The notes below the pieces were generated by a model that did not search any database, was not told the origin of the DNA, and saw nothing but the letters and a program-made list of their open reading frames with translations. From an uncultured bacterium (GTDB taxonomy: Bacteria > Armatimonadota > UBA5829), in contig CALJES010000013.1 in the NCBI GenBank assembly GCA_938074205.1, positions 1 through 64,000 of the forward strand: a DNA stretch of 64,000 nucleotides. The letters are read 5' to 3'. The position numbers and the translations under genes were made by a program. Position 1 is the first letter of the stretch; each line of letters starts with the position of its first letter. Positions 1-64,000 of the stretch are shown here, one piece after another.

Positions 1-8
1 ACTTCAAA

Positions 9-26
9 CAGACCACGGGCGGTCTG
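9..26. repeat. Short inverted repeat at the left edge
   Basis: CAGACC and GGTCTG form a 6-bp stem around a 6-base loop. It could end transcription of a gene outside the window, but on the plus strand it is followed by an A/T mix, not a T run, so its role is open. Confidence 0.3.
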
Positions 27-71
27 AGTAATATAAATAAAAACTCATGCAAAGTAATAGAACAAAGTACT

Positions 72-458
72 TTGCAAAACGCAAAGCAAAGCGCAGATCA
101 AAACCTATCTTCTCATCACTCAGCCTTCGGCTTCAAATCTATAGCGGATATCCTCCGCCACCAAACCCCTCGTCCCACGTTCAACTACCGCGACCCTTGG
201 AAGGAACGCGTGGAGGAGGCACGTGCAATACTCGATCAACTAGACGAAGCTGAAAGGCATCAACTGCTGCAAACGGTGATGGAAAGGATGACCCAAGATC
301 CCAGGCCATTTGTTAGCGGAGTAGTGAGGCGAAACGAAGCGGGCAAGCTGGAGCCAAAAGGCCATGATTGCGAAGAGATAGTGCTAGTGCACCTTATGCA
401 GTATCTGGAAAACCAGGAAAAAGCGCAGGAAAAAGCGCAGGCTTCTTGCGAGCCCTGA
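72..458 (+). CDS. Hypothetical protein, 128 aa
   Basis: I do not recognise a family. The proposed TTG start is weak. From about residue 30 the protein reads as a plausible soluble, charged, helical chain (PWKERVEEARAILDQLDEAE and following). It ends in a short tandem repeat, EKAQEKAQ, which comes from a 12-base direct repeat near 417-440. It lies upstream of the complex I operon and is separated from it by a promoter, so it is probably transcribed separately. The first 20 residues are low-complexity and may not be translated. Confidence 0.45.
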   Translation: MQNAKQSADQNLSSHHSAFGFKSIADILRHQTPRPTFNYRDPWKERVEEARAILDQLDEAERHQLLQTVMERMTQDPRPFVSGVVRRNEAGKLEPKGHDCEEIVLVHLMQYLENQEKAQEKAQASCEP

Positions 459-598
459 CCGGTGCGGCTCCGAACTCGTCTTCCCTTGATATCGAGACGC
501 AAAATCAAACCGACAATCCCCTTCGATTTCGATTTACCCGCTTGGGCAGTGTATCGGGAGCGTAAACCAAAAAAACAGGAGCTGGGGATGGCTATCGC

Positions 599-628
599 TT
601 GACATGTGTTTCGGGTGCCACTTATAAT
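599..628 (+). promoter_or_regulatory. Consensus sigma-70 promoter of the nuoH operon
   Basis: A perfect -35 TTGACA (599-604) and a perfect -10 TATAAT (623-628) are separated by 18 bases. Transcription would start near 635 and leave a leader of about 125 bases before nuoH. The rest of the 302-base gap (459-760) holds two loosely similar G/T-rich stretches near 642-675 and 718-755, and no gene that I can see. Confidence 0.8.
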
Positions 629-760
629 GGCCAAGGGCCCTTGGGTTTGTGTCGGAAGGGTAAAATAGCTTTGGCAAATCCAGACAGTGCGCGCGTTCCG
701 AGCCGGAATGGGCGCTTAGTTTGTGTTTGTAAGGGCTTTAGTTTGAGTTTCTAAGGGCAA

Positions 761-1813
761 ATGCAGATAGATACCGCACAACTGACGGCGCTAGCGATCG
801 AGATTGCCAAAATACTAGCTGCTGCCGTTTGCATACTGGTTTTTATACTCCTGGTAGTCCTATACGTTGTCCTTAAGCTACGATGGGTAATTGCGAGGAT
901 TCAGTCCAGGCTCGGCCCGAACAGAACAGGCCCTTGGGGCGTTCTCCAGACGGTAGCAGACGCCATTAAGCTGTTCCAAAAGGAAGACATTATTCCTCGG
1001 GGAGCTGATAGGTGGCTTTTCACGATCGCCCCGGCGATAGTTTTCATACCGGCCTATGTGGTTTACGTGGTTATTCCCTTTGGCAAGGGGCTCACGGTAA
1101 GGCCGCTTGATGTGGGCGTCGTTTACGTCACAGCTATCTCCAGCATCAGCATCATAGGCATAATCACGGCAGGTTGGGCGTCCAACAATAAGTGGTCATT
1201 GCTGGGAGCGTTTCGTGCGGCAAGCCAGCTTATCGCGTTCGAGGTGCCAGTGATTCTGGCAATGTGCATCCCTGTGCTTTTGTCGGGCTCGCTCAACCTG
1301 GACGTAATCGTGCAAAAACAAGCCGGATCAATACGAGATTGGAACCTATTTAACGCCTTCCCGATGTGTCAGATTGCTTGCTTGATGCTGCTGATAGCTG
1401 GGCTTGCCGAGGCGAATACCACGCCATTCGATCTGATGGAAGCGGAATCGGAGCTTGTGGCGGGGTTTAATACCGAGTATTCTGGGATGAAGTTTGCGCT
1501 TTTCTTCCTTGCGGAGTTTGCGGAGGCGTTCACTCTTTCGGCACTGCTTGTCACGCTGTTTTTGGGCGGCTACAATCCGCCAGTGCATTTTCTGGGCGGT
1601 GGGCTGACGGGATATTGGTTTTCGCTGGTTTCGCTTGTGTGGTTTCTGGTAAAGTGTTGGCTTGTAGTGGTTTTGATTTTGTGGATAAGATCCACTTTTC
1701 CACGAGTTCGCATAGACCAATTGATGAACTTAAGCTGGAAGGGGCTGGTGCCTGTGGGTCTTGCGAATCTGCTAGTGACAGGGGCTTATGTTGGGTTATG
1801 GGTTGCCAGATAG
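761..1813 (+). CDS. nuoH: NADH-quinone oxidoreductase subunit H
   Basis: This membrane subunit of respiratory complex I helps form the quinone-binding chamber where the peripheral and membrane arms meet. The 350-residue length is slightly above the usual 320-340. Family signatures are visible: RLGPNRTGPWGVLQ near residue 50, GAFRAASQLIAFEVP near 150, and the charged quinone-site loop AEANTTPFDLMEAESELVAG near 220. There are about eight hydrophobic segments. The ATG start has AAGGG four bases upstream. It is the first gene of nuoHIJKLMN, and nuoA-G are not in this window. The catalytic NADH or other input arm must therefore lie elsewhere. Confidence 0.96.
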   Translation: MQIDTAQLTALAIEIAKILAAAVCILVFILLVVLYVVLKLRWVIARIQSRLGPNRTGPWGVLQTVADAIKLFQKEDIIPRGADRWLFTIAPAIVFIPAYVVYVVIPFGKGLTVRPLDVGVVYVTAISSISIIGIITAGWASNNKWSLLGAFRAASQLIAFEVPVILAMCIPVLLSGSLNLDVIVQKQAGSIRDWNLFNAFPMCQIACLMLLIAGLAEANTTPFDLMEAESELVAGFNTEYSGMKFALFFLAEFAEAFTLSALLVTLFLGGYNPPVHFLGGGLTGYWFSLVSLVWFLVKCWLVVVLILWIRSTFPRVRIDQLMNLSWKGLVPVGLANLLVTGAYVGLWVAR

Positions 1814-1841
1814 TAGGGCGCGCACCGCGGGGTGAGACCCA

Positions 1842-2345
1842 TTGAAGAAAGGCCTTCTTAAGGACATAATCAACGCTTTTGTGAGTCTTCCGAAGGGCTT
1901 GTGGGTTACGGCGAAGAATTGGTCGTTTCTTCGGCCGTCGGTGACGCAGCTTTATCCGGAGGAGAAACCGACGCTGCCCGAACGCTACCGCGGTATGCCC
2001 ACACTTCCGGTAGACCCGACTCTGGGGCGCACTCCGTGCATAGCTTGTGGGGCGTGTGCGCGTATATGTCCGGAGCACATAATCACCGTCGTGCCGGAGA
2101 AAGTATCAGATCCAAAAGACCGCCGGCCTGCCGAGTTTGTAATCGACATATCACGGTGTATGTGGTGTGGGCTGTGCATGGAGGTATGCCCGAAGAACTG
2201 TCTCAAGCCTGCTCGCACATTCGAGCTTGCCTGCTACGACAGACAGGGCATGATCTACAAACTCGAAGATCTCATGCGCTTGGGAGGCACATTGGAGCCG
2301 CAGCCTGAAGAAACTAAAGAATCAGAGGGCGCCCACGCTGGCTGA
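1842..2345 (+). CDS. nuoI: NADH-quinone oxidoreductase subunit I (2[4Fe-4S])
   Basis: This peripheral-arm subunit carries the N6a/N6b iron-sulfur clusters that pass electrons toward the quinone. Two complete CxxCxxCxxxCP motifs are visible, CIACGACARICP near residue 67 and CMWCGLCMEVCP near residue 104. At 167 residues it has normal family length. It begins with a TTG codon preceded by GGGGTGAG, 28 bases after nuoH. The acidic C-terminal tail (EETKESEGAHAG) is not conserved in the family. Confidence 0.95.
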   Translation: MKKGLLKDIINAFVSLPKGLWVTAKNWSFLRPSVTQLYPEEKPTLPERYRGMPTLPVDPTLGRTPCIACGACARICPEHIITVVPEKVSDPKDRRPAEFVIDISRCMWCGLCMEVCPKNCLKPARTFELACYDRQGMIYKLEDLMRLGGTLEPQPEETKESEGAHAG

Positions 2346-2363
2346 GGGTAGGTAACATCTGTT

Positions 2364-2903
2364 ATGGCGATCCTGGGCTTTGAAATAACTGGATATCAGA
2401 TTGCCTTCGTGGTGCTTGCCGGAATTACGCTGGGCTCGGCCGCGTTGGTCGTTTTGATGCCTAACATTATGCGCGCAGCGCTTTTTTTGGGATTGACCCT
2501 TCTCGGGGTTGCCGGCTTATACGTTTTGATGAACGCTGCCTTCCTTGCCGCTGTGCAGGTGATGATATACGTCGGCGCGGTGACGACGATGATCATCCTG
2601 GCCATTTTCCTTTCGCATCGACTGATGCAGGTGGGTTTTGCTCAGGCGATACACAATCCGGTATTTGCGTTTGCGGCGGCCGGGGTGATGTTTATATTTC
2701 TTTTCATCACCGTGGCTAACTCGCTTTGGGTTAGGGATATCTGCGCGCCGGGCCCGGCTAATACCGACGTCGGCGTGCACGCAGTGGCGAATGCGCTTTT
2801 GCAGCCCTATGTGTTCCCGTTTGAATTGGCCTCGGTGGTGCTTCTGGTGGCGCTTGTGGGGGCTGTTGTGATTGCAAAGGAGGACCGCCCCGGTGAACCA
2901 TAG
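2364..2903 (+). CDS. nuoJ: NADH-quinone oxidoreductase subunit J
   Basis: This small integral membrane subunit of complex I sits beside the antiporter-like subunits. It has 179 residues and five hydrophobic segments. The stretch [20 protein letters not shown] near residue 62 matches the conserved NuoJ helix containing the pi-bulge. The ATG start follows nuoI by 18 bases, and the 3-prime end overlaps the start of nuoK. Confidence 0.94.
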
Positions 2904-3219
2904 CGCATACGGGATACCGATAAGCTGGTTTCTGACTGTCGGCGCGCTTCTTTTTTGCATCGGCCTTTTCGGCATGATGGTCCGCCGCAGCGCAATCGGT
3001 ATGCTGATCTCAATCGAACTTATGCTCAACGCGGCGAACCTGAACTTGGTTGCGTTCGGGTCATACCTTAGGCAGCCGACAATTGCCGGGCAGGTGTTTG
3101 CGATATTCGTGATCACCCTGGCGGCGGCCGAAGCGGCTATAGGACTGGCCATAATCATCAACATATACCGCTTGGAGCTGCACATCGAGGCCGACAAAAT
3201 CACTTCCATGAAACTGTGA
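2893..3219 (+). CDS. nuoK: NADH-quinone oxidoreductase subunit K
   Basis: NuoK is a three-helix membrane subunit of complex I and relates to MnhC/MrpC antiporter subunits. I chose the GTG at 2893 because AGGAGG (2878-2883) sits nine bases upstream and the resulting 108 residues fit the family size of about 100. An upstream in-frame TTG would lie before that ribosome site. The helix-2 glutamate is visible in [13 protein letters not shown], and the helix-3 glutamate in [11 protein letters not shown]. The start overlaps the nuoJ stop by 11 bases, suggesting coupled translation. Confidence 0.94.
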
Positions 3220-3271
3220 ACTTCGAACGAGGCTTCAACTCAGGCAGCTGTTTTGCGGATCGAGGTGAGAT

Positions 3272-3352
3272 TTGATTAAGAGGATCACCAGATATATTTC
3301 GCTGTGGTTGCCCGCGAGCTTTTCGTTCGGTGTAGGATACGCAACCAGATAA
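3272..3352 (+). CDS. Possible 26-aa leader peptide before nuoL
   Basis: A TTG-initiated ORF of 26 codons (beginning MIKRITRYISLW) follows GAGGTGA closely and fills most of the 144-base gap between nuoK and nuoL. It is basic and hydrophobic, like a tiny membrane peptide. The nuoL ATG 11 bases downstream has no recognisable ribosome site, so reading this ORF could help start nuoL translation. This is inference from spacing only. Confidence 0.2.
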   Translation: MIKRITRYISLWLPASFSFGVGYATR

Positions 3353-3363
3353 GTTATTCCGTC

Positions 3364-5415
3364 ATGACTGAGTACGCTTGGCTTATACCTTTGCTTCCGG
3401 CTCTGGCGTTCGGGCTGACCTTGCTATTTGGGCGAAGGGGTCCGGGCAAGGGAGCATACATTGCTATCGGAGCGATATGCGCCTCGCTTGTGATGGCCTG
3501 CGCTCTCGCCGTGGAGTGGTTCATTGCGGGAGGATCTCAGGCAAATCGCGGGCTGTATACGGTGAGCGTCCCCTGGATGCCCGTCGGCACAGGCGCTATC
3601 CACACAGGCTTTTCGATAGACGCGCTTTCTGTGGTTATGCTGCTTGTGGTAACTGTGGTGGCGTCGCTTGTACAGATATACTCCATCGGCTACATGCACG
3701 GCGACCCCAGATACCCCAGATACTTCGCCTACCACTCCCTGTTCGCATCCGCTATGCTCGCACTTGTCATAGCAAACAACATGCTTTTGATGTTCATCAG
3801 CTGGGAGCTGGTAGGGCTGACGTCATACCTTTTGATCGGATTCTGGTTCGAGAGGCCCTCAGCGATGCGCGCCGCAAAGAAAGCCTTTCTTGTGACGCGA
3901 GTTGGGGACGTGGGCTTTCTGGCGGGGATGATACTTCTGTATATCAAGACGGGCTCTTTCGACCTGTTCGGCAAAGAAGGCGTATTCGAGAACCTGACCA
4001 GGTTGGATGTGATAGGTCCTTTTGGGTTGCCGCTTGTGGCGATAGCGGGGTTGCTGCTTTTTTGTGGGGCGGTGGGTAAGTCGGCGCAGTTTCCGCTTCA
4101 CGTATGGCTTCCCGACGCGATGGAGGGCCCCACTCCGGTATCGGCTTTGATCCATGCTGCAACCATGGTGGCGGCTGGCGTTTATCTGGTTGCCAGGATG
4201 TATCCGGTGTATCTTGCCGACGCAAGCGGCACTGCGCTGCAGGCCGTGGCATACGTCGGGGCTTTCACCGCGCTTTTTGCCGCAACCATCGGCCTTGCAC
4301 AAAACGATATCAAGCGCATACTGGCCTACTCAACAATCAGCCAACTCGGCTATATGATGGCCTCGCTCGGAGTTTTCGGCTATGTGGCGGCGGTGTTCCA
4401 CCTGATGACCCACGCGTTCTTCAAGGCTAATCTGTTCCTTGGCGCGGGCAGCGTGATTCACGGCACGGGCACACAAGACATACGCGAGATGGGCGGATTG
4501 CGCCGACATATGCCTTGGACCTATTGGACGTTTCTGATCTCAACGCTCTCGCTTTGCGGAGTGCCGTTTGTTACGGCCGGCGGATGGAGCAAGGAGGAAA
4601 TACTTGCTGTTGCTTGGCATACAAACCGAGTTGTCTTCGCGGCCGGCGTTTTTGGGGCGCTTCTGACCACGTGTTATATGTTCCGCCTCGTCTACAGGGT
4701 CTTCCATGGGCAGCCCAGAAATACACAAATTCACGCGCACGAAAGCCCACGCGTGATGCTGGTGCCGCTTGTTGTATTGGGCTTTCTTGCGATATCAGCC
4801 GGATATGTAGGCACGCCGTGGGCCAACGTCTTCGAGCACAATCTGCTGCCTGTGCTGGGTGAGACCTATCTTTGGGTGCTCGAACACCGCCTGGAGGGGA
4901 TGGGGCATGGCTTCAATGCGGTGGTATTTGCTATGGCGCTTGGTGCGGTGGCGGTGGGGATCGCTCTTGCCAGCTTGATATGGCTGAAACCTGTTCTCAA
5001 CATCCAGAAACTACAGCCATACTTCGGTTGGCTGGCGCGATTAGTGGCCAACAAATACTACATCGATGAGATATATCAGGCCACAGTCATACGCGCGCTG
5101 ATGGCAGCGTGCTGGATTGCATTTAAGTTCGACTACTGGGTAATAGACTACGCAATCGTAAACGGCGTCGGATATCTGACGCGCCTTGCATCCCAGCTAT
5201 ACGGCTGGTTCGATAGAACAGTTGTAGACGGCCTGGTCAACCTGATAGGTTGGACGACAAAGGCCCTCGGAAATGCGCTTAGATACCTGCAGACGGGAGT
5301 TGCTCAACACTACGTTTTCCTAACAGTAGTTGCTCTAGTCATCATCAGCCTTGCGGTCCTTGTGGGCCACTATAGGGAGGAAGCATGGATCCCAATAGCT
5401 GGATTTTACCGATAA
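3364..5415 (+). CDS. nuoL: NADH-quinone oxidoreductase subunit L
   Basis: This is the distal antiporter-like proton-pumping subunit of complex I. The ATG at 3364 gives 683 residues, beginning MTEYAWLIPLLPALAFG, where NuoL proteins normally begin. A GTG 60 bases upstream would add a basic, non-membrane extension. Signatures include ISWELVGLTSYLLIGFWF near residue 145, GKSAQFPLHVWLPDAMEGPTP near 240 and LAQNDIKRILAYSTISQLGYM near 310. The C-terminal lateral helix and last membrane segment are present. No clear Shine-Dalgarno site precedes the ATG. The end overlaps nuoM by 31 bases. Confidence 0.95.
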   Translation: MTEYAWLIPLLPALAFGLTLLFGRRGPGKGAYIAIGAICASLVMACALAVEWFIAGGSQANRGLYTVSVPWMPVGTGAIHTGFSIDALSVVMLLVVTVVASLVQIYSIGYMHGDPRYPRYFAYHSLFASAMLALVIANNMLLMFISWELVGLTSYLLIGFWFERPSAMRAAKKAFLVTRVGDVGFLAGMILLYIKTGSFDLFGKEGVFENLTRLDVIGPFGLPLVAIAGLLLFCGAVGKSAQFPLHVWLPDAMEGPTPVSALIHAATMVAAGVYLVARMYPVYLADASGTALQAVAYVGAFTALFAATIGLAQNDIKRILAYSTISQLGYMMASLGVFGYVAAVFHLMTHAFFKANLFLGAGSVIHGTGTQDIREMGGLRRHMPWTYWTFLISTLSLCGVPFVTAGGWSKEEILAVAWHTNRVVFAAGVFGALLTTCYMFRLVYRVFHGQPRNTQIHAHESPRVMLVPLVVLGFLAISAGYVGTPWANVFEHNLLPVLGETYLWVLEHRLEGMGHGFNAVVFAMALGAVAVGIALASLIWLKPVLNIQKLQPYFGWLARLVANKYYIDEIYQATVIRALMAACWIAFKFDYWVIDYAIVNGVGYLTRLASQLYGWFDRTVVDGLVNLIGWTTKALGNALRYLQTGVAQHYVFLTVVALVIISLAVLVGHYREEAWIPIAGFYR

Positions 5416-6920
5416 TCACCTTCATCCCCCTGGTAGGGGTTGTCATCGTAATGTTCATCCCTAAGGAGAAGGCGACCCCGATCAAGGTGGTGTCGCTGGT
5501 TGTGAGTTTGATTCCTTTGGCGCTTTCGGTCTGGCTATGGGCTGCTTATGACCGCGGCGGCCCGCAATTTCCCGAAGGGGTGCAGTTTGGCGTAAGGGTG
5601 CCGTGGATTCCGTCGCTTGGTGTGAACTTTGCGATGGGCGTGGACGGGCTGAGCGTGCCTTTGGTCTTTTTGACGGCGCTTTTGACTACGCTGAGCCTAT
5701 TGTATTCATTCATCATAGCCGAGCGCCCCAAGGAGTATTTCTGGATGTTTCTGCTCCTTGAAACGGGTATGCTGGGCGTATTTGTGTCGCTGGATTTTGT
5801 GTTGTTTTTTGTTTTCTGGGAAGTGTCGCTTGTGCCGATGTATTTTTTGATCGGCATTTGGGGCGGCCCCAGGCGCGAGTATGCAGCCATAAAGTTCTTC
5901 CTTTATACGATGGTGGGTAGCATGGCGATGCTGCTTGCGATTCTGGCGATGTATTTCTCGCCAGAGGTTTTGCGCCTGGCAGGGCAGCACACATTCGATA
6001 TGATCGCCATAGCAAAGGCGCACCCGTATGCTGCCAACGCGACAATAGCGGCGCTTGTGTTCTGGGGATTGTTTTTGGGGTTTGCCATAAAGGTGCCGAT
6101 GTTCCCGTTCCACACGTGGTTGCCTGATGCGCATGTGGAGGCCCCAACTGCCGGCTCGGTGATTCTCGCCGGCATCCTGCTCAAAATGGGCACCTACGGT
6201 TTTATGCGAGTTTTGATGACGATGCTGCCCCAGACTTTCGCGCACTATTGGTGGATTATAGCCATCTTGTCGCTGATTGCAATCGTATACGGGGCATTGG
6301 TCGCGATGGCACAGTGGGATTTCAAGAAGCTGATTGCATACTCGTCCGTTAACCATATGGGCTACGTCACGCTGGGATGTGCCGTGGCAGGAAGCGGTCT
6401 TTTGGCCGGCGAGCAAAGCAAAATCATAGCCCTCAACGGCGCGCAGATGCAGGTTTTCAGCCACGGCCTGCTCACAGGAGCCCTGTTTATACTTGTGGGA
6501 ATCATCTACGAGAGAGCCCATACCCGGATGCTTTCGGATTTTGGCGGGCTGGGGGCAGTGATGCCGATTTACGCCGGGATGCTATCTTTTTGCAGCTTTG
6601 GCTCGCTCGGACTGCCCGGCATGACAGGCTTTATCGCCGAGCTTTCCGTTCTCACAGGCACCTACAACGCTTCGCCGCTTGTGGCAGGACTTGCGCTTAT
6701 AGGAATAGTTGTAACGGCTGCGTTTATGCTGTGGACGGTGCAGAGGGTTCTTTTGGGCCCTGTTAACCCGCGTTGGCAGAACCTTCCAGACGCCGACGCA
6801 AGGGAAATCATAAGCCTGGCACCGCTGATGGCACTGGCGCTTATATTCGGGATTGTGCCGAGCCATATATTGGCAACCTTTAATGCGGCATCCCAGGCGA
6901 TTGTCGGAATCCTGCACTAA
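5385..6920 (+). CDS. nuoM: NADH-quinone oxidoreductase subunit M
   Basis: This is the second antiporter-like proton-translocating membrane subunit of complex I. It has 511 residues, a normal length. FVFWEVSLVPMYFLIGIWGG near residue 140 carries the conserved glutamate. KVPMFPFHTWLPDAHVEAPT near 230 and QWDFKKLIAYSSVNHMGYV near 305 carry the conserved lysines. GGAGG lies just upstream of the ATG, within the nuoL coding sequence. Confidence 0.95.
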   Translation: MDPNSWILPIITFIPLVGVVIVMFIPKEKATPIKVVSLVVSLIPLALSVWLWAAYDRGGPQFPEGVQFGVRVPWIPSLGVNFAMGVDGLSVPLVFLTALLTTLSLLYSFIIAERPKEYFWMFLLLETGMLGVFVSLDFVLFFVFWEVSLVPMYFLIGIWGGPRREYAAIKFFLYTMVGSMAMLLAILAMYFSPEVLRLAGQHTFDMIAIAKAHPYAANATIAALVFWGLFLGFAIKVPMFPFHTWLPDAHVEAPTAGSVILAGILLKMGTYGFMRVLMTMLPQTFAHYWWIIAILSLIAIVYGALVAMAQWDFKKLIAYSSVNHMGYVTLGCAVAGSGLLAGEQSKIIALNGAQMQVFSHGLLTGALFILVGIIYERAHTRMLSDFGGLGAVMPIYAGMLSFCSFGSLGLPGMTGFIAELSVLTGTYNASPLVAGLALIGIVVTAAFMLWTVQRVLLGPVNPRWQNLPDADAREIISLAPLMALALIFGIVPSHILATFNAASQAIVGILH

Positions 6921-6950
6921 AAGTGCTATTACACTCTTAAGGGTCTGGGC

Positions 6951-8606
6951 ATGTTCATAGGCAACATAAAACTCATAGCGCCTGCTCTATATCTTTGCGC
7001 TGCGGCGCTGGTGGTTCTGATTCTGGGCGTGATAGCAGCTAGAAAGCCTGGCAAGGGTCTCGACTACCAGCTGCCCACGCAGTATCTGGCGCCTGCGCTG
7101 ATGTTTCCGGGGGTGGTATATGCGCTATGGGCAGTGCTGGAATCACTTATTGAGGTTTGCTACACTGTGGACGTCCTCATCGGTTACGAGCTGGTTCGCG
7201 TGCCGGCGGTGGCGTTGTTCGTAACTCGCGGAGGGCATGCGCAGCTCACCGCAGACCCGTTTGGCGCCCTATTTACGTTGGTGGCGTTTGCAGGAACGTT
7301 CATCGTGATGCTCGTTTCGCTGGATTACTTCGACGCCGCGCAGCCCCACAAAGCCGAATACTACTCGCTTGTAATGTTCGCCACGGCTGCTGCGTCGCTT
7401 GCGGCTTGCGCATCGGATCTGATAGCGATTTACCTTTCTATAGAGCTATTGAGCTTGGCTAGCTATGTTCTCGCGTGCTTTGTGAAGACAGACCGACGCT
7501 CCGGAGAGGCCGGATTGAAATACTTCCTATATGGCGCTGCGTGCTCTGCAGTGGGGCTATACGGAATGTCGATACTCTTCGGCGTCACGGGCGGTCACAC
7601 TTCTCTCAGCGCAATCGCGAGGGGGCTAACAACCCCAGCGGCTTATAGCGGGGCTGCCTGGGTGGGAATAGTTTTTACGCTCGTGGGATTCGGCTTTAAG
7701 CTTGCGCTGGTGCCGTTCCAGTTTTGGGCGCCAGACGTCTACCAAGGGGCGCCAACTCCGATTACGGCGTTTCTTTCTGTCGTGAGCAAGGCGGCAGGTT
7801 TGGCAGTTTTGGTTCGATTTCTGACCGCGGCGGTGTTCCTATTTCCGCCGCAGAACTTTAGCTGGTATTGGATATTGGTTGTTCTCACGGCCGGCAGCAT
7901 GTTCTTTGGCAACCTGGTTGCAATCCCCCAACGCAATATCAAGAGAATGCTGGCGTATTCCAGCATAGCGCAGATTGGGTATCTGATGATCGGGGTTGTG
8001 TCGGCGGTTCACGCGTTTCCCAGCCTTGAGCGACTGGTGCCACGGTTGTGGAACCTGCCAAACGTGATTGTTCGAACGAGGGCAGCCAGTTGGTATTATG
8101 AGCCCTGGGATATGGTGGGCTTAGTTGTATACATTGTGGCCTACATGTTTATGAACCTGGGCGCGTTTGCCGTTGTGGCCGGGATAGGCACTAGGACGCG
8201 CTCTGACGCGATAGACGACTACGCAGGCCTGATGCAGCGCTCGCCGTTTCTTGCAGCTGCGTTGACGGTGTTTCTGATCTCGCTGGCGGGCGTGCCGCCT
8301 ACAGCCGGGTTTGTTGGCAAATTCTTGATATTTGGTGGAGCGATTCAGCATGCAGGGCAAAACCACCCCGAGCTTGCGGTGCTTGCCGTGCTGGGCATAA
8401 TAAACAGTATAATTTCCGCGTATTACTACCTCAATGTCGTCAGATTAATGTTCTTTGCGCCGGCCGAGGATAGACCTTCGCTTAGAGCAAGCTTGGCTCT
8501 GAATGCCGTGGTTGCCATATGCTTGGTCGGTACACTAGGATTAATAGCGGCAGCGGGACCTGTGGTCGACTTCGCGAGCCTGGTGGTTAGCGGTTTCCTG
8601 GATTGA
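6951..8606 (+). CDS. nuoN: NADH-quinone oxidoreductase subunit N
   Basis: This is the third antiporter-like subunit of complex I. At 551 residues it is longer than the usual 450-500. The extra length seems to be a periplasmic-type loop near residues 75-95 and a hydrophilic insertion near 360-385 (RLWNLPNVIVRTRAASW). Signatures include IELLSLASYVLACF near 165, LALVPFQFWAPDVYQGAPTP near 250 and QRNIKRMLAYSSIAQIGYLM near 325. It starts at ATG, 30 bases after nuoM. No terminator is evident before the next gene. Confidence 0.94.
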   Translation: MFIGNIKLIAPALYLCAAALVVLILGVIAARKPGKGLDYQLPTQYLAPALMFPGVVYALWAVLESLIEVCYTVDVLIGYELVRVPAVALFVTRGGHAQLTADPFGALFTLVAFAGTFIVMLVSLDYFDAAQPHKAEYYSLVMFATAAASLAACASDLIAIYLSIELLSLASYVLACFVKTDRRSGEAGLKYFLYGAACSAVGLYGMSILFGVTGGHTSLSAIARGLTTPAAYSGAAWVGIVFTLVGFGFKLALVPFQFWAPDVYQGAPTPITAFLSVVSKAAGLAVLVRFLTAAVFLFPPQNFSWYWILVVLTAGSMFFGNLVAIPQRNIKRMLAYSSIAQIGYLMIGVVSAVHAFPSLERLVPRLWNLPNVIVRTRAASWYYEPWDMVGLVVYIVAYMFMNLGAFAVVAGIGTRTRSDAIDDYAGLMQRSPFLAAALTVFLISLAGVPPTAGFVGKFLIFGGAIQHAGQNHPELAVLAVLGIINSIISAYYYLNVVRLMFFAPAEDRPSLRASLALNAVVAICLVGTLGLIAAAGPVVDFASLVVSGFLD

Positions 8607-8658
8607 GCACGTTTTTTGGCTATTTAGATCTCCTGGTTGTGCAAGGAGAGAGTTTGAA

Positions 8659-9294
8659 ATGCAGCAACAACATAACGTTCACCAGATATGGCTTGAGGCA
8701 GCCGAACGAGTGAAGGACAAAGTCATATCCCCTACGCTCTACCGCGCACTGGAGCTGGGGGTTGGCATTACAATTGATGGGGATTACTTTGTCCTCGGCT
8801 TTTCAAGCCCAGACCTGCCTATGGCAGGGCACATTCGCAGCGCCCGACACCTGCCCATCGTTGAGCAGTGCCTCAGTGAGGTTATTGGCAGAAAAGTTCG
8901 CCTCAGGATCATAGAAGGCACCACGATCCAAGATTATAATGACTGGAAGAAAAAGCAATCGATAGTTGAGCAGGAAAGAGAGGCGTTGTCCGCGCTCCGC
9001 GAACGGGAGCGGCAGATTGAGGAAGCTTGGGATGACGTGGCTGAGAGGATATCGCGGGGATATGCCACCTTGCCGCTGCGGCAGCTTGCCCAGAGCAAAG
9101 GCTTGTATATCAACGAGGCGTTCAAAATGATCAACGAGGCTGTAAACCGGCTCAACTACACCCACGAAGCCGACGAGATGCACAAGCGCGCCCTGGCGAG
9201 GGTTTTCGAGCGATTATCAACGATAGTAGATGTCCCCAGCGCGATGCTTGCGTATGAGTTCTTTAAGCTGCGCTCAGAGGGCAAGCTGGCATGA
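8659..9294 (+). CDS. Uncharacterised protein with a DnaA_N-like N-terminal region
   Basis: The protein has 211 residues, no signal peptide and no membrane segment. Residues 8-85 follow the pattern of the DnaA N-terminal interaction domain: a tryptophan followed by A..RVKDKV, then a strand carrying GDYFVLGF, then a helix HIRSARHLPIVEQCLSEVIG and a final strand RLRIIEG. A charged coiled-coil stretch follows at about 95-130, then a helical C-terminal half. No AAA+ ATPase or DNA-binding domain is present, so it is not DnaA. AAGGAGAG precedes the ATG. It lies 52 bases after nuoN and overlaps the next gene by four bases (ATGA). Its role is unknown. Confidence 0.75.
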   Translation: MQQQHNVHQIWLEAAERVKDKVISPTLYRALELGVGITIDGDYFVLGFSSPDLPMAGHIRSARHLPIVEQCLSEVIGRKVRLRIIEGTTIQDYNDWKKKQSIVEQEREALSALRERERQIEEAWDDVAERISRGYATLPLRQLAQSKGLYINEAFKMINEAVNRLNYTHEADEMHKRALARVFERLSTIVDVPSAMLAYEFFKLRSEGKLA

Positions 9295-10031
9295 ACCCCA
9301 AAAACCGCGGTTTCAGCCTGGTGGAGCTTGTGTTGGTCGTCAGCCTTGTTTGCGTGCTTGCTGGCGTGCTAGCGCCAGCGTATCACCAGACAAAGAAAGC
9401 CAGCCTGCGCTCTAAATGCCAATCCAACCTGCGCCAAATATACGCGGCTTTTGAGTCGTATCTGTCGGACTACGACGAATGCTACCCAAACACCGATAAT
9501 CAATACCTGTGGGCAGGGTATTACTGGCGAATACCCTTGCGCAAATACGTGGCGGCCTCCAGCAGCGATGACAAGAACAAGGTCCTCTCCTGCCCAGCCG
9601 ACCCCACTCCCCCAGGCATATACGCCGCCACCTCTTACGCCTACTCAGCTTGCTTTTATATGACACCCAACCAGGTAAATCGCATATCCAATCCCAATCA
9701 CATCCGCGTCAAGTACGCCCTTACAAACCCGAAACTTCCGTGCTCGAGTATACCAAACTCCATGGTAAAGTATCCTGCAAAAAAGGTCCTCGCCGCCGAA
9801 TATTGGACCTTACACGCAGAAAATAATAAAGTAGGCTGGTACGACGACCCCAACGAAACGGGCAACGACCCATGGAGCGGCACTCGAAACTACCTGTTTG
9901 CCGACGGCAGAGTGAGCTACCTACCCACCCGCAAAATACTGCCGGCGGATAGCCCCATCGTGGAGCGTACAAGACTTCTTCCCGACATAAACCTCACGCG
10001 AAATGGGGTGCAGGGCAAAGACATAGAATAG
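9291..10031 (+). CDS. Type II secretion/pilin-like protein with C-terminal DG motif
   Basis: The N-terminus is a classic prepilin leader and class III signal: basic MNPKNRG, then FSLVELVLVVSLVCVLAG with a glutamate at position 5 of the mature part. PilD-type peptidase would cut before the phenylalanine. The 246-residue protein then has a soluble globular part and ends with NYLFADGRVSYLPTRK. That matches the H/N-x9-DG ending of the large pseudopilin-like family of Planctomycetes and Armatimonadota. Single copies unlinked to pilus assembly genes are common in those phyla. It overlaps the preceding gene by four bases and precedes fumA by one base, so it is cotranscribed with metabolic genes. Confidence 0.88.
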   Translation: MNPKNRGFSLVELVLVVSLVCVLAGVLAPAYHQTKKASLRSKCQSNLRQIYAAFESYLSDYDECYPNTDNQYLWAGYYWRIPLRKYVAASSSDDKNKVLSCPADPTPPGIYAATSYAYSACFYMTPNQVNRISNPNHIRVKYALTNPKLPCSSIPNSMVKYPAKKVLAAEYWTLHAENNKVGWYDDPNETGNDPWSGTRNYLFADGRVSYLPTRKILPADSPIVERTRLLPDINLTRNGVQGKDIE

Positions 10032-10032
10032 A

Positions 10033-10875
10033 ATGCGAAAGATATCGGCAAGCCAGCTTGTTACGCGAATAAGGGATGCTTGCATCCAGGCGTGCACCGT
10101 GTTGCCAGCCGACGTCCTCACAGCGCTGGAAAACGCTCTGGCCAAAGAAGAATCGCCGACCGGCCGCGACGTGCTCCAACAACTTATCGAAAACGCTCGC
10201 ATTGCCCGAGAAGAAGGGATCCCTATATGCCAAGATACCGGTTTGACCGTAGTTTTCGTGGAAATGGGCGAGGATGTGAGAGTTTTTGGGGGCAACCTGC
10301 TCGACGCTGTGAACGAAGGTGTGCGGCTGGGGTATTCGGAGGGCTACCTTCGGAAATCCGTTGTGTCTCACCCGCTTGCGCGAACCAACACAGGGGATAA
10401 CACGCCTGCCGTCGTGCACTGCTTTTTGGTGCCGGGGGACAAAATCACCGTCACGGTTCTTCCAAAGGGCGCAGGAAGCGAGAATATGAGCTGTTTGAAG
10501 ATGCTCACTCCTTCCGATGGCGCCGACGGCGTGGCGCGCTTTGTGGTTGACGCCGTGATCAAAGCCGGCTCGAACCCCTGCCCGCCTATAATTGTGGGGG
10601 TAGGTCTGGGCGGGACGATGGAGATGGCGGCGATGCTTGCCAAGAAGGCCCTGCTGCGCGAGGTAGGCAAGCCCAGCGCGAACCCCACAGATGCCGCCCT
10701 CGAAAGGCGTCTTCTGGAGGCGGTGAACGCAACGGGTATCGGCCCTGCAGGTTTGGGGGGTCGAGTCACGGCGCTTGCGGTGCACGTTGAGTCCTTTGCC
10801 TGTCACATTGCCAGCCTGCCTGTGGCTGTCACATTGCAGTGCCACGCGGCAAGACATGCTAGCTTCACCCTTTGA
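10033..10875 (+). CDS. fumA: Fumarate hydratase class I, alpha subunit
   Basis: This is the N-terminal (alpha) half of the oxygen-sensitive [4Fe-4S] fumarase/tartrate dehydratase family, which interconverts fumarate and malate. It has 280 residues. Three cluster cysteines are visible in typical positions: PICQDTGL near residue 64, SENMSCLKML near 153, and NPCPP near 181. The substrate-binding stretch SHPLARTNTGDNTPAVVH is present. The beta subunit follows 18 bases downstream. Family members can prefer tartrate over fumarate, and sequence alone does not settle that. Confidence 0.93.
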   Translation: MRKISASQLVTRIRDACIQACTVLPADVLTALENALAKEESPTGRDVLQQLIENARIAREEGIPICQDTGLTVVFVEMGEDVRVFGGNLLDAVNEGVRLGYSEGYLRKSVVSHPLARTNTGDNTPAVVHCFLVPGDKITVTVLPKGAGSENMSCLKMLTPSDGADGVARFVVDAVIKAGSNPCPPIIVGVGLGGTMEMAAMLAKKALLREVGKPSANPTDAALERRLLEAVNATGIGPAGLGGRVTALAVHVESFACHIASLPVAVTLQCHAARHASFTL

Positions 10876-10893
10876 TATATATGGTGGTAAGAG

Positions 10894-11457
10894 TTGTCGG
10901 AAGCGAAAAGAGTTTGTGCGCCCGTAAGCGAAAGTGATCTATGCGGACTTGTGGCGGGCGATAGGGTGTTGCTATCCGGAGTTATATACACCGCTCGGGA
11001 TGCCGCTCACGCGCGGCTGGTTGAGCTTATTCGTCAGGGCAAGAAGCTGCCCTTTGAACTGGATGGGCAAGTCCTCTACTACGCCGGGCCCACCCCTGCC
11101 CCGCCCGGCAGGGTAATCGGCTCGGTCGGCCCTACTACCGCATCAAGGATGGACCCCTACACGCCGGAGATTCTTAAGGCCGGCATCAAAGGTATGATCG
11201 GCAAGGGCGAAAGAAGCCCGGAGGTAGTAGATGCAATCGCCAAATACCGCGCGGTCTACTTCGCAGCCACGGGCGGAGCCGGCGCATTGCTTGCCAAGCG
11301 AGTTCTATCGTGCCAGATAGTCGCATTCGAAGACCTTGGCTGCGAGGCGATTCACAAACTCGAGGTAGCCGACTTCCCGCTGATTGTAATAAACGATTGC
11401 TTCGGCAACGATTTCTACCGCCAAATCCGATCCAAATACGAGATGGATTTACCCTGA
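10894..11457 (+). CDS. fumB: Fumarate hydratase class I, beta subunit
   Basis: This is the C-terminal (beta) half of class I fumarase. Its 187 residues start at TTG with GGTGGTAAG just upstream. GPTTASRMDPYTPEIL and MIGKGERSPEVVDAI near residues 75-115 and FAATGGAGALLAKRV near 125 are family signatures for substrate and interface contacts. It works as a heteromer with the preceding alpha subunit. Its 3-prime end overlaps the end of the convergent phosphatase gene by nine bases, with no terminator between. The symbol here follows two-subunit naming and does not mean E. coli FumB. Confidence 0.92.
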   Translation: MSEAKRVCAPVSESDLCGLVAGDRVLLSGVIYTARDAAHARLVELIRQGKKLPFELDGQVLYYAGPTPAPPGRVIGSVGPTTASRMDPYTPEILKAGIKGMIGKGERSPEVVDAIAKYRAVYFAATGGAGALLAKRVLSCQIVAFEDLGCEAIHKLEVADFPLIVINDCFGNDFYRQIRSKYEMDLP

Positions 11458-13278
11458 ACGCATCCTCCGCCGCGGAATGCGCCGTATTACCAGAAGTGCC
11501 GAATCGTCCGTGAGCCGGCCGCGGGAGTAGTGCGTAGCTGCCTGCATTATCGCATCCGCGATTTCATCTGCGCTTCTCGCACAAAAACTGTCCACGATGT
11601 CGACCAGCGATTCACAACCGAGCCTATTGGCGCCTTTGCCTGCGTCCGTTATGCCGTCGGTATAGAGAACCAGTATATCGCCAAGATCAAGCGATATTGT
11701 CTGACAATCATATTCGCATCCCGGCGTAAGCGCCAGTGCGCGACCCATCAGGTCCAAGGGAAAGGCTCGGCACTCGCACTGCGAGTAGTATATAGGCAGC
11801 TCATGCCCGCCGTTGCAGTAGGTGAATGTGGCGTCTTCGATATCCAGCACACCATATATTAAGGTAACAAACACTTCCTCCGGGGTGCACATGGTAAGGG
11901 CCTCATTCAGTCGCGAGAGAACAAGGTGTGGCGAGCTATTCTCCAAGGCATAAGCCCGGAGCATGTGTTTTGTCATGGCTGTGTAGATTGCAGAGTTGAG
12001 ACCTCTGCCGGAAACGTCCCCTATCACGACGCCTATCTTGCGAGCCGAAATGCGGAACATATCGTAGAAATCGCCGCCTATCAAAGCGCCCTCAGATGCC
12101 GCCTGGTAGCGCCTTGCGATCTCGAAACCGCGCACATCAGGCACGTCGTGCATAAGGAAGCTCTTCTGCAGCTGGACGGCAACCGCGTGCTCCTGCTCGT
12201 AGAGGGTCATAATCTCCTGTTCACGCTGGCTTGCCAACCCTGCCACCTGCGCGTATTTTTCGCGAGCCGCAACTTCTCGGGTGACATCAACCACCATAAC
12301 GGCAAGAGCTGCAGTGGAGCCGCTTTCCAGGGTAAGCTCCATAGGCACAGCAACGCCGCGCCAGTAGGTTGTCCCCTTTTTGAGCCCTTCATACCTGAAC
12401 TCGCTCACACGCACCGGACGGCCATCTCGCATCGCCCGTCGAAGCTTTTCCATCATGCCCGATTCTTCCGCGAGCGGTATCACGTCCTGTATCCGCGCCC
12501 CAACACGCCAGTTTAGGGAAGGCTGGAAGTATGTGAGGTAGATTTTGTTCCACGCCAGAAGTCTGAAATCCGAATCCAGGAGCAGGATACCGGCGGGCAT
12601 GTAGTCAATAAGCTGCTGCAGTGCCTGCTCGTGCTTCTTGACGGCCTCGAATGCCCGCTCAGCCCTCTCGATTGTCTGTTTGAGTTCCGTGATGTCTCTC
12701 AGGCAGAAAAAAAGCCCCAGAGGCACCCCTTCAGGGGAACAATATGGCACCCTGAACACGTGGTAGTGGCGAAGTCCCTTAACAGTGCGGCGAACCTCTT
12801 CGCAGGATGTCGGCTCTCCCTGGCGAATGGTCTCAAGGTCGGACCTCAGAAATACTTCTCCGTCTTTTCCCGGAAAGATCTCGGCATCGGTTCTGCCGAG
12901 GACGTCCCCCCCTTCAACTCCAAACCACTCGCAAAAGGCGGGGTTTACCATCTGATAGGCTCCGCGGACGGTTTTTACCGCCAGCAGATCCGGCGAAAGG
13001 CTCCAGATAGCCCTGAGCAGGCTAATCTCCTCTGAGTCCTGCAATCTGGAGATATCGGGTTCAGGCGCGGCGGAGTCGACGCCTTTAGGAAAAGCAGCAC
13101 TCACATCCGTGTTGGTAGGAATCGCAGGTTCCGAGGCGGCGGAGTCGACACCTTTAGGTGGGATATCTTCTCCAACCGAACACGGTCGAGGTTGGGACAC
13201 CTGTGGGGGAGTGAGCTTGTCGTCGGGGACGGTCGGCGGATTGCTGTTGCCTTCCTTGGATCTCGCTTGCTTCGCCAT
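11449..13278 (-). CDS. PAS-PAS-SpoIIE (PP2C-type) serine phosphatase
   Basis: The 609-residue protein has a disordered, proline-rich N-terminus with a repeated block (PPKGVDSAASEP, FPKGVDSAAPEP) at about 40-75. PAS domains lie at about 90-200 and 222-335, followed by a short helix linker and a SpoIIE/RsbU-type phosphatase at about 365-605. Metal-binding signatures GGDFYD (401-406), GDVSGRG (420-426) and a late TDGITDA are present. Such enzymes dephosphorylate anti-sigma-factor antagonists in partner-switching stress circuits. No partner genes lie nearby. I chose the ATG at 13278 because AGGAGG precedes it and because the promoter lies between it and the longer possible start. Confidence 0.9.
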   Translation of the reverse strand: MAKQARSKEGNSNPPTVPDDKLTPPQVSQPRPCSVGEDIPPKGVDSAASEPAIPTNTDVSAAFPKGVDSAAPEPDISRLQDSEEISLLRAIWSLSPDLLAVKTVRGAYQMVNPAFCEWFGVEGGDVLGRTDAEIFPGKDGEVFLRSDLETIRQGEPTSCEEVRRTVKGLRHYHVFRVPYCSPEGVPLGLFFCLRDITELKQTIERAERAFEAVKKHEQALQQLIDYMPAGILLLDSDFRLLAWNKIYLTYFQPSLNWRVGARIQDVIPLAEESGMMEKLRRAMRDGRPVRVSEFRYEGLKKGTTYWRGVAVPMELTLESGSTAALAVMVVDVTREVAAREKYAQVAGLASQREQEIMTLYEQEHAVAVQLQKSFLMHDVPDVRGFEIARRYQAASEGALIGGDFYDMFRISARKIGVVIGDVSGRGLNSAIYTAMTKHMLRAYALENSSPHLVLSRLNEALTMCTPEEVFVTLIYGVLDIEDATFTYCNGGHELPIYYSQCECRAFPLDLMGRALALTPGCEYDCQTISLDLGDILVLYTDGITDAGKGANRLGCESLVDIVDSFCARSADEIADAIMQAATHYSRGRLTDDSALLVIRRIPRRRMRSG

Positions 13279-13342
13279 AGTGCAGATGCACCTCCTCTCT
13301 AGGAGCAAGGTGCCACGGCCGACGTCCGGGGCATCTGTTGGT

Positions 13343-13371
13343 AAGATACCACCGACTACCCGCCAAGTCAA
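13343..13371 (-). promoter_or_regulatory. Sigma-70-type promoter of the PAS-SpoIIE gene
   Basis: Read on the minus strand, TTGACT (13366-13371) and TATCTT (13343-13348) are 17 bases apart. The start codon at 13278 would follow a leader of about 60 bases. The site overlaps the longest possible reading frame and so argues against the upstream start. Confidence 0.65.
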
Positions 13372-13497
13372 CTGCCCCGGATGTGGTGGAGCAAGTTTAG
13401 CACATAATATACGGGCTCCTATTCCACGAGGCAGGGTATCACCCGCCGAAAGCCCGCATTTGCCACTCGCGCCACCGAACCCCCATCACGGGCCGAC

Positions 13498-13526
13498 TTG
13501 ACCATGCCCAGCAATCAGGCTAGAAT
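13498..13526 (+). promoter_or_regulatory. Sigma-70-type promoter at the head of the redox operon
   Basis: TTGACC (13498-13503) and TAGAAT (13521-13526) are separated by 17 bases. The expected start is near 13533, almost 200 bases before the first confident gene. A second -10-like TATACT lies at 13667-13672 without a good -35 partner. The gap between the divergent promoters (13372-13497) holds nothing else that I recognise. Confidence 0.6.
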
Positions 13527-13538
13527 GCAATAGGAAAT

Positions 13539-13646
13539 ATGGAACCCGCAAGGCGCGGTTTGCGTCTTCAGTTCATGAGCCTGGATAGGCTTTTCTTTTT
13601 GCAGCGCTATTTTTGGCGATTCTACCAAACCGCCAACGATTTCTGA
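13539..13646 (+). CDS. Possible 35-aa small protein in the operon leader
   Basis: An ATG-initiated ORF begins about six bases after the predicted transcription start. It encodes a basic, aromatic-rich, amphipathic peptide (core LDRLFFLQRYFWRFYQ) that could bind membranes. TAGGA lies close upstream. No family is recognised and the length is too short for confidence. A terminator-like hairpin lies inside the ORF, so the region could instead be an untranslated attenuating leader. Confidence 0.3.
   Translation: MEPARRGLRLQFMSLDRLFFLQRYFWRFYQTANDF
13578..13600 (+). terminator. Terminator-like hairpin in the leader of the redox operon
   Basis: AGCCT (13578-13582) and AGGCT (13587-13591) pair around GGAT and are followed directly by a T-rich run to 13600. 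The stem is short at five base pairs. Placed between promoter and first gene, it could act as an attenuator or end a small RNA of about 65 bases. Confidence 0.35.
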
Positions 13647-13729
13647 TTGAACGCGCCGGACGAGGGTATACTAACTGGAAAACCAAGCAGAAACCTTGTG
13701 TTTCGGCGTCAAGCTTTTAGGAGTCTGAT

Positions 13730-13852
13730 ATGAAATCCACGTTACAATGGCTGCTGATCATTGCCCTGCTGATCGGAGGGCTGATTGTTGTAAACCACTT
13801 CGCAGGCAGCAGCTCGCCACAGCCCCCGGGATGCGCGTGCGGTCTGCGATGA
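13730..13852 (+). CDS. Small membrane-anchored protein with CxC motif, 40 aa
   Basis: A good Shine-Dalgarno site (TTAGGAG) stands seven bases before the ATG. The peptide has one hydrophobic segment (residues 5-22, LQWLLIIALLIGGLIVV), then a short polar tail ending GCACGLR. Two cysteines separated by one residue, just outside a membrane anchor and at the head of an operon of thioredoxin-fold and CcdA proteins, suggest a thiol-redox or metal-binding role. That role is inference. No known family comes to mind. It is followed 59 bases later by the first thioredoxin-like gene. Confidence 0.65.
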   Translation: MKSTLQWLLIIALLIGGLIVVNHFAGSSSPQPPGCACGLR

Positions 13853-13911
13853 ACTGTTCTTTTGCCGATGGCGCAAGCTGCAATGACAGGACTAATCTAA
13901 AAGGTGCTGGC

Positions 13912-14835
13912 ATGAAAATCTTTTGCGCGGTGGTAGTTTTGGCGCTGGTATCGGTTGCTCCAGCAACGGCCAACGAAACGCGTAGAACTGTTGCCTCTGT
14001 ATATCCCTCAATATGCGCGGGTGCCCTCAGGAACGCAATTCTTTCGGACCTCAAAGACGGCGTGATTGCCGAATGCGAAGATATCAAGATCACAGCCAAA
14101 GATATCGAGGACGAGATAGCAAAGTCGCCCGAACACAAGCGGGAACAGGTTCGAAAGTATCCGGTGCATGTGCTGGAACAGACCCTCATCAAGAGGCTGA
14201 TAGCTAAAGAAGCGAAGGAGTGGGCCAAAAAGAACGGCAAATCAGATACTGGCGATGCCGCAGTCAGCGCCTACCTGTCTTTTCAAGTGCCGGAGCCTAG
14301 CGTCACCGAGGAAGAGGCGCGCGAATTCTACGAAGAACACGCCGCCATGTTTGGCGAAATCTCATTCGAGCAGATCAAGGATGCCGTCATAAGCGTCGTC
14401 CGCGATGAGAAGGCCAGCGAAGCTCAAGACCGGTTCAAGCACGATGTGGGAAAGCGCCATGCGATCAGAGTCTCATCCTCGTGGATGAAAACTCAAGGCG
14501 ACAAGTGGTCTAAGAACCCAGTTGAGAAAGCCAGGCTTTCCGGCAAGCCAACCCTAGTGGTGTTCAGCGTTATCGGCTGCTGCGACAGAATGCTTCCTGT
14601 GGTCGAGCTGGTGCGTCACAGTTACGCGGACTCGCTAAATGTGGTTTTCGTTAACGTCAGCGAAGAGGAAGTTCTTTCCAGCATCTACGGTGTGCGCGGG
14701 ATTCCCGTAGAGATCTTCTACGATGCCAAAGGCAGGGAAGTCTTCCGCAGCAACCGATCAATGTCCATAAAGGATGTGGTTGATAAGTTAAGGGAAATGG
14801 GTGTTACCGTTGGTGGAGGAGGTGGCAGTGAGTAG
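13912..14835 (+). CDS. Secreted SurA_N-like/thioredoxin-fold hybrid with a CC active site
   Basis: The ATG at 13912 gives 307 residues with a signal peptide (MKIFCAVVVLALVSVAPATA). A helical region at about 50-195 resembles the SurA/PpiC-type peptide-binding chaperone fold. A thioredoxin-like domain follows at about 205-300 with VVFSVIGCCDRMLPVVE. The usual CxxC is reduced to adjacent cysteines (222-223). The cis-proline equivalent is present in GVRGIPVEIF. A paralogue with intact CRPC follows. The C-terminal GGGGGSE is encoded by the next gene's ribosome site, and the two genes overlap by eight bases. It is probably periplasmic and linked to the CcdA downstream. Its partner protein is unknown. 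Confidence 0.8.
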   Translation: MKIFCAVVVLALVSVAPATANETRRTVASVYPSICAGALRNAILSDLKDGVIAECEDIKITAKDIEDEIAKSPEHKREQVRKYPVHVLEQTLIKRLIAKEAKEWAKKNGKSDTGDAAVSAYLSFQVPEPSVTEEEAREFYEEHAAMFGEISFEQIKDAVISVVRDEKASEAQDRFKHDVGKRHAIRVSSSWMKTQGDKWSKNPVEKARLSGKPTLVVFSVIGCCDRMLPVVELVRHSYADSLNVVFVNVSEEEVLSSIYGVRGIPVEIFYDAKGREVFRSNRSMSIKDVVDKLREMGVTVGGGGGSE

Positions 14836-15754
14836 GTCAATGAGAATGGGTTTATTATTGGCTCTTGCGCTTGTGCTTGCGGCAGGCGGCTGGGCTCAGC
14901 CAAGTGGCAGCATGCAGCAAACTCTCAAGGAGGCGTATCCCGATCTGTCTTCCAGCCCCTTGGCCTCCGCCAAGCTTGTGACGCTGCCAAAGGGAATTGT
15001 CTTGCGATCCGGCGATCTGAAGTTTGCCCAGAAAGACCTGGACTCAGAAATTCGCAAATATCCCGAAGACCTTTGGCCGCAGCTTAAGAAAAACCTGCTC
15101 TTCGTGCTAGAAAACATCTTCACAAGGTCTGTGATAACTTGGGAGGCGCAGTCCTGGGCGAAGAACGAAAAAGACGCGCCCGCAGATGATAACGCGCTGA
15201 TACGGGCATATGTCGAGAGCCTGACAAAAGATGTGACGGTGACGGATGCTGAGCTAAAGACCTTCTTCGAAGGCAACCAGGACATATTGGGCGGAGTTTC
15301 ATTTGATCAGGTAAAGGAGCAGCTAAAGGATTACCTGCTGGAACAGAAGCGAGACGAGGTAATCCGAGCTCGTATAAGTAGTCTCAGCGACCGCTACGAG
15401 GTTGAGATAGACAAGGACTGGGCAGCTAAGCAGTATGCGGCCTCAATCGACAATCCGGTAGACAAGGCGCGCAAGTCTGGTATGCCATCGCTTGTAGACT
15501 TTGGTGCTGACGGCTGCCGTCCTTGCGACATGATGACGCCAATCCTGGAATCGCTGAAAAAGGAATACGAAGGTAAGCTGAATGTGATCTTCGTCCACGT
15601 GCGCAAGGAGCAGATTCTTGCGGCGCGGTACGGGGTGCAGTCGATACCTGTTCAGATCTTCTTTGATAAGGACGGCAAGGAAGTCTTCCGGCACGTGGGA
15701 TTCTTTCCAAAGGACCAGATAACAGCCAAACTGGCGGAAATGGGGGTTAAGTGA
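14828..15754 (+). CDS. Secreted SurA_N-like/thioredoxin hybrid with CRPC active site
   Basis: The GTG at 14828 follows GGAGGAGG by five bases and gives 308 residues with a signal peptide (hydrophobic core GLLLALALVLAAGG, cleavage near AQ). The architecture matches the preceding gene: a helical SurA-like region at about 50-190, then a thioredoxin domain with FGADGCRPCDMM (cysteines near 229 and 232) and GVQSIPVQIFFDKDGKEVF. This member has a complete redox-active CxxC, so it could exchange electrons with CcdA while its paralogue binds substrate. TlpA/ResA-type proteins are the closest functional analogy, but the chaperone-like N-terminus is unusual for them. Confidence 0.85.
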   Translation: MSRSMRMGLLLALALVLAAGGWAQPSGSMQQTLKEAYPDLSSSPLASAKLVTLPKGIVLRSGDLKFAQKDLDSEIRKYPEDLWPQLKKNLLFVLENIFTRSVITWEAQSWAKNEKDAPADDNALIRAYVESLTKDVTVTDAELKTFFEGNQDILGGVSFDQVKEQLKDYLLEQKRDEVIRARISSLSDRYEVEIDKDWAAKQYAASIDNPVDKARKSGMPSLVDFGADGCRPCDMMTPILESLKKEYEGKLNVIFVHVRKEQILAARYGVQSIPVQIFFDKDGKEVFRHVGFFPKDQITAKLAEMGVK

Positions 15755-15755
15755 T

Positions 15756-16454
15756 TTGGAGCAACTCTGGATAAGCCTAACCAAGGCAGTAGAGGGTTCG
15801 GCATTAATAGCGCTTTCCGCGTCATTCGTCTGGGGTGTTCTGAGTATTCTCCTTAGCCCCTGCCATCTGGCAAGCATACCACTGATCGTCGGTTTCATCA
15901 GCGAGCAAGGCATAGTGACTACACGCAGAGCTTTCTGGATCTCCGCACTGTTTGCATTCGGGATACTTTTAACCATCGCGCTGATTGGCGCTGTGACGGC
16001 AAGTATGGGCAGGATAATGGGAGACGTCGGACGATACGGCAACTACGCGGTCGCGGTGATATTCTTTGTAGTTGGCCTGCACCTGCTGGACATAATCCCG
16101 ATGCCCTTTTCTGGCCCCGGAGGGGTAGAGATGAAGCGTCGCGGATTGCTCGCCGCATTCATATTGGGGTTGATATTCGGAATAGCGCTTGGGCCTTGTA
16201 CGTTTGCGTATATGGCCCCAATGCTTGCAATCAGCTTTAAGGCCGCCGCCACAAATCTAGTCTACGGCATTGTGCTTTTGCTTATGTACGGTGTTGGACA
16301 CTGTTCGGTGATTGTGGCTGCTGGCACCTCGACCGAAGCGGTAGAGAGGTACCTGCGCTGGAATGAAAGCTCTCGCGGCGCTAATATTGTCAAGAAAGTG
16401 TGCGGAGTGCTGGTAATATTGGGAGGAGTCTACCTGATCTATACAGCGAGGTAA
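15756..16454 (+). CDS. ccdA: CcdA/DsbD-type transmembrane thiol-disulfide transporter
   Basis: The 232-residue protein with about six hydrophobic segments starts at TTG one base after the preceding stop. Two conserved membrane-embedded cysteine sites of CcdA are visible, LLSPCHLASIP (Cys36) and ALGPCTFAYMAP (Cys148). These proteins pass reducing power from cytoplasmic thioredoxin across the membrane to periplasmic thioredoxin-like partners. The two secreted thioredoxin hybrids encoded just upstream are the obvious partners here. No cytochrome c maturation genes are nearby, so a role in c-type cytochrome assembly is not supported by context. Confidence 0.9.
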   Translation: MEQLWISLTKAVEGSALIALSASFVWGVLSILLSPCHLASIPLIVGFISEQGIVTTRRAFWISALFAFGILLTIALIGAVTASMGRIMGDVGRYGNYAVAVIFFVVGLHLLDIIPMPFSGPGGVEMKRRGLLAAFILGLIFGIALGPCTFAYMAPMLAISFKAAATNLVYGIVLLLMYGVGHCSVIVAAGTSTEAVERYLRWNESSRGANIVKKVCGVLVILGGVYLIYTAR

Positions 16455-16499
16455 CCAGCTGTTAATAAAACGGCGAGTGCAAATTTGGAGGCGGGTTCT

Positions 16500-17336
16500 A
16501 TGATGGAAGTGGCACAGGTCAAACAGATGTGGGAATCGATGGTTGCAGCGCTCGAACTTTCGCGCTTACCGGTGGGGGTGAGGTTTATTTCGGAGAATGA
16601 TCCCCTGCCCGAAGACGTAGAAAAGCTCGACAATCACAGGTATTGCCAGGCTCTGATGAAGGCTAGCAGAGGCCGAAACGTGCTGTTGGACGGCGAGGGG
16701 ATTTCTTGTCCTGCGGCTGCGGCGGCGTTCGGATTTCGGTCTCTCCCGGAGCAACTGAAAAGCGGTAAGGGGCTCGTGGGTTTCGGCATAGTCTCCGACG
16801 AAGCTGTCGGGGCAAAGATGTTTGAGGGAATGACTACCCTGTCGCCAGGTAAGATCTGTGGATTACACCTTTTCCCGCTGAATCAAGCCGAATACGTGCC
16901 GGACATTATAGTTGTTGAAGCTGAGGCCGAGAAGCTGATGTGGATTGCCCTTGCCTACCTGCACGCCCGAGGAGGAGAACGAGTCAGGTCTTCCACCGCG
17001 ATACTTCAGGCGACCTGCGTTGACGCCACAATCATACCTTACGTCGAGCAGCGGCTGAACTTAAGCTATGGCTGCTACGGATGCAGGGACGCGACAGACC
17101 TCGGACCAGATGAAGGCGTTCTTGGGTTCCCGGCATCTGTTCTGCCGGCTGTGGTTGAGCACTTGCAGTTTCTGAGCGAAAAAGCTATCCCGAACTCCCG
17201 ACAGAAACGAGCGTTTGCCACTCTCAAGAAGGCGACGTGTCCAAGCGCTTGTTCGGAAGACGACAACGCAACTCGGAACATCGATGTCGACTGTGCAGCG
17301 GAGACCGAGTCTGCTGAAACTAAAAAGGAGAGCTAG
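16500..17336 (+). CDS. DUF169 family protein
   Basis: The 278-residue cytoplasmic protein resembles the DUF169 (COG2043) family in PVGVRFISENDPLPEDVEKL near the N-terminus, in the RYCQALMKASRG and ISCPAAAAAFGF cysteine motifs, and in LSYGCYGCRDATDLGPDE near residue 195. The family is widespread in anaerobes and archaea but has no established function. Its conserved cysteines suggest a metal or cluster. The C-terminal tail adds more cysteines (ATCPSACSEDD). GGAGG lies eight bases before the ATG at 16500. A TTG 15 bases upstream is less likely because it precedes the ribosome site. Confidence 0.85.
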   Translation: MMEVAQVKQMWESMVAALELSRLPVGVRFISENDPLPEDVEKLDNHRYCQALMKASRGRNVLLDGEGISCPAAAAAFGFRSLPEQLKSGKGLVGFGIVSDEAVGAKMFEGMTTLSPGKICGLHLFPLNQAEYVPDIIVVEAEAEKLMWIALAYLHARGGERVRSSTAILQATCVDATIIPYVEQRLNLSYGCYGCRDATDLGPDEGVLGFPASVLPAVVEHLQFLSEKAIPNSRQKRAFATLKKATCPSACSEDDNATRNIDVDCAAETESAETKKES

Positions 17337-17338
17337 GG

Positions 17339-17806
17339 GTGCTGGCCTTCAATGTGATAGGCCTGTGTATCCTGGTGGTTTGCTTTGCCCTTGATCGACG
17401 CAAGACGGTCCGCTCCGTGCGTCGGGGACTGATGATGTTTTGGAAGATCGTCCCGGAAATGTCAGTCGTGCTAATCCTGATCAGCATCGCCTTAGCAGTT
17501 CTGACGCCAGCGCAGCTCAGACAATGGCTATCCGTCGACACTCCCGCGCATTTCGCAACAGCGTTGGTTGTCGGTTCGATTGCTCTCATCCCAGGGTTCA
17601 TTGCTTTCCCTCTGGCAGGGGTTCTGCTGAGAAACGGCGCATCGGTATCGCTTGTAGCGGGCTTCGTCACGACGCTTCTGATGGTAGGAGTGGTCACGTT
17701 ACCGATGGAAGCCAGATACTTCGGTTGGCGAACGGCGCTTATTCGCAACGGCTTGTCGTTTATCGGAGCCGCGGCAATTGCGCTTGCGATGGGGAGGCTG
17801 CTGTGA
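17339..17806 (+). CDS. Half-size COG0701-like permease, subunit A
   Basis: The 155-residue membrane protein has four hydrophobic segments. GSIALIPGFIAFPLAGVLLRNGAS near residue 80 matches the core of the permease family that includes ArsP-like and Cu/Zn-type efflux permeases (PF03773 relatives), which normally have 300-350 residues with two such halves. Here the halves are separate genes. It begins at GTG two bases after DUF169, with AAGGAG upstream, and overlaps the second half by four bases (GTGA). The substrate is unknown. Confidence 0.78.
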   Translation: MLAFNVIGLCILVVCFALDRRKTVRSVRRGLMMFWKIVPEMSVVLILISIALAVLTPAQLRQWLSVDTPAHFATALVVGSIALIPGFIAFPLAGVLLRNGASVSLVAGFVTTLLMVGVVTLPMEARYFGWRTALIRNGLSFIGAAAIALAMGRLL

Positions 17807-18336
17807 AGACCAACCGCAGGAACGCGATCAACCTTGGGTTGACGGGTATTTTCTTGCTTTTCTGCGCGTGGAGTGTCTGGCTTGCCCACAACGACTTCGC
17901 ACGTAGAGCAGCAAGCGGGTATCTGGGTTTCCTAAAGGAAATGCTCTCCGTCATGCCTATGATGTTCGTACTCATAGGCATATTCGATGTGTGGGTACCG
18001 CAGGATGTTGTCGAGCGGCACGTTGGGGAGAAAGCGGGTCCGATTGCCGTGGTTTGGATGATCCTGCTAGCGATGCTTCAGATCGGGCCGCTGTACGGCG
18101 CATTTCCAGTGGCGGCCGCACTTTGGAAAAAGGGCTGTGCAGCCAGGTATGTGTTCATATATCTCGGCGCATTCTCGGTAATGAAGCTTCCGATGCTCAG
18201 CTTTGAGATAACATTTTTGGGTTGGAAATTCTCGCTCGTCAGACTTATGCTTACGCTGCCGGTGTTCATCGCTATTGGCTATGTAATGGGGCGCTCGCAG
18301 ACCTGCGCTAATATGAAAAACGCAACGATGGGGTGA
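17803..18336 (+). CDS. Half-size COG0701-like permease, subunit B
   Basis: The GTG start at 17803 overlaps the stop of the first half, with GGGGAGG upstream, and gives 177 residues with about five hydrophobic segments. QIGPLYGAFPVAAALWKKGCAA near residue 100 is the counterpart of the PGFIAFPLAG motif in subunit A, with a conserved proline and a KxG/C stretch. The pair probably forms one heteromeric channel or efflux unit. A cysteine lies in the pore-side motif (KKGCAARY) and another near the C-terminus (SQTCANMK). Confidence 0.78.
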   Translation: MKTNRRNAINLGLTGIFLLFCAWSVWLAHNDFARRAASGYLGFLKEMLSVMPMMFVLIGIFDVWVPQDVVERHVGEKAGPIAVVWMILLAMLQIGPLYGAFPVAAALWKKGCAARYVFIYLGAFSVMKLPMLSFEITFLGWKFSLVRLMLTLPVFIAIGYVMGRSQTCANMKNATMG

Positions 18337-18344
18337 GAGGACTG

Positions 18345-18620
18345 ATGGCAATAATGACTCGTTTGGCTGTGTTGGCCCTATCGGCAGTTCTTCTTTTCTG
18401 CCTTGGCTCCGCAAATGCCTCAGAGCAACCGAATGCCAAGTATGGGACTGATCCTTATAATGGCGCTGTTACTTGGCTACGTCGTGCCGGCTATGCAGTT
18501 CGAGTCCTACATCTAACCGTTCCTGATCATCATGCGTATTGCGCTGTCATTGATAGGCTTGTCGCTTGCTCTTTACCTTACCGGAACGCCGGTGGGAATG
18601 GACTATATGAACACCAGTAA
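18345..18620 (+). other. Ambiguous short ORF with signal-like start, 91 aa
   Basis: From the ATG at 18345 (GAGAGGA upstream) the first 30 residues form a convincing signal peptide or membrane anchor (RLAVLALSAVLLFCLG, then ANASEQ). After about residue 45 the reading becomes unlike a protein. In the frame one base over, hydrophobic segments appear instead (GLILIMALLLGYVVPAMQ near 18445, and another after 18532). Either this is a short secreted protein, or a small membrane gene has been broken by a frameshift and a stop. I cannot tell which. Confidence 0.3.
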
Positions 18621-18669
18621 TCGGTCTTCGAAGATATCGAAAATGCCTAGAACCGCTAGGAGGTATTAG
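18532..18669 (+). CDS. Possible 45-aa small membrane protein before the ferredoxin
   Basis: The ORF starts at ATG 18532, has one hydrophobic segment (MRIALSLIGLSLALYLTGTP), then a basic tail (SKMPRTARRY). The ferredoxin ribosome site AGGAGG lies within its last codons, and its stop is three bases before the ferredoxin start, as expected for a coupled upstream gene. It shares its frame with the hydrophobic stretch near 18445, but a TAA at 18514 separates them. Confidence 0.4.
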   Translation: MRIALSLIGLSLALYLTGTPVGMDYMNTSNRSSKISKMPRTARRY

Positions 18670-18672
18670 CAC

Positions 18673-18954
18673 GTGAAAGTCAGAAAATACATGGGAATAG
18701 ACAGGGAGAAGATAGCTTGGTATCCGACTATCGACCCCGAAGCTTGCACGGGCTGTGGGGCTTGCGCAGAGTTCTGCCCTAACGACGTTTTCGAGCTCGT
18801 TGATGGGGTAATGACGGTAGCAAACCCTCTTAACTGTGTGCCCGGGTGCGATAAGTGCGCGGGAGAGTGTCCGGCATCGGCGATAATGTTTCCATCCAGG
18901 GAAAACCTGCTGATGCAGATTGAGCAACTGCGCCAGTCCCAGGGAAATCGCTGA
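18673..18954 (+). CDS. 2[4Fe-4S] ferredoxin
   Basis: The 93-residue small iron-sulfur protein starts at GTG, nine bases after AGGAGG. It has two clusters of cysteines, CTGCGACAEFCP near residue 25 and CVPGCDKCAGECP near 56. The second has the CxxxCxxC spacing found in ferredoxins of some anaerobes. A short helical extension (ENLLMQIEQLRQSQGNR) ends the chain. It probably supplies or accepts low-potential electrons. Its place in the redox/permease operon suggests a role beside DUF169 or the thiol relay, but this is inference. Confidence 0.9.
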   Translation: MKVRKYMGIDREKIAWYPTIDPEACTGCGACAEFCPNDVFELVDGVMTVANPLNCVPGCDKCAGECPASAIMFPSRENLLMQIEQLRQSQGNR

Positions 18955-18971
18955 AAAAAGGAGGAGCAAGA

Positions 18972-19844
18972 ATGTTCAGCTCGGTATTACTGGCCACCGA
19001 CCTTTCGCCTGCTTCCGACGCCGTAGTGGATTACGTGAAGACGCTTCGTCCGATCGGCTGTCGCAAAATAGTGCTGACTTACGTGATATACGTAAAGCAC
19101 CTGGTTGGGCTAAGCGAGGCTTTGCTGGAAGAAGCAAAGCCCAAACTAGACGCCCAGAAGACGGCGCTCGAAAAACATGGATTCGAGGTGTCGGTAGAAA
19201 CCCCAGTTGGTATCCCCGGCGTCCAGATTACGCGTTTGGCGGTTGAAACCGGCTGTGAGGCAATAGTGATTGGCTCGCACGGACACACTCTTGCGCGCGA
19301 AATAGCGTTGGGCGGTGTTGCCACAGATGTGGTGCACCGGGCAGAAGTCCCTGTCCTGGTCGTAAGGCTCGATATCCTCGAGGAGGGGGAGCAGCGGTGT
19401 TGTCGAGTGAGCTCCACCGACATCCTCTCGCACGTGCTGCATGCGACAGACTTTTCAGACAATGCTGAACGCGCATTCCGGTATGTAGAGGAGTTTGCCA
19501 AAATTGGCTGCAAGAAGGTAACGCTAATGCACGTCCAGGATATCTCGCGCATTCGCCCTCATTTGGAGCACAAGCTGCAGGAGTTCAATGAAATAGACAG
19601 GGCACGACTTGAGCGCATGGCCTCCCGCCTTAGAGAAGTTGGAGTCGAAGAAATCGATCTGCAGATTCCATATGGCGCTCCAGCAAAGGAGATAGTTGAG
19701 TATGTACGAAAGACCTGTCCCTCGCTTGTTGTGATGGGCGTTCATGGGAGAGGGTTCATCGCCGACATCTTCGCCGGCAGCGTAGCACACAATGTGGTGC
19801 GCCTCTCCCACTCGCCGGTGCTATTGGTGCCGCCCGTTAGCTGA
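18972..19844 (+). CDS. Tandem universal stress protein (UspA-UspA)
   Basis: The 290-residue protein contains two Usp domains of about 140 residues each. Each begins with a strand leading to ATDLSPASDAV or ATDFSDNAERAF. The second domain has the full ATP-binding pattern G-x2-G-x9-G-S (MGVHGRGFIADIFAGSV). The first has GSHGHTLAREIALGG, with glycine where serine is usual, so only one site may bind nucleotide well. AAAAGGAGGAG precedes the ATG. It is the last gene of the redox operon and is followed by a strong inverted repeat. Confidence 0.92.
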   Translation: MFSSVLLATDLSPASDAVVDYVKTLRPIGCRKIVLTYVIYVKHLVGLSEALLEEAKPKLDAQKTALEKHGFEVSVETPVGIPGVQITRLAVETGCEAIVIGSHGHTLAREIALGGVATDVVHRAEVPVLVVRLDILEEGEQRCCRVSSTDILSHVLHATDFSDNAERAFRYVEEFAKIGCKKVTLMHVQDISRIRPHLEHKLQEFNEIDRARLERMASRLREVGVEEIDLQIPYGAPAKEIVEYVRKTCPSLVVMGVHGRGFIADIFAGSVAHNVVRLSHSPVLLVPPVS

Positions 19845-19848
19845 TCCT

Positions 19849-19879
19849 GGGAGGGCGCACGCTAAACCCGCCCTCCCAC
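19849..19879 (+). terminator. Strong inverted repeat ending the redox operon
   Basis: TGGGAGGGCG (19849-19858) pairs perfectly with CGCCCTCCCA (19870-19879) across an 11-base loop, starting four bases after the UspA stop. The 10-bp G/C-rich stem makes it a likely terminator or mRNA end, although no T run follows. The remaining 194 bases to the next gene hold only a TTGACA at 19915 with a poorly spaced -10. Confidence 0.6.
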
Positions 19880-20073
19880 ATCCTGCATGTCATTTGGCGC
19901 GCATTTGCCGACTTTGACAAAACCCAAATGCCGGTTATTATTGATGTTATTTAATCCAAGTCACCTGATGCCAACCTGACACAAAGCACCATTGTACGAG
20001 TTACACATCGAGAAAGCCCCCGTGTCAAAAGAAGCCGAACGACTAAAGCGACAACCCAACTTCCGCACAAAGC

Positions 20074-20364
20074 TCAGAGGGATCGTGAAGAGGATCGCTC
20101 TTGCGGGCTGATCTGGCGGGCGTTCTCCCTGACCACCCTTATCTGTTCCCTTTTCAAGTAAGCCGGCGGGGCAATCGAGCGGTCCCAGGGACTTATGATG
20201 TTGTTTGCGTCGATCTTTTCAGGACGCGTCGCGAGCCCTACCAGAATAAGAAGTATCCCACACACCGCCCCAACCGCAAGCCAAAAGCGCATCGGAGCTC
20301 GCCTGTCGAATATCTGCCTCAAAAGTGAGAAAAGTCTAGCTTCAAGGAGTCGCAAGGCATACAT
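20074..20364 (-). CDS. Small membrane protein, 96 aa
   Basis: No family is recognised. The chain has a basic N-terminus, one strong hydrophobic segment (MRFWLAVGAVCGILLILVGLA, about residues 25-45) and a hydrophilic C-terminal tail of about 50 residues. An internal ATG at 20292 would give a 72-residue protein starting right at the membrane segment. The ribosome site is not clear for either start. It stands alone on the minus strand between plus-strand genes. Confidence 0.5.
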   Translation of the reverse strand: MYALRLLEARLFSLLRQIFDRRAPMRFWLAVGAVCGILLILVGLATRPEKIDANNIISPWDRSIAPPAYLKREQIRVVRENARQISPQERSSSRSL

Positions 20365-20553
20365 AGTCCAGCCACCCCCGAAGAAGCTTTTCTCAATTCA
20401 TTGTAATTACCGAAGCCCATCATGCGTCTAAACATAGTGGGCGTTCGAGCTATCCGTCACTTTCTGGCGATTCCCCTACCGCTAAGCATGTAAAAATTCC
20501 CAGGCAAAAGGGAACAACAAATATAGTAGAGCGCTGCGGAGGACAAACAAGCT

Positions 20554-20925
20554 ATGACACTTACTCGCGAAAGCATGGTACTGATCGCCATCTGTGCTGC
20601 CGATCTTCTGTCCACATTGTTCCTTCTGCAGTCCCACGGCGCTCGCGAAGGCAACCCGCTTATGGCGTTTTATCTCAGATACGGCGTTGGCACGTTCGTT
20701 ATGATGAAATTGACCTTGATGATACTGCCGGTTTTCATAGCCGAGTGGTCCAAGCAGTATCGCCCCAGGTTCGTAAGGCTCATGCTGCGAACCGCCATAG
20801 TTACATACGTGGGCACGTACATGCTGTTGTTCCTAACGGTGAACCTGGGAGTAGGCACCGCAGCATCATCGTCCGGAAAACGCACTCTGCCAGCCGTTAC
20901 CACCGCATCAGCCAATTTGCCGTAG
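20554..20925 (+). CDS. DUF5658-like membrane protein
   Basis: The 123-residue protein has three hydrophobic segments. The pattern ADLLSTLFLLQSHGAREGNPLMAFYL, followed by a G..VMMK helix, matches the DUF5658 family of small bacterial membrane proteins of unknown function. A GGAGG site lies upstream of the ATG. A TATAGT at 20522-20527 could be a -10, but no -35 is obvious. The preceding gap (20365-20553) shows nothing else. Confidence 0.75.
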   Translation: MTLTRESMVLIAICAADLLSTLFLLQSHGAREGNPLMAFYLRYGVGTFVMMKLTLMILPVFIAEWSKQYRPRFVRLMLRTAIVTYVGTYMLLFLTVNLGVGTAASSSGKRTLPAVTTASANLP

Positions 20926-21103
20926 ATACAAGCTTCGTCCGACGATGCGCCGATAGCCACAAACCAGCGCCACCCACACAAAACCTACTCAAATAAATTA
21001 TCAATTTTCGCTGTGCACTGGTTACCAACGAGTGGTATTATCTGATAGAGGAACTCATTACCAGCAAGCACCGCAACGCCACAGTCACCGGAGGGGGAAA
21101 GAA

Positions 21104-22540
21104 ATGTTACTAGACGAACGCACACCCAGCATAGCTGTCTTCATCGATGCGGAGAACTTGCTTACTGAATTGTGGAAAACGGGAATCCGACTGCGGATGA
21201 AGCCGATCATCGACCGCATTCGCGAAGAGGGTCGGATAGCCTCAATCAGGGCGTACGGCGACTGGTCGCGGCAGCCACTTATCGGCTTCGTGCAAGAGTT
21301 TAGAACCAATGTAATTGAGATGGTAGAGCTTTCGACCTCTGCCGAAGGCAAAAACACCGCCGATATACAGCTTGCGCTCGACGCACTGGAGATGGCTATG
21401 CAGCCCGCGTCACCGAGTGTGTTCGTCATCGTCTCCGGCGACAGAGACTTCGTGCCGCTCGTTCAGAAGCTCAAACGCTACGGCAAGCTGGTGATGGGCG
21501 TTGGTCACTGCGAAACTAGCACCAGTAAGCTTCTTGCCGACGCGTGCGACGTGTTCATATTCGCAGATGAGATCTTGGAAAGGGCGTATGCCAACGATGG
21601 AATAGTGGTCGCTGCACCTACTGGACAAGCCATCCTCGCAGCTGATGCACTGAAAGTCTCTGGCGAAACGAAAATCAGCCGAAAGCTGAGAAAAGCCTTC
21701 ACGTTGCTGGCGAAGGCTATAGCTTCCTGCGGGCGAGACGGGCTTCCCGCATCCGATTCCTTGGTGCAGGTGCGCATGCGCCAACTGGATTCCACTTTCT
21801 ATCCTGGCAGATACGGCTTCGCCACGTTCCACGACTTCGCAGCTTCCGCTGAGGCAGCGGGCTATGCGAAAATCTTCCACAGAGGCGGCGTGGAGGGCTT
21901 GGTGTTCGACGCCACCTTCCAGGTGGACCCTGAACTGGTGCTGGAAGATCTTGTGGACTACGACTATTCAACCGTGGAAGCGGCCGTCGATTCATACAAG
22001 GACATCCTCAGAACCTACAAGAAACTCGAGCTTCTGCCTTGGGCGGATAGAAAAAGACTTGTAGCGCACGCATGGGAGTACCTAGCCGATTCCCCCAAGA
22101 CCTACGACGATCTTGTCGCTGAGCTCAGTCTGTACGCTGCGGCAAATATGAGTTGGGTAAACGATAAGGCCATAGAGCTGCTGGTGCGCACACTTTCAAT
22201 CGCCAGGTGCTTCGTTTCTGACGACGGCTGCCCGCACTTTTTCAACACCAAATGCCATGTCAAACCGGCGGTAACTTTGGACGAAGCTCTGCACCTTATG
22301 AACTTCACCTACCTAAACGGCATCAAGCTTGCGGTGCCCAATGTGGAATTCGTAGTGGATGCGGTTGCGATTTTGCTGTTCGACGAAGCCACCGAGGAAA
22401 CGCGCCAGGAAGCGCAGAAGCTGATAGCAGAGTTGGGGGTAAGTACTCAGCCGGAAGAAACAGCCCTGAGCATGGCGCTCAAAAAAGCAGGATTTGCGGA
22501 GGAGGAACAGGAAGAAACCTCCGCAGAAGCAGATGCTTAA
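21104..22540 (+). CDS. NYN-domain (LabA/DUF88-like) putative RNase
   Basis: The ATG at 21104 follows GGAGGGGG by five bases and gives 478 residues. Residues 8-165 form an NYN domain of the PIN-like nuclease fold: AVFIDAENLL supplies the first acidic residue, TADIQLALDA the second, and VIVSGDRDFVPLVQKLKRYGK the SGDxDF motif. ISRKLRKAFTLLAKAIAS to GYAKIFH (about 190-275) looks like a LOTUS/OST-HTH-type winged helix, which binds RNA in relatives. The remaining 200 residues are helical and unassigned. The protein is probably cytoplasmic and acts in RNA turnover. It appears to be monocistronic. Confidence 0.85.
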   Translation: MLLDERTPSIAVFIDAENLLTELWKTGIRLRMKPIIDRIREEGRIASIRAYGDWSRQPLIGFVQEFRTNVIEMVELSTSAEGKNTADIQLALDALEMAMQPASPSVFVIVSGDRDFVPLVQKLKRYGKLVMGVGHCETSTSKLLADACDVFIFADEILERAYANDGIVVAAPTGQAILAADALKVSGETKISRKLRKAFTLLAKAIASCGRDGLPASDSLVQVRMRQLDSTFYPGRYGFATFHDFAASAEAAGYAKIFHRGGVEGLVFDATFQVDPELVLEDLVDYDYSTVEAAVDSYKDILRTYKKLELLPWADRKRLVAHAWEYLADSPKTYDDLVAELSLYAAANMSWVNDKAIELLVRTLSIARCFVSDDGCPHFFNTKCHVKPAVTLDEALHLMNFTYLNGIKLAVPNVEFVVDAVAILLFDEATEETRQEAQKLIAELGVSTQPEETALSMALKKAGFAEEEQEETSAEADA

Positions 22541-22585
22541 TCCCCGAGCTCGCTCCTGCCAGGCAGTGGTTCTTGGCATTCTGAG

Positions 22586-22616
22586 TTGACACCCTCGCAT
22601 GGAAACGTGCTACCAT
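22586..22616 (+). promoter_or_regulatory. Possible promoter of the URO-D-like gene
   Basis: A perfect TTGACA (22586-22591) is followed after 19 bases by TACCAT (22611-22616), 24 bases before the start codon. The spacer is long and the -10 is imperfect. Confidence 0.4.
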
Positions 22617-22639
22617 TTTAGCAAGGTCGTATTGAGAAG

Positions 22640-23713
22640 ATGAAAAGTCATACCCTTTTGATACCCGGTCTGGAAAACGAAAAGCCCCAGCCGGATTTTT
22701 CGCGCCTTAGAGACGCAATACTGCGCACCGGCCGAGCCGACAGGCTGCCGTTCCTTGAACTATTTGCCGATGTCGAGATAGTGGAAGCTTGCCTGGGAAG
22801 ACCCTGGCTTACCGAAGAAGACAAGGTCGAGTTCTACTACCGTTTGGGCTACGACTCCGTGCCTGTGGGGATAGGTCCGGCTTTCGGTGCGCCGCGCAAA
22901 GCCGCGCCAAACACCGCTCTTCTAGCTAAGCGAGAACGAGCGTGGGTCTCCGAAGATGTTTGTCCTATCCGATCGAGAGAAGACTTTGAACGCCACCCAT
23001 GGCCAGATCCGGATGCCACGCCCGCAGAACAATTAGTCGACACAACGGCTAGTCTACTGCCGGAGGGAATGGCTATACTCGTGCAGTCGAGCGGGTTCCT
23101 CGAAAACGTTATGTGGCTGATGGGATATACGGCCTTCGCAGAAGCTCTATATGAGGATCCGCAACTAGTCGAGGACATGTTTGAGGCCGTCGGCTCGCGG
23201 ATAATCCGAGCTTACGAAAAGGTTATCGACCACCCCGCGGTAGGAGGTATCTTCTTCGGCGAAGATATGGGGTTTAAAACAGCCACCATGGTCTCGCCTG
23301 AGCACCTGCGCAAATACCACTTCCCATACCTCAAGCAGATTGCCGACCTGGCTCACAAACACGGTAAGTTCTTCATACTACACTCCTGCGGCAACCTATC
23401 TGAAGTGATGGACGACCTGATAGACTACGTCGGGATTGATGCGAAGCACTCTTTTGAAGACGTTATAATGCCGGTTACCGAATTCAAGCGCCTCTATGGG
23501 CATCGAATAGCCGTTGTCGGAGGCGTTGACGTGGATAAGCTCGCACGCATGGATACCGATGAGCTCCGCAAATACGTGCGAAGCATTATAGAAGAATGCG
23601 CCCCGGGCGGTGGTTACGCACTGGGCAGCGGCAACTCAGTCGCAAACTACGTCAAAGTCGAAAACTACCTCGCAATGCTCGAAGAAGGGTGGCGCTATCG
23701 CACTGCAAACTAG
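22640..23713 (+). CDS. Uroporphyrinogen decarboxylase-like methyltransferase
   Basis: The 357-residue protein is of the URO-D superfamily (TIM barrel). The motif FFILHSCGNLSEVMDDLID near residue 245, with His and Cys as putative zinc or cobamide-transfer ligands, resembles the corrinoid-dependent MtaA/CmuA-type methyltransferases more than true HemE. IGIDAKHSFED and GGVDVDKLA follow the family order. Such genes are much expanded in some environmental phyla and are often involved in demethylating plant-derived methoxy or methylamine compounds. A specific substrate cannot be inferred. A second member lies at 52863-53936. Confidence 0.85.
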   Translation: MKSHTLLIPGLENEKPQPDFSRLRDAILRTGRADRLPFLELFADVEIVEACLGRPWLTEEDKVEFYYRLGYDSVPVGIGPAFGAPRKAAPNTALLAKRERAWVSEDVCPIRSREDFERHPWPDPDATPAEQLVDTTASLLPEGMAILVQSSGFLENVMWLMGYTAFAEALYEDPQLVEDMFEAVGSRIIRAYEKVIDHPAVGGIFFGEDMGFKTATMVSPEHLRKYHFPYLKQIADLAHKHGKFFILHSCGNLSEVMDDLIDYVGIDAKHSFEDVIMPVTEFKRLYGHRIAVVGGVDVDKLARMDTDELRKYVRSIIEECAPGGGYALGSGNSVANYVKVENYLAMLEEGWRYRTAN

Positions 23714-23754
23714 CCCACGTGCAACAGCGCCCTCTGCCCGCTGCACATCTTGTC

Positions 23755-23781
23755 AGAAGCCGCCGGCTGGCGTCAGCTTCT
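23755..23781. terminator. Hairpin between convergent genes
   Basis: AGAAGC-CGCC pairs with GGCG-TCA-GCTTCT around GGCT, with a three-base bulge. It lies between the URO-D gene and the convergent outer-membrane protein gene and overlaps the stop codon of the latter. It could act in either direction. T-tracts are absent or short. Confidence 0.4.
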
Positions 23782-26700
23782 AGTTGAAAACCGTTCTGAA
23801 GTCTAGTTGCGCGGTGGTATTTCCTTCAAACGGGTTTATAGAGCTCTTCTCGACGACGGACTTCTTCTGCGCCGTCAGCGTTATGAAATGATCCGCCTTT
23901 ATCTTGTGATCGTATTTGATGCGGAAGACCCTATCTCGGTCGAGCGACCCGGCCTCAAAAAGCCGACACCAACCAGTGTAAAGCTCAATCTGAGCGGAGT
24001 TGTTGAGTGTGCCCGTTACTCCGAATCCGAATGTGCGGGCGCGCCTATTTGTGAGCTCGTTCGAATCGGAAGCAAAGTCCATAACGAAGTTCATTTTCGG
24101 CGTCAGGGAGCGTGTGAACTTTAGCACTGTGCCAGCAAGCGGCAACACGGCGCCGTTCTGAACGTCCTTGCCTACATATGAAGTGAGAGTGAGCAAGGCG
24201 CCCTCGGCAAGTTTCATATCCAGAGCTAGGTTGCGCTTTCGCGCTGGCGTCCCTGCAGGGGTGATCAGGTTCTGCCTGAAAAAGCTAAGGTGATACTTCT
24301 TGGCCGGGCTTGGATCCGATTGGTATTGAAGTATCCGCGAAGTGTAGTAAATGCCGTTTTTGGGATTAAGCTTGTCGCTGTTGTCGAATACAACCGTGCC
24401 TCCCAGGAACCCTGCATCGAGCTTGAGCCCGTTGTCGCAGGCAATCTGGTTGCCTTTTAGCTGGGTCTCGTTGATTCCTGAATCTACTTTGACATTCTCA
24501 AAACCGAGGAACCGCTTCGCAAGCAAACCCTTGAGCGCAAACTGATGATACTGCTGGCTGCCCTGCGGACCGCCGTCCCTGTTTGCCATGTTGAAGCTCA
24601 GCGACAGATCGGGACGTATGGCCCAGTCGATTCCAAGCTTAGTGTTCGACTCGGAGTTATCAGCCTCGCGGGCGGTTTTAATGTATCCGCCTGTCAGCTT
24701 GACGTTAGATGATAGGCTGGTCTTAAGCCCCATTCCCCAACTATCCTCGAAACGCCCGTTATCGCCGAAGTCCTTCCGGAGCGTGTCGAAGGTGTAGGAT
24801 ATGCGGGTATTTTGGTCTGATTCGAAGTGCGTTTGTGTGATTTCGGTTCGAACGAATCTGTTGTCGTCTGTTACCTGCTCATTTGTGTCGTACAAGCTCT
24901 GGAATAGTAGCCCGTTTAGCAGCGACAACTTATTGTCGAAAGTTATCCTGCGGTGCGAATATCCGGCGATAACGCCGCTTTCGGATACGTAAGAGTAATC
25001 GTCTGAGAAAGCTGTGACCTTAGGTCCCACTTGCGGCGTATACGTGACGGCGTATCTCCTTTGCGAGCGCGTTTGCCCTGCAGTTTGGTTGGTCGAATCA
25101 TACAAATACGTATCGAAAAGCAGCGCCTTGCTTGCTTGGAACTTTAGGGCATAGTCATAACGAGTGAAGCCTTTTTCTTTTGCCAGAGCAGCTCTGTCTG
25201 CATCCGACAAATCCGCAATCCTGGCAAACTCCGGATCTATACTCTGGAAATTGGCACGAAGGGACAGCCTGGAATTGGCAAACTGCAGGGAGTCCCTAAC
25301 CACACTTGCGCCCTGGTGATCGCTGACGTCCGCGTGCGAAATAGCTAGATCGCCAAAGGAAAGCTTAAACTTTCCACCGGCTTCGTGGCGCCTCATTCCG
25401 GATTCCTTCCCGTATCGCAGCCTCTCCACCGCCTGCATCTGACCGAAGCGGTCGAACCCATCATCGATGCTATGGGCAGCAAAGTAAAGGCTGTAGCCCT
25501 TGCCCTCGAAACTTACATCCTTTCGCACCAGCCCCCCGGCCTCAGAATTCACGCTCGATAGCCTCAGCCAAGCCTTCCCAGGGGCACCTGCCCATTCGAA
25601 ACCTAAATTGTGTCGGTCCAGACCCACTTCCTTCGCCACCTGAGCCTTGTCCTCAGCCGACACCTGCGAAAGTTGCGCATTCGGATCAAATTGGCGCCGA
25701 GCTATTAGTGCCATCCTGGCGCGCTCCTCATCCGACAACGCTGCCATTCTGTTGAAACCCGGGTCGGATTCTCGAGAGTCCGCATGCACTTTCAAGCTGC
25801 CCAGGTCTATATCCGCCGATTGATATGTCAGGCTGGCCGTTTCGCCCTCCAGTCGCACGAACTTGAGGCTGCTCCAAAGCTTCTCGTTCGCACCATTTGA
25901 TGAACCGCTTACAAAGCTCATATCATACTGAGTGCGTTTGAGGCCCACCTCTGCCGCCAACTGTCCCCAATCAGACTCGCGCAGGTCCTTAAACCGCGAA
26001 AACTGAGCCCCAACATCCCGCGTGAGCATGCTAAGCTTGAACGATCCGGTGTCCAAACCCCAGACAAGGCTCGAGATGCTGTCGGATTTGTCTGAGATTC
26101 TGCCCATCGAAAAGGACAAGCCCGAACTTGCGGCAAAGGGAATCTGCAGAGCCACACTTGAGCGCTGGATTCCTTTTTCTTTCTGCAGAATTGAGAGCAG
26201 GTCGTCTTTCACCGCATTGGCTTCGTGAAGCGCTTTAAAGCCTGCGAAGCCCTCCCCGACATCCTGGAACCCCAGCTTCAGCCTAACAGCCTTACCCAAG
26301 CTGAAATCAGCATCCTGGACGATGATGTGATCCTTCTCAACTTTCCCGTTTCCTTGCTGCTGAGGCTGCCCTGCGGGCTGCGAGCCGCGCAGCGATTTGC
26401 GCTCTGCCACTTGTGGAGCCGAGACATACAACAGCCCCGAAATCGTTGAGGAAGCGCCGATGTGCAGGGTCGAGTTCAGGCCATACGTCAGGATGTCGGG
26501 CGCACCGGGCGTGCCGGGGTCTGCAGTGCGATATGAGTAAACGAAATTGGTCTGTAAGCCAGGACCGAAACTGAGCGGCAGACCGCCTAGCCTTCCGACG
26601 CTTCTGTCGCCCTTGCCAGACTCGACATACCGGTAATCTACCCTCACCGACTCAATTTGCCTCACGGGCTCCGCAAAGAAAAGGCTTCCGGAAGCGTAGT

Positions 26701-26974
26701 CTATGGTGTAATCCACGTTCCTAATAGCCCTTTTAACTCCCACATACACCCACTCGCTTCCGGGCACCACGTTGCCGTGTGCCAGAATGTAGCCCGCGCG
26801 GCTACCGTTGCCGCGAAGAAGATCGCTTGCGGGTTTACCAGGGTCTTTCGCGGCAGACTGGGTCTGTGCAATCATAGAGACGGAGTCTGCGACGCCCAGT
26901 GCCGACTGCGCATCTGCGACAGCGCACAGCCCACACATAATCCCGACTAGAATTGTTAGGAGCAAACTCCTCAT
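23780..26974 (-). CDS. Predicted outer-membrane beta-barrel protein with repeats
   Basis: The 1064-residue protein has a signal peptide (MRSLLLTILVGIMCGLCAVADA). Residues 60-120 form a strand-rich entry domain (VDYTIDYASGSLFF, then VRVDYRYVE). Five imperfect repeats at about 232-278, 314-354, 395-461, 496-540 and 572-612 share a core: D-x2-F-x-R/G-F-x2-L, an acidic DR-x2-LAKE-x-G-x2-R helix, then a strand. Examples are PEFARIADLSDADRAALAKE and FSRFKDLRESDWGQLAAEVG. The remaining 450 residues alternate polar and hydrophobic positions as a porin-like barrel does, ending in an aromatic residue (FRTVFN). It is probably cotranscribed with the zinc-finger gene 14 bases upstream. The function is unknown. 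Confidence 0.8.
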   Translation of the reverse strand: MRSLLLTILVGIMCGLCAVADAQSALGVADSVSMIAQTQSAAKDPGKPASDLLRGNGSRAGYILAHGNVVPGSEWVYVGVKRAIRNVDYTIDYASGSLFFAEPVRQIESVRVDYRYVESGKGDRSVGRLGGLPLSFGPGLQTNFVYSYRTADPGTPGAPDILTYGLNSTLHIGASSTISGLLYVSAPQVAERKSLRGSQPAGQPQQQGNGKVEKDHIIVQDADFSLGKAVRLKLGFQDVGEGFAGFKALHEANAVKDDLLSILQKEKGIQRSSVALQIPFAASSGLSFSMGRISDKSDSISSLVWGLDTGSFKLSMLTRDVGAQFSRFKDLRESDWGQLAAEVGLKRTQYDMSFVSGSSNGANEKLWSSLKFVRLEGETASLTYQSADIDLGSLKVHADSRESDPGFNRMAALSDEERARMALIARRQFDPNAQLSQVSAEDKAQVAKEVGLDRHNLGFEWAGAPGKAWLRLSSVNSEAGGLVRKDVSFEGKGYSLYFAAHSIDDGFDRFGQMQAVERLRYGKESGMRRHEAGGKFKLSFGDLAISHADVSDHQGASVVRDSLQFANSRLSLRANFQSIDPEFARIADLSDADRAALAKEKGFTRYDYALKFQASKALLFDTYLYDSTNQTAGQTRSQRRYAVTYTPQVGPKVTAFSDDYSYVSESGVIAGYSHRRITFDNKLSLLNGLLFQSLYDTNEQVTDDNRFVRTEITQTHFESDQNTRISYTFDTLRKDFGDNGRFEDSWGMGLKTSLSSNVKLTGGYIKTAREADNSESNTKLGIDWAIRPDLSLSFNMANRDGGPQGSQQYHQFALKGLLAKRFLGFENVKVDSGINETQLKGNQIACDNGLKLDAGFLGGTVVFDNSDKLNPKNGIYYTSRILQYQSDPSPAKKYHLSFFRQNLITPAGTPARKRNLALDMKLAEGALLTLTSYVGKDVQNGAVLPLAGTVLKFTRSLTPKMNFVMDFASDSNELTNRRARTFGFGVTGTLNNSAQIELYTGWCRLFEAGSLDRDRVFRIKYDHKIKADHFITLTAQKKSVVEKSSINPFEGNTTAQLDFRTVFN

Positions 26975-26988
26975 AAGAATCCGACCGT

Positions 26989-28131
26989 TTAGAACCTCGA
27001 TCTTAGTATCGAAATCGAGACTGCCCGATCGCTTCCTCGGCGCACGCCAGCCTCAGACTTTATCTCGCGTATCATCTCCTCAATCTTCTGAGGATCAACA
27101 AGCGGCACAGATGCAACTCGCACCTCGTCAGACTTGTTATCTGCGTCGCCCGCAGGCGGAGCAGACTGTTCCGCAGCAGCAACTTTAGCTTCCGCAGGCT
27201 CAGTCTCAACAGTTGCCGCTGCGGTATCCGCAGAGCCAGCAAGTGCATCATTTTCAGTAGAAGCGCTTTCGGAAGTGGCTTTGGGCTTATTAGAATCGGA
27301 AAATCTCACCAGCGTCTTCGACTTGGCTACCGACGCCACCTGATGCGCGTCGGAATACCTCTTCGCGATTCTAACTGTGGCGTGTGTACCGCGAACAGCA
27401 GTCGTGTGCCCTGGCAAGTCGTTTTTGGCTGACGCAACCTGAGGCGCCGCATACTGCATTCGCTTTTCGCTAGATACAACACCACTCGCTTCTTGTCGTG
27501 TCGACACCTGATTAGATCCGTGGGAGATGCGCGAGCTCACGCTGGTAGTAGATTGATAAGGCAATCGCACAAGCGCAAACGCCACCAGCCCCGAAAGTGC
27601 AGCGGCGTAGCAGACCTTGGCTGGCCTCGAGACTAGCCCTCTTGCAATCGCGTGAGCGGCAGTCTGCCAGATGCTTTCGGCGCGTCTCGAAGTGGCCGCA
27701 GCGATCCTTTCCTTTAAACCCTGAGGCGGTTCTTCGAAGCCTAACGCACCGACAGTTTCCGCCAAGCTTCGAAGCGCGCTTATCTCCTGCGCACACCTAG
27801 CGCAGTTTGCCGCGTGAGCTTCGAGCGCCGCCGCCTCTTCGACCGCCAGCTCTCCGTCAACATAGGCAGATACCAACTGCGCCATCTTTTCGATGTGCTC
27901 AGCCTCGATTCGCTCTATCTGAACGGCGGACATTATTCTCTGGGAAAGTTCACGAGGTGGATCAACAAACTCGATTTCGCGCGCGGCTTGCACAACGCTG
28001 CGCATCATCTGCAGTTCCTTCGCGCAGCTGGTGCATTGCGATATGTGACTCCTTACAGCGTCGGCCGTCCTCTGATCCAGCGCCTCATCCACAAATGCGC
28101 TCAGCAGTTCAATTACATCTAGGCATTCCAT
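26989..28131 (-). CDS. Double zinc-finger anti-sigma-like membrane protein
   Basis: The ATG at 28131 has GAGGTGG five bases upstream and gives 380 residues. Two copies of the anti-sigma zinc-finger (zf-HC2) fold occur: ISQCTSCAKEL near residue 31 and AANCARCAQEI near residue 110, each with the HxxxCxxC pattern. A membrane segment (VCYAAALSGLVAFALVR, about 180-196) is followed by a long, low-complexity Ser/Ala/Glu-rich extracytoplasmic region. The gene stands divergent from the ECF sigma factor and upstream of the barrel protein. It may be a second regulator of that sigma factor, or an envelope sensor for another one. Confidence 0.82.
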   Translation of the reverse strand: MECLDVIELLSAFVDEALDQRTADAVRSHISQCTSCAKELQMMRSVVQAAREIEFVDPPRELSQRIMSAVQIERIEAEHIEKMAQLVSAYVDGELAVEEAAALEAHAANCARCAQEISALRSLAETVGALGFEEPPQGLKERIAAATSRRAESIWQTAAHAIARGLVSRPAKVCYAAALSGLVAFALVRLPYQSTTSVSSRISHGSNQVSTRQEASGVVSSEKRMQYAAPQVASAKNDLPGHTTAVRGTHATVRIAKRYSDAHQVASVAKSKTLVRFSDSNKPKATSESASTENDALAGSADTAAATVETEPAEAKVAAAEQSAPPAGDADNKSDEVRVASVPLVDPQKIEEMIREIKSEAGVRRGSDRAVSISILRSRF

Positions 28132-28495
28132 CTGTCCACCTCGATAATGTCGAACGCGCACGCCGTTCGTCTTCCATTTTGATAGACAACGCCCAGCCGA
28201 AAAAGTAACAAGAAAATTTCTAGAATTTACATGGCTGGGTTCGAGCTTGAAACGCAGGTATCGACTTTATTGATGGCTTGCGCTAATTGCCTACGGAACG
28301 ATGTTTGGCGGGCTGCGTCCAAATCTACGGAACGTTTCCTTGGCAGGACGTTTTTTTTGGCACCTTTGTGTTGCGACAACGGCCGTCGGTGCGCGTGCTT
28401 TACCGTCAGAAGGTTTATTATAAGTAGCGGTGGAAATGTTGAAAGTAGCAGAAGCACAAATCCCAGCGCATCATTTGCTCGCTTGGAAGCACTGG
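28132..28495. other. Divergent regulatory gap before the ECF sigma factor
   Basis: These 364 bases separate the zinc-finger gene (minus) from the sigma factor (plus). A TATAAG at 28419-28424 could be a -10 for the sigma gene, with no good -35. Transcripts would then start near 28431, very close to alternative starts at GTG 28430 and ATG 28436. Short frames in this interval have poor composition, and I do not call genes in them. Confidence 0.35.
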
Positions 28496-29077
28496 ATGAC
28501 CGAACAAACCGACCAAGCCGTTGTCAAGAAGGTTCTTGCCGGTGACACAGACGAGTTTTCTACTCTCGTGAACCGATACCAGGACAGGATCTACAGCGTC
28601 GCTCTGAACTACGTATCCAATCCGGACGATGCTATGGATGTTGCCCAGGAGACATTCCTCAAAGCCTATTCCAACCTAGGCCGATTTGATTCCGCCTCCG
28701 CCTTCTACACTTGGCTGTATAGAATAGCTGTCAACACCGCTATTGACTTCCTACGCAAGCGAAAGAGCAGACCAGCGGATTCGCTGGATGACGAAAAATA
28801 TACAGAAGTCGGGTTTGAACCAGAATCCAAAGACCGCGCAATCGACCCAGAAGAAGTAGCTGCGCAGAGGGAACAGGCGCAAATACTCAGAAAAGCAATC
28901 TCAATGCTTTCAGACAAACTGCGAACAGTGATCATCCTGCACGACGTAGAAGGGCTTTCTCAGGAAGAAGTGGCTGACATTCTAAAGATTCCGTTGGGCA
29001 CAGTGAAGTCTCGGGTGTCCAGGGCGAGAGCCGAACTCAGACGAATACTTCGCAAAACGATGGGTGATGCTGTATGA
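28496..29077 (+). CDS. ECF-family RNA polymerase sigma factor
   Basis: This is an RpoE/SigW-like sigma factor with regions 2 and 4 only. From ATG 28496, preceded by GGAAG, it has 193 residues and begins in the typical way, MTEQTDQAVVKKVLAGD. Region 2 has PDDAMDVAQETFLKAY and FYTWLYRIAVNTAIDFLRKR. Region 4 has LRTVIILHDVEGLSQEEVADIL and GTVKSRVSRARAELRR. Starts at 28430 or 28436 would add 20-22 unusual residues. It overlaps the downstream anti-sigma gene by four bases. The set sigma / zf-HC2 / RseB-like protein is an envelope-stress module. Confidence 0.93.
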   Translation: MTEQTDQAVVKKVLAGDTDEFSTLVNRYQDRIYSVALNYVSNPDDAMDVAQETFLKAYSNLGRFDSASAFYTWLYRIAVNTAIDFLRKRKSRPADSLDDEKYTEVGFEPESKDRAIDPEEVAAQREQAQILRKAISMLSDKLRTVIILHDVEGLSQEEVADILKIPLGTVKSRVSRARAELRRILRKTMGDAV

Positions 29078-29556
29078 ACTGTGGGAAGGCACGAGAAAGA
29101 ATTTCTGATTACTTGGATGGCCGATTGTCTGAAGAACACTTATCTGAGTTTGAGCTGCATATTCGCGGTTGCGCTGAATGCGCAGGCGAGCTAGATGAAA
29201 TGCGGCGGATGGTGACCGCGCTGCGCTCACTGGCTGTTCCGCGTGCCCCGATTGATCTCTGGCCACAAGTAAGAGAGGGCATTCGGACAGCCGAAAACCT
29301 AATACCAATATGGGGCATTTTCGCAAGACCCGTATTTATGGCGCCAGTATTGGCAGTTGCAGCAGCTGTTGCCGTGATGCTTATTTTGCCCCAGCCGAAG
29401 CCATTGCCTGAAAAACCAATCAAACTATCCGCTTCAGAATACCGCCACTACTTAACCGAACACATGCGTTTCCAGAAGCGCATGTTCGTTGACCCCGAAG
29501 TATCGTTCATAGCAGTAGAGCTCGACCGAGCAAATTCGCGCGCGAAAGACGAGTGA
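29074..29556 (+). CDS. Zinc-finger anti-sigma factor (RseA/RsiW type)
   Basis: The 160-residue protein has an N-terminal zf-HC2 domain (ISDYLDGRLSEEHLSEFELH, then IRGCAECAGEL near residue 31), a membrane segment at about 90-108 (APVLAVAAAVAVMLILPQP) and a short extracytoplasmic tail. It presumably binds the preceding sigma factor at the membrane and is released by regulated proteolysis. It is coupled to the sigma gene by an ATGA overlap and followed six bases later by the RseB-like gene. Confidence 0.9.
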   Translation: MNCGKARERISDYLDGRLSEEHLSEFELHIRGCAECAGELDEMRRMVTALRSLAVPRAPIDLWPQVREGIRTAENLIPIWGIFARPVFMAPVLAVAAAVAVMLILPQPKPLPEKPIKLSASEYRHYLTEHMRFQKRMFVDPEVSFIAVELDRANSRAKDE

Positions 29557-29562
29557 TCGACC

Positions 29563-30489
29563 ATGCACAACGGATTGCAAAGATACGCATGGCTTGCGTT
29601 GATCCTGGTATGCTCCAGCGCATTTGGAGCAAGCGTAAGCGATATTCTGGAACGAGCCGCACAGGCTGAAAGACGTATTAGCTACCGAGGAATCAAGAAC
29701 GCCTCTGTGAATACCGGAACTGGAGCACTCGTTTTTGCCAAAATGAAAGTGCTGCATCTTAAGCCGGATAAGACACGCACGGAATACCTGGCTCCTTCCA
29801 CTCTCGCAGGAGTTGTCTTCGTGCGCAACAGCCGCAACACTTACCGATACGATCCGCACCAAAAGCGATGGCAAGCTATAGGACGCTGCCCTGTCTACTG
29901 CGATGACGAATTGCTTGACAACCTTCGAAAACACTATAATTTGCGCTTGTTAGATATTCAGCAAGCCGCAGGCCGCGACGCATATTTGATCGCAGCCGAG
30001 CCGAGGCGAAAATTCGAGCCAGTTCACCAATTATTGATCGACAAAGAAACCTACCTCGTTGTCGCGGCTTTTACAACAGCAAGCGACGGCAAATATTTCC
30101 GAGCATATAAGTTCGTTTCACTGGAATTGAATCCGAAGGATATAAGGCCTTCTTTATTCGACGTTCCCGCAAGTGTCAGCCGGTCCGAAAAGCACGATAC
30201 CCGGCCGAACTTCAAGGTTATGAAGCCATCGTATCTTCCTGTCGGCTACAAACTTGTTGGTGAGGGCACCTCTCGCATGAACAACCTTCTCTGCTCTCAC
30301 TTGCGGTTTTCAAATGGGGTTAACACAATCTCACTTTTCCAGCGCCCCGCCAGGAACAGCTCCAACCATCCCGCACACCTTTTCCGAACAACTAACGTGG
30401 TTACTTGGACAAAAGACGGAATGCTTCTCACGCTGGTGGGGGATATATCTCAAGAGGAGCTTGAGAAAATCGCTCGGTCAGTTCGCTGA
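29563..30489 (+). CDS. MucB/RseB-like periplasmic regulator
   Basis: The 308-residue protein has a signal peptide (YAWLALILVCSSAFGA). Residues 25-190 resemble the lipoprotein-carrier-like fold of MucB/RseB: SYRGIKNASVNTGTGAL, a run of strands, then RRKFEPVHQLLIDKETYLVV. The C-terminal part contains MKPSYLPVGYKLVGEG near residue 220, typical of the RseB second domain. By analogy it senses envelope damage and protects the anti-sigma factor from proteolysis. It completes the sigma/anti-sigma/sensor operon. Confidence 0.83.
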   Translation: MHNGLQRYAWLALILVCSSAFGASVSDILERAAQAERRISYRGIKNASVNTGTGALVFAKMKVLHLKPDKTRTEYLAPSTLAGVVFVRNSRNTYRYDPHQKRWQAIGRCPVYCDDELLDNLRKHYNLRLLDIQQAAGRDAYLIAAEPRRKFEPVHQLLIDKETYLVVAAFTTASDGKYFRAYKFVSLELNPKDIRPSLFDVPASVSRSEKHDTRPNFKVMKPSYLPVGYKLVGEGTSRMNNLLCSHLRFSNGVNTISLFQRPARNSSNHPAHLFRTTNVVTWTKDGMLLTLVGDISQEELEKIARSVR

Positions 30490-30530
30490 GGGGCGCCATC
30501 ACACGAAGCCGACTGCACTTAATACACTTA

Positions 30531-31874
30531 TTAACCGATCCTCTCTCGAATCACTGCGCTTGCGTAGTCCATTATCATCACTACGCCGGCGATGAGCCAG
30601 ATTGCCGTCGCAGCCTGGCGCCATTGCAACAGGTTCATGTATTGGATAAGCTGGTAGCCTATGCCACCGCCTCCTACCAAACCTATGACTGTGGCCATCC
30701 GAACGTTGATGTCCCATCGATATAATGTGAAAGCAATGAACTGTGGCACCACCTGGGGAACCACAGCATACGCCACAACTTGTATATCATTTGCGCCGGT
30801 TGCGCGGATTGCCTCGATCGGGCCGTGCTCTATCGACTCGATCGCCTCAGAATAAAGCTTTCCCACCGCTCCAATGCCGTGAATGGCCAGCGCAAGCACC
30901 CCCGCAAAAGGACCAATTCCAACCGCCGCAACAGCAATGACCGCAAAAATCAAAACCTCAACCGACCGCAGAATTGTGAAAACCGTTCTCACCAGAATAT
31001 ATACACCGCGCAAGACGGCAGTCCCCGACATCAGATTCCTGGCCCCCAGAAAAGACATGGGCAGCGCAACCAAGACCGACAGCGCAGTGCCTATTAAAGC
31101 AAGGTACACTGTTTCGATCATGCGCGGAGCGGCATCTTTGAGCGTGTCACTGAGCTGCCACCCACGAACCGTCGCCGAAATGCGGGCTTGCACATAATAA
31201 ACTCCGGGAATATACCGAGGATTCGCAAACGAAGCGCTCAGCCTACCGCGGGAATCAGTCTTAGTTTCGGCCACCACTACCTCATCGGCGCCCAACAGAA
31301 TGATCTCCGCGGGCGCGTTAGGCGCAAAACCACTGCCAACAACCGTCAGCCTCTCGCCCTTGCGCGCCCTGGTTGGCGATACTTTCAAGGTCGGCTCACC
31401 TGGAGCGCGCTTTACAGGGGTAAGCGACGACGGCGCTCCCACACCCGGCACCAAATACTTCCCCACAGCCGTTTGCTCTTGAGTCTTTCTTTCCGCGACA
31501 TCAGGCTTCGCCAGCCCCAGCAGGATCTGTCGAATGACGTTGCGCTGTTCCGGTTCCAATTTGGGGACGTGCACCTGTGTGACCTGCCAGGCTGCGGCAA
31601 GGTTTACGCCGAGCAGTAGCAAACAAACCACCACCGCTGAGCATTTACCGCCTCGCGCGAGGCATACGGCATCCCAAATGCTCCAGACCCAGACCAACCC
31701 AACAGGGATAACCAGCCACATCAGCCCGACTCCGTATAGTATGGCAGCTTGGGCGGGCACCCCCAATAACAGAACGAGTCCGCGCTGCCATTCCCGGCAA
31801 TAGAAGTGACCGAAGCCGGGTAATATCGCAAGCACCCCCGCTATAAAAGCGCTGTGAAGTCCGCTACGGCTCAC
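30531..31874 (-). CDS. phnE: PhnE-type ABC permease with extra N-terminal modules
   Basis: The last 200 residues of 447 form a phosphonate/phosphate-type ABC permease: TVYLALIGTALSVLVALPMSF, then the ATPase-contact loop IEAIRATGANDIQVVAYAVVPQ, then GLVGGGGIGYQLIQYM. The first 245 residues are unusual. Residues 8-95 hold about three membrane segments with ILPGFGHFYCREWQRGLVLL, like a TM2-type domain. Residues 160-235 look like an IPT/Ig-like fold (PTLKVSPTRARKGERLTVVG, then SGFAPNAPAEI). Ordinary PhnE proteins have about 260-290 residues. It overlaps phnC by four bases. The gene was probably assembled by fusion, and the extra part may bind ligand or anchor the binding protein. Confidence 0.88.
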   Translation of the reverse strand: MSRSGLHSAFIAGVLAILPGFGHFYCREWQRGLVLLLGVPAQAAILYGVGLMWLVIPVGLVWVWSIWDAVCLARGGKCSAVVVCLLLLGVNLAAAWQVTQVHVPKLEPEQRNVIRQILLGLAKPDVAERKTQEQTAVGKYLVPGVGAPSSLTPVKRAPGEPTLKVSPTRARKGERLTVVGSGFAPNAPAEIILLGADEVVVAETKTDSRGRLSASFANPRYIPGVYYVQARISATVRGWQLSDTLKDAAPRMIETVYLALIGTALSVLVALPMSFLGARNLMSGTAVLRGVYILVRTVFTILRSVEVLIFAVIAVAAVGIGPFAGVLALAIHGIGAVGKLYSEAIESIEHGPIEAIRATGANDIQVVAYAVVPQVVPQFIAFTLYRWDINVRMATVIGLVGGGGIGYQLIQYMNLLQWRQAATAIWLIAGVVMIMDYASAVIRERIG

Positions 31875-32632
31875 GCTACCTCCACGCGAATTGCTTCCTC
31901 GCCGTAGATTTCTTTGAATCTCGCGTCGTCTATTTCGTCCGGCGTCCCGTCGAACACGAGCCTGCCAGCTTTGAGCCCTATGACACGGTCAGCATACCTG
32001 CGAGCCAGTGACAGAAAGTGCAGGTTACACAGGATAGTCATGCCATCCTGCTTGTTCATTCGTTCAAGTTCATCCAGCACAACGTGTGCAGTGGCCGGAT
32101 CAAGTGAGGCGACCGGCTCGTCAGCCAAAATCAGCTCAGGTTTCTGCATCAGCGCTCGGGCAATGCCAACTCTCTGCTGCTGGCCGCCAGAGAGTGTGTC
32201 GGCTCTTTGATGGGCTTTCTCGAGCAGACCTACGCGTTCGAGGTTCGCTCTGGCGTCGGAGAGGTCTTCGGGTCTAAAGCGATATAGCAGGCTGGGCAGA
32301 GTGGGAACGTAGCCAAGTCGTCCGCTCAGCACGTTTGTCATCACCGAACATCGCTTGACGAGATTGAACTGCTGGAATATCATTCCAATCCGGCGTCGAA
32401 TAAGCCGCAGCTGGGCAGGGTCTGCGCCAGTAACCTCGACATCGCCCAGCCATACCCGGCCGGATGTCGGCTCAACCAGCCGGTTTATGCACCTCAAAAA
32501 CGTGCTCTTTCCCGCACCGGAAAGGCCAATAACTGCCACAAACTGCCCCTTCGGCACCTCCAGTGACACGTCAGCTAGCGCCACCGTCCCGTCCGGGTAT
32601 ACCTTTGTAAGATGCTCTATTCTAAGCGTCAC
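31871..32632 (-). CDS. phnC: Phosphonate/phosphate-type ABC importer ATPase
   Basis: The 253-residue ATPase has Walker A GLSGAGKST near residue 36, the Q-loop IFQQFNLV, signature LSGGQQQRVGIARAL near 147 and Walker B ELILADEP near 167. IGMIFQQFNLVKRCSVMTNVLSGRLG matches the PhnC subfamily. It starts with GTG overlapping the phnD stop (GTGA). It powers import through PhnE. No C-P lyase, phosphonatase or phosphite dehydrogenase gene is in the window, so the cargo could be phosphonate, phosphite or phosphate. Confidence 0.93.
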   Translation of the reverse strand: MTLRIEHLTKVYPDGTVALADVSLEVPKGQFVAVIGLSGAGKSTFLRCINRLVEPTSGRVWLGDVEVTGADPAQLRLIRRRIGMIFQQFNLVKRCSVMTNVLSGRLGYVPTLPSLLYRFRPEDLSDARANLERVGLLEKAHQRADTLSGGQQQRVGIARALMQKPELILADEPVASLDPATAHVVLDELERMNKQDGMTILCNLHFLSLARRYADRVIGLKAGRLVFDGTPDEIDDARFKEIYGEEAIRVEVA

Positions 32633-33549
32633 TTTATTTGCTCGATCTTGATGTTCTCCGCCTTTGCCACCTTGCGCACTGTGTCGTAATCAGCATCTTT
32701 CGCCTTTACAAAGCCGTCGATGCCGTAAAGCGTCATTATGGCCACCCGTCCCTCGTCGGACTTGGCGACCTTCATCAAGCCGTCCACGAGTTTGCTCGTG
32801 AGAGCTTCTGGGAAGCCTTTTCGCACGCTGACGGTATCATTTGGAATTGGCGCGCTCTTTGCGATAACCTTGGTCTTTTGCATTACGTCCTTTATTGTGT
32901 CCGCCACCTTCTCCCGCGCATCGCTTACCACTCCGCCGTATATCGCGCCGCCATCAACCTGCTTGTTATAAACAGCCATCACAACCTTATCGTGCGCTCC
33001 CGCGTAGATAACCTGAGAAAAGAACTTGTCCGGATCGTAGCCTTTCGATCGGATCAGTTCGCGCGCATATAGGCACCCAGAGGTAGACACAGGATCGCCG
33101 TAAGCAAACCGCTTGCCCTTTAGATCTTCCAGCTTGTTGATCCCGGTGTCTGTTCTTGCAATTATGAAGCTCCAATAACGGTCGGAATTGTCGCGAATAG
33201 TCCGCAGCACCACGCGCACACCGTACTGATCGTGGGCGATAACATACGGTAGAGGCGAAAGCCATCCCACATCTACTTTACCCGCTCCCATGGCCGAAAC
33301 TACCGCGGCGTAGCTGGTGGGCACCGTGACCTCAAATGTGAGCCCTGTGTGCTTTTTGAGCAGCTCAGCTAGCCTCTCTCCGCTCACAATAAGTTTGCGA
33401 GTGTCCAGCGACGGCACAAGGGCCATCTTTATGGGATTCTGCGGCGAGCCCAGCGGCGCCTGCCGGACCTGCTTCGCACCGTGCTTGGAGCATCCCCCGC
33501 TCAAAAGCATAGGAATCACAACCAACAATAACACGAGCTTGCGGCACAT
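32629..33549 (-). CDS. phnD: PhnD-type substrate-binding lipoprotein
   Basis: The 306-residue protein starts with a lipoprotein signal (LVLLLVVIPMLLSGGC; lipidated cysteine at residue 20). MALVPSLDTRKLIVSGERLAE and VDVGWLSPLPYVIAHDQYGV, GDPVSTSGCLYARELIRSKG and IPNDTVSVRKGFPEAL are typical of PhnD/PtxB-family binding proteins. The STSG stretch normally holds the phosphonate or phosphite oxygen atoms. GGGGGAC precedes the ATG. It is the first gene of phnDCE. I saw no clear promoter in the 168-base divergent gap. Confidence 0.92.
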   Translation of the reverse strand: MCRKLVLLLVVIPMLLSGGCSKHGAKQVRQAPLGSPQNPIKMALVPSLDTRKLIVSGERLAELLKKHTGLTFEVTVPTSYAAVVSAMGAGKVDVGWLSPLPYVIAHDQYGVRVVLRTIRDNSDRYWSFIIARTDTGINKLEDLKGKRFAYGDPVSTSGCLYARELIRSKGYDPDKFFSQVIYAGAHDKVVMAVYNKQVDGGAIYGGVVSDAREKVADTIKDVMQKTKVIAKSAPIPNDTVSVRKGFPEALTSKLVDGLMKVAKSDEGRVAIMTLYGIDGFVKAKDADYDTVRKVAKAENIKIEQIK

Positions 33550-33717
33550 TGTTCTTGTCCCCCATTAAAACAAATCCGAATGTTACTTGTGCGCGCAGGG
33601 CGATGTTTCCTGCGAGGTTCCACGCCGGCCAGAAGTCCACAAAACCAACAAAGAAGGGTATCATATTCAGAGGTACTAAGGTAATCTCAGACGCTGGACA
33701 AAACTGGGGTGATCACT

Positions 33718-35058
33718 GTGCATACGGCTAGGCGAGTTCTGACTCTGGGTGCGATATGTGTTGCCGCGTGGTATTTGGCAGCAGGTGCCGTGCTTGCAGC
33801 TCGCACGGTTTATGGGACGTTCGTATCGGCAGTAGGCAATGAAGTCACCCTGCGGCCTGATGGCGACAACAAGCCAGCTACCTTTTCCATAGCTCCGGGC
33901 GCTACCATTCTGAGAGGGCAAGTGGGCAGCGAACTGCGAAAGGCCAAATTGGCAGAGTTCGGCGCGGGCGACCGCGTGGTGGCTGTAATCAACGACAAAG
34001 GCCAGGCGACCTCGCTGAAGGCATACTATTCAATAGCGCGAGGCACGGTTGTCACTGTCAAGCCTGATAAGATCTTTTTCCAAGATGGCCGATGGGTTAA
34101 GCTTAGGCCAGGCATGCCAGTGGTATTCGGAGACGGATTGGTGGGCAAGGCAGCCGATCTGAGATCGGGAGCAGAGGTGATATGCAGGGTAAACCCGGTC
34201 ACCAACGAGGCTTGGACGGTAATTGTAAAGCAGCCTAAAGGCACGAAGGTCTCAATAGAGCCATACAAGCCGAACGTTGTCATCACCAAGCCCGTCATTG
34301 AGTCGGTAACCTACAGCGCACCGGAGGTCATAAGGCCCCGAGACTGGATAAAAGTCGTCGTCACTGGCACGCCTGGGGGAAGGGCAGTATGTCAGGTGAA
34401 AGGGCTTATACCGAGAACGGTAATGCAGGAAACCTCCCCAGGCGTGTATGTTGCCCACGTGCAGGTGCCCAGCAACAAGGTGGTAAAAGGTGAGCCGCTG
34501 GTCGCATATCTAACCGTTGGCGGAGTGGACGCCGTTCCCGTTCAGGCGAGCAAACTGATCAGCGTAACGACCGAGCCCACAGAGGAGGTCGCCAAACCGC
34601 CAGCCGACATGATAGTTCCCCAGCCAGAGCCGGAACCAGTGCAAGAGGAAAAGCCTGAGGCGCCTGCGTCTCAACCCCCGGCGGTTACAACCCCACCTGA
34701 TACCCCTGTGGAACAGCCGAAAGTTGACAAGCCGCGTCCGAAGAGGCCCGTAGTCATAATATCCCCTTATCCGGGGACAAAGATAAAGCGAGCGCTGACT
34801 ATAACCGGCACTGCAGAGCCCGCATCTGAAGTGATGGTGACAGTTACATATACCAACGGCCTTTCCGGCATACTGAACATTTCCGGTCAGGTGACGTCTC
34901 AGCTTGTCGCGGCAGGATCCGACGGGCAGTTCCGGCTGGGGCCGATTCCATTGGAAGGGCCGCTAGCCACGAGGGGGCTGCTATTTACGATAAAGGCCTA
35001 TTATCCCGATTCGGCACAGCAAGCTGCTTACGTGTATGCATTCGGCGATCGGGACTGA
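33718..35058 (+). CDS. Secreted multi-domain protein with proline-rich linker
   Basis: I do not recognise a named family. From GTG 33718 (GGGGTG six bases upstream; another GTG lies nine bases earlier) it has 446 residues and a signal peptide (VLTLGAICVAAWYLAAGAVLA). Residues 25-170 are strand-rich with repeated small beta motifs (VYGTFVSAVGNEVTLRPDGD and GTVVTVKPDKIFFQDGRWV), like DUF5666-type domains. An Ig-like domain covers about 185-285. A Pro/Glu-rich linker follows at about 295-345. A final Ig-like domain is at about 345-446 (VVIISPYPGTKIKRALTITG). It is probably exported to the periplasm or cell surface and stands between two transporter operons. Confidence 0.75.
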   Translation: MHTARRVLTLGAICVAAWYLAAGAVLAARTVYGTFVSAVGNEVTLRPDGDNKPATFSIAPGATILRGQVGSELRKAKLAEFGAGDRVVAVINDKGQATSLKAYYSIARGTVVTVKPDKIFFQDGRWVKLRPGMPVVFGDGLVGKAADLRSGAEVICRVNPVTNEAWTVIVKQPKGTKVSIEPYKPNVVITKPVIESVTYSAPEVIRPRDWIKVVVTGTPGGRAVCQVKGLIPRTVMQETSPGVYVAHVQVPSNKVVKGEPLVAYLTVGGVDAVPVQASKLISVTTEPTEEVAKPPADMIVPQPEPEPVQEEKPEAPASQPPAVTTPPDTPVEQPKVDKPRPKRPVVIISPYPGTKIKRALTITGTAEPASEVMVTVTYTNGLSGILNISGQVTSQLVAAGSDGQFRLGPIPLEGPLATRGLLFTIKAYYPDSAQQAAYVYAFGDRD

Positions 35059-35115
35059 CTGCCTGCCGGACGATACGCGCCAACACAGCACTCTTTTGAT
35101 CTCGGGCACGCCGGA

Positions 35116-36993
35116 CTATTTGTAGCTCGGTATTATGATTCCGCGCATGATCACGTTCTGCGCGAATATGAATACGAGCAGCGTAGGGATAGCAGCCACC
35201 GTCAGTGCCGCCATCGTCACATACTGAGGGGCCGAAATCTGCAGTTGATACAGCCACACCATCATAGTCCACATCTTCGGGTCTTGGCAGACCAACATGG
35301 CATACATAAACGCCCCGTAAGCCGATGTAAATGACTGCAGCGCAATTACCGCAAATATTGGCTTACTCATCGGGATAGTAATCTTTCGGAACATCAGCGC
35401 CTCGCTGGCACCGTCGATAATTCCTGCCTCGTAGAGCTCTTTGGGAAGGCTGTCGAAAAAGCCTTTAAGCAGGAATATCGCGTATCCATTGGCCATACCC
35501 GGCAGAATCAAAGCCCAATATGTGTTGAGGAGATGAAACTGCTTCAATAGCAGAAAGCTCGGAATCATCGCAACCTCTGCGGGGAACGCCATGGTTGCCA
35601 GCAAGAAAAGCAGCACCTTGTATGCGTAGGGCAGATTGTATCGCGACAGGGCGTATGCGCAAAGGGGATTGACGATCAAATGCGTCAGGATAACCGCAGC
35701 GCAGAAAATGACCGTATTGAGCACTGCTCTACCGTGCAGCAAAATGTAGCTGATAACCACTCCGTAGTTGCGGGTCAGGAAGTCCTTGCGGATTGCCGAT
35801 GCGTTTTCGATAACGTGGCAGTAGTCGGCCGCGTAAACCGGAGGCGTTATTTCCAGATATGAACGATACTTCGTGCCGAACGCTTTGTTAACGGCCTCGA
35901 TACTGCCGAATTCGCTTTGAAGGTGTTCTCGGTAGAGATTCTCGGTATTTGCGGCACGCACGTATTGGATGGGCAGTCGCTTTGCAACGAAGTCCATCCA
36001 GTCGACGAGGGAACTTCCACCCAGGGGCACTCTCCTAGGAAGCTGCAATTCTTCAAACGATGCGTAATGCAAGTTATGACGCCTGTTCAACTCGGCGATA
36101 TTGCCCTTGTAGCGCTCCCTCAGGAAGTCACGGTATGCGTAAACCGCCTCGGGTGCAACCCTCAGATACCTAAGGGGCAGTACCTCGCGGACAAACTTCT
36201 CCCAATCCCTTCTTTGAGCCGGATGCTTTGGCGCGGATGGGGGAAGATGAATCTGGCGAAAGTCGGTGTAGCTGGTCCCCCACGCAGCGTTTAGCCTCGA
36301 GATATTATTTTCGTATACAGCATCTCTCAAGAAAGCGCCAAACGCAGGATCCATCATTATCGGTCGCATGAAATAGCTGGGTAGCCGTGACTTAAAGGCC
36401 AACCACTCACGCATCTTCGGCGAGTTGTCTGGCTCCCACTCGCGCATCTTGAACCTTTCGAAAGGCGTGTATACGGTTTGGAAGCTTTCGTTCTCCTCGA
36501 GGTAGGTCTTGTTGAGTAGTCGAATATCGTTTCTGAACCGCTTCCTACAATACGCGCGGTATAGGTCGAGCAGCTTGCTCGGCGACTGCATGTATCCTTC
36601 GAAACCTGCCTGCTTGTAGTTGGCAGGCAACCCAAGGACAAAGCGTTCCCAATCTCGCACCTGACGGCGAACCTGCTTGGACCGCGGATTGATGCTAGGC
36701 GGCTTTATGTCTTCGATTTTCGCGAAGTCCGTGCCATAGTATTGATTTATGAGGTCTATATCGCCAGCGTAGCGGTCTTCGGCATACTTGGGGAACAGAG
36801 CATCATCGTCGTAAACGTAACGAGGGACTATTCTATAGCTGTTGACGTCCGCACCGCTGGTTATAGAAGATGCCAGCATCAACAAAAACGGATACACCAT
36901 CGTCACCGCACCCGCCGAGAGGGCAATATACAGCCCCGCTATAACAAGGCGCAGTTTCCAGCTTTTTCTGCCGCAGGTTGGTATTATCGCCAT
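35116..36993 (-). CDS. MalG-like sugar ABC permease with a large repeat insertion
   Basis: The 625-residue protein is of the MalG/CUT1 permease family. Membrane segment 1 is at about 15-42. The rest of the permease fold starts near 412 and carries the EAA loop LPKELYEAGIIDGASEALMF near 525. Between them lie about 340 extra hydrophilic residues, presumably outside the cytoplasmic membrane. These form about four and a half repeats of 65-70 residues (about 68-128, 143-210, 215-280, 283-348, 350-385). Each reads roughly FLRERY..NI..LN...GT.Y..F..I..PP......RDW..FV...LP..Y. Normal MalG proteins have 270-300 residues. The upstream partner gene ends 62 bases away. No ATPase gene is nearby. Confidence 0.88.
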   Translation of the reverse strand: MAIIPTCGRKSWKLRLVIAGLYIALSAGAVTMVYPFLLMLASSITSGADVNSYRIVPRYVYDDDALFPKYAEDRYAGDIDLINQYYGTDFAKIEDIKPPSINPRSKQVRRQVRDWERFVLGLPANYKQAGFEGYMQSPSKLLDLYRAYCRKRFRNDIRLLNKTYLEENESFQTVYTPFERFKMREWEPDNSPKMREWLAFKSRLPSYFMRPIMMDPAFGAFLRDAVYENNISRLNAAWGTSYTDFRQIHLPPSAPKHPAQRRDWEKFVREVLPLRYLRVAPEAVYAYRDFLRERYKGNIAELNRRHNLHYASFEELQLPRRVPLGGSSLVDWMDFVAKRLPIQYVRAANTENLYREHLQSEFGSIEAVNKAFGTKYRSYLEITPPVYAADYCHVIENASAIRKDFLTRNYGVVISYILLHGRAVLNTVIFCAAVILTHLIVNPLCAYALSRYNLPYAYKVLLFLLATMAFPAEVAMIPSFLLLKQFHLLNTYWALILPGMANGYAIFLLKGFFDSLPKELYEAGIIDGASEALMFRKITIPMSKPIFAVIALQSFTSAYGAFMYAMLVCQDPKMWTMMVWLYQLQISAPQYVTMAALTVAAIPTLLVFIFAQNVIMRGIIIPSYK

Positions 36994-37055
36994 ATTAGCC
37001 CACTCACATATCGAACGCGCTTGCCAAAATCAAAAACGCCAATGGCAGTAAACCC

Positions 37056-39500
37056 CTACTGACTGCCCGCAGCCGAAAATCTCACCTCGCGCAGTATTCT
37101 CAGTTGATACATCGTAAAGCCTATAAGCAATGTGCCCAGTATCCAAGCCTCAGCGGTCGCAAACCCAAACTTTAGATACATAAACGCGTTATACCAGATC
37201 TCCAGACCCATCACGTGGGTGGCGTAGTTCGGGCCGCCTCCGGTCATCACAAACACGTTTTCCATGGCTTTCGCGGCACCGATAAATGCGCCTACAAAGT
37301 TGATGATAATGAGAGGCTTGAGCATCGGAAAAACGACGTGTCTTACCTTAGTCCATATACCGGCGCCATCCACATCGGCCGCCTCATACATCTCCTCTGG
37401 GATACTCTTCAAAGCAGCCAGATAAATGATGCTTCCAGGGCCTGCCCCTGCCCAGATTACGGGAATAATTACACAGAGCATGGCAAGTTTGGGATCCGAA
37501 AGCCACATCTGCGGCTCGATGTGGAGGTAGCTGAGTATTGTATTAAACAACCCCGAAGGGCTGGGGTCGTAGAACCATTTCCACAAGAACATTATCACGA
37601 GGCCGCTGGTCACAGCCGGAAGGTAGTAGAGCGTCCTGAAAAACATCTTGCCCTTAGGGACTTCCGCCAGCATCAAAGCCAAAATTATAGGAACGAAAAA
37701 CCCCATCCCCAGATACATCAACACATAGACAAAGCTGTTTTTCAACCCGAACCAGAACGTATCCGTGCCCAGAACCTCGACGAAGTTATTCAGCCCGACA
37801 AACCTGCTGCCCCCCAGGATTCGAAAGTCCTGGAAAGCCATCAACATGCCCCGCAGCAAGGGGTAGTACGCCCAGGTGAGTATCGCAAGAACTGCTGGGA
37901 GCATGAACACCCAGGCCACAATGTGGGTTTTGACGCTTATTCTGGTTATGGCGTCCGGGTCGTAGCCAGTCTCTGCCTGGCTCTTTGCCGCAGTGCGTAC
38001 TTGTCGAGTGACTAGGATGGCAATGGCGGCAAGCATAGATAAAACGACCGCCCAAGCAAGAGTGCGCCTCTTGCGAAGCTCGCCAGGAGGGGTATAGCCC
38101 AGGAGTTTCCTATTGATGCGCTCTGCACAGGCATCCAGAAGCTTCTTGGGGTCTAGACTGGGGTTAGCATAGATGGCTTGCATCGGCGCATCCATCATCG
38201 TGTAGATCATCTCGCAGTTGGGGCCGTTCGGCTCGGGCCTGCCGTGTTTGAATGCGTCCACGCTGGCCTCAAGCCAGGACCTTGGTATTTCCGGCACGTA
38301 CTCTGAATAGCCGTATTTTATGAGCTTATCGGGTTGGACGTATTTCCACATTCCGCTTTCCACGTAACTTCTAGTGCGAATCTCATCCGCCTTGGGTCCG
38401 CTCATAAACTTGATGTATTCCCAGGCTGCGCGGCGGACTCGCGGATCCTTTATCTGCGTGGACATCCCCCACATTCCGGCGTTGATCTCGTTTGCCTTAA
38501 TGCCGGTGGGTCCGGCTGGCAGGGGCGCAATGCCGAGGAGGGCAGGGTTCAGATCAGAGGTCGTGGTCACCATTTCGAAAGAGTAGGCAAACCACATCGC
38601 TATCTTACCCTGCCTAATGTCCTGGCTGGCGGTGTTGGTCACTTTTGCGACGCCGTAGTAGACCTTGCCGTTACGGGTCCATTTGCCCTTCGTAAGTTTC
38701 CTATAGAACTCGAGAGCTTTTACGCCGGCCGGCGAATTGAAAACCGCCCTGTATTTGCCGTCTTTGCCGCGCTCGATTACCTCGCCGCCTGCCTGCCATA
38801 TGAAGTCGGTGAGATACCACGAACCTGCCGTCTGCGGAAAATAGAAGCCCCATTGACCCTTTTCAGGTATTGTCAGCTTCTTCGCATATTCGTAGAACTC
38901 GTCCCAGTTGCGCGGTGGCTTATTCGGGTCAAGGCCAGCATCGCGAAACAGATCCTTGCGATAGTAAAGCGCCATGGCACACTGGAACCACGGAATGCAG
39001 TAGACATGGCCATCCACCGTAATGACTTCTCGAATTTTGGGGTGCACTCGCTCGATGACCTGTGGGTCTTCCTTTATGAACTCATCCAGCGGCTGTAGAA
39101 AGTTCTGAGCGATGTAGGTGTGCAGTTTGCGGAAGTTGACATAGAAAACGTCGGGTGCAGTGCCCCCAGCCATTGCCAAAAGGAAGCTCGATTCTGAGGC
39201 AGGGCCCTGTATTTGCAACCCGCTGGAGCTCACGATCTCGATTTCTGGGTGCTGCCTTTGAAATTCCTCGAACACTGCGCGCGTAGAGCGCGCCCAAGGC
39301 GAGGGATCATCCTTTCGGGGAACCCCCCAAGCCCCTCCCCAGAGGCGAAGTTTTACCTTTCCATTCGCTGAGTTAGGCTTGCCGCCTGGAGCCGCCGATG
39401 CCGGAAGCCAAGCAACAGCAGATAGAACTGTCACGACTACGGAAAGGACTGCGGTTAGTCGGAGGATTGAACGGTGGCGCAAGCCGAATACTGTAAACAT
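37056..39500 (-). CDS. Solute-binding protein fused to MalF-like ABC permease
   Basis: One 814-residue chain holds two transporter parts. A signal/anchor (residues 12-36) leads into a family 1 sugar-binding protein at about 48-470 (KLRLWGGAWGV, GGTAPDVFYVNFRKL, YYRKDLFRDAGLDPNKPPRN). A membrane segment follows at about 480-498. Then comes a MalF-type permease at about 525-805 with the EAA loop IPEEMYEAADVDGAGIWTKV. In most systems the binding protein is separate. Here it is tethered one-to-one to the channel. The start codon is only a few bases after the predicted transcription start, with no Shine-Dalgarno site. A shared MsmK-type ATPase elsewhere is probably used. Confidence 0.92.
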   Translation of the reverse strand: MFTVFGLRHRSILRLTAVLSVVVTVLSAVAWLPASAAPGGKPNSANGKVKLRLWGGAWGVPRKDDPSPWARSTRAVFEEFQRQHPEIEIVSSSGLQIQGPASESSFLLAMAGGTAPDVFYVNFRKLHTYIAQNFLQPLDEFIKEDPQVIERVHPKIREVITVDGHVYCIPWFQCAMALYYRKDLFRDAGLDPNKPPRNWDEFYEYAKKLTIPEKGQWGFYFPQTAGSWYLTDFIWQAGGEVIERGKDGKYRAVFNSPAGVKALEFYRKLTKGKWTRNGKVYYGVAKVTNTASQDIRQGKIAMWFAYSFEMVTTTSDLNPALLGIAPLPAGPTGIKANEINAGMWGMSTQIKDPRVRRAAWEYIKFMSGPKADEIRTRSYVESGMWKYVQPDKLIKYGYSEYVPEIPRSWLEASVDAFKHGRPEPNGPNCEMIYTMMDAPMQAIYANPSLDPKKLLDACAERINRKLLGYTPPGELRKRRTLAWAVVLSMLAAIAILVTRQVRTAAKSQAETGYDPDAITRISVKTHIVAWVFMLPAVLAILTWAYYPLLRGMLMAFQDFRILGGSRFVGLNNFVEVLGTDTFWFGLKNSFVYVLMYLGMGFFVPIILALMLAEVPKGKMFFRTLYYLPAVTSGLVIMFLWKWFYDPSPSGLFNTILSYLHIEPQMWLSDPKLAMLCVIIPVIWAGAGPGSIIYLAALKSIPEEMYEAADVDGAGIWTKVRHVVFPMLKPLIIINFVGAFIGAAKAMENVFVMTGGGPNYATHVMGLEIWYNAFMYLKFGFATAEAWILGTLLIGFTMYQLRILREVRFSAAGSQ

Positions 39501-39511
39501 CTGACGACATC

Positions 39512-39541
39512 AGTATAATTCTGCTGATTCGGCTCAGTCAA
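39512..39541 (-). promoter_or_regulatory. Promoter of the sugar ABC transporter operon
   Basis: On the minus strand TTGACT (39536-39541) and TATACT (39512-39517) are separated by 18 bases. The expected transcription start lies about four bases before the ATG at 39500, so the mRNA would be leaderless or nearly so. Confidence 0.65.
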
Positions 39542-39581
39542 CAAAGCGCCCAGGCTCAAATCCGAGCGGACGTATACTGGG

Positions 39582-39612
39582 TTTACACAAATCTGAGCTG
39601 GCCAGGTACAAT
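39582..39612 (+). promoter_or_regulatory. Possible leaderless promoter of the GH106-like gene
   Basis: TTTACA (39582-39587) and TACAAT (39607-39612) are 19 bases apart. The ATG at 39620 falls where transcription should begin, and no Shine-Dalgarno site precedes it. Confidence 0.45.
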
Positions 39613-39619
39613 TGCGTGT

Positions 39620-42361
39620 ATGACTATCAGCAAGGAAGCATTTGCAAACCCGCCGGCTGAGTACCGCCCAATACCGTTCTGGTTTTGGAACTCCAAGCTG
39701 CGTGCAGATGAGATCGAGCTCCAGATTCGCGAGTTCCACGAACGAGGGCTGGGCGGTTTCTTTGTGCACGGCAGGTTTGGCCTCGAAACGCAGTATTTGT
39801 CCGGCGAGTGGCTGGATCTGGTAGAGCACGCCGTCAAAACTGCAGCCGCGCTCGGTATGCAGGTATGGCTATATGACGAGAACGGCTTCCCCAGCGGCAT
39901 CGGCGACCTGAAAGTCAGCCGAGTTAGAAAGTTCCGTCCAAAGTTAGCAAAACTGGAAGACGACGGCAGGTATGTATTCGAAACCCTGGAACACCCAAAC
40001 GATATCATCTTCGGCATTGACTATCTAAACCCAGAAGCCGTAAAAGCCTTCTTCGATCTCACATTGGACGCATATGAAAAAGCCCTCGGCAAGTACTTCG
40101 GAAAGGCCATCAAAGGCATATTCACCGACGAGCCCACCCTCCTGCCTTGGCACCACGACGTTAACTGGTACGGCCAGCTCAAGCACACGCGCGTCGTCAT
40201 ATGGAACGAGCAGATAGAAAGGCGGATGCGCGACCGCACTGGAATGTGCGCAGAAGAGGTGCTTGCGCACCTGTTTCGCGACATCAACGAACAATCGGGC
40301 GAAGTCCGGCAGACGTTTTGGGAGGAAGTAGCCGAACTATACGTCAACACGTTCTTCAAGCCATACGCCGAGTGGTGCCAAAAGCGAGGTCTCATACTCA
40401 CAGGACACGTGCTCTTTGAGGAAGGGCTCTACCTCAACACGCTATTTCAAGCCGACTTTCCCCAGGTGATAAGCCAACTGCACATGCCCGGCACAGATCA
40501 CCTCGGCGAGATTACCGAAATCCCTTACGGAGGGTTTGAAAACACACCCCAGCACCTGACCAATGTGCAGGGTCAAAAGCTCGTATCCTCCATTGCCCAC
40601 TTGATGAGCAGGAAAACAGTGCTAAGCGAAACTTACGGCTGCGCCGGCTGGAAACTCTCATTTGAAAAGATGAAGTGGATAATCGACTGGCAGTATAGCC
40701 TGGGTATCAACTTCCTGTGCCCGCACGCGTGTTTCTATTCGATCGAGGGTTTCAGAAAGTGGGATGCTCCTCCCTCGCACAACCACATGACCGGCTGGAA
40801 GCAATACCGGCGATTTGCAGACTACGTGGGCAGGCTATCCTATTTGCTTCGGCAGGGCACACACGTCGCCAAGGTGGCCCTTTATTACCCTATGCGCGAA
40901 TTTCGCAAGTGCTATAGGGTGGGAACGGAAGGCGAACTGGATCGTCAGATCAGCGACACATTCGACCTGTGCTCCAGTGAGCTTCTTAGATTGCATTTCG
41001 ACTATGACATCCTGCCGGAATCGTTTCTTGCAGGGGCGCGCGTGCACGAAGGCTGCATTTGCGCCGGTGACGAGCGCTACGAGGTGCTTATAGCGCCCGA
41101 ATCTGTGCTAGCAACGCCCGCGGGCTCAGTTGTGCGCCTTTTCGAGCAGCAGGGCGGTAAATGGGTTCGCCCGCCTATGGTGACCGGCGAGTCGAGCCGC
41201 CCAGCAATCCGGAAATTTCTCGCAGAAGCCCTGCGTTCAGCAGTGGTGCCAGACGTTCAGATCTCCTCGCTGGAACAGGAAAAATCACAGGCCGTTCTTT
41301 ATGTCCACCGCCAGCAGAAAAGCAAGCATGTCTTCTTCTTTGCCAACACTTCGGATTCTGCAGTGGATGCCGAGTTGAGTCTGGAGGTCGTCGGAAATCC
41401 TGAGCTGTGGAACCCGGAAACCGGCGAAGTCAGCAATTGCGAAACGGCACGAGAGGAACACGGCAGATTGATAATCGGCCATTCGTTTCCGCCTTACGGC
41501 TCGGCAGTCTATGTAATCGACACGCAAAACCAGCCACAAGACCGCCCTAGTTTTCATATCGAGCCTAGGTGCATAGAACTTGCGGTGCTTCCAGATGAAT
41601 GGAGGTTTGAAATCGAGGATCTTAACGCCCTTCCGCTGACGAGGTTTCACCTAAACATCCGCCAGGAAGGCGAAGGAACAACTTACACCTACTCGGCGTC
41701 ATTCCTATGCAAGCACATTCCGGAGAAGCTGTTTCTGATGCTGGATGACGTTGAACATAGGTCTTCACTGAGGGGCGGGATGGACTTAACCGTCAGGGTG
41801 AACGACACCGAGTGGCACAGACCGCAGTTCGGCTGCTATCTGGACAAGGGGTTCAAAGCTTTGGACATCCGACAGGCCGTCTGCCTAGGCGAGAATAACC
41901 TTGCAATAACAATCAGGCACTGTGCATGGTCCGGCCAGCCCCACGTGCTCACGGCACCGCCTGCTCTTTTGGGCAGCTTCGCTTGCGATCCGGAAAAAAC
42001 CGCTCTGCTGGCTCCGGTATCAACCGCGGCCGCCGGTTCATGGACCGAATTCGGCTACCCTTTCTACTCCGGAACAGCTTCTTATAGCCAGGTTTTCAGC
42101 CTGCCGGAGCTTCCTGAGGAAAGCAGAATCCTTATATCGGTGGACGATGTTAAAGACATGCTCGAGATAACGGTGAACGGATCATCTGCCGAGACGCGAT
42201 TGTGGAGGCCTTGGGAAGCGGACGTAACCGATCTTCTAGCACCCGGCACAAACGAACTAACCCTGCGAGTGACAAACTCCAGGGCAAACTTCCTAGAAGC
42301 AACCCCCCACCCGTCGGGGTTGATGGGCTCTGTCAGGCTAGTCGCGCGGATGAAGGTTTGA
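39620..42361 (+). CDS. GH106-like alpha-L-rhamnosidase family glycoside hydrolase
   Basis: The 913-residue protein has no signal peptide. YRPIPFWFWNSKLRADEIELQ near residue 15, LGGFFVHGRFGLETQYLS near 48, and VWLYDENGFPSGIGD near 83 match the start of the GH106-type barrel. IKGIFTDEPTLLPWHHD near 170 carries acidic residues that could be catalytic. A GH2-like strand-rich sugar-binding or sandwich region follows from about 650 (LEITVNGSSAETRLWRPW). Members of this family remove alpha-L-rhamnose, for instance from rhamnogalacturonan. It would act in the cytoplasm on imported oligosaccharides. It is divergent from the sugar importer, which fits shared regulation. Confidence 0.8.
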   Translation: MTISKEAFANPPAEYRPIPFWFWNSKLRADEIELQIREFHERGLGGFFVHGRFGLETQYLSGEWLDLVEHAVKTAAALGMQVWLYDENGFPSGIGDLKVSRVRKFRPKLAKLEDDGRYVFETLEHPNDIIFGIDYLNPEAVKAFFDLTLDAYEKALGKYFGKAIKGIFTDEPTLLPWHHDVNWYGQLKHTRVVIWNEQIERRMRDRTGMCAEEVLAHLFRDINEQSGEVRQTFWEEVAELYVNTFFKPYAEWCQKRGLILTGHVLFEEGLYLNTLFQADFPQVISQLHMPGTDHLGEITEIPYGGFENTPQHLTNVQGQKLVSSIAHLMSRKTVLSETYGCAGWKLSFEKMKWIIDWQYSLGINFLCPHACFYSIEGFRKWDAPPSHNHMTGWKQYRRFADYVGRLSYLLRQGTHVAKVALYYPMREFRKCYRVGTEGELDRQISDTFDLCSSELLRLHFDYDILPESFLAGARVHEGCICAGDERYEVLIAPESVLATPAGSVVRLFEQQGGKWVRPPMVTGESSRPAIRKFLAEALRSAVVPDVQISSLEQEKSQAVLYVHRQQKSKHVFFFANTSDSAVDAELSLEVVGNPELWNPETGEVSNCETAREEHGRLIIGHSFPPYGSAVYVIDTQNQPQDRPSFHIEPRCIELAVLPDEWRFEIEDLNALPLTRFHLNIRQEGEGTTYTYSASFLCKHIPEKLFLMLDDVEHRSSLRGGMDLTVRVNDTEWHRPQFGCYLDKGFKALDIRQAVCLGENNLAITIRHCAWSGQPHVLTAPPALLGSFACDPEKTALLAPVSTAAAGSWTEFGYPFYSGTASYSQVFSLPELPEESRILISVDDVKDMLEITVNGSSAETRLWRPWEADVTDLLAPGTNELTLRVTNSRANFLEATPHPSGLMGSVRLVARMKV

Positions 42362-42377
42362 AGGAGGAAGTTGGCTT

Positions 42378-42599
42378 ATGGGTATGAGGCGTCGTTATAG
42401 AGTTGAGGTGACTGCGGACGGCACCGGTTGGATATCAGTTCGAGTGCCAGCGGTACCGGAGGTTCAAGTTCAAGCGCATACCCGCGAACAAGCGCTTCAA
42501 TTCGCGGCGGCGGCTGTGAGCTCATACCTAAAATCTACGGCGGAAGCCGGCAGACGGATACCAGACTCCGACGTGGACGCCATCGTGGTAGATATCTAA
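42378..42599 (+). CDS. HicB-like small protein, 73 aa
   Basis: This short protein has the pseudo-RNase-H pattern of HicB antitoxins (YRVEVTADGTGWISVRVPAV, then VQAHTREQALQFAAAAVSSYL). No HicA toxin gene is adjacent, and the usual C-terminal DNA-binding segment is absent. It may be an orphan or a repurposed HicB-like fold. GGAGGAAG precedes the ATG, and it lies 16 bases after the GH106-like gene in the same operon. Confidence 0.75.
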   Translation: MGMRRRYRVEVTADGTGWISVRVPAVPEVQVQAHTREQALQFAAAAVSSYLKSTAEAGRRIPDSDVDAIVVDI

Positions 42600-42619
42600 C
42601 AGCCAAGGGGGAAATAAAT

Positions 42620-43864
42620 ATGGCTCAATTAGCAATAGACGGCGGCCAGCCAGTAAGAACCAAGCCACTGCCGTCGGTGGCCGACATTTCGGGTCGCGAT
42701 TTCGGAGAGGCAGAAATAGCCAACCTGACGGATGTAATAAAGTCTGGCAAGCTTTTCCGCTACGGCGGTAAGTATGTCGAGCAATTCGAGGCGGGATTCG
42801 CCGAAAAATTGGGGGTCAAACACGCATTGGCGTGCACTTCGGGCACCTCCGCTATACACACTGCGCTGGGGGCCGTCAACCCTGACGTGGGACAAGAAGT
42901 TATCACCGCACCCATAACCGATATGGGCACCATCGCACCTATCCTGTTCCAAAACTGCATACCGATCTTCGCAGACCTCGATCCAGATTACTACACCATG
43001 CTTCCCGAAAGCATTGAGTCGAAGATTACCGATAAAACTGCTGCGATAATCGCAGTGCACTTGTTCGGTCAGCCGTGCGACATGGCCAGCATCCTCTCCA
43101 TCGCCCAAAAACACGGCATCCCAGTTATCGAGGATTGCTGCCAAGCATATATGGCCGAATACGAGGGCAAGCTAGTCGGCACTATGGGGGCGATGGGGGC
43201 TTTCAGCTTGCAGCAATCGAAGCACATGACAGCTGGCGACGGCGGGATTGTCGTAACGAACGACGACAAGCTCGCTTCCCGCGCAGCACTGTTCGCGGAC
43301 AAAGGTTGGCCTCGCACAGGCGAGGTGCGCGACTACTTGTTCCTCGGGATCAATTACCGCATGAACGAACTCACCGGTGCCGTCGCAGCAGCACAGATGG
43401 GCAAAGTCGAACAAATTGTGGAACGCCGGCGCAGCGCGGCCGCTCGGTTGACCAGTCTCATATCGGACGTGCCGGGGGTGAATCCCCCGAAGGAGCGCCC
43501 CGGCTGCAAACATTCGTGGTGGCTTTATGCGCTGACCATTGACGAAGAGCGTATCCGCGTGTCGCCGAAGGAGTTTGCGCAAGCTCTGGCTGCAGAGGGA
43601 ATCGGAGCAGGTCACGGATATATCGGAAAGCCCATTTATATGTCCCCAGTCTTCCAAAACCGAGCCACTTACGGCACCAGCGAATGTCCGTTTTCGTGCC
43701 CGTTCTATGGGAAAGACACACGCTACTCCGAGGACGACTGCCCTAACGCAGTGGACATACTGCGCAAGATCATAACCATTCCGTGCAACGAGTTCTTTAC
43801 CGAGGAAGACATTCACGACATCGCCGCAGCAATTGCTAAGGTTGCTGAGGCATATGCAGTATAG
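42620..43864 (+). CDS. DegT/DnrJ/EryC1-family aminotransferase
   Basis: The ATG at 42620 (AAGGGGGAAAT upstream) gives 414 residues. The fold type I PLP enzyme signatures are visible: TSGTSAIHTALGAVNPDVGQE near residue 72, IEDCCQAYMAEYEGKLVG near 170, and FSLQQSKHMTAGDGGIV near 196 with the PLP-binding lysine. GKLFRYGG and GINYRMNELTGAVAAAQM are family features. Such enzymes transaminate keto-sugars or inositol derivatives, or serve in amino-sugar pathways. The context of sugar uptake genes suggests a keto-sugar, but no substrate can be named. Confidence 0.9.
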   Translation: MAQLAIDGGQPVRTKPLPSVADISGRDFGEAEIANLTDVIKSGKLFRYGGKYVEQFEAGFAEKLGVKHALACTSGTSAIHTALGAVNPDVGQEVITAPITDMGTIAPILFQNCIPIFADLDPDYYTMLPESIESKITDKTAAIIAVHLFGQPCDMASILSIAQKHGIPVIEDCCQAYMAEYEGKLVGTMGAMGAFSLQQSKHMTAGDGGIVVTNDDKLASRAALFADKGWPRTGEVRDYLFLGINYRMNELTGAVAAAQMGKVEQIVERRRSAAARLTSLISDVPGVNPPKERPGCKHSWWLYALTIDEERIRVSPKEFAQALAAEGIGAGHGYIGKPIYMSPVFQNRATYGTSECPFSCPFYGKDTRYSEDDCPNAVDILRKIITIPCNEFFTEEDIHDIAAAIAKVAEAYAV

Positions 43865-43960
43865 GCCACACGCTAGTCAGCCTGTTGGGCCAGTCGGGGA
43901 TGCCGTTTATCTGATGACAATTGCATCTTCACTCCAAATAAAGCGCACGAGGGAAACGCC

Positions 43961-45478
43961 TTGCTAATAATCGACTGCGACACATTTTTTGGCGCTAGAG
44001 CCAACTGTCGAGCCGACACTTCGGTGGACGCCCTTGTTCGAGCTTTGGGTTTGGACGGCATCGGCTGCGCATTGGCGTATAACACGAAAGCGAGGACCTA
44101 CGATGCCCGTGAGGGAAACGACGAGGCACTTGCGGCAGCCAAGGCGCACCCTGAAATCCTGCCCGTGGCATCTGTTGACCCAAGAACGTTCGATCGCCTA
44201 GAAGAAGAAATTGCGCGCGTTGCCGATCTAGGGTTCGCAGGGCTGAGGGTATTTCCTGAACTGCAGGGATGGTCGGTGGATTCCGTCCTATTTTCGCGCG
44301 TTTTGAATGCATGCGCCAAAAACCAGCTACCCCTAATGATTTCAACGGAGGCGCCGGGCAAGGCATCAGCTGTCATTGAGCGCGCGCCAGATACCGATCT
44401 GCCGATCATAATGCTGGGGACGAACTATAACGTGCTCGCTGAGGCCCTATCTGCAGCGGCAGCCAGACCAAACACCTACGTGTCGACGCAGTACTTCGTA
44501 ACTCCAGGCGCGGTAGAACTTGCAGTGGAATCAATCGGCGCGGACAGGCTCGTTCTGGGAACGGGATCGCCGGAGTTTTCAGCCAGACCTGCGTTGAACG
44601 TGATACTAGGAGCCGAAATATCAGACTCAGACAAGCGCAAGATTCTCGGCGGTAATATAGCCGCAATCATTGCCCGTCAATCCGCAAGGTTGGGCAAGAG
44701 CCCGAAAGAGGGCTGCTTGGAAGCATTCTGCAAGCGCAGTATCTCAGGACCTATCATAGACATGCACGGGCACTTTGGCCCTTGGCCATTTCCGATGAAA
44801 CCTTGCAGCGCCGCAGATCTCGTCCGGCTGATGCACCGGAGGGGAATCGAAAAGGCGATACTTTCTAGCACAAAGGCGATTGTGGGCGACTTTGTGGAGG
44901 GCAACGCGGAACTGGCGCGGGAAATCGCAGCCCACGACGAGCTCCTGGGATACGTCACCATCAACCCCAACTACCCCGAGAAATCAATAGATGAAATGAA
45001 TCGATATCTATCATCTGGGAAGTTCGTCGGGGTAAAAACGCATCCCGGCTATTCTGGCCAACCCATCGACAGCCCCGCCATGCGCAAACTGCTTCCTGCC
45101 ATCGCTGCAGTGGGGGTGCCGATTCTTGTACACTGTTGGGGACACGGCGAACCTTCCAAAGTGGGTAAAATCGCAGCGGAGTACCCCAAGATCCCAATCA
45201 TCATGGGCCACGGCGGTGTAACTGCTTGGCAGGAAGCAATCGAGGTTATGAAACAGGCGCCTAATGTTTATACTGAGTTTTGCTCCAGCCGCGTCGAACG
45301 CGGCCGCGTGCGAGAAACGATAGATGCAGTGGGATGCGAGCGCGTGCTTTTCGGAAGCGACCTCGGGCTATTCGACCCCATCTACGACCTGGGAATATAT
45401 GAGGAAGCGGAACTCACCTGCGCCGAGCGCGAAGCTATAATGTACGCCAACGCAAAGCGGCTATTTAAGATTTGCTAA
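43961..45478 (+). CDS. Tandem amidohydrolase-2 protein, N-terminal copy degenerate
   Basis: The 505-residue protein starts with TTG preceded by GAGGGAAA. The C-terminal half (about 257-505) is a complete amidohydrolase_2 barrel: IIDMHGHFGPW (metal-binding HxH), GVKTHPGYSG, ILVHCWGHGE, IIMGHGG and RVLFGSDLGLFD. The N-terminal half (about 1-250) has the same order of elements but lacks the metal ligands (IIDCDTFFGA in place of DxHxH; LVLGTGSPEF in place of GSD), so it is probably inactive. Both copies lie in one chain without obvious membrane or secretion signals. A decarboxylase or hydrolase role is likely. Its partner genes do not fix the substrate. Confidence 0.87.
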   Translation: MLIIDCDTFFGARANCRADTSVDALVRALGLDGIGCALAYNTKARTYDAREGNDEALAAAKAHPEILPVASVDPRTFDRLEEEIARVADLGFAGLRVFPELQGWSVDSVLFSRVLNACAKNQLPLMISTEAPGKASAVIERAPDTDLPIIMLGTNYNVLAEALSAAAARPNTYVSTQYFVTPGAVELAVESIGADRLVLGTGSPEFSARPALNVILGAEISDSDKRKILGGNIAAIIARQSARLGKSPKEGCLEAFCKRSISGPIIDMHGHFGPWPFPMKPCSAADLVRLMHRRGIEKAILSSTKAIVGDFVEGNAELAREIAAHDELLGYVTINPNYPEKSIDEMNRYLSSGKFVGVKTHPGYSGQPIDSPAMRKLLPAIAAVGVPILVHCWGHGEPSKVGKIAAEYPKIPIIMGHGGVTAWQEAIEVMKQAPNVYTEFCSSRVERGRVRETIDAVGCERVLFGSDLGLFDPIYDLGIYEEAELTCAEREAIMYANAKRLFKIC

Positions 45479-45529
45479 TTGCTGGCAGAAGCAAGAGATC
45501 TTCTGCAGCATGCCGAAAACCGAATTGCC

Positions 45530-47863
45530 ATGGAAACCCTTACACTTGACATTCCTGTCCTTTGGCCGAACTATCTTGCAGACTGCGATCAGTGCACTGA
45601 GCGGTTGAGGGAAACCCTGCAAAGCCTCGACGGCATGATCAGCGTGCAAGTGGATGCCGACAAGCAGACCGTAGAGGTGACATACGCTAAGGACCTCCTC
45701 AACTTCGAGACTATCAAGCAGGTCGCCCTGGATCTTGGAATCACCCTAGCAGAAAAGTTCAAGCACGAAAGGTTGCCCATCGCCGGGCTCGACTGCCCCG
45801 ATTGCGCCGAGAATTTGGAGAAAGCCCTATCGCGAGTACCAGGGGTGAGTTGGGTTTCGGTGAGCTTCGCCGCATCAATCTTGTTGGTCGAGTTCGAACC
45901 TAGCATAACCAACCTGGACACGATACTCAAGACAATACGCCGGCTGGGGTACGATGTGCGCCTGCCGGAAGAGGCTTTAAGCGCCGATAGAGCGGACAGA
46001 ATCCCCCTGAGGGAACGGCTGCGCATACTGCTTACCGCGCTCTCCGGCTTGCTGCTAGCCGCAGGGCTGGGGGCGGAATACCTTTCGCAGAGCGTTTCGG
46101 TGAGCAAGCTGTTGCTAATCTGCTCTGCTGCAGCAGGCGGCATCTACCCAGCGCGCAGGGCATATTACTCCCTCAAAGCTCGCATACTTGACACAAACTT
46201 TCTGGTTACCATCGCGGCGGCAGGGGCGATATGGCTGGGGGACTATGTTGAGGCAGCCGCGGTTGTATTCCTGTTCTCTTTAGGCTCAGCGCTTGAGGCG
46301 ATTACCGCCGACAGGGCTCGTAGATCGCTTCGTTCCCTAATAGAATCTTTTCCACGGTCGGTTCTGGTCCAACGAAACGGCAAGATCCAGGAGACACCCG
46401 CCGTCGAGGTAGAGGTTGGTGAGCTTGTTTTGGTCAAGCCGGGTGAGAGAATTGTTCTGGACGGAATTGTCGTGGGTGGGGAGTCCACCGTCAACGAAGC
46501 GCCCATAACCGGCGAATCAACGCCCAAGAGCAAAAGCAAAGGTGATCCTGTCTACGCAGGGTCTATAAACGGCGAAGGCGCCCTCGAAGTCCGCGCTACT
46601 TCCAGGGCAGAGGACAGCACCGTTGCCAGAATAGTGCACATGGTTGAAGAAGCTCAGGCGCAAAAAGCGCCTTCCCAGCGCTTCAGCGAGACCGTTGGCC
46701 GCTATTACACGCCCGTGGTTATCGCAACCGCAGCAATTGTCGCCGTCTTAGGAGCAGCATACGCAGGTTCTTATGAAGACTGGCTGCGAAGGGCACTGAC
46801 ACTGTTGGTCGTGGCTTGCCCGTGCGCGTTGGTAGTTTCGGCGCCTGTGGCAGTCGTCTGCGCATTGACAAGTGCCGCTAAGCGGGGAGTGCTGATAAAA
46901 GGCGGTCTTCACCTGGAGACGCTCGGCCAGGTATCTACGGTCGCTTTCGATAAGACAGGCACCTTAACGCTCGGCAAGCCTCAGGTCCGCGAAGTGAAAG
47001 CTGCGAACGAATATGAGCCGGCAGATGTGGTAGCAGCAGCTGCCGCCGTGGAGTCACGATCTGAGCATCCCTTGGCTGATGCGATCGTCGAGTACGCTCA
47101 GACCCTGCAGGTCCCGAAAATGCACGTTTCATTCTTCGAGGCCCTGCCCGGCAAGGGAGCCCGCGCGATAGTGGACGGTGGGCTTTATTATGTTGGCAAC
47201 GATCGGTTGATAGCAGAATTAGGCTTCGAATTACCCGCAGTAGATACCTCGGCTGATCCTGAGCAGGCCAGATGCACGGTGGTCTATGTGGCAAATGAAA
47301 GCGCCATTATGGGAGCCATAGCGCTGACCGATGCGGTAAGGGACTGCGCCGCCGCCGTAATCGCCGAACTGCGTAGCAACGGAATAGAAAGAGTCGTAAT
47401 GCTCACAGGAGACAATCCTCAGGTTGCCCATGCCGTTGCCCGCGAAGTCGGCATAAGCGAGTTCTACGCAGAGCTTCTTCCGCAGGACAAGGTCAAGTTG
47501 GTTAAGAAGCTGGCTTCGAAATCAGGGAAAGTTGCTATGGTCGGCGACGGCTTCAACGACGCACCCGCCTTGGCGGCAGCGCATGTGGGTATAGCGATGG
47601 GAGGACTAGGCAGCCACGCTTCCATCGAAATCGCTGATGTGGTGCTGATGGCGGACGAAATAATGATGCTCCCATACGCCATTCGCCTCAGCCGCGCAGC
47701 CAAAACAATAATCGCCCAAAACTTGGCATTTGCCATAGGGGCAGCGGTCCTCCTGGTTTGGGGCGCGCTAACGCAGCATATCAACCTCGCGACTGGCGTA
47801 CTCGGACACGAAGCCAGCGCGCTCTTGGTTATCGCAAACGGCATGAGAATTCTAAAAAGGTGA
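45530..47863 (+). CDS. P1B-type heavy-metal ATPase (Zn/Cd/Pb class)
   Basis: The ATG at 45530 gives 777 residues. A TTG directly after the preceding stop would add 17 with no ribosome site. Two N-terminal heavy-metal domains carry CDQC (19-22) and CPDC (89-92). The membrane CPC motif occurs in ACPCALVVSAPVAV near residue 430. DKTGT follows near 473, the SEHPLAD histidine-proline motif near 512, and GDGFNDAPALA near 670. The last membrane helix has HEASALLVIANGMR, close to the HEGGTLLV signature of Zn/Cd/Pb exporters. The protein exports divalent soft metals from the cytoplasm. No metal-responsive regulator gene is adjacent. Confidence 0.92.
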   Translation: METLTLDIPVLWPNYLADCDQCTERLRETLQSLDGMISVQVDADKQTVEVTYAKDLLNFETIKQVALDLGITLAEKFKHERLPIAGLDCPDCAENLEKALSRVPGVSWVSVSFAASILLVEFEPSITNLDTILKTIRRLGYDVRLPEEALSADRADRIPLRERLRILLTALSGLLLAAGLGAEYLSQSVSVSKLLLICSAAAGGIYPARRAYYSLKARILDTNFLVTIAAAGAIWLGDYVEAAAVVFLFSLGSALEAITADRARRSLRSLIESFPRSVLVQRNGKIQETPAVEVEVGELVLVKPGERIVLDGIVVGGESTVNEAPITGESTPKSKSKGDPVYAGSINGEGALEVRATSRAEDSTVARIVHMVEEAQAQKAPSQRFSETVGRYYTPVVIATAAIVAVLGAAYAGSYEDWLRRALTLLVVACPCALVVSAPVAVVCALTSAAKRGVLIKGGLHLETLGQVSTVAFDKTGTLTLGKPQVREVKAANEYEPADVVAAAAAVESRSEHPLADAIVEYAQTLQVPKMHVSFFEALPGKGARAIVDGGLYYVGNDRLIAELGFELPAVDTSADPEQARCTVVYVANESAIMGAIALTDAVRDCAAAVIAELRSNGIERVVMLTGDNPQVAHAVAREVGISEFYAELLPQDKVKLVKKLASKSGKVAMVGDGFNDAPALAAAHVGIAMGGLGSHASIEIADVVLMADEIMMLPYAIRLSRAAKTIIAQNLAFAIGAAVLLVWGALTQHINLATGVLGHEASALLVIANGMRILKR

Positions 47864-48022
47864 GTGCGCAGGTCAATGTCAAACCCTCTGAAAACCAGCC
47901 TCTCACCTAACGTCAAACTCGGATGCCCGCTTGATCTCGCGGTATGTCACAAACTTAAGACATTACTGTCAAATCTTGACACGGACCAAAGAAAGCATAA
48001 TCTTGGCGACTTTTCAGTGCGG

Positions 48023-48051
48023 TTGCCTAGATTTACCAAGTGTGATAGTAT
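48023..48051 (+). promoter_or_regulatory. Possible promoter of the small membrane protein gene
   Basis: TTGCCT (48023-48028) and TAGTAT (48046-48051) are separated by 17 bases. A perfect TTGACA at 47976 has only a poorly spaced -10 (CATAAT, 14 bases). The 218-base gap before 48082 shows no gene. Confidence 0.35.
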
Positions 48052-48081
48052 TTAGGTCAAAATCGGAGGCATAGGACGACG

Positions 48082-48402
48082 GTGTTCAAAGTCTCGCACT
48101 TCCCGGATTGGGTCCATGCCGTCAGACTGCTCGCGGCGTTCTTGCTTACCGCAGTCTTCGGCATCCACGCCTTCTATCAGCACAAGCGCGAAGCTTTCGA
48201 GGCAGCCTCGCCTAGACGCTGGATGTATTGGATTTACTCGGTGGTTTTTCTAGGGGTAAGTGCTGCAAATTTCACGCAATTATGCATTACAGTAGTATTT
48301 CGCGACTACGAAAAGGCCTCGTTCCATCTGGGCTATTTTACGCTGCTGCTGATACTCTCGTATTCCGCGCTTCTAGCCGGGGTAAGACAGCGTAATTTTT
48401 GA
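48082..48402 (+). CDS. Small membrane protein, 106 aa
   Basis: No family is recognised. The GTG start has GGAGG 12 bases upstream. Three hydrophobic segments can be seen (AVRLLAAFLLTAVFGIHAF, WMYWIYSVVFLGVSAANF, YFTLLLILSYSALLAGV), with a charged loop (YQHKREAFEAASPRR) between the first two. It stands alone after the metal ATPase and could be transcribed with it or from its own promoter. Confidence 0.7.
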   Translation: MFKVSHFPDWVHAVRLLAAFLLTAVFGIHAFYQHKREAFEAASPRRWMYWIYSVVFLGVSAANFTQLCITVVFRDYEKASFHLGYFTLLLILSYSALLAGVRQRNF

Positions 48403-48480
48403 CTAACCTACCGCAGAAGGGCTTCCCCTCGACAAACCTTCTTTGCGCTCTACCGTCCCTCGCCCAGCACCAGCCAGCAA

Positions 48481-49395
48481 CTAGCGGACTCGCCGTGCCC
48501 CGCGGTAACGCGGCCCGTAGTAGGGGGAGTCTAGGTAATCTACCGTCACACCGCGCCGGTGGGTGGAAGCGTGGACGAACCGACCGTTGCCGATGTAGAT
48601 TCCCACGTGGGAAATGCCGCGACGATAAGTCTGGAAAAACACCAGATCGCCGGGTTGGAGCTCACTTTTGCTCACTGGACGGCCTATTCTGGCCTGAGCT
48701 GCAGAAGAATGGGGTAGTAATATACCGTATTTGGCAAAAACGTAGCGCGTGAAGCCTGAGCAATCGAAGCCTCCTCTGCTCGTACCGCCACGGCGGTATC
48801 TGGCTCCTCGAAAAGCTAGAGCTGTGCGCACTATATCCGACCGATCACCCGTTGAATCCTGAACGGCAGCTTCCGTGCTAGCCGGGGTTTCCGATGACTC
48901 AGATGACCTAGCTACATCGACAAGAGGCCTATACACGAACCCACAGCGCCCGTCCTCCAAAGCCACCTTCAGCCAACTGCCCGTCCTGTAGAGGCGCTTT
49001 ACCTTGGTTCCCTGCTGCAGAACCGCAATCTTTCCATTCCCCGTGCCGGGCCCCGAACGCAAGCATACATTGTCCTTCGTCACCACCAGAGCCACGCACC
49101 TTGAGTGATATTTACTGGCGGAACGGCTCTCCGCATTCTTAGGACTGGCTGACACTTTTGCTCGGCCAGGTACAGGAATGTAAAGGCTCTTTCCTATGCC
49201 CAGGATTGCGGTCTCTTTGATGCCGTTTGCTCGAGCGATCTGCTGCGGAGTGGTGTGGTATTTCTTTGCCAGTGTCCACAGCGTATCGCCGGCCTTGATC
49301 TTGTGTGTGATTGCAAATGCGGGAATAACTGAAAACAATAAAACGCAAATAATTGCCAGCACTAAGATCTTTCTATACGATCCCGCTTTAGCCAA
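48481..49395 (-). CDS. LysM-SH3-NlpC/P60 peptidoglycan hydrolase
   Basis: I chose TTG 49395 because GGAGGAGG lies seven bases upstream. A longer frame would translate that site as glycines. The protein has 304 residues. A signal peptide (ILVLAIICVLLFSVIPAFA) precedes a LysM domain at about 29-75 (HKIKAGDTLWTLAKKYHTTP). A bacterial SH3 domain covers about 100-160. The NlpC/P60 domain covers about 185-304, with catalytic Cys212 in FDCSGF and His263 in SHVGIYIGNGRFVHAS. It cuts peptide links in peptidoglycan, probably during growth or daughter-cell separation. Confidence 0.93.
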   Translation of the reverse strand: MAKAGSYRKILVLAIICVLLFSVIPAFAITHKIKAGDTLWTLAKKYHTTPQQIARANGIKETAILGIGKSLYIPVPGRAKVSASPKNAESRSASKYHSRCVALVVTKDNVCLRSGPGTGNGKIAVLQQGTKVKRLYRTGSWLKVALEDGRCGFVYRPLVDVARSSESSETPASTEAAVQDSTGDRSDIVRTALAFRGARYRRGGTSRGGFDCSGFTRYVFAKYGILLPHSSAAQARIGRPVSKSELQPGDLVFFQTYRRGISHVGIYIGNGRFVHASTHRRGVTVDYLDSPYYGPRYRGARRVR

Positions 49396-49502
49396 CAGCC
49401 CACCTCCTCCGAAAGTACCGTAACAGATAATCGGCAAAACCGCTGACTCGCTTTACAGGTCGTCGCACCCGGAAAATAACCAGCCGTTTTTACACGGACG
49501 CA

Positions 49503-49531
49503 ATTGTATGAGTCAAGCCGTTCTGTGTCAA
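49503..49531 (-). promoter_or_regulatory. Promoter of the NlpC/P60 gene
   Basis: On the minus strand a perfect TTGACA (49526-49531) and TACAAT (49503-49508) are spaced by 17 bases, giving a leader of about 100 bases. Confidence 0.72.
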
Positions 49532-49544
49532 GTGTTTTTTGACA
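49526..49544. repeat. Inverted pair of TTGACA boxes in a divergent promoter region
   Basis: TGTCAA and TTGACA face outward around a seven-base spacer. The left one is the -35 of the NlpC/P60 promoter. The right one points to the chaperonin gene but lacks a matching -10 at normal distance. A better chaperonin -10 may be CATAAT at 49612-49617. No CIRCE element is present. Confidence 0.45.
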
Positions 49545-49658
49545 AGCGCGCTAAACGTCGTAACCTCCAGAGCCACACGCAAGCCGCTTTACGAAAGTCG
49601 GCTATAAGTGTCATAATATCGAGGTGAAAAGCCCGTCGAGTGTAAAGGCAGGCCTGGC

Positions 49659-51260
49659 GTGAGCACAAGCGTAAGGCAAGTTACCAAGTCCAGCGAGGTC
49701 GACGAACGCAATGCAGCCCTTGTGGCAAATGCCGCGGCTATAGCTGCGCTTGCATCAGCTATCGAGGGCACATTGGGTCCCAAGGGGCTTGACTGCATGC
49801 TCGTTGACCGATTCGGCGACACAACTGTAACAAACGACGGCGCCACCATCCTCGATAGGATAGACACCAACCATCCTGCTGCTCGGATGCTCATAAAAAC
49901 AGCTCGAGCGCAAGAAGAAGCTGTCGGTGACGGCACCACTACCACCACCATTCTTGCCAGCGCTATGATCAACGAGGGCGCATCTCACGTAGCCCGCGGG
50001 GTGCCGGTTGTAAAGGTCATCGAAGGCGTGCGGCTTGGGGTTGCGAAAGCTCTGGAGTTCATAGAATCTCACGCCGAGCGGATCGAAGGCGTAGATGATG
50101 ACATACTGCTACAGGTTGCGTCAATAGCTGCTCGCGGACACGAGGACATAGCCGATCTCATAGTTCAGGCAGCACGTCTTGTGGGCGAAGACACCCTGCG
50201 GGACCCCGGTTTTTCTCTAGCCGATACCGTGTTGGCAAAAGAGGGTGCTGAGAATGAGGTCTTTTGCGGGATTGTCCTCGATAAGCAGCGACTGAACCGC
50301 CAGATGCCTCGCTTGGTCGAAGATGCGAAAGTCTTGATCGTGGACGATGCGCTCGAACCTCCACAGATAGACGATGATGCGTTGGGCACGGAGTCTGGGT
50401 TTGCCCAACACGTTGCTTACCAGGAAGAGTTCAGACGCAATATCGAAAAAGTTATCGAAATGGGCGTAACGTTCGTTGCTGCCGCCAAAGGAATTGACCC
50501 TATTGCCGAAGAGCTTTTTACCGACGCTGGGGTTTTTGCGGTGCGCAGGCTGGGATCCAAAGACATATCTCGCCTGGCAGAAGTGACCGGCGGCCGAACG
50601 ATCAAGCGCTCGGGTCTGTCGAAACCGCCCGAGGAACTGGAACGTTTTCTGGGGCGCTGCGAGCGGGTATATGAAGATGAGAGATTGGATCACATACGCG
50701 TAATCGGCAAGTCGGATGCGCGCGCTGCCGCCGTAGTTGTAGGTGCCTCAACTAGGGAAGTGAAGGACGAGCGCGAACGCATTGCGCGCGACGCGGCAGG
50801 CGCTGTACAGGAAGCAGTGAGATCGGGCATAGTGCCCGGAGGCGGCGCGATTGAGATCGCCGCCGCCAGATACGTCCAGGACTTCCGAGAAAGCGTCAGA
50901 GGCATGGCCGCCTACGGAGTGGAAGCAGTAGTGGCAGCGCTTAAGCGGCCGCTGGCTCAGATCGTTGCTAATGCGGGTTTCAATCCGCTTGAAAAAGTCG
51001 AGGAAGTGATGCTAGCTCAGGCGCAGCAGGGTAAGTGCTCGCTTGGGGTGGACTGCGACTCCGGCTTAGTCTCAGATATGCTCGAACTGGGAGTAGTAGA
51101 CCCGGCGGGCGTCAAGCTATACGCAATCCGAGCTGCAGCGGAGCTTGCGGAAGCAATTTTGCGTATAAACACTGTAATAAGAAAGCGCGATGAAGCCTCT
51201 GAACAGTCTTCGCCACGCGCGGGTGAAGGTCAAGAGGAGGTGACAAGCGACAAAAGATGA
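49659..51260 (+). CDS. Archaeal-type (group II/III) chaperonin in a bacterium
   Basis: The 533-residue chaperonin resembles archaeal thermosome subunits, not GroEL. GPKGLDCMLVDRFGDTTVTN near residue 42 and NDGATILDRID come first. Then EAVGDGTTTTTILASAMINE near 87 carries the ATP site, IVPGGGAIEIAAARYV lies near 388, and LGVVDPAGVKLYAIRAAAEL near 477. Known bacterial examples (group III chaperonins, first found in Carboxydothermus and relatives) lie beside dnaK-operon genes. Here the gene overlaps grpE by four bases. It starts at GTG. The charged C-terminal tail differs from the GGM tails of GroEL. These proteins form a folding chamber with a built-in lid, so no GroES is needed. Confidence 0.93.
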   Translation: MSTSVRQVTKSSEVDERNAALVANAAAIAALASAIEGTLGPKGLDCMLVDRFGDTTVTNDGATILDRIDTNHPAARMLIKTARAQEEAVGDGTTTTTILASAMINEGASHVARGVPVVKVIEGVRLGVAKALEFIESHAERIEGVDDDILLQVASIAARGHEDIADLIVQAARLVGEDTLRDPGFSLADTVLAKEGAENEVFCGIVLDKQRLNRQMPRLVEDAKVLIVDDALEPPQIDDDALGTESGFAQHVAYQEEFRRNIEKVIEMGVTFVAAAKGIDPIAEELFTDAGVFAVRRLGSKDISRLAEVTGGRTIKRSGLSKPPEELERFLGRCERVYEDERLDHIRVIGKSDARAAAVVVGASTREVKDERERIARDAAGAVQEAVRSGIVPGGGAIEIAAARYVQDFRESVRGMAAYGVEAVVAALKRPLAQIVANAGFNPLEKVEEVMLAQAQQGKCSLGVDCDSGLVSDMLELGVVDPAGVKLYAIRAAAELAEAILRINTVIRKRDEASEQSSPRAGEGQEEVTSDKR

Positions 51261-51865
51261 GTCCGAAAAGAAAAAAGAATGAACAGCCTGACTTCGAGCA
51301 GACTGAAGATAGGAACGAATCTATGGCTATTGAAGAATCCGACCAGCAGGCAGTAGACGTTCGAGAAGAACTCGAACCTGATCATCTGACAGAACACATA
51401 GCGGCGCTTGAATCGGAGCTGGAACAGCTCAGGCGCGACGTAGACGAGGCCCGAGATAGGTATCTCAGGGTGCTGGCTGACTTCGACAATTACAAGAAGC
51501 GCCAGCGCGAGGAAACATCTCGACAGATCAACCTTGCCAGAGAAGAGCTGATTTTAAAGATCCTGCCTATCGTCGACAATTTCCAGCGCGCCTTGCAAGC
51601 AGCAGAAGCCCAGCACAGCTACGAATCTCTTGTGGAGGGTGTATCACTGACGCTAAGGCAGATCCAGGACATGCTCGAAAAAGAAGGGGTGAAACCCATA
51701 GCGGCTGTGGGTGAGGTTTTCAATCCCGAGCTGCACGAAGCCCTTATGCGCGAAGAGACCGACGAGTATCCAGAAAACACCGTTATAGACGAGCTGGAGA
51801 AGGGCTACACTATGAATGGCAAGGTGCTTCGGCCTGCTCGTGTCAAAGTGGCGACTTCGAGCTAG
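51257..51865 (+). CDS. grpE: GrpE nucleotide-exchange factor
   Basis: The 202-residue protein has the GrpE layout: an acidic disordered N-terminus, a long coiled coil (about 45-110, with YLRVLADFDNYKKRQREETS), and a C-terminal beta domain (about 145-200; GEVFNPELHEALMREETDEY and ENTVIDELEKGYTMNGKVLR). It removes ADP from DnaK. It is coupled to the chaperonin gene by an ATGA overlap, so both are made from one mRNA. No dnaK or dnaJ follows; the next gene is convergent and overlaps the stop by four bases. Confidence 0.95.
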   Translation: MSPKRKKNEQPDFEQTEDRNESMAIEESDQQAVDVREELEPDHLTEHIAALESELEQLRRDVDEARDRYLRVLADFDNYKKRQREETSRQINLAREELILKILPIVDNFQRALQAAEAQHSYESLVEGVSLTLRQIQDMLEKEGVKPIAAVGEVFNPELHEALMREETDEYPENTVIDELEKGYTMNGKVLRPARVKVATSS

Positions 51866-52815
51866 CTGGCGAGATCTTTCCTCAACAACGCAAACCGCCG
51901 AGATTCTGTGAAGCCTGCCTGCGAATACAGGCGGGCTACTTTGTCGTCTGTCCAAAGAAACCAGGCGTTGTGCAGGCCCTTGGCGCGCATCGCGTGAAGA
52001 CATCTAAACAGAAGCACAGCCCCGATGCCTCTTCCGCGTTCGCTTGCCGACACGCCGAATGGCCCAAATCGACCCATATTGTCGTGCTGACAGTAGCCGA
52101 CTACCCTGCCATTCTCGTGTGCGATCCAGACATTATCCGGTCGGAACTCGCCCGTGGTGATCTTTGTCATCGCCTCCCGCGCAAAACGCTGCCAGTCGCC
52201 GGCAAACTCGAATTTCATCCACTCCAGAAGCGGCAGAATGAGCTCAGGCCGGAACGGCTCGACTGTTACTTTGCCTTCAAGTGAGGCCTCCTTTTCGCGG
52301 ACCCAATCAGGAGTCACCAAATGAACCAGGTTCGCGTCCATAGCAAGCGGCCGGTAGACTTCTGAATAGCCAAGCGACTTAAAAAACGCAAGTGCATCAG
52401 CGTATGCGTCCACATCCACTCCGGGAATGAAGTAGTTGGGCGCATAGGATGCAACTAAAGTCATCGTACAGTTATTAGAACGGAACCAGTCTTCTAATCG
52501 GCTTACGAGGGCTGTGCCTATTCCGCATCGCCGGTAGTCCGCGTCGACGCCTATCAGCGTTATCCAAGAGCGGTCGAAGTCTGGTGGAGCATCTTCGAGT
52601 TTGTATTTGCGGACCAGCCCGAGTGCAAACCCAACAACTTTTTCGCCGTCAACTGCCACCAGCGCTCCGCGGCGGTCGAAGTTGGGATCTAGGAGCACCT
52701 TACGTTGAAACGTCTCGCTGGTGATGGGATCCTTGGTCAAGGTGCGGTTCAGAAGGCCCACTACCTGGTGAATGTCGCTATTTTCGTATTCGCGAGTGGT
52801 GATTGAGTATTGCAT
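51862..52815 (-). CDS. Double GNAT acetyltransferase
   Basis: The 317-residue protein has two GNAT folds. The first covers about 5-155, with acetyl-CoA loop VDADYRRCGIGTALVSRLEDWF. The second covers about 180-315, with VSASERGRGIGAVLLFRCLHAM and a C-terminal AWFLWTDDKVARLYSQAGFT. Both loops have the R/Q-x2-G-x-G/A pattern, so both may bind cofactor. The substrate is unknown. AGGAGC precedes the ATG. It is the second gene after the URO-D gene on this strand, 47 bases away. Confidence 0.88.
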   Translation of the reverse strand: MQYSITTREYENSDIHQVVGLLNRTLTKDPITSETFQRKVLLDPNFDRRGALVAVDGEKVVGFALGLVRKYKLEDAPPDFDRSWITLIGVDADYRRCGIGTALVSRLEDWFRSNNCTMTLVASYAPNYFIPGVDVDAYADALAFFKSLGYSEVYRPLAMDANLVHLVTPDWVREKEASLEGKVTVEPFRPELILPLLEWMKFEFAGDWQRFAREAMTKITTGEFRPDNVWIAHENGRVVGYCQHDNMGRFGPFGVSASERGRGIGAVLLFRCLHAMRAKGLHNAWFLWTDDKVARLYSQAGFTESRRFALLRKDLAS

Positions 52816-52862
52816 CGGTCGAGCTCCTATGTGTCAGTGTGCCTGCGCTATTGCGACTCCAA

Positions 52863-53936
52863 TCACATAAACCTCTTCCCCGTCGCTTCTTCGTAGATTG
52901 CCAGAATGTTCTCCAGCGGAGTATCCGGCTGGATGCAGTGGGCTGGGGCGAAGATATAGCCGCCACCCTTGCCGATTACATCTATCCGATGGCGGGCCTC
53001 GGCTCGGCATTCCTCAACCGTCCCTCTCGGCAGTGTTTGCTGGGTGGAAATCATCCCGCAGTAAGTGAGTTTATCGCCGAATTCTCGCTTGAGCTCCTCA
53101 GGGTCCATACCGACAGGTTCCGGCTGAACGGAATCGAGAATGTCCAAGCCCATTTCGATCAATCGCGGTTGAAGCGCTCGGGTTGACCCACAAGAATGCA
53201 GCATCGCGTAGGCCCCGTAGTCGTGAGCCAGCTTAATAAACTTTTCCAATCGCGGGCGGAAGAACGTATCGAAGCAGGACGGGCTCATAGTGGGCCCCTT
53301 TTGTGTTCCCAGATCTTCGCCGAGACAGAGTATGTCTATTTCGCCTCCACCGGCTTCCAACCCTCGCCGGCAATACTCGTAATAGAAGTCTACGCGCTTA
53401 TCAATAATAGCAATACCTACCTCGTCACCCGTGGCAATATCCATCAACACCTGCGCCATCCCTCGCCCTCTGCCCACGCTGTTGATTATGTCCGGAATGC
53501 CCGCGCTTCCGAAGCACACGGCGTAGTCCTTGACTCGCTCGATCTGCTCAGGAATCACAGAGAAATCGTAGTCGTCCGGGCTGGGCCACCAGGGGTAGTT
53601 GATAACGTCATCCATTGTCTTAAGCTTCGCAAGAGATAGCTCCGTGGCTTCCAAATACTCTCCGCCCGCAGCGTTTCTAACCAGCGTGTAGCCGTTGCCC
53701 CAATCGTCGTAGGCCGCGATGTTCGACCCAGGCTCTGGTTGGCGGCGCTTCGGGCCGCCCACAGGACCGACACTACGGAAGTCAACCTCGAATACCTCTT
53801 CTATTGACTGCCCTCTGAAATAATCTTCCAGCTTCTTTCGCGCTTCTGGTGTCAGGTATATCTGTATGGGAGGTCTATCAGGCTCTACGTGGGATACAGC
53901 CATCTTGACGCGTTCTTTGGACTTGAGTTTCGACAT
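52863..53936 (-). CDS. Uroporphyrinogen decarboxylase-like methyltransferase (second)
   Basis: The ATG at 53936 has GGGAGGTG eight bases upstream and gives 357 residues. A longer frame without a ribosome site is rejected. GAYAMLHSCGSTRALQPRLIE near residue 240 is the URO-D/MtaA zinc-site motif. LDILDSVQPEPVGMDPEELK and GGGYIFAPAHCIQPDTP near the end are typical of the non-heme branch. It shares little sequence with the member at 22640, so they are probably not recent duplicates. It is divergent from the oligogalacturonate lyase gene. The substrate is unknown. Confidence 0.86.
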   Translation of the reverse strand: MSKLKSKERVKMAVSHVEPDRPPIQIYLTPEARKKLEDYFRGQSIEEVFEVDFRSVGPVGGPKRRQPEPGSNIAAYDDWGNGYTLVRNAAGGEYLEATELSLAKLKTMDDVINYPWWPSPDDYDFSVIPEQIERVKDYAVCFGSAGIPDIINSVGRGRGMAQVLMDIATGDEVGIAIIDKRVDFYYEYCRRGLEAGGGEIDILCLGEDLGTQKGPTMSPSCFDTFFRPRLEKFIKLAHDYGAYAMLHSCGSTRALQPRLIEMGLDILDSVQPEPVGMDPEELKREFGDKLTYCGMISTQQTLPRGTVEECRAEARHRIDVIGKGGGYIFAPAHCIQPDTPLENILAIYEEATGKRFM

Positions 53937-54063
53937 CAACAAAACACCTCCCGTCGACCGACTCCCGAAAGTAAAGTTACCTGACCATCTAGTCTTCTCC
54001 TGCAAGCTGCCAACGGCTTTCCCTAAGCCAGGCTACGACGTTACATTACAAAGCGCCGCCGTG

Positions 54064-54083
54064 ATTGCAACGCGCAATGCAAT
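54064..54083. promoter_or_regulatory. Dyad between divergent URO-D and lyase genes
   Basis: ATTGCA (54064-54069) and TGCAAT (54078-54083) form an inverted repeat with an overlapping TTGC-N5-GCAA dyad inside it. The position about 130 bases from either start fits an operator, for instance of a LacI-type regulator, but no regulator gene is near. Confidence 0.3.
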
Positions 54084-54198
54084 TTAAAATAGTTATTGCT
54101 TTTGTGCACCGCACTGTGTCACAATTAGTTCAGGTTCGCTGAGCGCTTATAGCAAGCAGCATGCGCATTAGGCGCAAATAACAAAGCAGGAGGCAGGC

Positions 54199-55395
54199 GT
54201 GGTGAAAGGAAATGTATTCCCAGCGGAGTTACGCACGTTCCGAGACGAGGTTACCGGTGCGCTTATCCATCAGCTAACAGATCACCTGTGTCATTCGAAC
54301 CATCTTTACTTCACACACTCGCCCTACTACGCCAGCGGGACGAAGATGCTTTTCCACTCTGACCGCGGAAACTCTCGAAACCTCTACGAGCTTGACCTCA
54401 CGAACTTCCAAATACGCCAGTTGACCGAATACGGTCCTGATGAGCCGGGGGTGGAACCCTTTGCCGCGTGCATAAATCCCGTCCGCGATGAGGCATTCTT
54501 CTGGGTAGGCCGGATGCTTAAGGCGATTGATCTTGCAACTCTAGAAGAACGCGAGCTGTGGGAAATGCCCGAAGGCGTGAGGTGTCTCACGCCGAACTGC
54601 AGCGCGGACGGTGCCTACGTATACTTTGCTGTCAATCCAATAATCACCGAGGGATTGCACATCGATAGGCTTACTAACCAACCATTTTCTCGAGACTATT
54701 GCCAAGCAAAACCCCACTGTTCAATCAAACGAATACCGACCGACGGCGGAGATGTTGAAACGATATGGGAAGAGGGCTGTTGGCTCGGACACGTAAACAC
54801 CTCTCCCAACGACCCACACTTGCTGACGTTTTGCCACGAGGGCCCCTGGGCTATGATCGATCAGCGCATCTGGGGACTTAATCCAACCAGGGGCACTGTT
54901 TGGAAGATCCGACCCCAGAATAAGGGCGAGATTATAGGACACGAATACTGGTTTGCAGACGGAACACGCGTGGGCTATCACGGTAGGGACGCAAAGGGCA
55001 GATTTATCTGGGGACACGCAGATCCGACAGGCGCCGGTTTTGTGGATTGTATGCTGCCGCGCAATTCGACTCATTTTCATAGCTTGGATGCGAGCCTCGT
55101 GGTAGGAGACGGCTCGGTTTTGGATCCTTACCTTATGCTGTGGCATTGGACGGGTGAGGGATACGAGGGACGACTGCTCGTACAGCACAGGTGTTCATTC
55201 CATGTGCAAAAGCTCCATTGCCATCCTGCAATAGTACCCCACTGGGTGCGATTTGGATTTGACCAGGAAAAAGCCGCCACTGCGCACAAGAGGCCCCGGT
55301 ATGTGATGTTCACGGCGGATATTGGCCCTTACGGAAACATCTTTGTAGTGGAGATCCCGCAGTTAGAAAGCCTGCCGCCCGTGTCAGAAACCTGA
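54199..55395 (+). CDS. ogl: Oligogalacturonate lyase (PL22 family)
   Basis: The 398-residue cytoplasmic enzyme resembles the seven-bladed propeller oligogalacturonate lyases. It splits short pectin oligomers by beta-elimination. DEVTGALIHQLTDHLCHSNHLYFTH near the N-terminus (shown in two parts: DEVTGALIHQ and LCHSNHLYFTH), WLGHVNTSPNDPHLLTFCHE near residue 195, and GHEYWFADGTRVGYHG near 250 carry family histidines that hold the catalytic Mn. It starts at GTG, with AGGAGG six bases upstream and a second GTG next to it. It is the clearest sign of pectin use in the window. Confidence 0.85.
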   Translation: MVKGNVFPAELRTFRDEVTGALIHQLTDHLCHSNHLYFTHSPYYASGTKMLFHSDRGNSRNLYELDLTNFQIRQLTEYGPDEPGVEPFAACINPVRDEAFFWVGRMLKAIDLATLEERELWEMPEGVRCLTPNCSADGAYVYFAVNPIITEGLHIDRLTNQPFSRDYCQAKPHCSIKRIPTDGGDVETIWEEGCWLGHVNTSPNDPHLLTFCHEGPWAMIDQRIWGLNPTRGTVWKIRPQNKGEIIGHEYWFADGTRVGYHGRDAKGRFIWGHADPTGAGFVDCMLPRNSTHFHSLDASLVVGDGSVLDPYLMLWHWTGEGYEGRLLVQHRCSFHVQKLHCHPAIVPHWVRFGFDQEKAATAHKRPRYVMFTADIGPYGNIFVVEIPQLESLPPVSET

Positions 55396-55435
55396 GATCC
55401 CGTCGCAAGCCCAGCGTGATGCCCTGGTGCGCGGT

Positions 55436-55464
55436 TTGACTTTTGAATTCGTGGGCTCTAGACT
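55436..55464 (+). promoter_or_regulatory. Promoter of the secreted HDxGHR protein gene
   Basis: TTGACT (55436-55441) and TAGACT (55459-55464) are spaced by 17 bases. This places the transcript start near 55471 and supports the ATG at 55499 over a longer frame that begins before the promoter. Confidence 0.6.
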
Positions 55465-55498
55465 GGAGGCAAGTACACGAAACCGGAGGGTCTTCCTA

Positions 55499-56527
55499 AT
55501 GAAGTTGTTCATTGCTGTTGCGTATGCGGCCGCGTTGTTATTGAGTGTAACGTCTGGGGCGGTCACCAAAGAATCGGCTGCGCGCGCCAAGCCTTTTGAA
55601 GTAAAAGTTTTGGTGTTGAATTTCGACCCAATTATCCCTAGTGAGGGCGGTAAGCGGCTGCATGAGGTATGTAATTGGAACGATCCTCGCAAGCTTGCCG
55701 AAGGTTACATAGCCGACATAAAAGAGGCAAGCCACGGGTTAGTCAACTACAAGATAGTCGAATGGAAGGACATCGATACGTTCCACACCAAGATAGACGG
55801 CTTCACCTACACACCTGAGCAATACATGCAATGCCATCGCACTGGTAAGGGCTGGCACCAGCCGGATACTGCCGACTACGTTAAGACCTTCAAAGACTTC
55901 GGGATCCTGCCGCGGATAGACTCTGGCGAGATCGACGAGGTTTGGTTTATGGGAGGGCCTTACTTTGGTTATTGCGAGAGCGCTATGGCAGGTCCCGGCG
56001 CATTTTACATCAACGGTGACGTATACGATAAAGTCCCTTGTAAGCGCGCATTCGTGATTATGGGCTTCAACTACGAACGCGGCGTCGCAGAAATGATTCA
56101 CGATTTGGGCCACCGCACGGAGGCAACAATGTCCCGCATATACGGAGGATGGCGAGCTGAGAAACTGAATACAAACTGGGCTCGCTTCGCGTCGAACGTG
56201 TGGCAGTCAGGCAGCGCAGGTGTAGGAAGTTGCCACGTGCCCGCCAACGGAGAAAGCCACTACGACTACGCCAATCCTCGCAAAGTGCTCAGCGACGCGG
56301 ACGACTGGTTGAACTACCCCAAACTGACAGGCAAGAAGACCCTGGTCTCCTGTGAGAACTGGGGAGGTCCGGACTACCAGCGCAATTATCTGAAGTGGTT
56401 CTTTTATAGGCTCCCACACGCTCCAGGCTGGAACAAGGACGGCCGGCTGAACAATTGGTGGGAATACATATTCCACTTCAACGATTATGACGAGCGCGGC
56501 AGAGTGAAGCAGCAGAAGAAGAAATAA
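55499..56527 (+). CDS. Secreted protein with HDxGHR motif
   Basis: The 342-residue protein has a signal peptide (MKLFIAVAYAAALLLSVTSGAV) and GGAGG upstream of the ATG. VKVLVLNFDPIIPSEGGKRL opens the mature part. IDEVWFMGGPYFGYCESAMAG lies near residue 140 (shown in part: IDEVWFMGGPYFGYCES). The most striking part is NYERGVAEMIHDLGHRTEAT near 195-208, which could be a metal site (HxxGHR with nearby Glu). SCHVPANGESHYDY and a WWEYIFHFNDYD ending follow. It resembles uncharacterised secreted proteins associated with polysaccharide degraders. I cannot assign a reaction. Confidence 0.7.
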   Translation: MKLFIAVAYAAALLLSVTSGAVTKESAARAKPFEVKVLVLNFDPIIPSEGGKRLHEVCNWNDPRKLAEGYIADIKEASHGLVNYKIVEWKDIDTFHTKIDGFTYTPEQYMQCHRTGKGWHQPDTADYVKTFKDFGILPRIDSGEIDEVWFMGGPYFGYCESAMAGPGAFYINGDVYDKVPCKRAFVIMGFNYERGVAEMIHDLGHRTEATMSRIYGGWRAEKLNTNWARFASNVWQSGSAGVGSCHVPANGESHYDYANPRKVLSDADDWLNYPKLTGKKTLVSCENWGGPDYQRNYLKWFFYRLPHAPGWNKDGRLNNWWEYIFHFNDYDERGRVKQQKKK

Positions 56528-56537
56528 CAACGCGCCA

Positions 56538-56560
56538 GCGCGGGATACGCGAGAGCCCGC
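56538..56560. terminator. G/C-rich hairpin between convergent genes
   Basis: CGCGGG (56538-56543) pairs with CCCGCG (56555-56560) ten bases after the secreted protein stop. No T run follows. The remainder of the 168-base gap shows no gene. Confidence 0.35.
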
Positions 56561-56695
56561 GACGTCAAGCCAGCTAGGAACCAAACGTCGAACGTGGCCC
56601 CTGTTTCTGGACGCAACCACCCGGCTGATCTTAATTCAGAACTCCCTGTCTCCTACGTCCTTAGCCGCGGCATTTGCCGCCCCCTACTAAATCGG

Positions 56696-59600
56696 CTAAT
56701 CGGAAATATGGAAGCGAACTGTGGGAGACTTCACGAGTATCCTAGGTTCGCCCCAAGCTGCCCAGTCAGAATTGGAGTTATCGTTTGGCCCTACGTCCGT
56801 GATGAACTTCAGAGCAACCCTTCTGCCTTTAAATGCGGAAAGATCAATCGACGCTTCCTTCCACTGCCGCTTAGCCCACAGCTCGCTGAAAAGCTCCTGC
56901 TCCTTGGCAGCCTCATCTATTAAGCATATCTTGAACAGCACGCCGTCTGAGAGATCGCCGCCATCTCTTATACCAATGGATGTGCGCAGCTCGCATTCGG
57001 TATCGGGAAGTTGGATGAATCTGGTTTTTCCCCAAGAGTATCCGACCCCACCGATCCACGGCGGATGAGCAAATATGCCGAGCTTAGTCACGCCTCCGCA
57101 CGGCAAGTTTTCGACGTTGAATGTTGCGCCACTTGCTGAGTTCGGCCCCACCTCGTCGCCCCCGCGCAGCGCATAGCCGAAGCTGAAGCCGCCTGGATCC
57201 GAAAGATCCCAAACCGTCGGGTATATCACCTCCGAGCTCACCCGAAACTCCTTTACAGCACTAAACTCGCCTAAGGATGCCCGAATTATCAACGTGTCGG
57301 CGACCGAGCGCGCTTCTCCGCTAACGCCAAATATCAAGTTGCAGGGGTTCTGATCATCAAGTGCAACGGTCAAGCCGGAGCTCGCATCACCCAAAGCGAA
57401 TTTGATCTCCGGCCTGCCTTCTTGGGCAAGGTTGCTGCGCACATCTAACCGAAAACGTCCCTCGTCACACGGCTCTAGGCTTATTTCGAACGGTGCGACC
57501 ACTGTCAGCACACCCCACCCAATAGATTCAACACCATCGGACCACCTAACGCGGGCCCACACCCAAATCCGACTACCGATACCCGCCGAATTCGGTACCG
57601 CAATGCGAAAACGGGCTCGCGTCCCGTCTTGGCGTGAGCCGATGAGTGGGTGCAAGGCATCTTCGGTCCCCTCAATTCCAACTGTAATCTCGTCCGCTCG
57701 CGCCGAAGCAACTACCGGTATTATTACCTCGCCTGAAACGGCCTCGCCCGGAACGCCACAACTACGTTCCAAACGCACAACTAGTTCGCGCGTCGCCAAT
57801 TGGTCAAACGCAGGCGTAAGCACATATTTTCGCGCCGCCTTCATTGTCTTGAACCACACCAAGCCATCCTGTGTGCGGCGAACCTCAACATTCCCGAGCG
57901 GCTTGTCTTCCTCGTCAAACGCGGTGCATCGGCAGGGGAACACGCCAGCAAGCCCGATTTCATCATTGCCGTAAATATCGATCACTTCTACCGACTTCGG
58001 CGAGCGCCGCACCGCAATAGATCCTTTTGCTGCTAGACCCCCAAATGTTGTAGGAGCCCCGCGTCCGTCCAGGTACTCGTACTCTGGCGATTTCACATAG
58101 TCTACTCGCCTTCCGTTGACAAGTGCGGAAAACTCTTCGAAATCTGTGCTAGGGTGCAACGCCCACCAGCCCCAAGTAGGCAAATCTATACCGGCACCAG
58201 TGGGAAGGCGGACAGTCCACGTGCTGCCAGAACCATTCACAAAGACCTCCAAGCCGTTCTCGTAGACTACGTGCAGGCGGGAGTCGTTTATTATGCCGGT
58301 CGCAATAGCCCGAGAAGGGCTAACAAAGCGACCTTCTGCATCGGCGTACTCGATCTTGACTGGTGCCTGCAAAGCATAGCGCTTTTGCAGCTGCTGAAGC
58401 ATATAGTAAGACCGGCAGGTGCGCTCGATGCCGTAGCCTTCCTCTACAAGCCAGCCTATGTGACCGTAAGCGATAGTAGCGGCTATGAAATGGTCTATCG
58501 ATTGCTCGAGTCTTTCCGGCTTGTCCCAACCTGGCTCCCTGAAGAAGCTCGAAGTCCAGGGCATGCCTATATCCAGCTCTAGAGGGTGAATCTTCAGCAA
58601 ATCGAATACCACGTTGAGCGGCTCCTTTGACAGGTCAGCAGAACCGTAGCACAGACCGTAGTTGCCGGTTGCCAGTCCGGCATAAAGCCATTGGAACGTG
58701 CCTTCCGACCAAGTTGGTCCATATACTTTCTGATCGTTGAGCAGGAGTTCGCCGTAGGCGTAAAATGTGGCCGCGAAGGTGCCCGCTCCCGGCACTCGAG
58801 CATCAAAATCCGTGTAACCCCATGGCGACGCAGCAGTCTGAACATCGGTGTACGCCGCGTTTGACCCAAACTTTTTCTTGATTATAGGCGCGAGCTTCTC
58901 TTCGTACTCAACAGCGCGAGATGGCTTTAGTGCATAACATCGGGGCCAAGCAGGTCTAAGCTGACCGTCGGGCGTGCGCTGAACGTTATCCTCGCTCCAG
59001 TACTCGTTTACGGGCGCGAAATCGCAGTAGTTTGTGTATAGCCCTGCCAGCCAGCCCAAAGACTTCTGCTTAGCGATATACTCCTTGAGGGCTTTGTCGC
59101 CACCTTTGCCTGGGGCTGCCTTCGTGCGAAGTGTGAAGCTCTCGCCACCGTCGCGCCAGGTGTTTTCGTGGTTACATTGAGTGAGCTTTTCTATCCCGTA
59201 GGATCTCAGCTTTCGCGAACGCTCGTGCTGCTTAGTGTAGTCGTCGGGGCCCCAGCTCTCCTGCCAAAGCCTTTCGCCCGCCAAATCCCCATAAGGAGTC
59301 TTCGGGTTTGGTATCGTCGGCAGAGTTTCTTCGAATATCGGCGATATCGTCAGAAACACTCGCTCGAATAGGTCATTGCGCTTGCCGTCAGTTTTGGGCA
59401 CGTATCTGACGCCGCCGTTGATTTTGGCCGATGTGTCTCGAACCCATTCTTCGGACCACAGCACAGACCCATTAGATCGATACCAGTCGACCCACACGGA
59501 TGCAAAAATTGCCCCATCTGGTCCATCCCAGCAAACAACCCTGGGGTCACGGCCACCGCCAAGAGTGATATATGGAATCCTGACCAACCTCGGATTGGCC

Positions 59601-60745
59601 AAGTCTGCTATTTCTCCCAGAGCGACTCCGCCGGCCTGCCCACCTCGACACTCGAAATCGATCACAAGGGATTTCTGCCAGATTCGAAATCTGTACGTGG
59701 CTAGGATGCCGTTGAGGTCGAATGTGGCGGTCAGGACGTTGTGGGAAAGCGATGACGATACCAGCTTACCTTTCGCAAGGGTGCCGTCAGCCAACTCGAT
59801 CCCGCCCTTTGCCATAGGCACGCAGACTTTCCTTCCGTTAAGGTAGGCCTTTATTTCTCCCAGGTCGCCTGTCTTCGGATGATAGACGTACTTTATCTGG
59901 CAGTCTCTGCCTGAATATCCGAACTCGTATCGGTCAGGCGAAGGGTTTGCTGTCCAGGTGGCAAAGTCTTGCTCGAGGTTTGAGGGCAGTATGGTTTCCT
60001 CGCGGGTGGGAAAAGGAAGCACACCCGGGCCAGTGTTAAGCCCGGGGCTTTGACCTTCTGGCAGCTGCAGATTGCGCCTGGGCCTGGGCTTGAAACGAAG
60101 CGGCTTAAGTTGCTCCTTGTAGAAATAGATGGAGTCTAGGTAAATTGACCGCGGCTCGGAGTTTGTTATGCCGCGCACTTCGATGCCGGAAAAATACCAT
60201 CCCTGCCTAGTTTCGGCGAGTTTTCTATGTACAAGCCACCATTCCTTCCACCGCATACGGGTAAGACTAACAACATCTTCTCTACCCTGGCCGTCGCGCA
60301 GCAAAACAAACAGGTCTATCTGGGGAGTCCCCGGCTCGGGTGCCCATTCCCAAAGGTTTCCGTAGATCCACATGCTCACGCAATCAAACGGGTTCTGGAT
60401 AGGTATAGGCTCAGGCGGTCTTAGCACAAGTCTGCCGCCATCGGTGGTACCGGTGTAAGTGAGTTTGCCGACGTACTCGCCCCAAAGCTGCTGTTCGCGC
60501 GTGCGAACCAGTTCGCCATCTGCCCCGCCGAAACACTGCACAGTCCATCCCGAAAGATCCTCGAACCCAAACAGCGGCACACGGTCTTCCTTTCGACCTT
60601 CCATTTCGTAAGGACGCCCGCCAGGCCTTACGGGCTGGCTGGGCTGGTTCAAAGCGGGTTTCAAGGTCATCGGGGGTTCCTCCGAAGCTGCTGCAAAGCA
60701 AACCGATAACTCAGAGAGCAAAAGAGCGATCATTTTCATGTTCAT
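56696..60745 (-). CDS. Large secreted glycosidase-like protein
   Basis: The 1349-residue protein starts at ATG 60745, nine bases after GGGGAGG, and has a signal peptide (MIALLLSELSVCFAAA). Residues 40-200 look like a beta-sandwich sugar-binding module (FGFEDLSGWTVQCFGGADGE). Residues 480-850 resemble a barrel of a GH101/DUF5696-like type (RLWQESWGPDDY, AAYTDVQTAASPWGYTDFDA). Ig-like domains follow at about 1000-1180. The C-terminal 170 residues resemble an NPCBM-type module (GGVTKLGIFAHPPWIGGVGY). The Asp/Glu of the YTDVQ region may be catalytic. It is downstream of, and probably cotranscribed with, the DUF6785-like gene. The substrate is unknown. Confidence 0.75.
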   Translation of the reverse strand: MNMKMIALLLSELSVCFAAASEEPPMTLKPALNQPSQPVRPGGRPYEMEGRKEDRVPLFGFEDLSGWTVQCFGGADGELVRTREQQLWGEYVGKLTYTGTTDGGRLVLRPPEPIPIQNPFDCVSMWIYGNLWEWAPEPGTPQIDLFVLLRDGQGREDVVSLTRMRWKEWWLVHRKLAETRQGWYFSGIEVRGITNSEPRSIYLDSIYFYKEQLKPLRFKPRPRRNLQLPEGQSPGLNTGPGVLPFPTREETILPSNLEQDFATWTANPSPDRYEFGYSGRDCQIKYVYHPKTGDLGEIKAYLNGRKVCVPMAKGGIELADGTLAKGKLVSSSLSHNVLTATFDLNGILATYRFRIWQKSLVIDFECRGGQAGGVALGEIADLANPRLVRIPYITLGGGRDPRVVCWDGPDGAIFASVWVDWYRSNGSVLWSEEWVRDTSAKINGGVRYVPKTDGKRNDLFERVFLTISPIFEETLPTIPNPKTPYGDLAGERLWQESWGPDDYTKQHERSRKLRSYGIEKLTQCNHENTWRDGGESFTLRTKAAPGKGGDKALKEYIAKQKSLGWLAGLYTNYCDFAPVNEYWSEDNVQRTPDGQLRPAWPRCYALKPSRAVEYEEKLAPIIKKKFGSNAAYTDVQTAASPWGYTDFDARVPGAGTFAATFYAYGELLLNDQKVYGPTWSEGTFQWLYAGLATGNYGLCYGSADLSKEPLNVVFDLLKIHPLELDIGMPWTSSFFREPGWDKPERLEQSIDHFIAATIAYGHIGWLVEEGYGIERTCRSYYMLQQLQKRYALQAPVKIEYADAEGRFVSPSRAIATGIINDSRLHVVYENGLEVFVNGSGSTWTVRLPTGAGIDLPTWGWWALHPSTDFEEFSALVNGRRVDYVKSPEYEYLDGRGAPTTFGGLAAKGSIAVRRSPKSVEVIDIYGNDEIGLAGVFPCRCTAFDEEDKPLGNVEVRRTQDGLVWFKTMKAARKYVLTPAFDQLATRELVVRLERSCGVPGEAVSGEVIIPVVASARADEITVGIEGTEDALHPLIGSRQDGTRARFRIAVPNSAGIGSRIWVWARVRWSDGVESIGWGVLTVVAPFEISLEPCDEGRFRLDVRSNLAQEGRPEIKFALGDASSGLTVALDDQNPCNLIFGVSGEARSVADTLIIRASLGEFSAVKEFRVSSEVIYPTVWDLSDPGGFSFGYALRGGDEVGPNSASGATFNVENLPCGGVTKLGIFAHPPWIGGVGYSWGKTRFIQLPDTECELRTSIGIRDGGDLSDGVLFKICLIDEAAKEQELFSELWAKRQWKEASIDLSAFKGRRVALKFITDVGPNDNSNSDWAAWGEPRILVKSPTVRFHISD

Positions 60746-60802
60746 GCACAACTACCTCCCCAAAAGCACGTCCATGCCTACCCACCGTAGCACGACAGAT
60801 TC

Positions 60803-62878
60803 CTATGATATTGGTATGGCCGGGCTTGCGATGCCCAAGAGCCCCGAGAGAAGCGCCCAGATGATCCCCGTCGCGAACTCGCCAAGTATAAGCCCCAAGA
60901 AGAACGGCCGGAAGTTGCGATAGGTAGTTGCACCCCCGTAGCGCAGTATCAGCGCCTTCACAAGCCAGCCCACGAAGAATGAACTCCAATACACGATCGC
61001 AGGCCAAGCACATCCGATCGCATACCCCAATGGATGAAACGGCCACCACCAAAACCGAGCGCGCATCGCATAAAGGAAAAACGTGAATATAAGCCCCACT
61101 GCAAACCACAAAGGAGCGCGGTAGTCGAAGTAAGGCACCTTCCGAAGAAGGATTCCAGTAGATTCATCAAAATACAAGCGGGGGTTAGCCATAAAAAACC
61201 AAGAGTTCAGCCGCAATCCGCCATATGTATAGATTATCCGCAGCTGGATAATCGAAGCCACAAAAGCCGCGATAACGATCGAGACTAAAACCCCTACGGC
61301 AACGCACCTTTTTCGTGCCCCGACAAGGTCTGCCCCTTTCATGCTGTCCATAAATGCAGGCATCACGTTTCGAGGGTCGCGCATAAAAATGCCATTCAGA
61401 AAGGCAATTATTGTAAGATTTTGAGCCCCGAGCGCTGCCTTGGGAGCCGCGACTGCCCAAAGATCCAGCGGCCTAAACACTGGCTGGAGCATCAGAAGCC
61501 CCACTTCTGCTACGAACCGAGTCAGAACAAGCATGACTACCAGCACAAAAGAACCCACCATAAAGGCACCAACTAACACGTTCAGTCCGGCCCCTTTTAA
61601 CCAGAGCAGCATTAGCAGAAATGAAACAATTGCGCCCAGAAACGCTGTGCGGTAGGTCATATATTCATCGCTGTCGACCGCTACCGCGGAATCGGCGGAG
61701 TCGCTCGAAACACCCGGATTCGACCTTAACGCGTGCCAAACTCGCCTTGCCACCGCCCGCAGGTGCGGCCTCGCCAACCAGAAAAGGCTTATCGCGATCG
61801 CAACGAACGCGCCAGTCGATTGATACGCTTGATAAAACCTTGTCCCGCCGTAAAGAGGCGCTTGGTCGAGGTGGTATCCAAGGTAGAGAGCAATGAAGTC
61901 CTGAAAACGGAAGAAAAACAGAAAGAACCACATACTGAATGAGACATCCAGCGGCAGCAGATAGGCAAAGCCGATGATCGAAAATGACAAAACTAGAAAA
62001 GTAACGATCATCTCGTTCCAAGGTTTTGTCACGAAAAGCTGGTTCAGAATTAGCCAAGTCGGCAGCTGAGGGACGCTTGGCACCGATCGGTGCAGACCGT
62101 TCATCGAGTGAATGACAAGAGGAATAGCGAAACCTATCCACATTGCCTTGTTGCGCACAAAGGACCTGGATGATTCCTCGCTGACCAGCTCCATGGGAAG
62201 CTGTACCAAGGGGAAGCTGAGCTTTTCGTTATCCACCCACTGCCGCCGAAAGAGCGTAGCTACGCACGCCATCATAAAAAACAAAAGAAACGCAAATACA
62301 AGCCAGGCAGCCAACGGCTTGACCCACAGATTCCACGGAACCTGTTCTCCTACCCTCAGCCCTTCGTAGAATCGAACAGCAACCCACTGGCGCTCAGGTC
62401 CCTCCGGATCCCACGGCACCAACCACGACGGAATGTGCTTATAGAAAAGGCTACTCCACAAACGGTCCTGGGGGTTTGCAAAATAGTTGATTCCTATCAG
62501 GTTCGGAAGGAGCTGTGTCATCAGTCCAAACGACGAAATGAGCGCAGCACACACCAACATAAAGTAGATAACAGCCAACTCAGACGAGCTAAGGCCTAAC
62601 CTGCGAGATATGCGTCTGACTAGGGCATTTGCAAGCAGAACTACAATGAGGACACAAATTGCCCCCGGAGGCATGTGAGTCGCGCCCAGAAGGATTGCAT
62701 CTATGCTGCCGCCGCGGCTGGCAATCAGCTCAGAAAACGCGACTATAAGGCATACCCCTATAACGGCTAGAACCCCAACCAGATATGCCCGCAGCCTTAC
62801 ACCAACGGTGCCGCTGCCTTCTCTCTCACCGGTACTACTGCATTTGAAAGACTGAATTGAAGACTGTCGAAAATCCAC
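60803..62878 (-). CDS. DUF6785/OPT-like polytopic membrane protein
   Basis: This is a large polytopic membrane protein of about 690 residues, with roughly 12-14 hydrophobic segments. ELAVIYFMLVCAALISSFGL near residue 100, QWVDNEKLSFPLVQLPMEL near 210, and LLMLQPVFRPLDLWAV near 490 match the DUF6785 and DUF6784 families, which are remotely like oligopeptide transporters. The start is uncertain. A TTG at 62905 overlaps a perfect TATAAT (62895-62900 on the minus strand), so I prefer the GTG at 62878 near the predicted transcript start. A Ser/Asp-rich loop (SSDSADSAVAVDSD) lies near 400. It may import a product of the exoenzyme encoded downstream. Confidence 0.75.
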   Translation of the reverse strand: MDFRQSSIQSFKCSSTGEREGSGTVGVRLRAYLVGVLAVIGVCLIVAFSELIASRGGSIDAILLGATHMPPGAICVLIVVLLANALVRRISRRLGLSSSELAVIYFMLVCAALISSFGLMTQLLPNLIGINYFANPQDRLWSSLFYKHIPSWLVPWDPEGPERQWVAVRFYEGLRVGEQVPWNLWVKPLAAWLVFAFLLFFMMACVATLFRRQWVDNEKLSFPLVQLPMELVSEESSRSFVRNKAMWIGFAIPLVIHSMNGLHRSVPSVPQLPTWLILNQLFVTKPWNEMIVTFLVLSFSIIGFAYLLPLDVSFSMWFFLFFFRFQDFIALYLGYHLDQAPLYGGTRFYQAYQSTGAFVAIAISLFWLARPHLRAVARRVWHALRSNPGVSSDSADSAVAVDSDEYMTYRTAFLGAIVSFLLMLLWLKGAGLNVLVGAFMVGSFVLVVMLVLTRFVAEVGLLMLQPVFRPLDLWAVAAPKAALGAQNLTIIAFLNGIFMRDPRNVMPAFMDSMKGADLVGARKRCVAVGVLVSIVIAAFVASIIQLRIIYTYGGLRLNSWFFMANPRLYFDESTGILLRKVPYFDYRAPLWFAVGLIFTFFLYAMRARFWWWPFHPLGYAIGCAWPAIVYWSSFFVGWLVKALILRYGGATTYRNFRPFFLGLILGEFATGIIWALLSGLLGIASPAIPIS

Positions 62879-62894
62879 CTGTGCAATGGTAGTT

Positions 62895-62900
62895 ATTATA
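62895..62900 (-). promoter_or_regulatory. -10 element upstream of the DUF6785-like gene
   Basis: A perfect TATAAT on the minus strand, with only a weak T-rich stretch at the -35 position. Transcription would begin near 62888, ten bases before the proposed GTG. Confidence 0.4.
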
Positions 62901-62961
62901 CGCAATCGTAGATTAAGAAGAAAACCGGTATTTTTACCTACAAAGCAGCGGCTCCGAGTCC

Positions 62962-62990
62962 TTGACTGACGGAAAAACCTGGGCTATATT
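62962..62990 (+). promoter_or_regulatory. Promoter of the PEP-CTERM gene
   Basis: TTGACT (62962-62967) and TATATT (62985-62990) are spaced by 17 bases. The transcript would have a leader of about 95 bases before the ATG at 63092. Confidence 0.7.
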
Positions 62991-63091
62991 TCCTACCGGA
63001 CTGGCTAGCTAGCTGCCGGGCAGCGAGTGTGCGGGGCCTGCCATCGCCGGCAGCAAACAAGCAACAATAAGAGAGGAAAGGAGGAACGATA

Positions 63092-63814
63092 ATGAGGCTT
63101 TGCGTATCTCTATGCGCGGCGCTTCTGCTGATCGCCAGCGCGGCGGCATGGTCGGCTCCAACGTATAGTTGGGAGCTGGCCGCATCATACGCCAACCTTT
63201 CGCGCCAGCCGTCAAGCGACGACATCATCCAGGGCAAGAATGTTTCCAACGGAGGCGCTGTAATCGAATACGGCGGTTTCCACTGGGCGTTCCCGGATCA
63301 GGCAGACGCGAAATACCTCACCGACGGCATCTACGGCGCCAACGTGCACTCGGTACTTCACGACTACATGTTCCCATCGCTCAAGATTAGATACGAATTC
63401 GACCCCACACCAGTTTGGGAGATCTTGAGCTTCGGCGGAAACTCTGACAAGAACGGTCGCGTATTCCAGAATGTGGACGTTGAGGTCAAGGTCGCAGGAG
63501 ACTGGTTCGAGATAGTCCACGAAGCGACAACCGGCCCTTACTATGTCCACAACGGCGGCCAGTGGGAAGCATCCCTGATCCGAATCTACGATGACAGCGG
63601 CGGTATGCTTCTCGACGGGCTTCCCATAGAGGGTGTTAGACTCACCTACTGGAGTCCCGACAATACGCAGGACTGGTTCCTTCCCCGCACGGAACCCAAC
63701 GCAATCTGCGCTAGTATAATCAAGGAGATAGACGTTATCGTCCCTGAGCCCGCCACTATGGTTGGTCTTCTGATCGGTGTAGGCGGCCTCTTGGCACGAC
63801 GACGAAGCAAGTAG
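63092..63814 (+). CDS. PEP-CTERM sorting-domain protein
   Basis: The 240-residue protein has a signal peptide (MRLCVSLCAALLLIASAAAW). A strand-rich middle (about 25-215) could be a galactose-binding-type sandwich (IEYGGFHWAFPDQADAKYL, VFQNVDVEVKVAGDWFEIV). The C-terminus is a textbook PEP-CTERM tail: VPEPATMVGLLIGVGGLLAR, then basic RRSK. Exosortase would cut near PEP and release the protein to the envelope or matrix. No exosortase gene is in the window. AAAGGAGG precedes the ATG. It is a single-gene unit with its own promoter and terminator. Confidence 0.9.
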   Translation: MRLCVSLCAALLLIASAAAWSAPTYSWELAASYANLSRQPSSDDIIQGKNVSNGGAVIEYGGFHWAFPDQADAKYLTDGIYGANVHSVLHDYMFPSLKIRYEFDPTPVWEILSFGGNSDKNGRVFQNVDVEVKVAGDWFEIVHEATTGPYYVHNGGQWEASLIRIYDDSGGMLLDGLPIEGVRLTYWSPDNTQDWFLPRTEPNAICASIIKEIDVIVPEPATMVGLLIGVGGLLARRRSK

Positions 63815-63827
63815 TCAAAGCTACCAA

Positions 63828-63868
63828 GGAAAGCCGTTCCGAGATAATGGGAACGGCTTTCCGATTTT
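63828..63868 (+). terminator. Intrinsic terminator after the PEP-CTERM gene
   Basis: GGAAAGCCGTTCC (63828-63840) and GGAACGGCTTTCC (63850-63862) form a perfect 13-bp stem with a nine-base loop, followed by GATTTTT. This is the only classic rho-independent terminator in the window. Confidence 0.92.
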
Positions 63869-64000
63869 TCGTCGGCAAGAGTGCTACATTACCGGATTAT
63901 GACCATCCAGGTTGGCTTATGCAGATGCATATTCTCGCTTCAAAGCGCGGGCAATGTGCGTCGACACGAGCCAAATAATCAAACGAATTATGAATTGGAG
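63869..64000. other. Right edge without identifiable gene
   Basis: The last 132 bases show no convincing reading frame, promoter or RNA gene. They could be the upstream region of a gene outside the window. Confidence 0.5.

Follow-up and report, generated by a model that had tools for sequence, protein, structure and literature searches.

The window analysed here, a 64,000-nucleotide stretch of a contig from an uncultured bacterium of the phylum Armatimonadota, contains a run of tightly packed, co-directional genes at 13730-19844 (Table 1). An earlier note, made from the sequence alone, had described a one-strand operon here, and the open reading frames verify this layout, including the 40-aa CxC membrane peptide and the genes for CcdA, DUF169, two half permeases, a ferredoxin and a double universal stress protein (Usp). 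The boundaries proposed in that note fared less well. The 10-bp inverted repeat at the 3′ end is present but lacks a T-run, and the near-consensus promoter (13498-13526) is one of 5 found, compared with 4.5 ± 2.3 in shuffled sequences, which is not above noise. The operon is genuine, but it is neither without purpose nor self-contained.

Table 1. Features of the operon and its flanks (positions in the window; scores in bits)
Feature	Position	Strand	Basis
ArsR-operator-like palindrome TTTGGCGATTCTACCAAA	13612..13629		motif of relatives' ArsR promoters
o1, 40-aa single-TM peptide with CxC tail	13730..13852	+	ORF
o2, secreted thioredoxin-domain protein, degenerate active site	13912..14835	+	PF00085 22.3 bits
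o3, secreted helical-domain/thioredoxin protein, CRPC active site	14840..15754, alternative GTG start 14828	+	PF00085 51.9 bits
CcdA-type transmembrane thiol:disulfide carrier (DsbD_TM)	15756..16454	+	PF02683 41.8 bits
DUF169 protein, cytosolic	16500..17336	+	PF02596 180.6 bits
Half permease 1 (p1), homologous to N-half of ArsP_1	17339..17806	+	ArsP_1 13.4 bits
Half permease 2 (p2)	17803..18336	+	ArsP_1 27.0 bits; overlaps p1 by 4 bp
Scar of deleted TolC-MFP-RND pump cassette	18333..18669	+	RND piece 18439-18600, tblastn
2[4Fe-4S] ferredoxin	18673..18954	+	Fer4 models
Double Usp	18972..19844	+	PF00582 139.6 bits, two stretches
10-bp inverted repeat after usp, TGGGAGGGCG/CGCCCTCCCA, arms 19848-19857/19869-19878	19848..19878		read off sequence; no T-run

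The first part of the operon encodes components of envelope thiol chemistry. The earlier note read o2 and o3 as two secreted SurA-like/thioredoxin hybrids; secretion and the thioredoxin domains stand, but the SurA likeness is weak, as none of 12 family members scored above the Pfam cut-off for a SurA/PpiC domain (SurA_N or rotamase) and only one gave a weak Rotamase_2 match. The predicted structure of o3 (pLDDT 80.5) has an N-terminal helical module and a thioredoxin fold, and its fold search returned thioredoxins alone among the matches listed. Nor are the two proteins an equivalent pair. Whereas o3 keeps its CxxC, a 2-residue deletion in o2, which scores just below the PF00085 cut-off, leaves a vicinal CC in place of the CxxC found in the other 11 aligned sequences. 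Orthologues of o3 sit ahead of CcdA in many islands of arsenic-resistance (ars) genes. A 37-aa peptide that precedes CcdA in the sister genome (L016:1111-1224) matches o1 at 40% over 25 aa; a search for further relatives found this one only, and the idea of o1 as a widespread small gene was rejected. It could be a small gene, or else what is left of a thioredoxin anchor.

The CcdA protein exceeds its Pfam cut-off (27.1 bits), and its two active-site cysteines, Cys36 (LSPCH) and Cys148 (LGPCT), are invariant in all 57 sequences compared. Moreover, thioredoxin genes lie beside CcdA in 45 of 47 subfamily loci, a count that includes the window. The thiol relay suggested by the earlier note is therefore plausible, and these sequence features make a CcdA–thioredoxin relay step somewhat probable.

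DUF169 is a full-length match to PF02596 (cut-off, 27 bits) with conserved cysteines at positions 49, 70, 173, 192 and 195. Its predicted model is poor (pLDDT 46.5, from an alignment of two rows), and a structure search found no solved relative. Within this family (COG2043), the clade of the window protein (at least 44% identity) is tied to ars-island genes in Armatimonadota: strict ars genes lie within 6 kb in four of seven close-clade loci, and the other three have island genes or, in the window genome, a complementary ars locus elsewhere. By contrast, none of eight loci of a distant DUF169 clade is ars-linked. DUF169, CcdA and a thioredoxin gene are linked in five genomes from four families. 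A literature search found no publication connecting DUF169 with arsenic, and paper searches on DUF169 and on SaoE yielded nothing relevant. DUF169 also appears in tables of gene association with selenium and of nitrate fitness in Desulfovibrio, entries that need not concern the window clade.

The two half permeases hold up as an overlapping pair, related to each other at 25.6% identity over 78 aa (E = 2e-7), but each half alone misses the ArsP_1 cut-off (PF03773, 32.3 bits). Relatives elsewhere score 30.7, 54.8, 39.0 and 43.5 bits, so that three of four tested halves pass. As a two-gene unit the pair is widespread, with orthologues in Bacillota and Thermococcus, its conservation beyond Armatimonadota being judged from four plasmid or megaplasmid records. 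It occurs outside ars islands in Peptoclostridium, Acetoanaerobium, Niallia and one further genome (G013), and p1 is fused in another (G026). A profile search of genome contigs with the p2 alignment, which gave poor patterns, returned two loci, both already known.

What had been taken for a small membrane ORF downstream of p2 is instead a scar left by the deletion of an RND efflux pump. Over 54 codons, the segment at 18439-18600 shares 87% identity (E = 6e-27) with residues 865-918 of an intact pump in a relative (G025) and contains one in-frame stop (TAA). In G025, the pump lies between DUF169 and the genes for x123, a 123-aa Cys-rich protein, and ferredoxin; an intact TolC-MFP-RND cassette of a relative has ACR_tran (811 bits), HlyD and OEP domains. 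The ferredoxin carries two four-cysteine cluster motifs, with the eight cysteines kept in 9-10 of 10 sequences. Its relatives adjoin x123 in ars islands, and the x123 partner in the window genome is on a different contig, C1 (locus L185). A Usp orthologue, 78% identical, adjoins ACR3 in two genomes (G008 and G014).

These neighbours recur: relatives of CcdA, thioredoxin, DUF169, ferredoxin and Usp are found in islands with ArsR, ACR3, ArsM, ArsC and ArsE. A survey of neighbourhoods, of the kind proposed in the earlier note, linked the gene set to ars genes: ArsR, ACR3, ArsM or ArsC lies within 6 kb of the CcdA subfamily in 37 of 46 armatimonadotal relative loci. The operon itself contains no ArsR, ACR3, ArsC, ArsM or ArsB, the known ars genes of the genome being on other contigs. 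Contig C1 carries, in order, ArsR, an ArsP-like permease, ArsE, a lipoprotein thioredoxin (TrxL), an octaheme cytochrome (8 CxxCH), a porin (Porin_O_P), ArsC, the single ACR3 of the genome, x123 and CMD. Its markers pass curated models (ACR3, 461 bits versus 282.8; ArsE, 112.7 versus 62; metalloregulator ArsR, 85.5 versus 55), as does ArsM in relatives (354.8 versus 263). In the sister species (G002), both halves are joined in a single operon: permease-ArsE-TrxL-o1b-ccdA-DUF169-p1-p2-cytochrome-porin-ArsC-ACR3-x123-fd-CMD. The p1, p2 and DUF169 proteins of the window are closer to those of other families of the class (G027 and G025) than to those of the sister species, which may point to separate acquisition of the operon.

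Upstream of the operon, the site at 13612-13629 has the highest position weight matrix score of the whole window. Its motif, TTTGG-N8-CCAAA, occurs at the ArsR promoters of relatives; exact matches number only four across the 3.02-Mb genome, and the expectation for the window is 0.04. At the genome's own ArsR site, one arm base is different. On the plus strand the −10 and −35 elements of the site are poor, and because of the poor −10 fit its direction of control can be assigned only tentatively. A k-mer comparison of regions upstream in the window and on C1 gave one shared 10-mer, unconvincing alone and weaker than the operator motif of the relatives.

We conclude that the operon probably represents the auxiliary, redox part of an armatimonadotal ars island split over two places; the probability, roughly 0.8, applies to its membership in an ars system. 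This reading of the sequence comparisons is favoured because the genes are related to ars-island members, the complementary half is on C1 and both are joined in the sister operon. The purpose that had seemed obscure is thereby given a direction, in that genes of the operon tie to ars islands in relatives and to a complementary locus in the same genome. Of the soft metal or metalloid substrate suggested before, the metalloid part stands, narrowed to arsenic by the island recurrence and the C1 half. Different partners elsewhere, which the earlier note thought would dissolve the set, do exist for the permease pair, but the remaining genes point to one system.

In such a system, ArsR made on C1 would control both loci once arsenicals appear. 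Cytosolic thioredoxin or ArsE would supply CcdA with electrons, which CcdA would hand on to extracytoplasmic thioredoxin domains, those of o3 here and of the C1 lipoprotein, and in the face of trivalent arsenicals the relay would keep the thiols of the envelope reduced. The p1 and p2 proteins might form a heteromeric ArsP-like permease exporting an organic or trivalent arsenical, a role that we regard as tentative. Ferredoxin and x123 would be a cytosolic electron source, and DUF169 might either use ferredoxin or employ its conserved cysteines to bind the arsenical. The operon would have lost an RND efflux pump that formerly belonged to it. The part given to DUF169 is doubtful. Equally doubtful is the fuller proposal of an undescribed arsenic detoxification route encoded in two co-regulated complementary operons, in which the DUF169 clade of the window would process arsenicals in the cytosol in a cysteine- or Fe-S-dependent manner, draw on ferredoxin and x123, and act together with an envelope thiol relay driven by CcdA and an ArsP-like exporter made from two genes.

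Maturation of cytochrome c is a known function of CcdA and of ResA-type thioredoxins. In the island, CcdA and the secreted thioredoxins might thus mainly reduce the apocytochrome CxxCH motifs of the island octaheme cytochrome, the arsenic link arising through a cytochrome–porin electron-transfer module. Consistent with this possibility, the cytochrome and Porin_O_P are neighbours of DUF169 or p1p2 in three genomes (G002, G027 and G249), and on C1. However, the window operon has no cytochrome, and only 5 of the CcdA or thioredoxin ars loci examined have one (L016, L131, L159, L180 and L185), far fewer than have thioredoxin genes; we consider this explanation improbable. Equally improbable, in our judgement, is that the CcdA-like protein is an ArsG-type arsenical efflux permease and not an electron carrier. 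Its best NCBIfam match is indeed ArsG (NF040495, 56.8 bits), and ArsE is present on C1, as in the published ArsEFG system cited in PMC9144182, but the score is far under the equivalog cut-off of 200, and the invariant redox cysteines and adjacent secreted thioredoxins argue for a carrier.

A role in another soft-metal response or stress (Cu, Zn, Se, Hg or low oxygen), with arsenic linkage reflecting islands that gather resistance genes, is slightly less probable still. In Thermococcus the permease pair adjoins a heavy-metal P-type ATPase, in Peptoclostridium it lies close to Se-molybdenum cofactor genes, and the full-length permease is nearest, below cut-off, to the SO_0444 Cu/Zn efflux and SaoE models. 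Nevertheless, ACR3, ArsM and ArsE pass arsenic-specific models and recur beside CcdA or thioredoxin genes in many families of the phylum. Finally, the islands do erode, as is evident from the RND scar, the broken CxxC of o2, the deletion that left only a remnant of DUF169 in G027, and the p1 fusion. That the operon is a decaying relic without function is nonetheless very unlikely, because o3, CcdA, DUF169, p1, p2, ferredoxin and Usp are intact and motif cysteines and tight spacing are retained.

DUF169 is a family without an assigned function that occurs in methanogens as well, and the split island reading ties it to arsenic in a concrete way that can be tested. The same reading places the paired ArsP-like permease genes, the ferredoxin and the double Usp in the ars islands of a phylum that has received little study. 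With two complementary loci, a clean test is also possible: one regulator, two operons and one detoxification system.

The earlier note knew of no described system with this gene set. CcdA and thioredoxin in ars operons have been published (PMC2963123), with the same redox components, and ACR3 and ArsP-type permeases accompany them both there and in relatives of the window. Unlike those operons, the window operon lacks ArsR, ArsC and ACR3, the other ars genes being on another contig, and adds the helical-domain/thioredoxin fusion, DUF169, the split permease, ferredoxin and Usp. As judged from gene content, the last four as putative ars-island members, and the two-locus split, are what is new. 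The ArsEFG organoarsenical system (Chen, Zhang & Rosen 2019, cited in PMC9144182) resembles the window genome, in a comparison confined to ArsE and ArsG, in pairing an ArsE-family protein with a CcdA-superfamily membrane protein; it differs in that the window CcdA falls short of the ArsG model and has secreted thioredoxins. Like the methylarsenite efflux permease ArsP (COG0701), p1 and p2 each align to the ArsP_1 N-half and have relatives that pass the Pfam cut-off, but they are two genes of ~155-180 aa, each below that cut-off and without the CSC motif present in the full-length permease of C1 and in that of L132.

A gene row on another contig, C1, of the host genome G000 (Armatimonadota; 3.02 Mb, 97.9% complete) holds ArsR, a full-length ArsP-type permease, ArsE, TrxL (a lipoprotein thioredoxin), an octaheme cytochrome, Porin_O_P, ArsC, ACR3, x123 (a 123-residue Cys-rich protein) and CMD. 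Curated models matched its ACR3 at 461 (cut-off 282.8), ArsE at 112.7 (62), ArsR/SmtB metalloregulator at 85.5 (55) and permease at 229.5 (ArsP_1, 32.3). In the sister species G002, a single row runs through permease, ArsE, TrxL, small peptide, CcdA, DUF169, the half permeases p1 and p2, cytochrome, porin, ArsC, ACR3, x123, ferredoxin and CMD; the members missing on C1 (small peptide, CcdA, DUF169, p1, p2 and ferredoxin) are those of the window operon. The only ACR3 of the host lies on C1, and its ArsM on a further contig, C2. Compared with the G002 proteins (about 60%), those of the relative G027 match the window's p1 and p2 better (85% and about 80%), and that of G025 matches its DUF169 better (67-70%); instead of having simply moved, the window block may therefore have been acquired separately or have arisen by recombination as another copy.

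ORF-based calls place the operon's genes as the earlier note had them, on a single strand with mostly few-base gaps or overlaps. Pfam supported CcdA (41.8 bits, cut-off 27.1), DUF169 (180.6, cut-off 27), the ferredoxin and the double Usp. Of the two proposed SurA-like/thioredoxin hybrids, the second passes the Pfam thioredoxin model (51.9, cut-off 23.5), and its predicted structure (pLDDT 80.5) joins an N-terminal helical module to a thioredoxin fold; the first, however, lacks CxxC, a two-residue deletion leaving a vicinal CC where the other 11 aligned sequences keep the motif. The SurA label lacks support, as no such Pfam match exceeded its cut-off in the 12 family members examined. What had been read as a small membrane ORF is the scar of an RND pump, 87% identical to residues 865-918 of the intact G025 pump (E 6e-27), which belongs to a TolC-MFP-RND set (ACR_tran 811 bits) between DUF169 and an x123-ferredoxin pair.

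Features of the window and, where a locus (L) is named, of relatives or C1
Feature	Position	Remark
Divergent PAS/SpoIIE-type phosphatase gene	11449-13371	
Noted promoter	13498	no commoner than in shuffled sequence
Terminator-like stem	13577-13592	T-rich tail; between noted promoter and ArsR-like site
ArsR-operator-like TTTGG-N8-CCAAA	13612-13629	100 bp upstream of first gene
First hybrid	13912-14835	
Second hybrid	14840-15754	
RND scar	18439-18600	54 encoded residues, one in-frame stop
Noted 3'-end inverted repeat	19848-19857/19869-19878	present, but without T-run
Putative heavy-metal P-type ATPase	45479-47863	two N-terminal metal-binding repeats; from ORF list
Thermosome-like chaperonin gene (group II/III type, in a bacterium)	49659-51865	grpE-like gene directly after; from ORF list
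p1 fusion, G026	L039:9304-9882	first 116 residues of p1, another tail; directly before porin
DUF169 remnant, G027	L014:8817-8981	lies between ferredoxin and p1; just the C-terminal tail
x123, C1	L185:2403-2774	
Conserved ~110-aa protein	L132:10746-11072, L130:10162-10509, others	recurs in ars islands; CGF near start, CCSGC near end; no NCBIfam match

Relatives' ArsR promoters have a palindrome in common, ATTTGG-N8-CCAAAT, which encloses the -10 box. The window palindrome was picked by eye once this motif was known, and counts run afterwards gave 0.04 occurrences expected by chance in the window and four places genome-wide; with a PWM from seven relatives it ranks first in the 64 kb. The ArsR site on C1 differs in one arm base. 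These observations give moderate support to shared ArsR control of both loci. On the + strand the -10 box fits poorly, and the site could instead serve the phosphatase gene, which shares the intergenic region. The terminator-like stem may end a short transcript from the noted promoter.

Where CcdA shares at least 41% identity with the window's, ArsR, ACR3, ArsM or ArsC lay within 6 kb at 37 of 46 loci (window excluded), several of the others being on short contigs, and contigs often stop inside ars islands. Thioredoxins of the types seen here occur at 45/47, window included. Three distant CcdA or DsbD loci (L179, L186 and L188) have none of the four markers; other distant CcdA loci stand with ArsR and ArsE. 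Representatives of ArsM (354.8, cut-off 263), ACR3 (465.6, 282.8) and the ArsE-family thioredoxin (108.8, 62) passed curated models. ArsC is the weakest marker label because its representatives scored below the arsenate reductase cut-off (105-108 versus 157.6).

DUF169 proteins of Armatimonadota form a close set (from about 44% identity with the window protein upwards) and a more distant one. All seven close-set loci carry island genes, four with strict ars genes within 6 kb; the others are G064 with p1 and porin, G025 with the RND pump (x123-ferredoxin ~6.6 kb from DUF169) and the window with the operon itself. Island or ars genes were found at none of eight distant-set loci scanned, including L198, where DUF169 was not re-detected. 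DUF169, CcdA and thioredoxin occur together in G000, G002, G289, G249 and G255 (four families).

Close relatives of p1 (at least 49% identity) are patchy across Armatimonadota, occurring in G002, G013, G026, G027 and G064 among 291 genomes; in G026, a deletion apparently took out p2 and most of the cytochrome. Both window halves fall below the ArsP_1 cut-off (13.4 and 27.0 versus 32.3), yet 3/4 tested halves from adjacent, overlapping pairs in Peptoclostridium, Acetoanaerobium, Niallia and Thermococcus records pass it. Such pairs recur there, so the pair is an independent unit that is not restricted to this operon. Regulators beside them are Crp-like, PadR-like or other helix-turn-helix proteins, and an ArsR/SmtB gene lies near the Thermococcus pair.

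CcdA and DsbD proteins transfer electrons from the cytosolic side to envelope thioredoxins. Both CcdA redox cysteines are invariant in 57/57 sequences and secreted thioredoxins are encoded alongside, so thiol electron transfer through CcdA is the likeliest step, with electrons presumably passing from cytosolic thioredoxin or ArsE. Candidate targets of the envelope thioredoxins would be arsenic-damaged thiols or thiols of the pump or cytochrome. By analogy with ArsP (PMC6205960), p1/p2 would most likely export a trivalent or organic arsenical. Gene order suggests x123, which adjoins ferredoxin at many ars loci and has no Pfam or NCBIfam match, as the ferredoxin's partner; it may resemble the N-terminal domain of HdrA.

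In the literature searched, no paper connected arsenic with DUF169, the two-gene permease or the ferredoxin. The core association, CcdA and thioredoxin with ars genes, is already known (PMC2963123); ArsEFG is the closest named system, from which the window differs in that its CcdA falls below the ArsG cut-off (56.8 versus 200).
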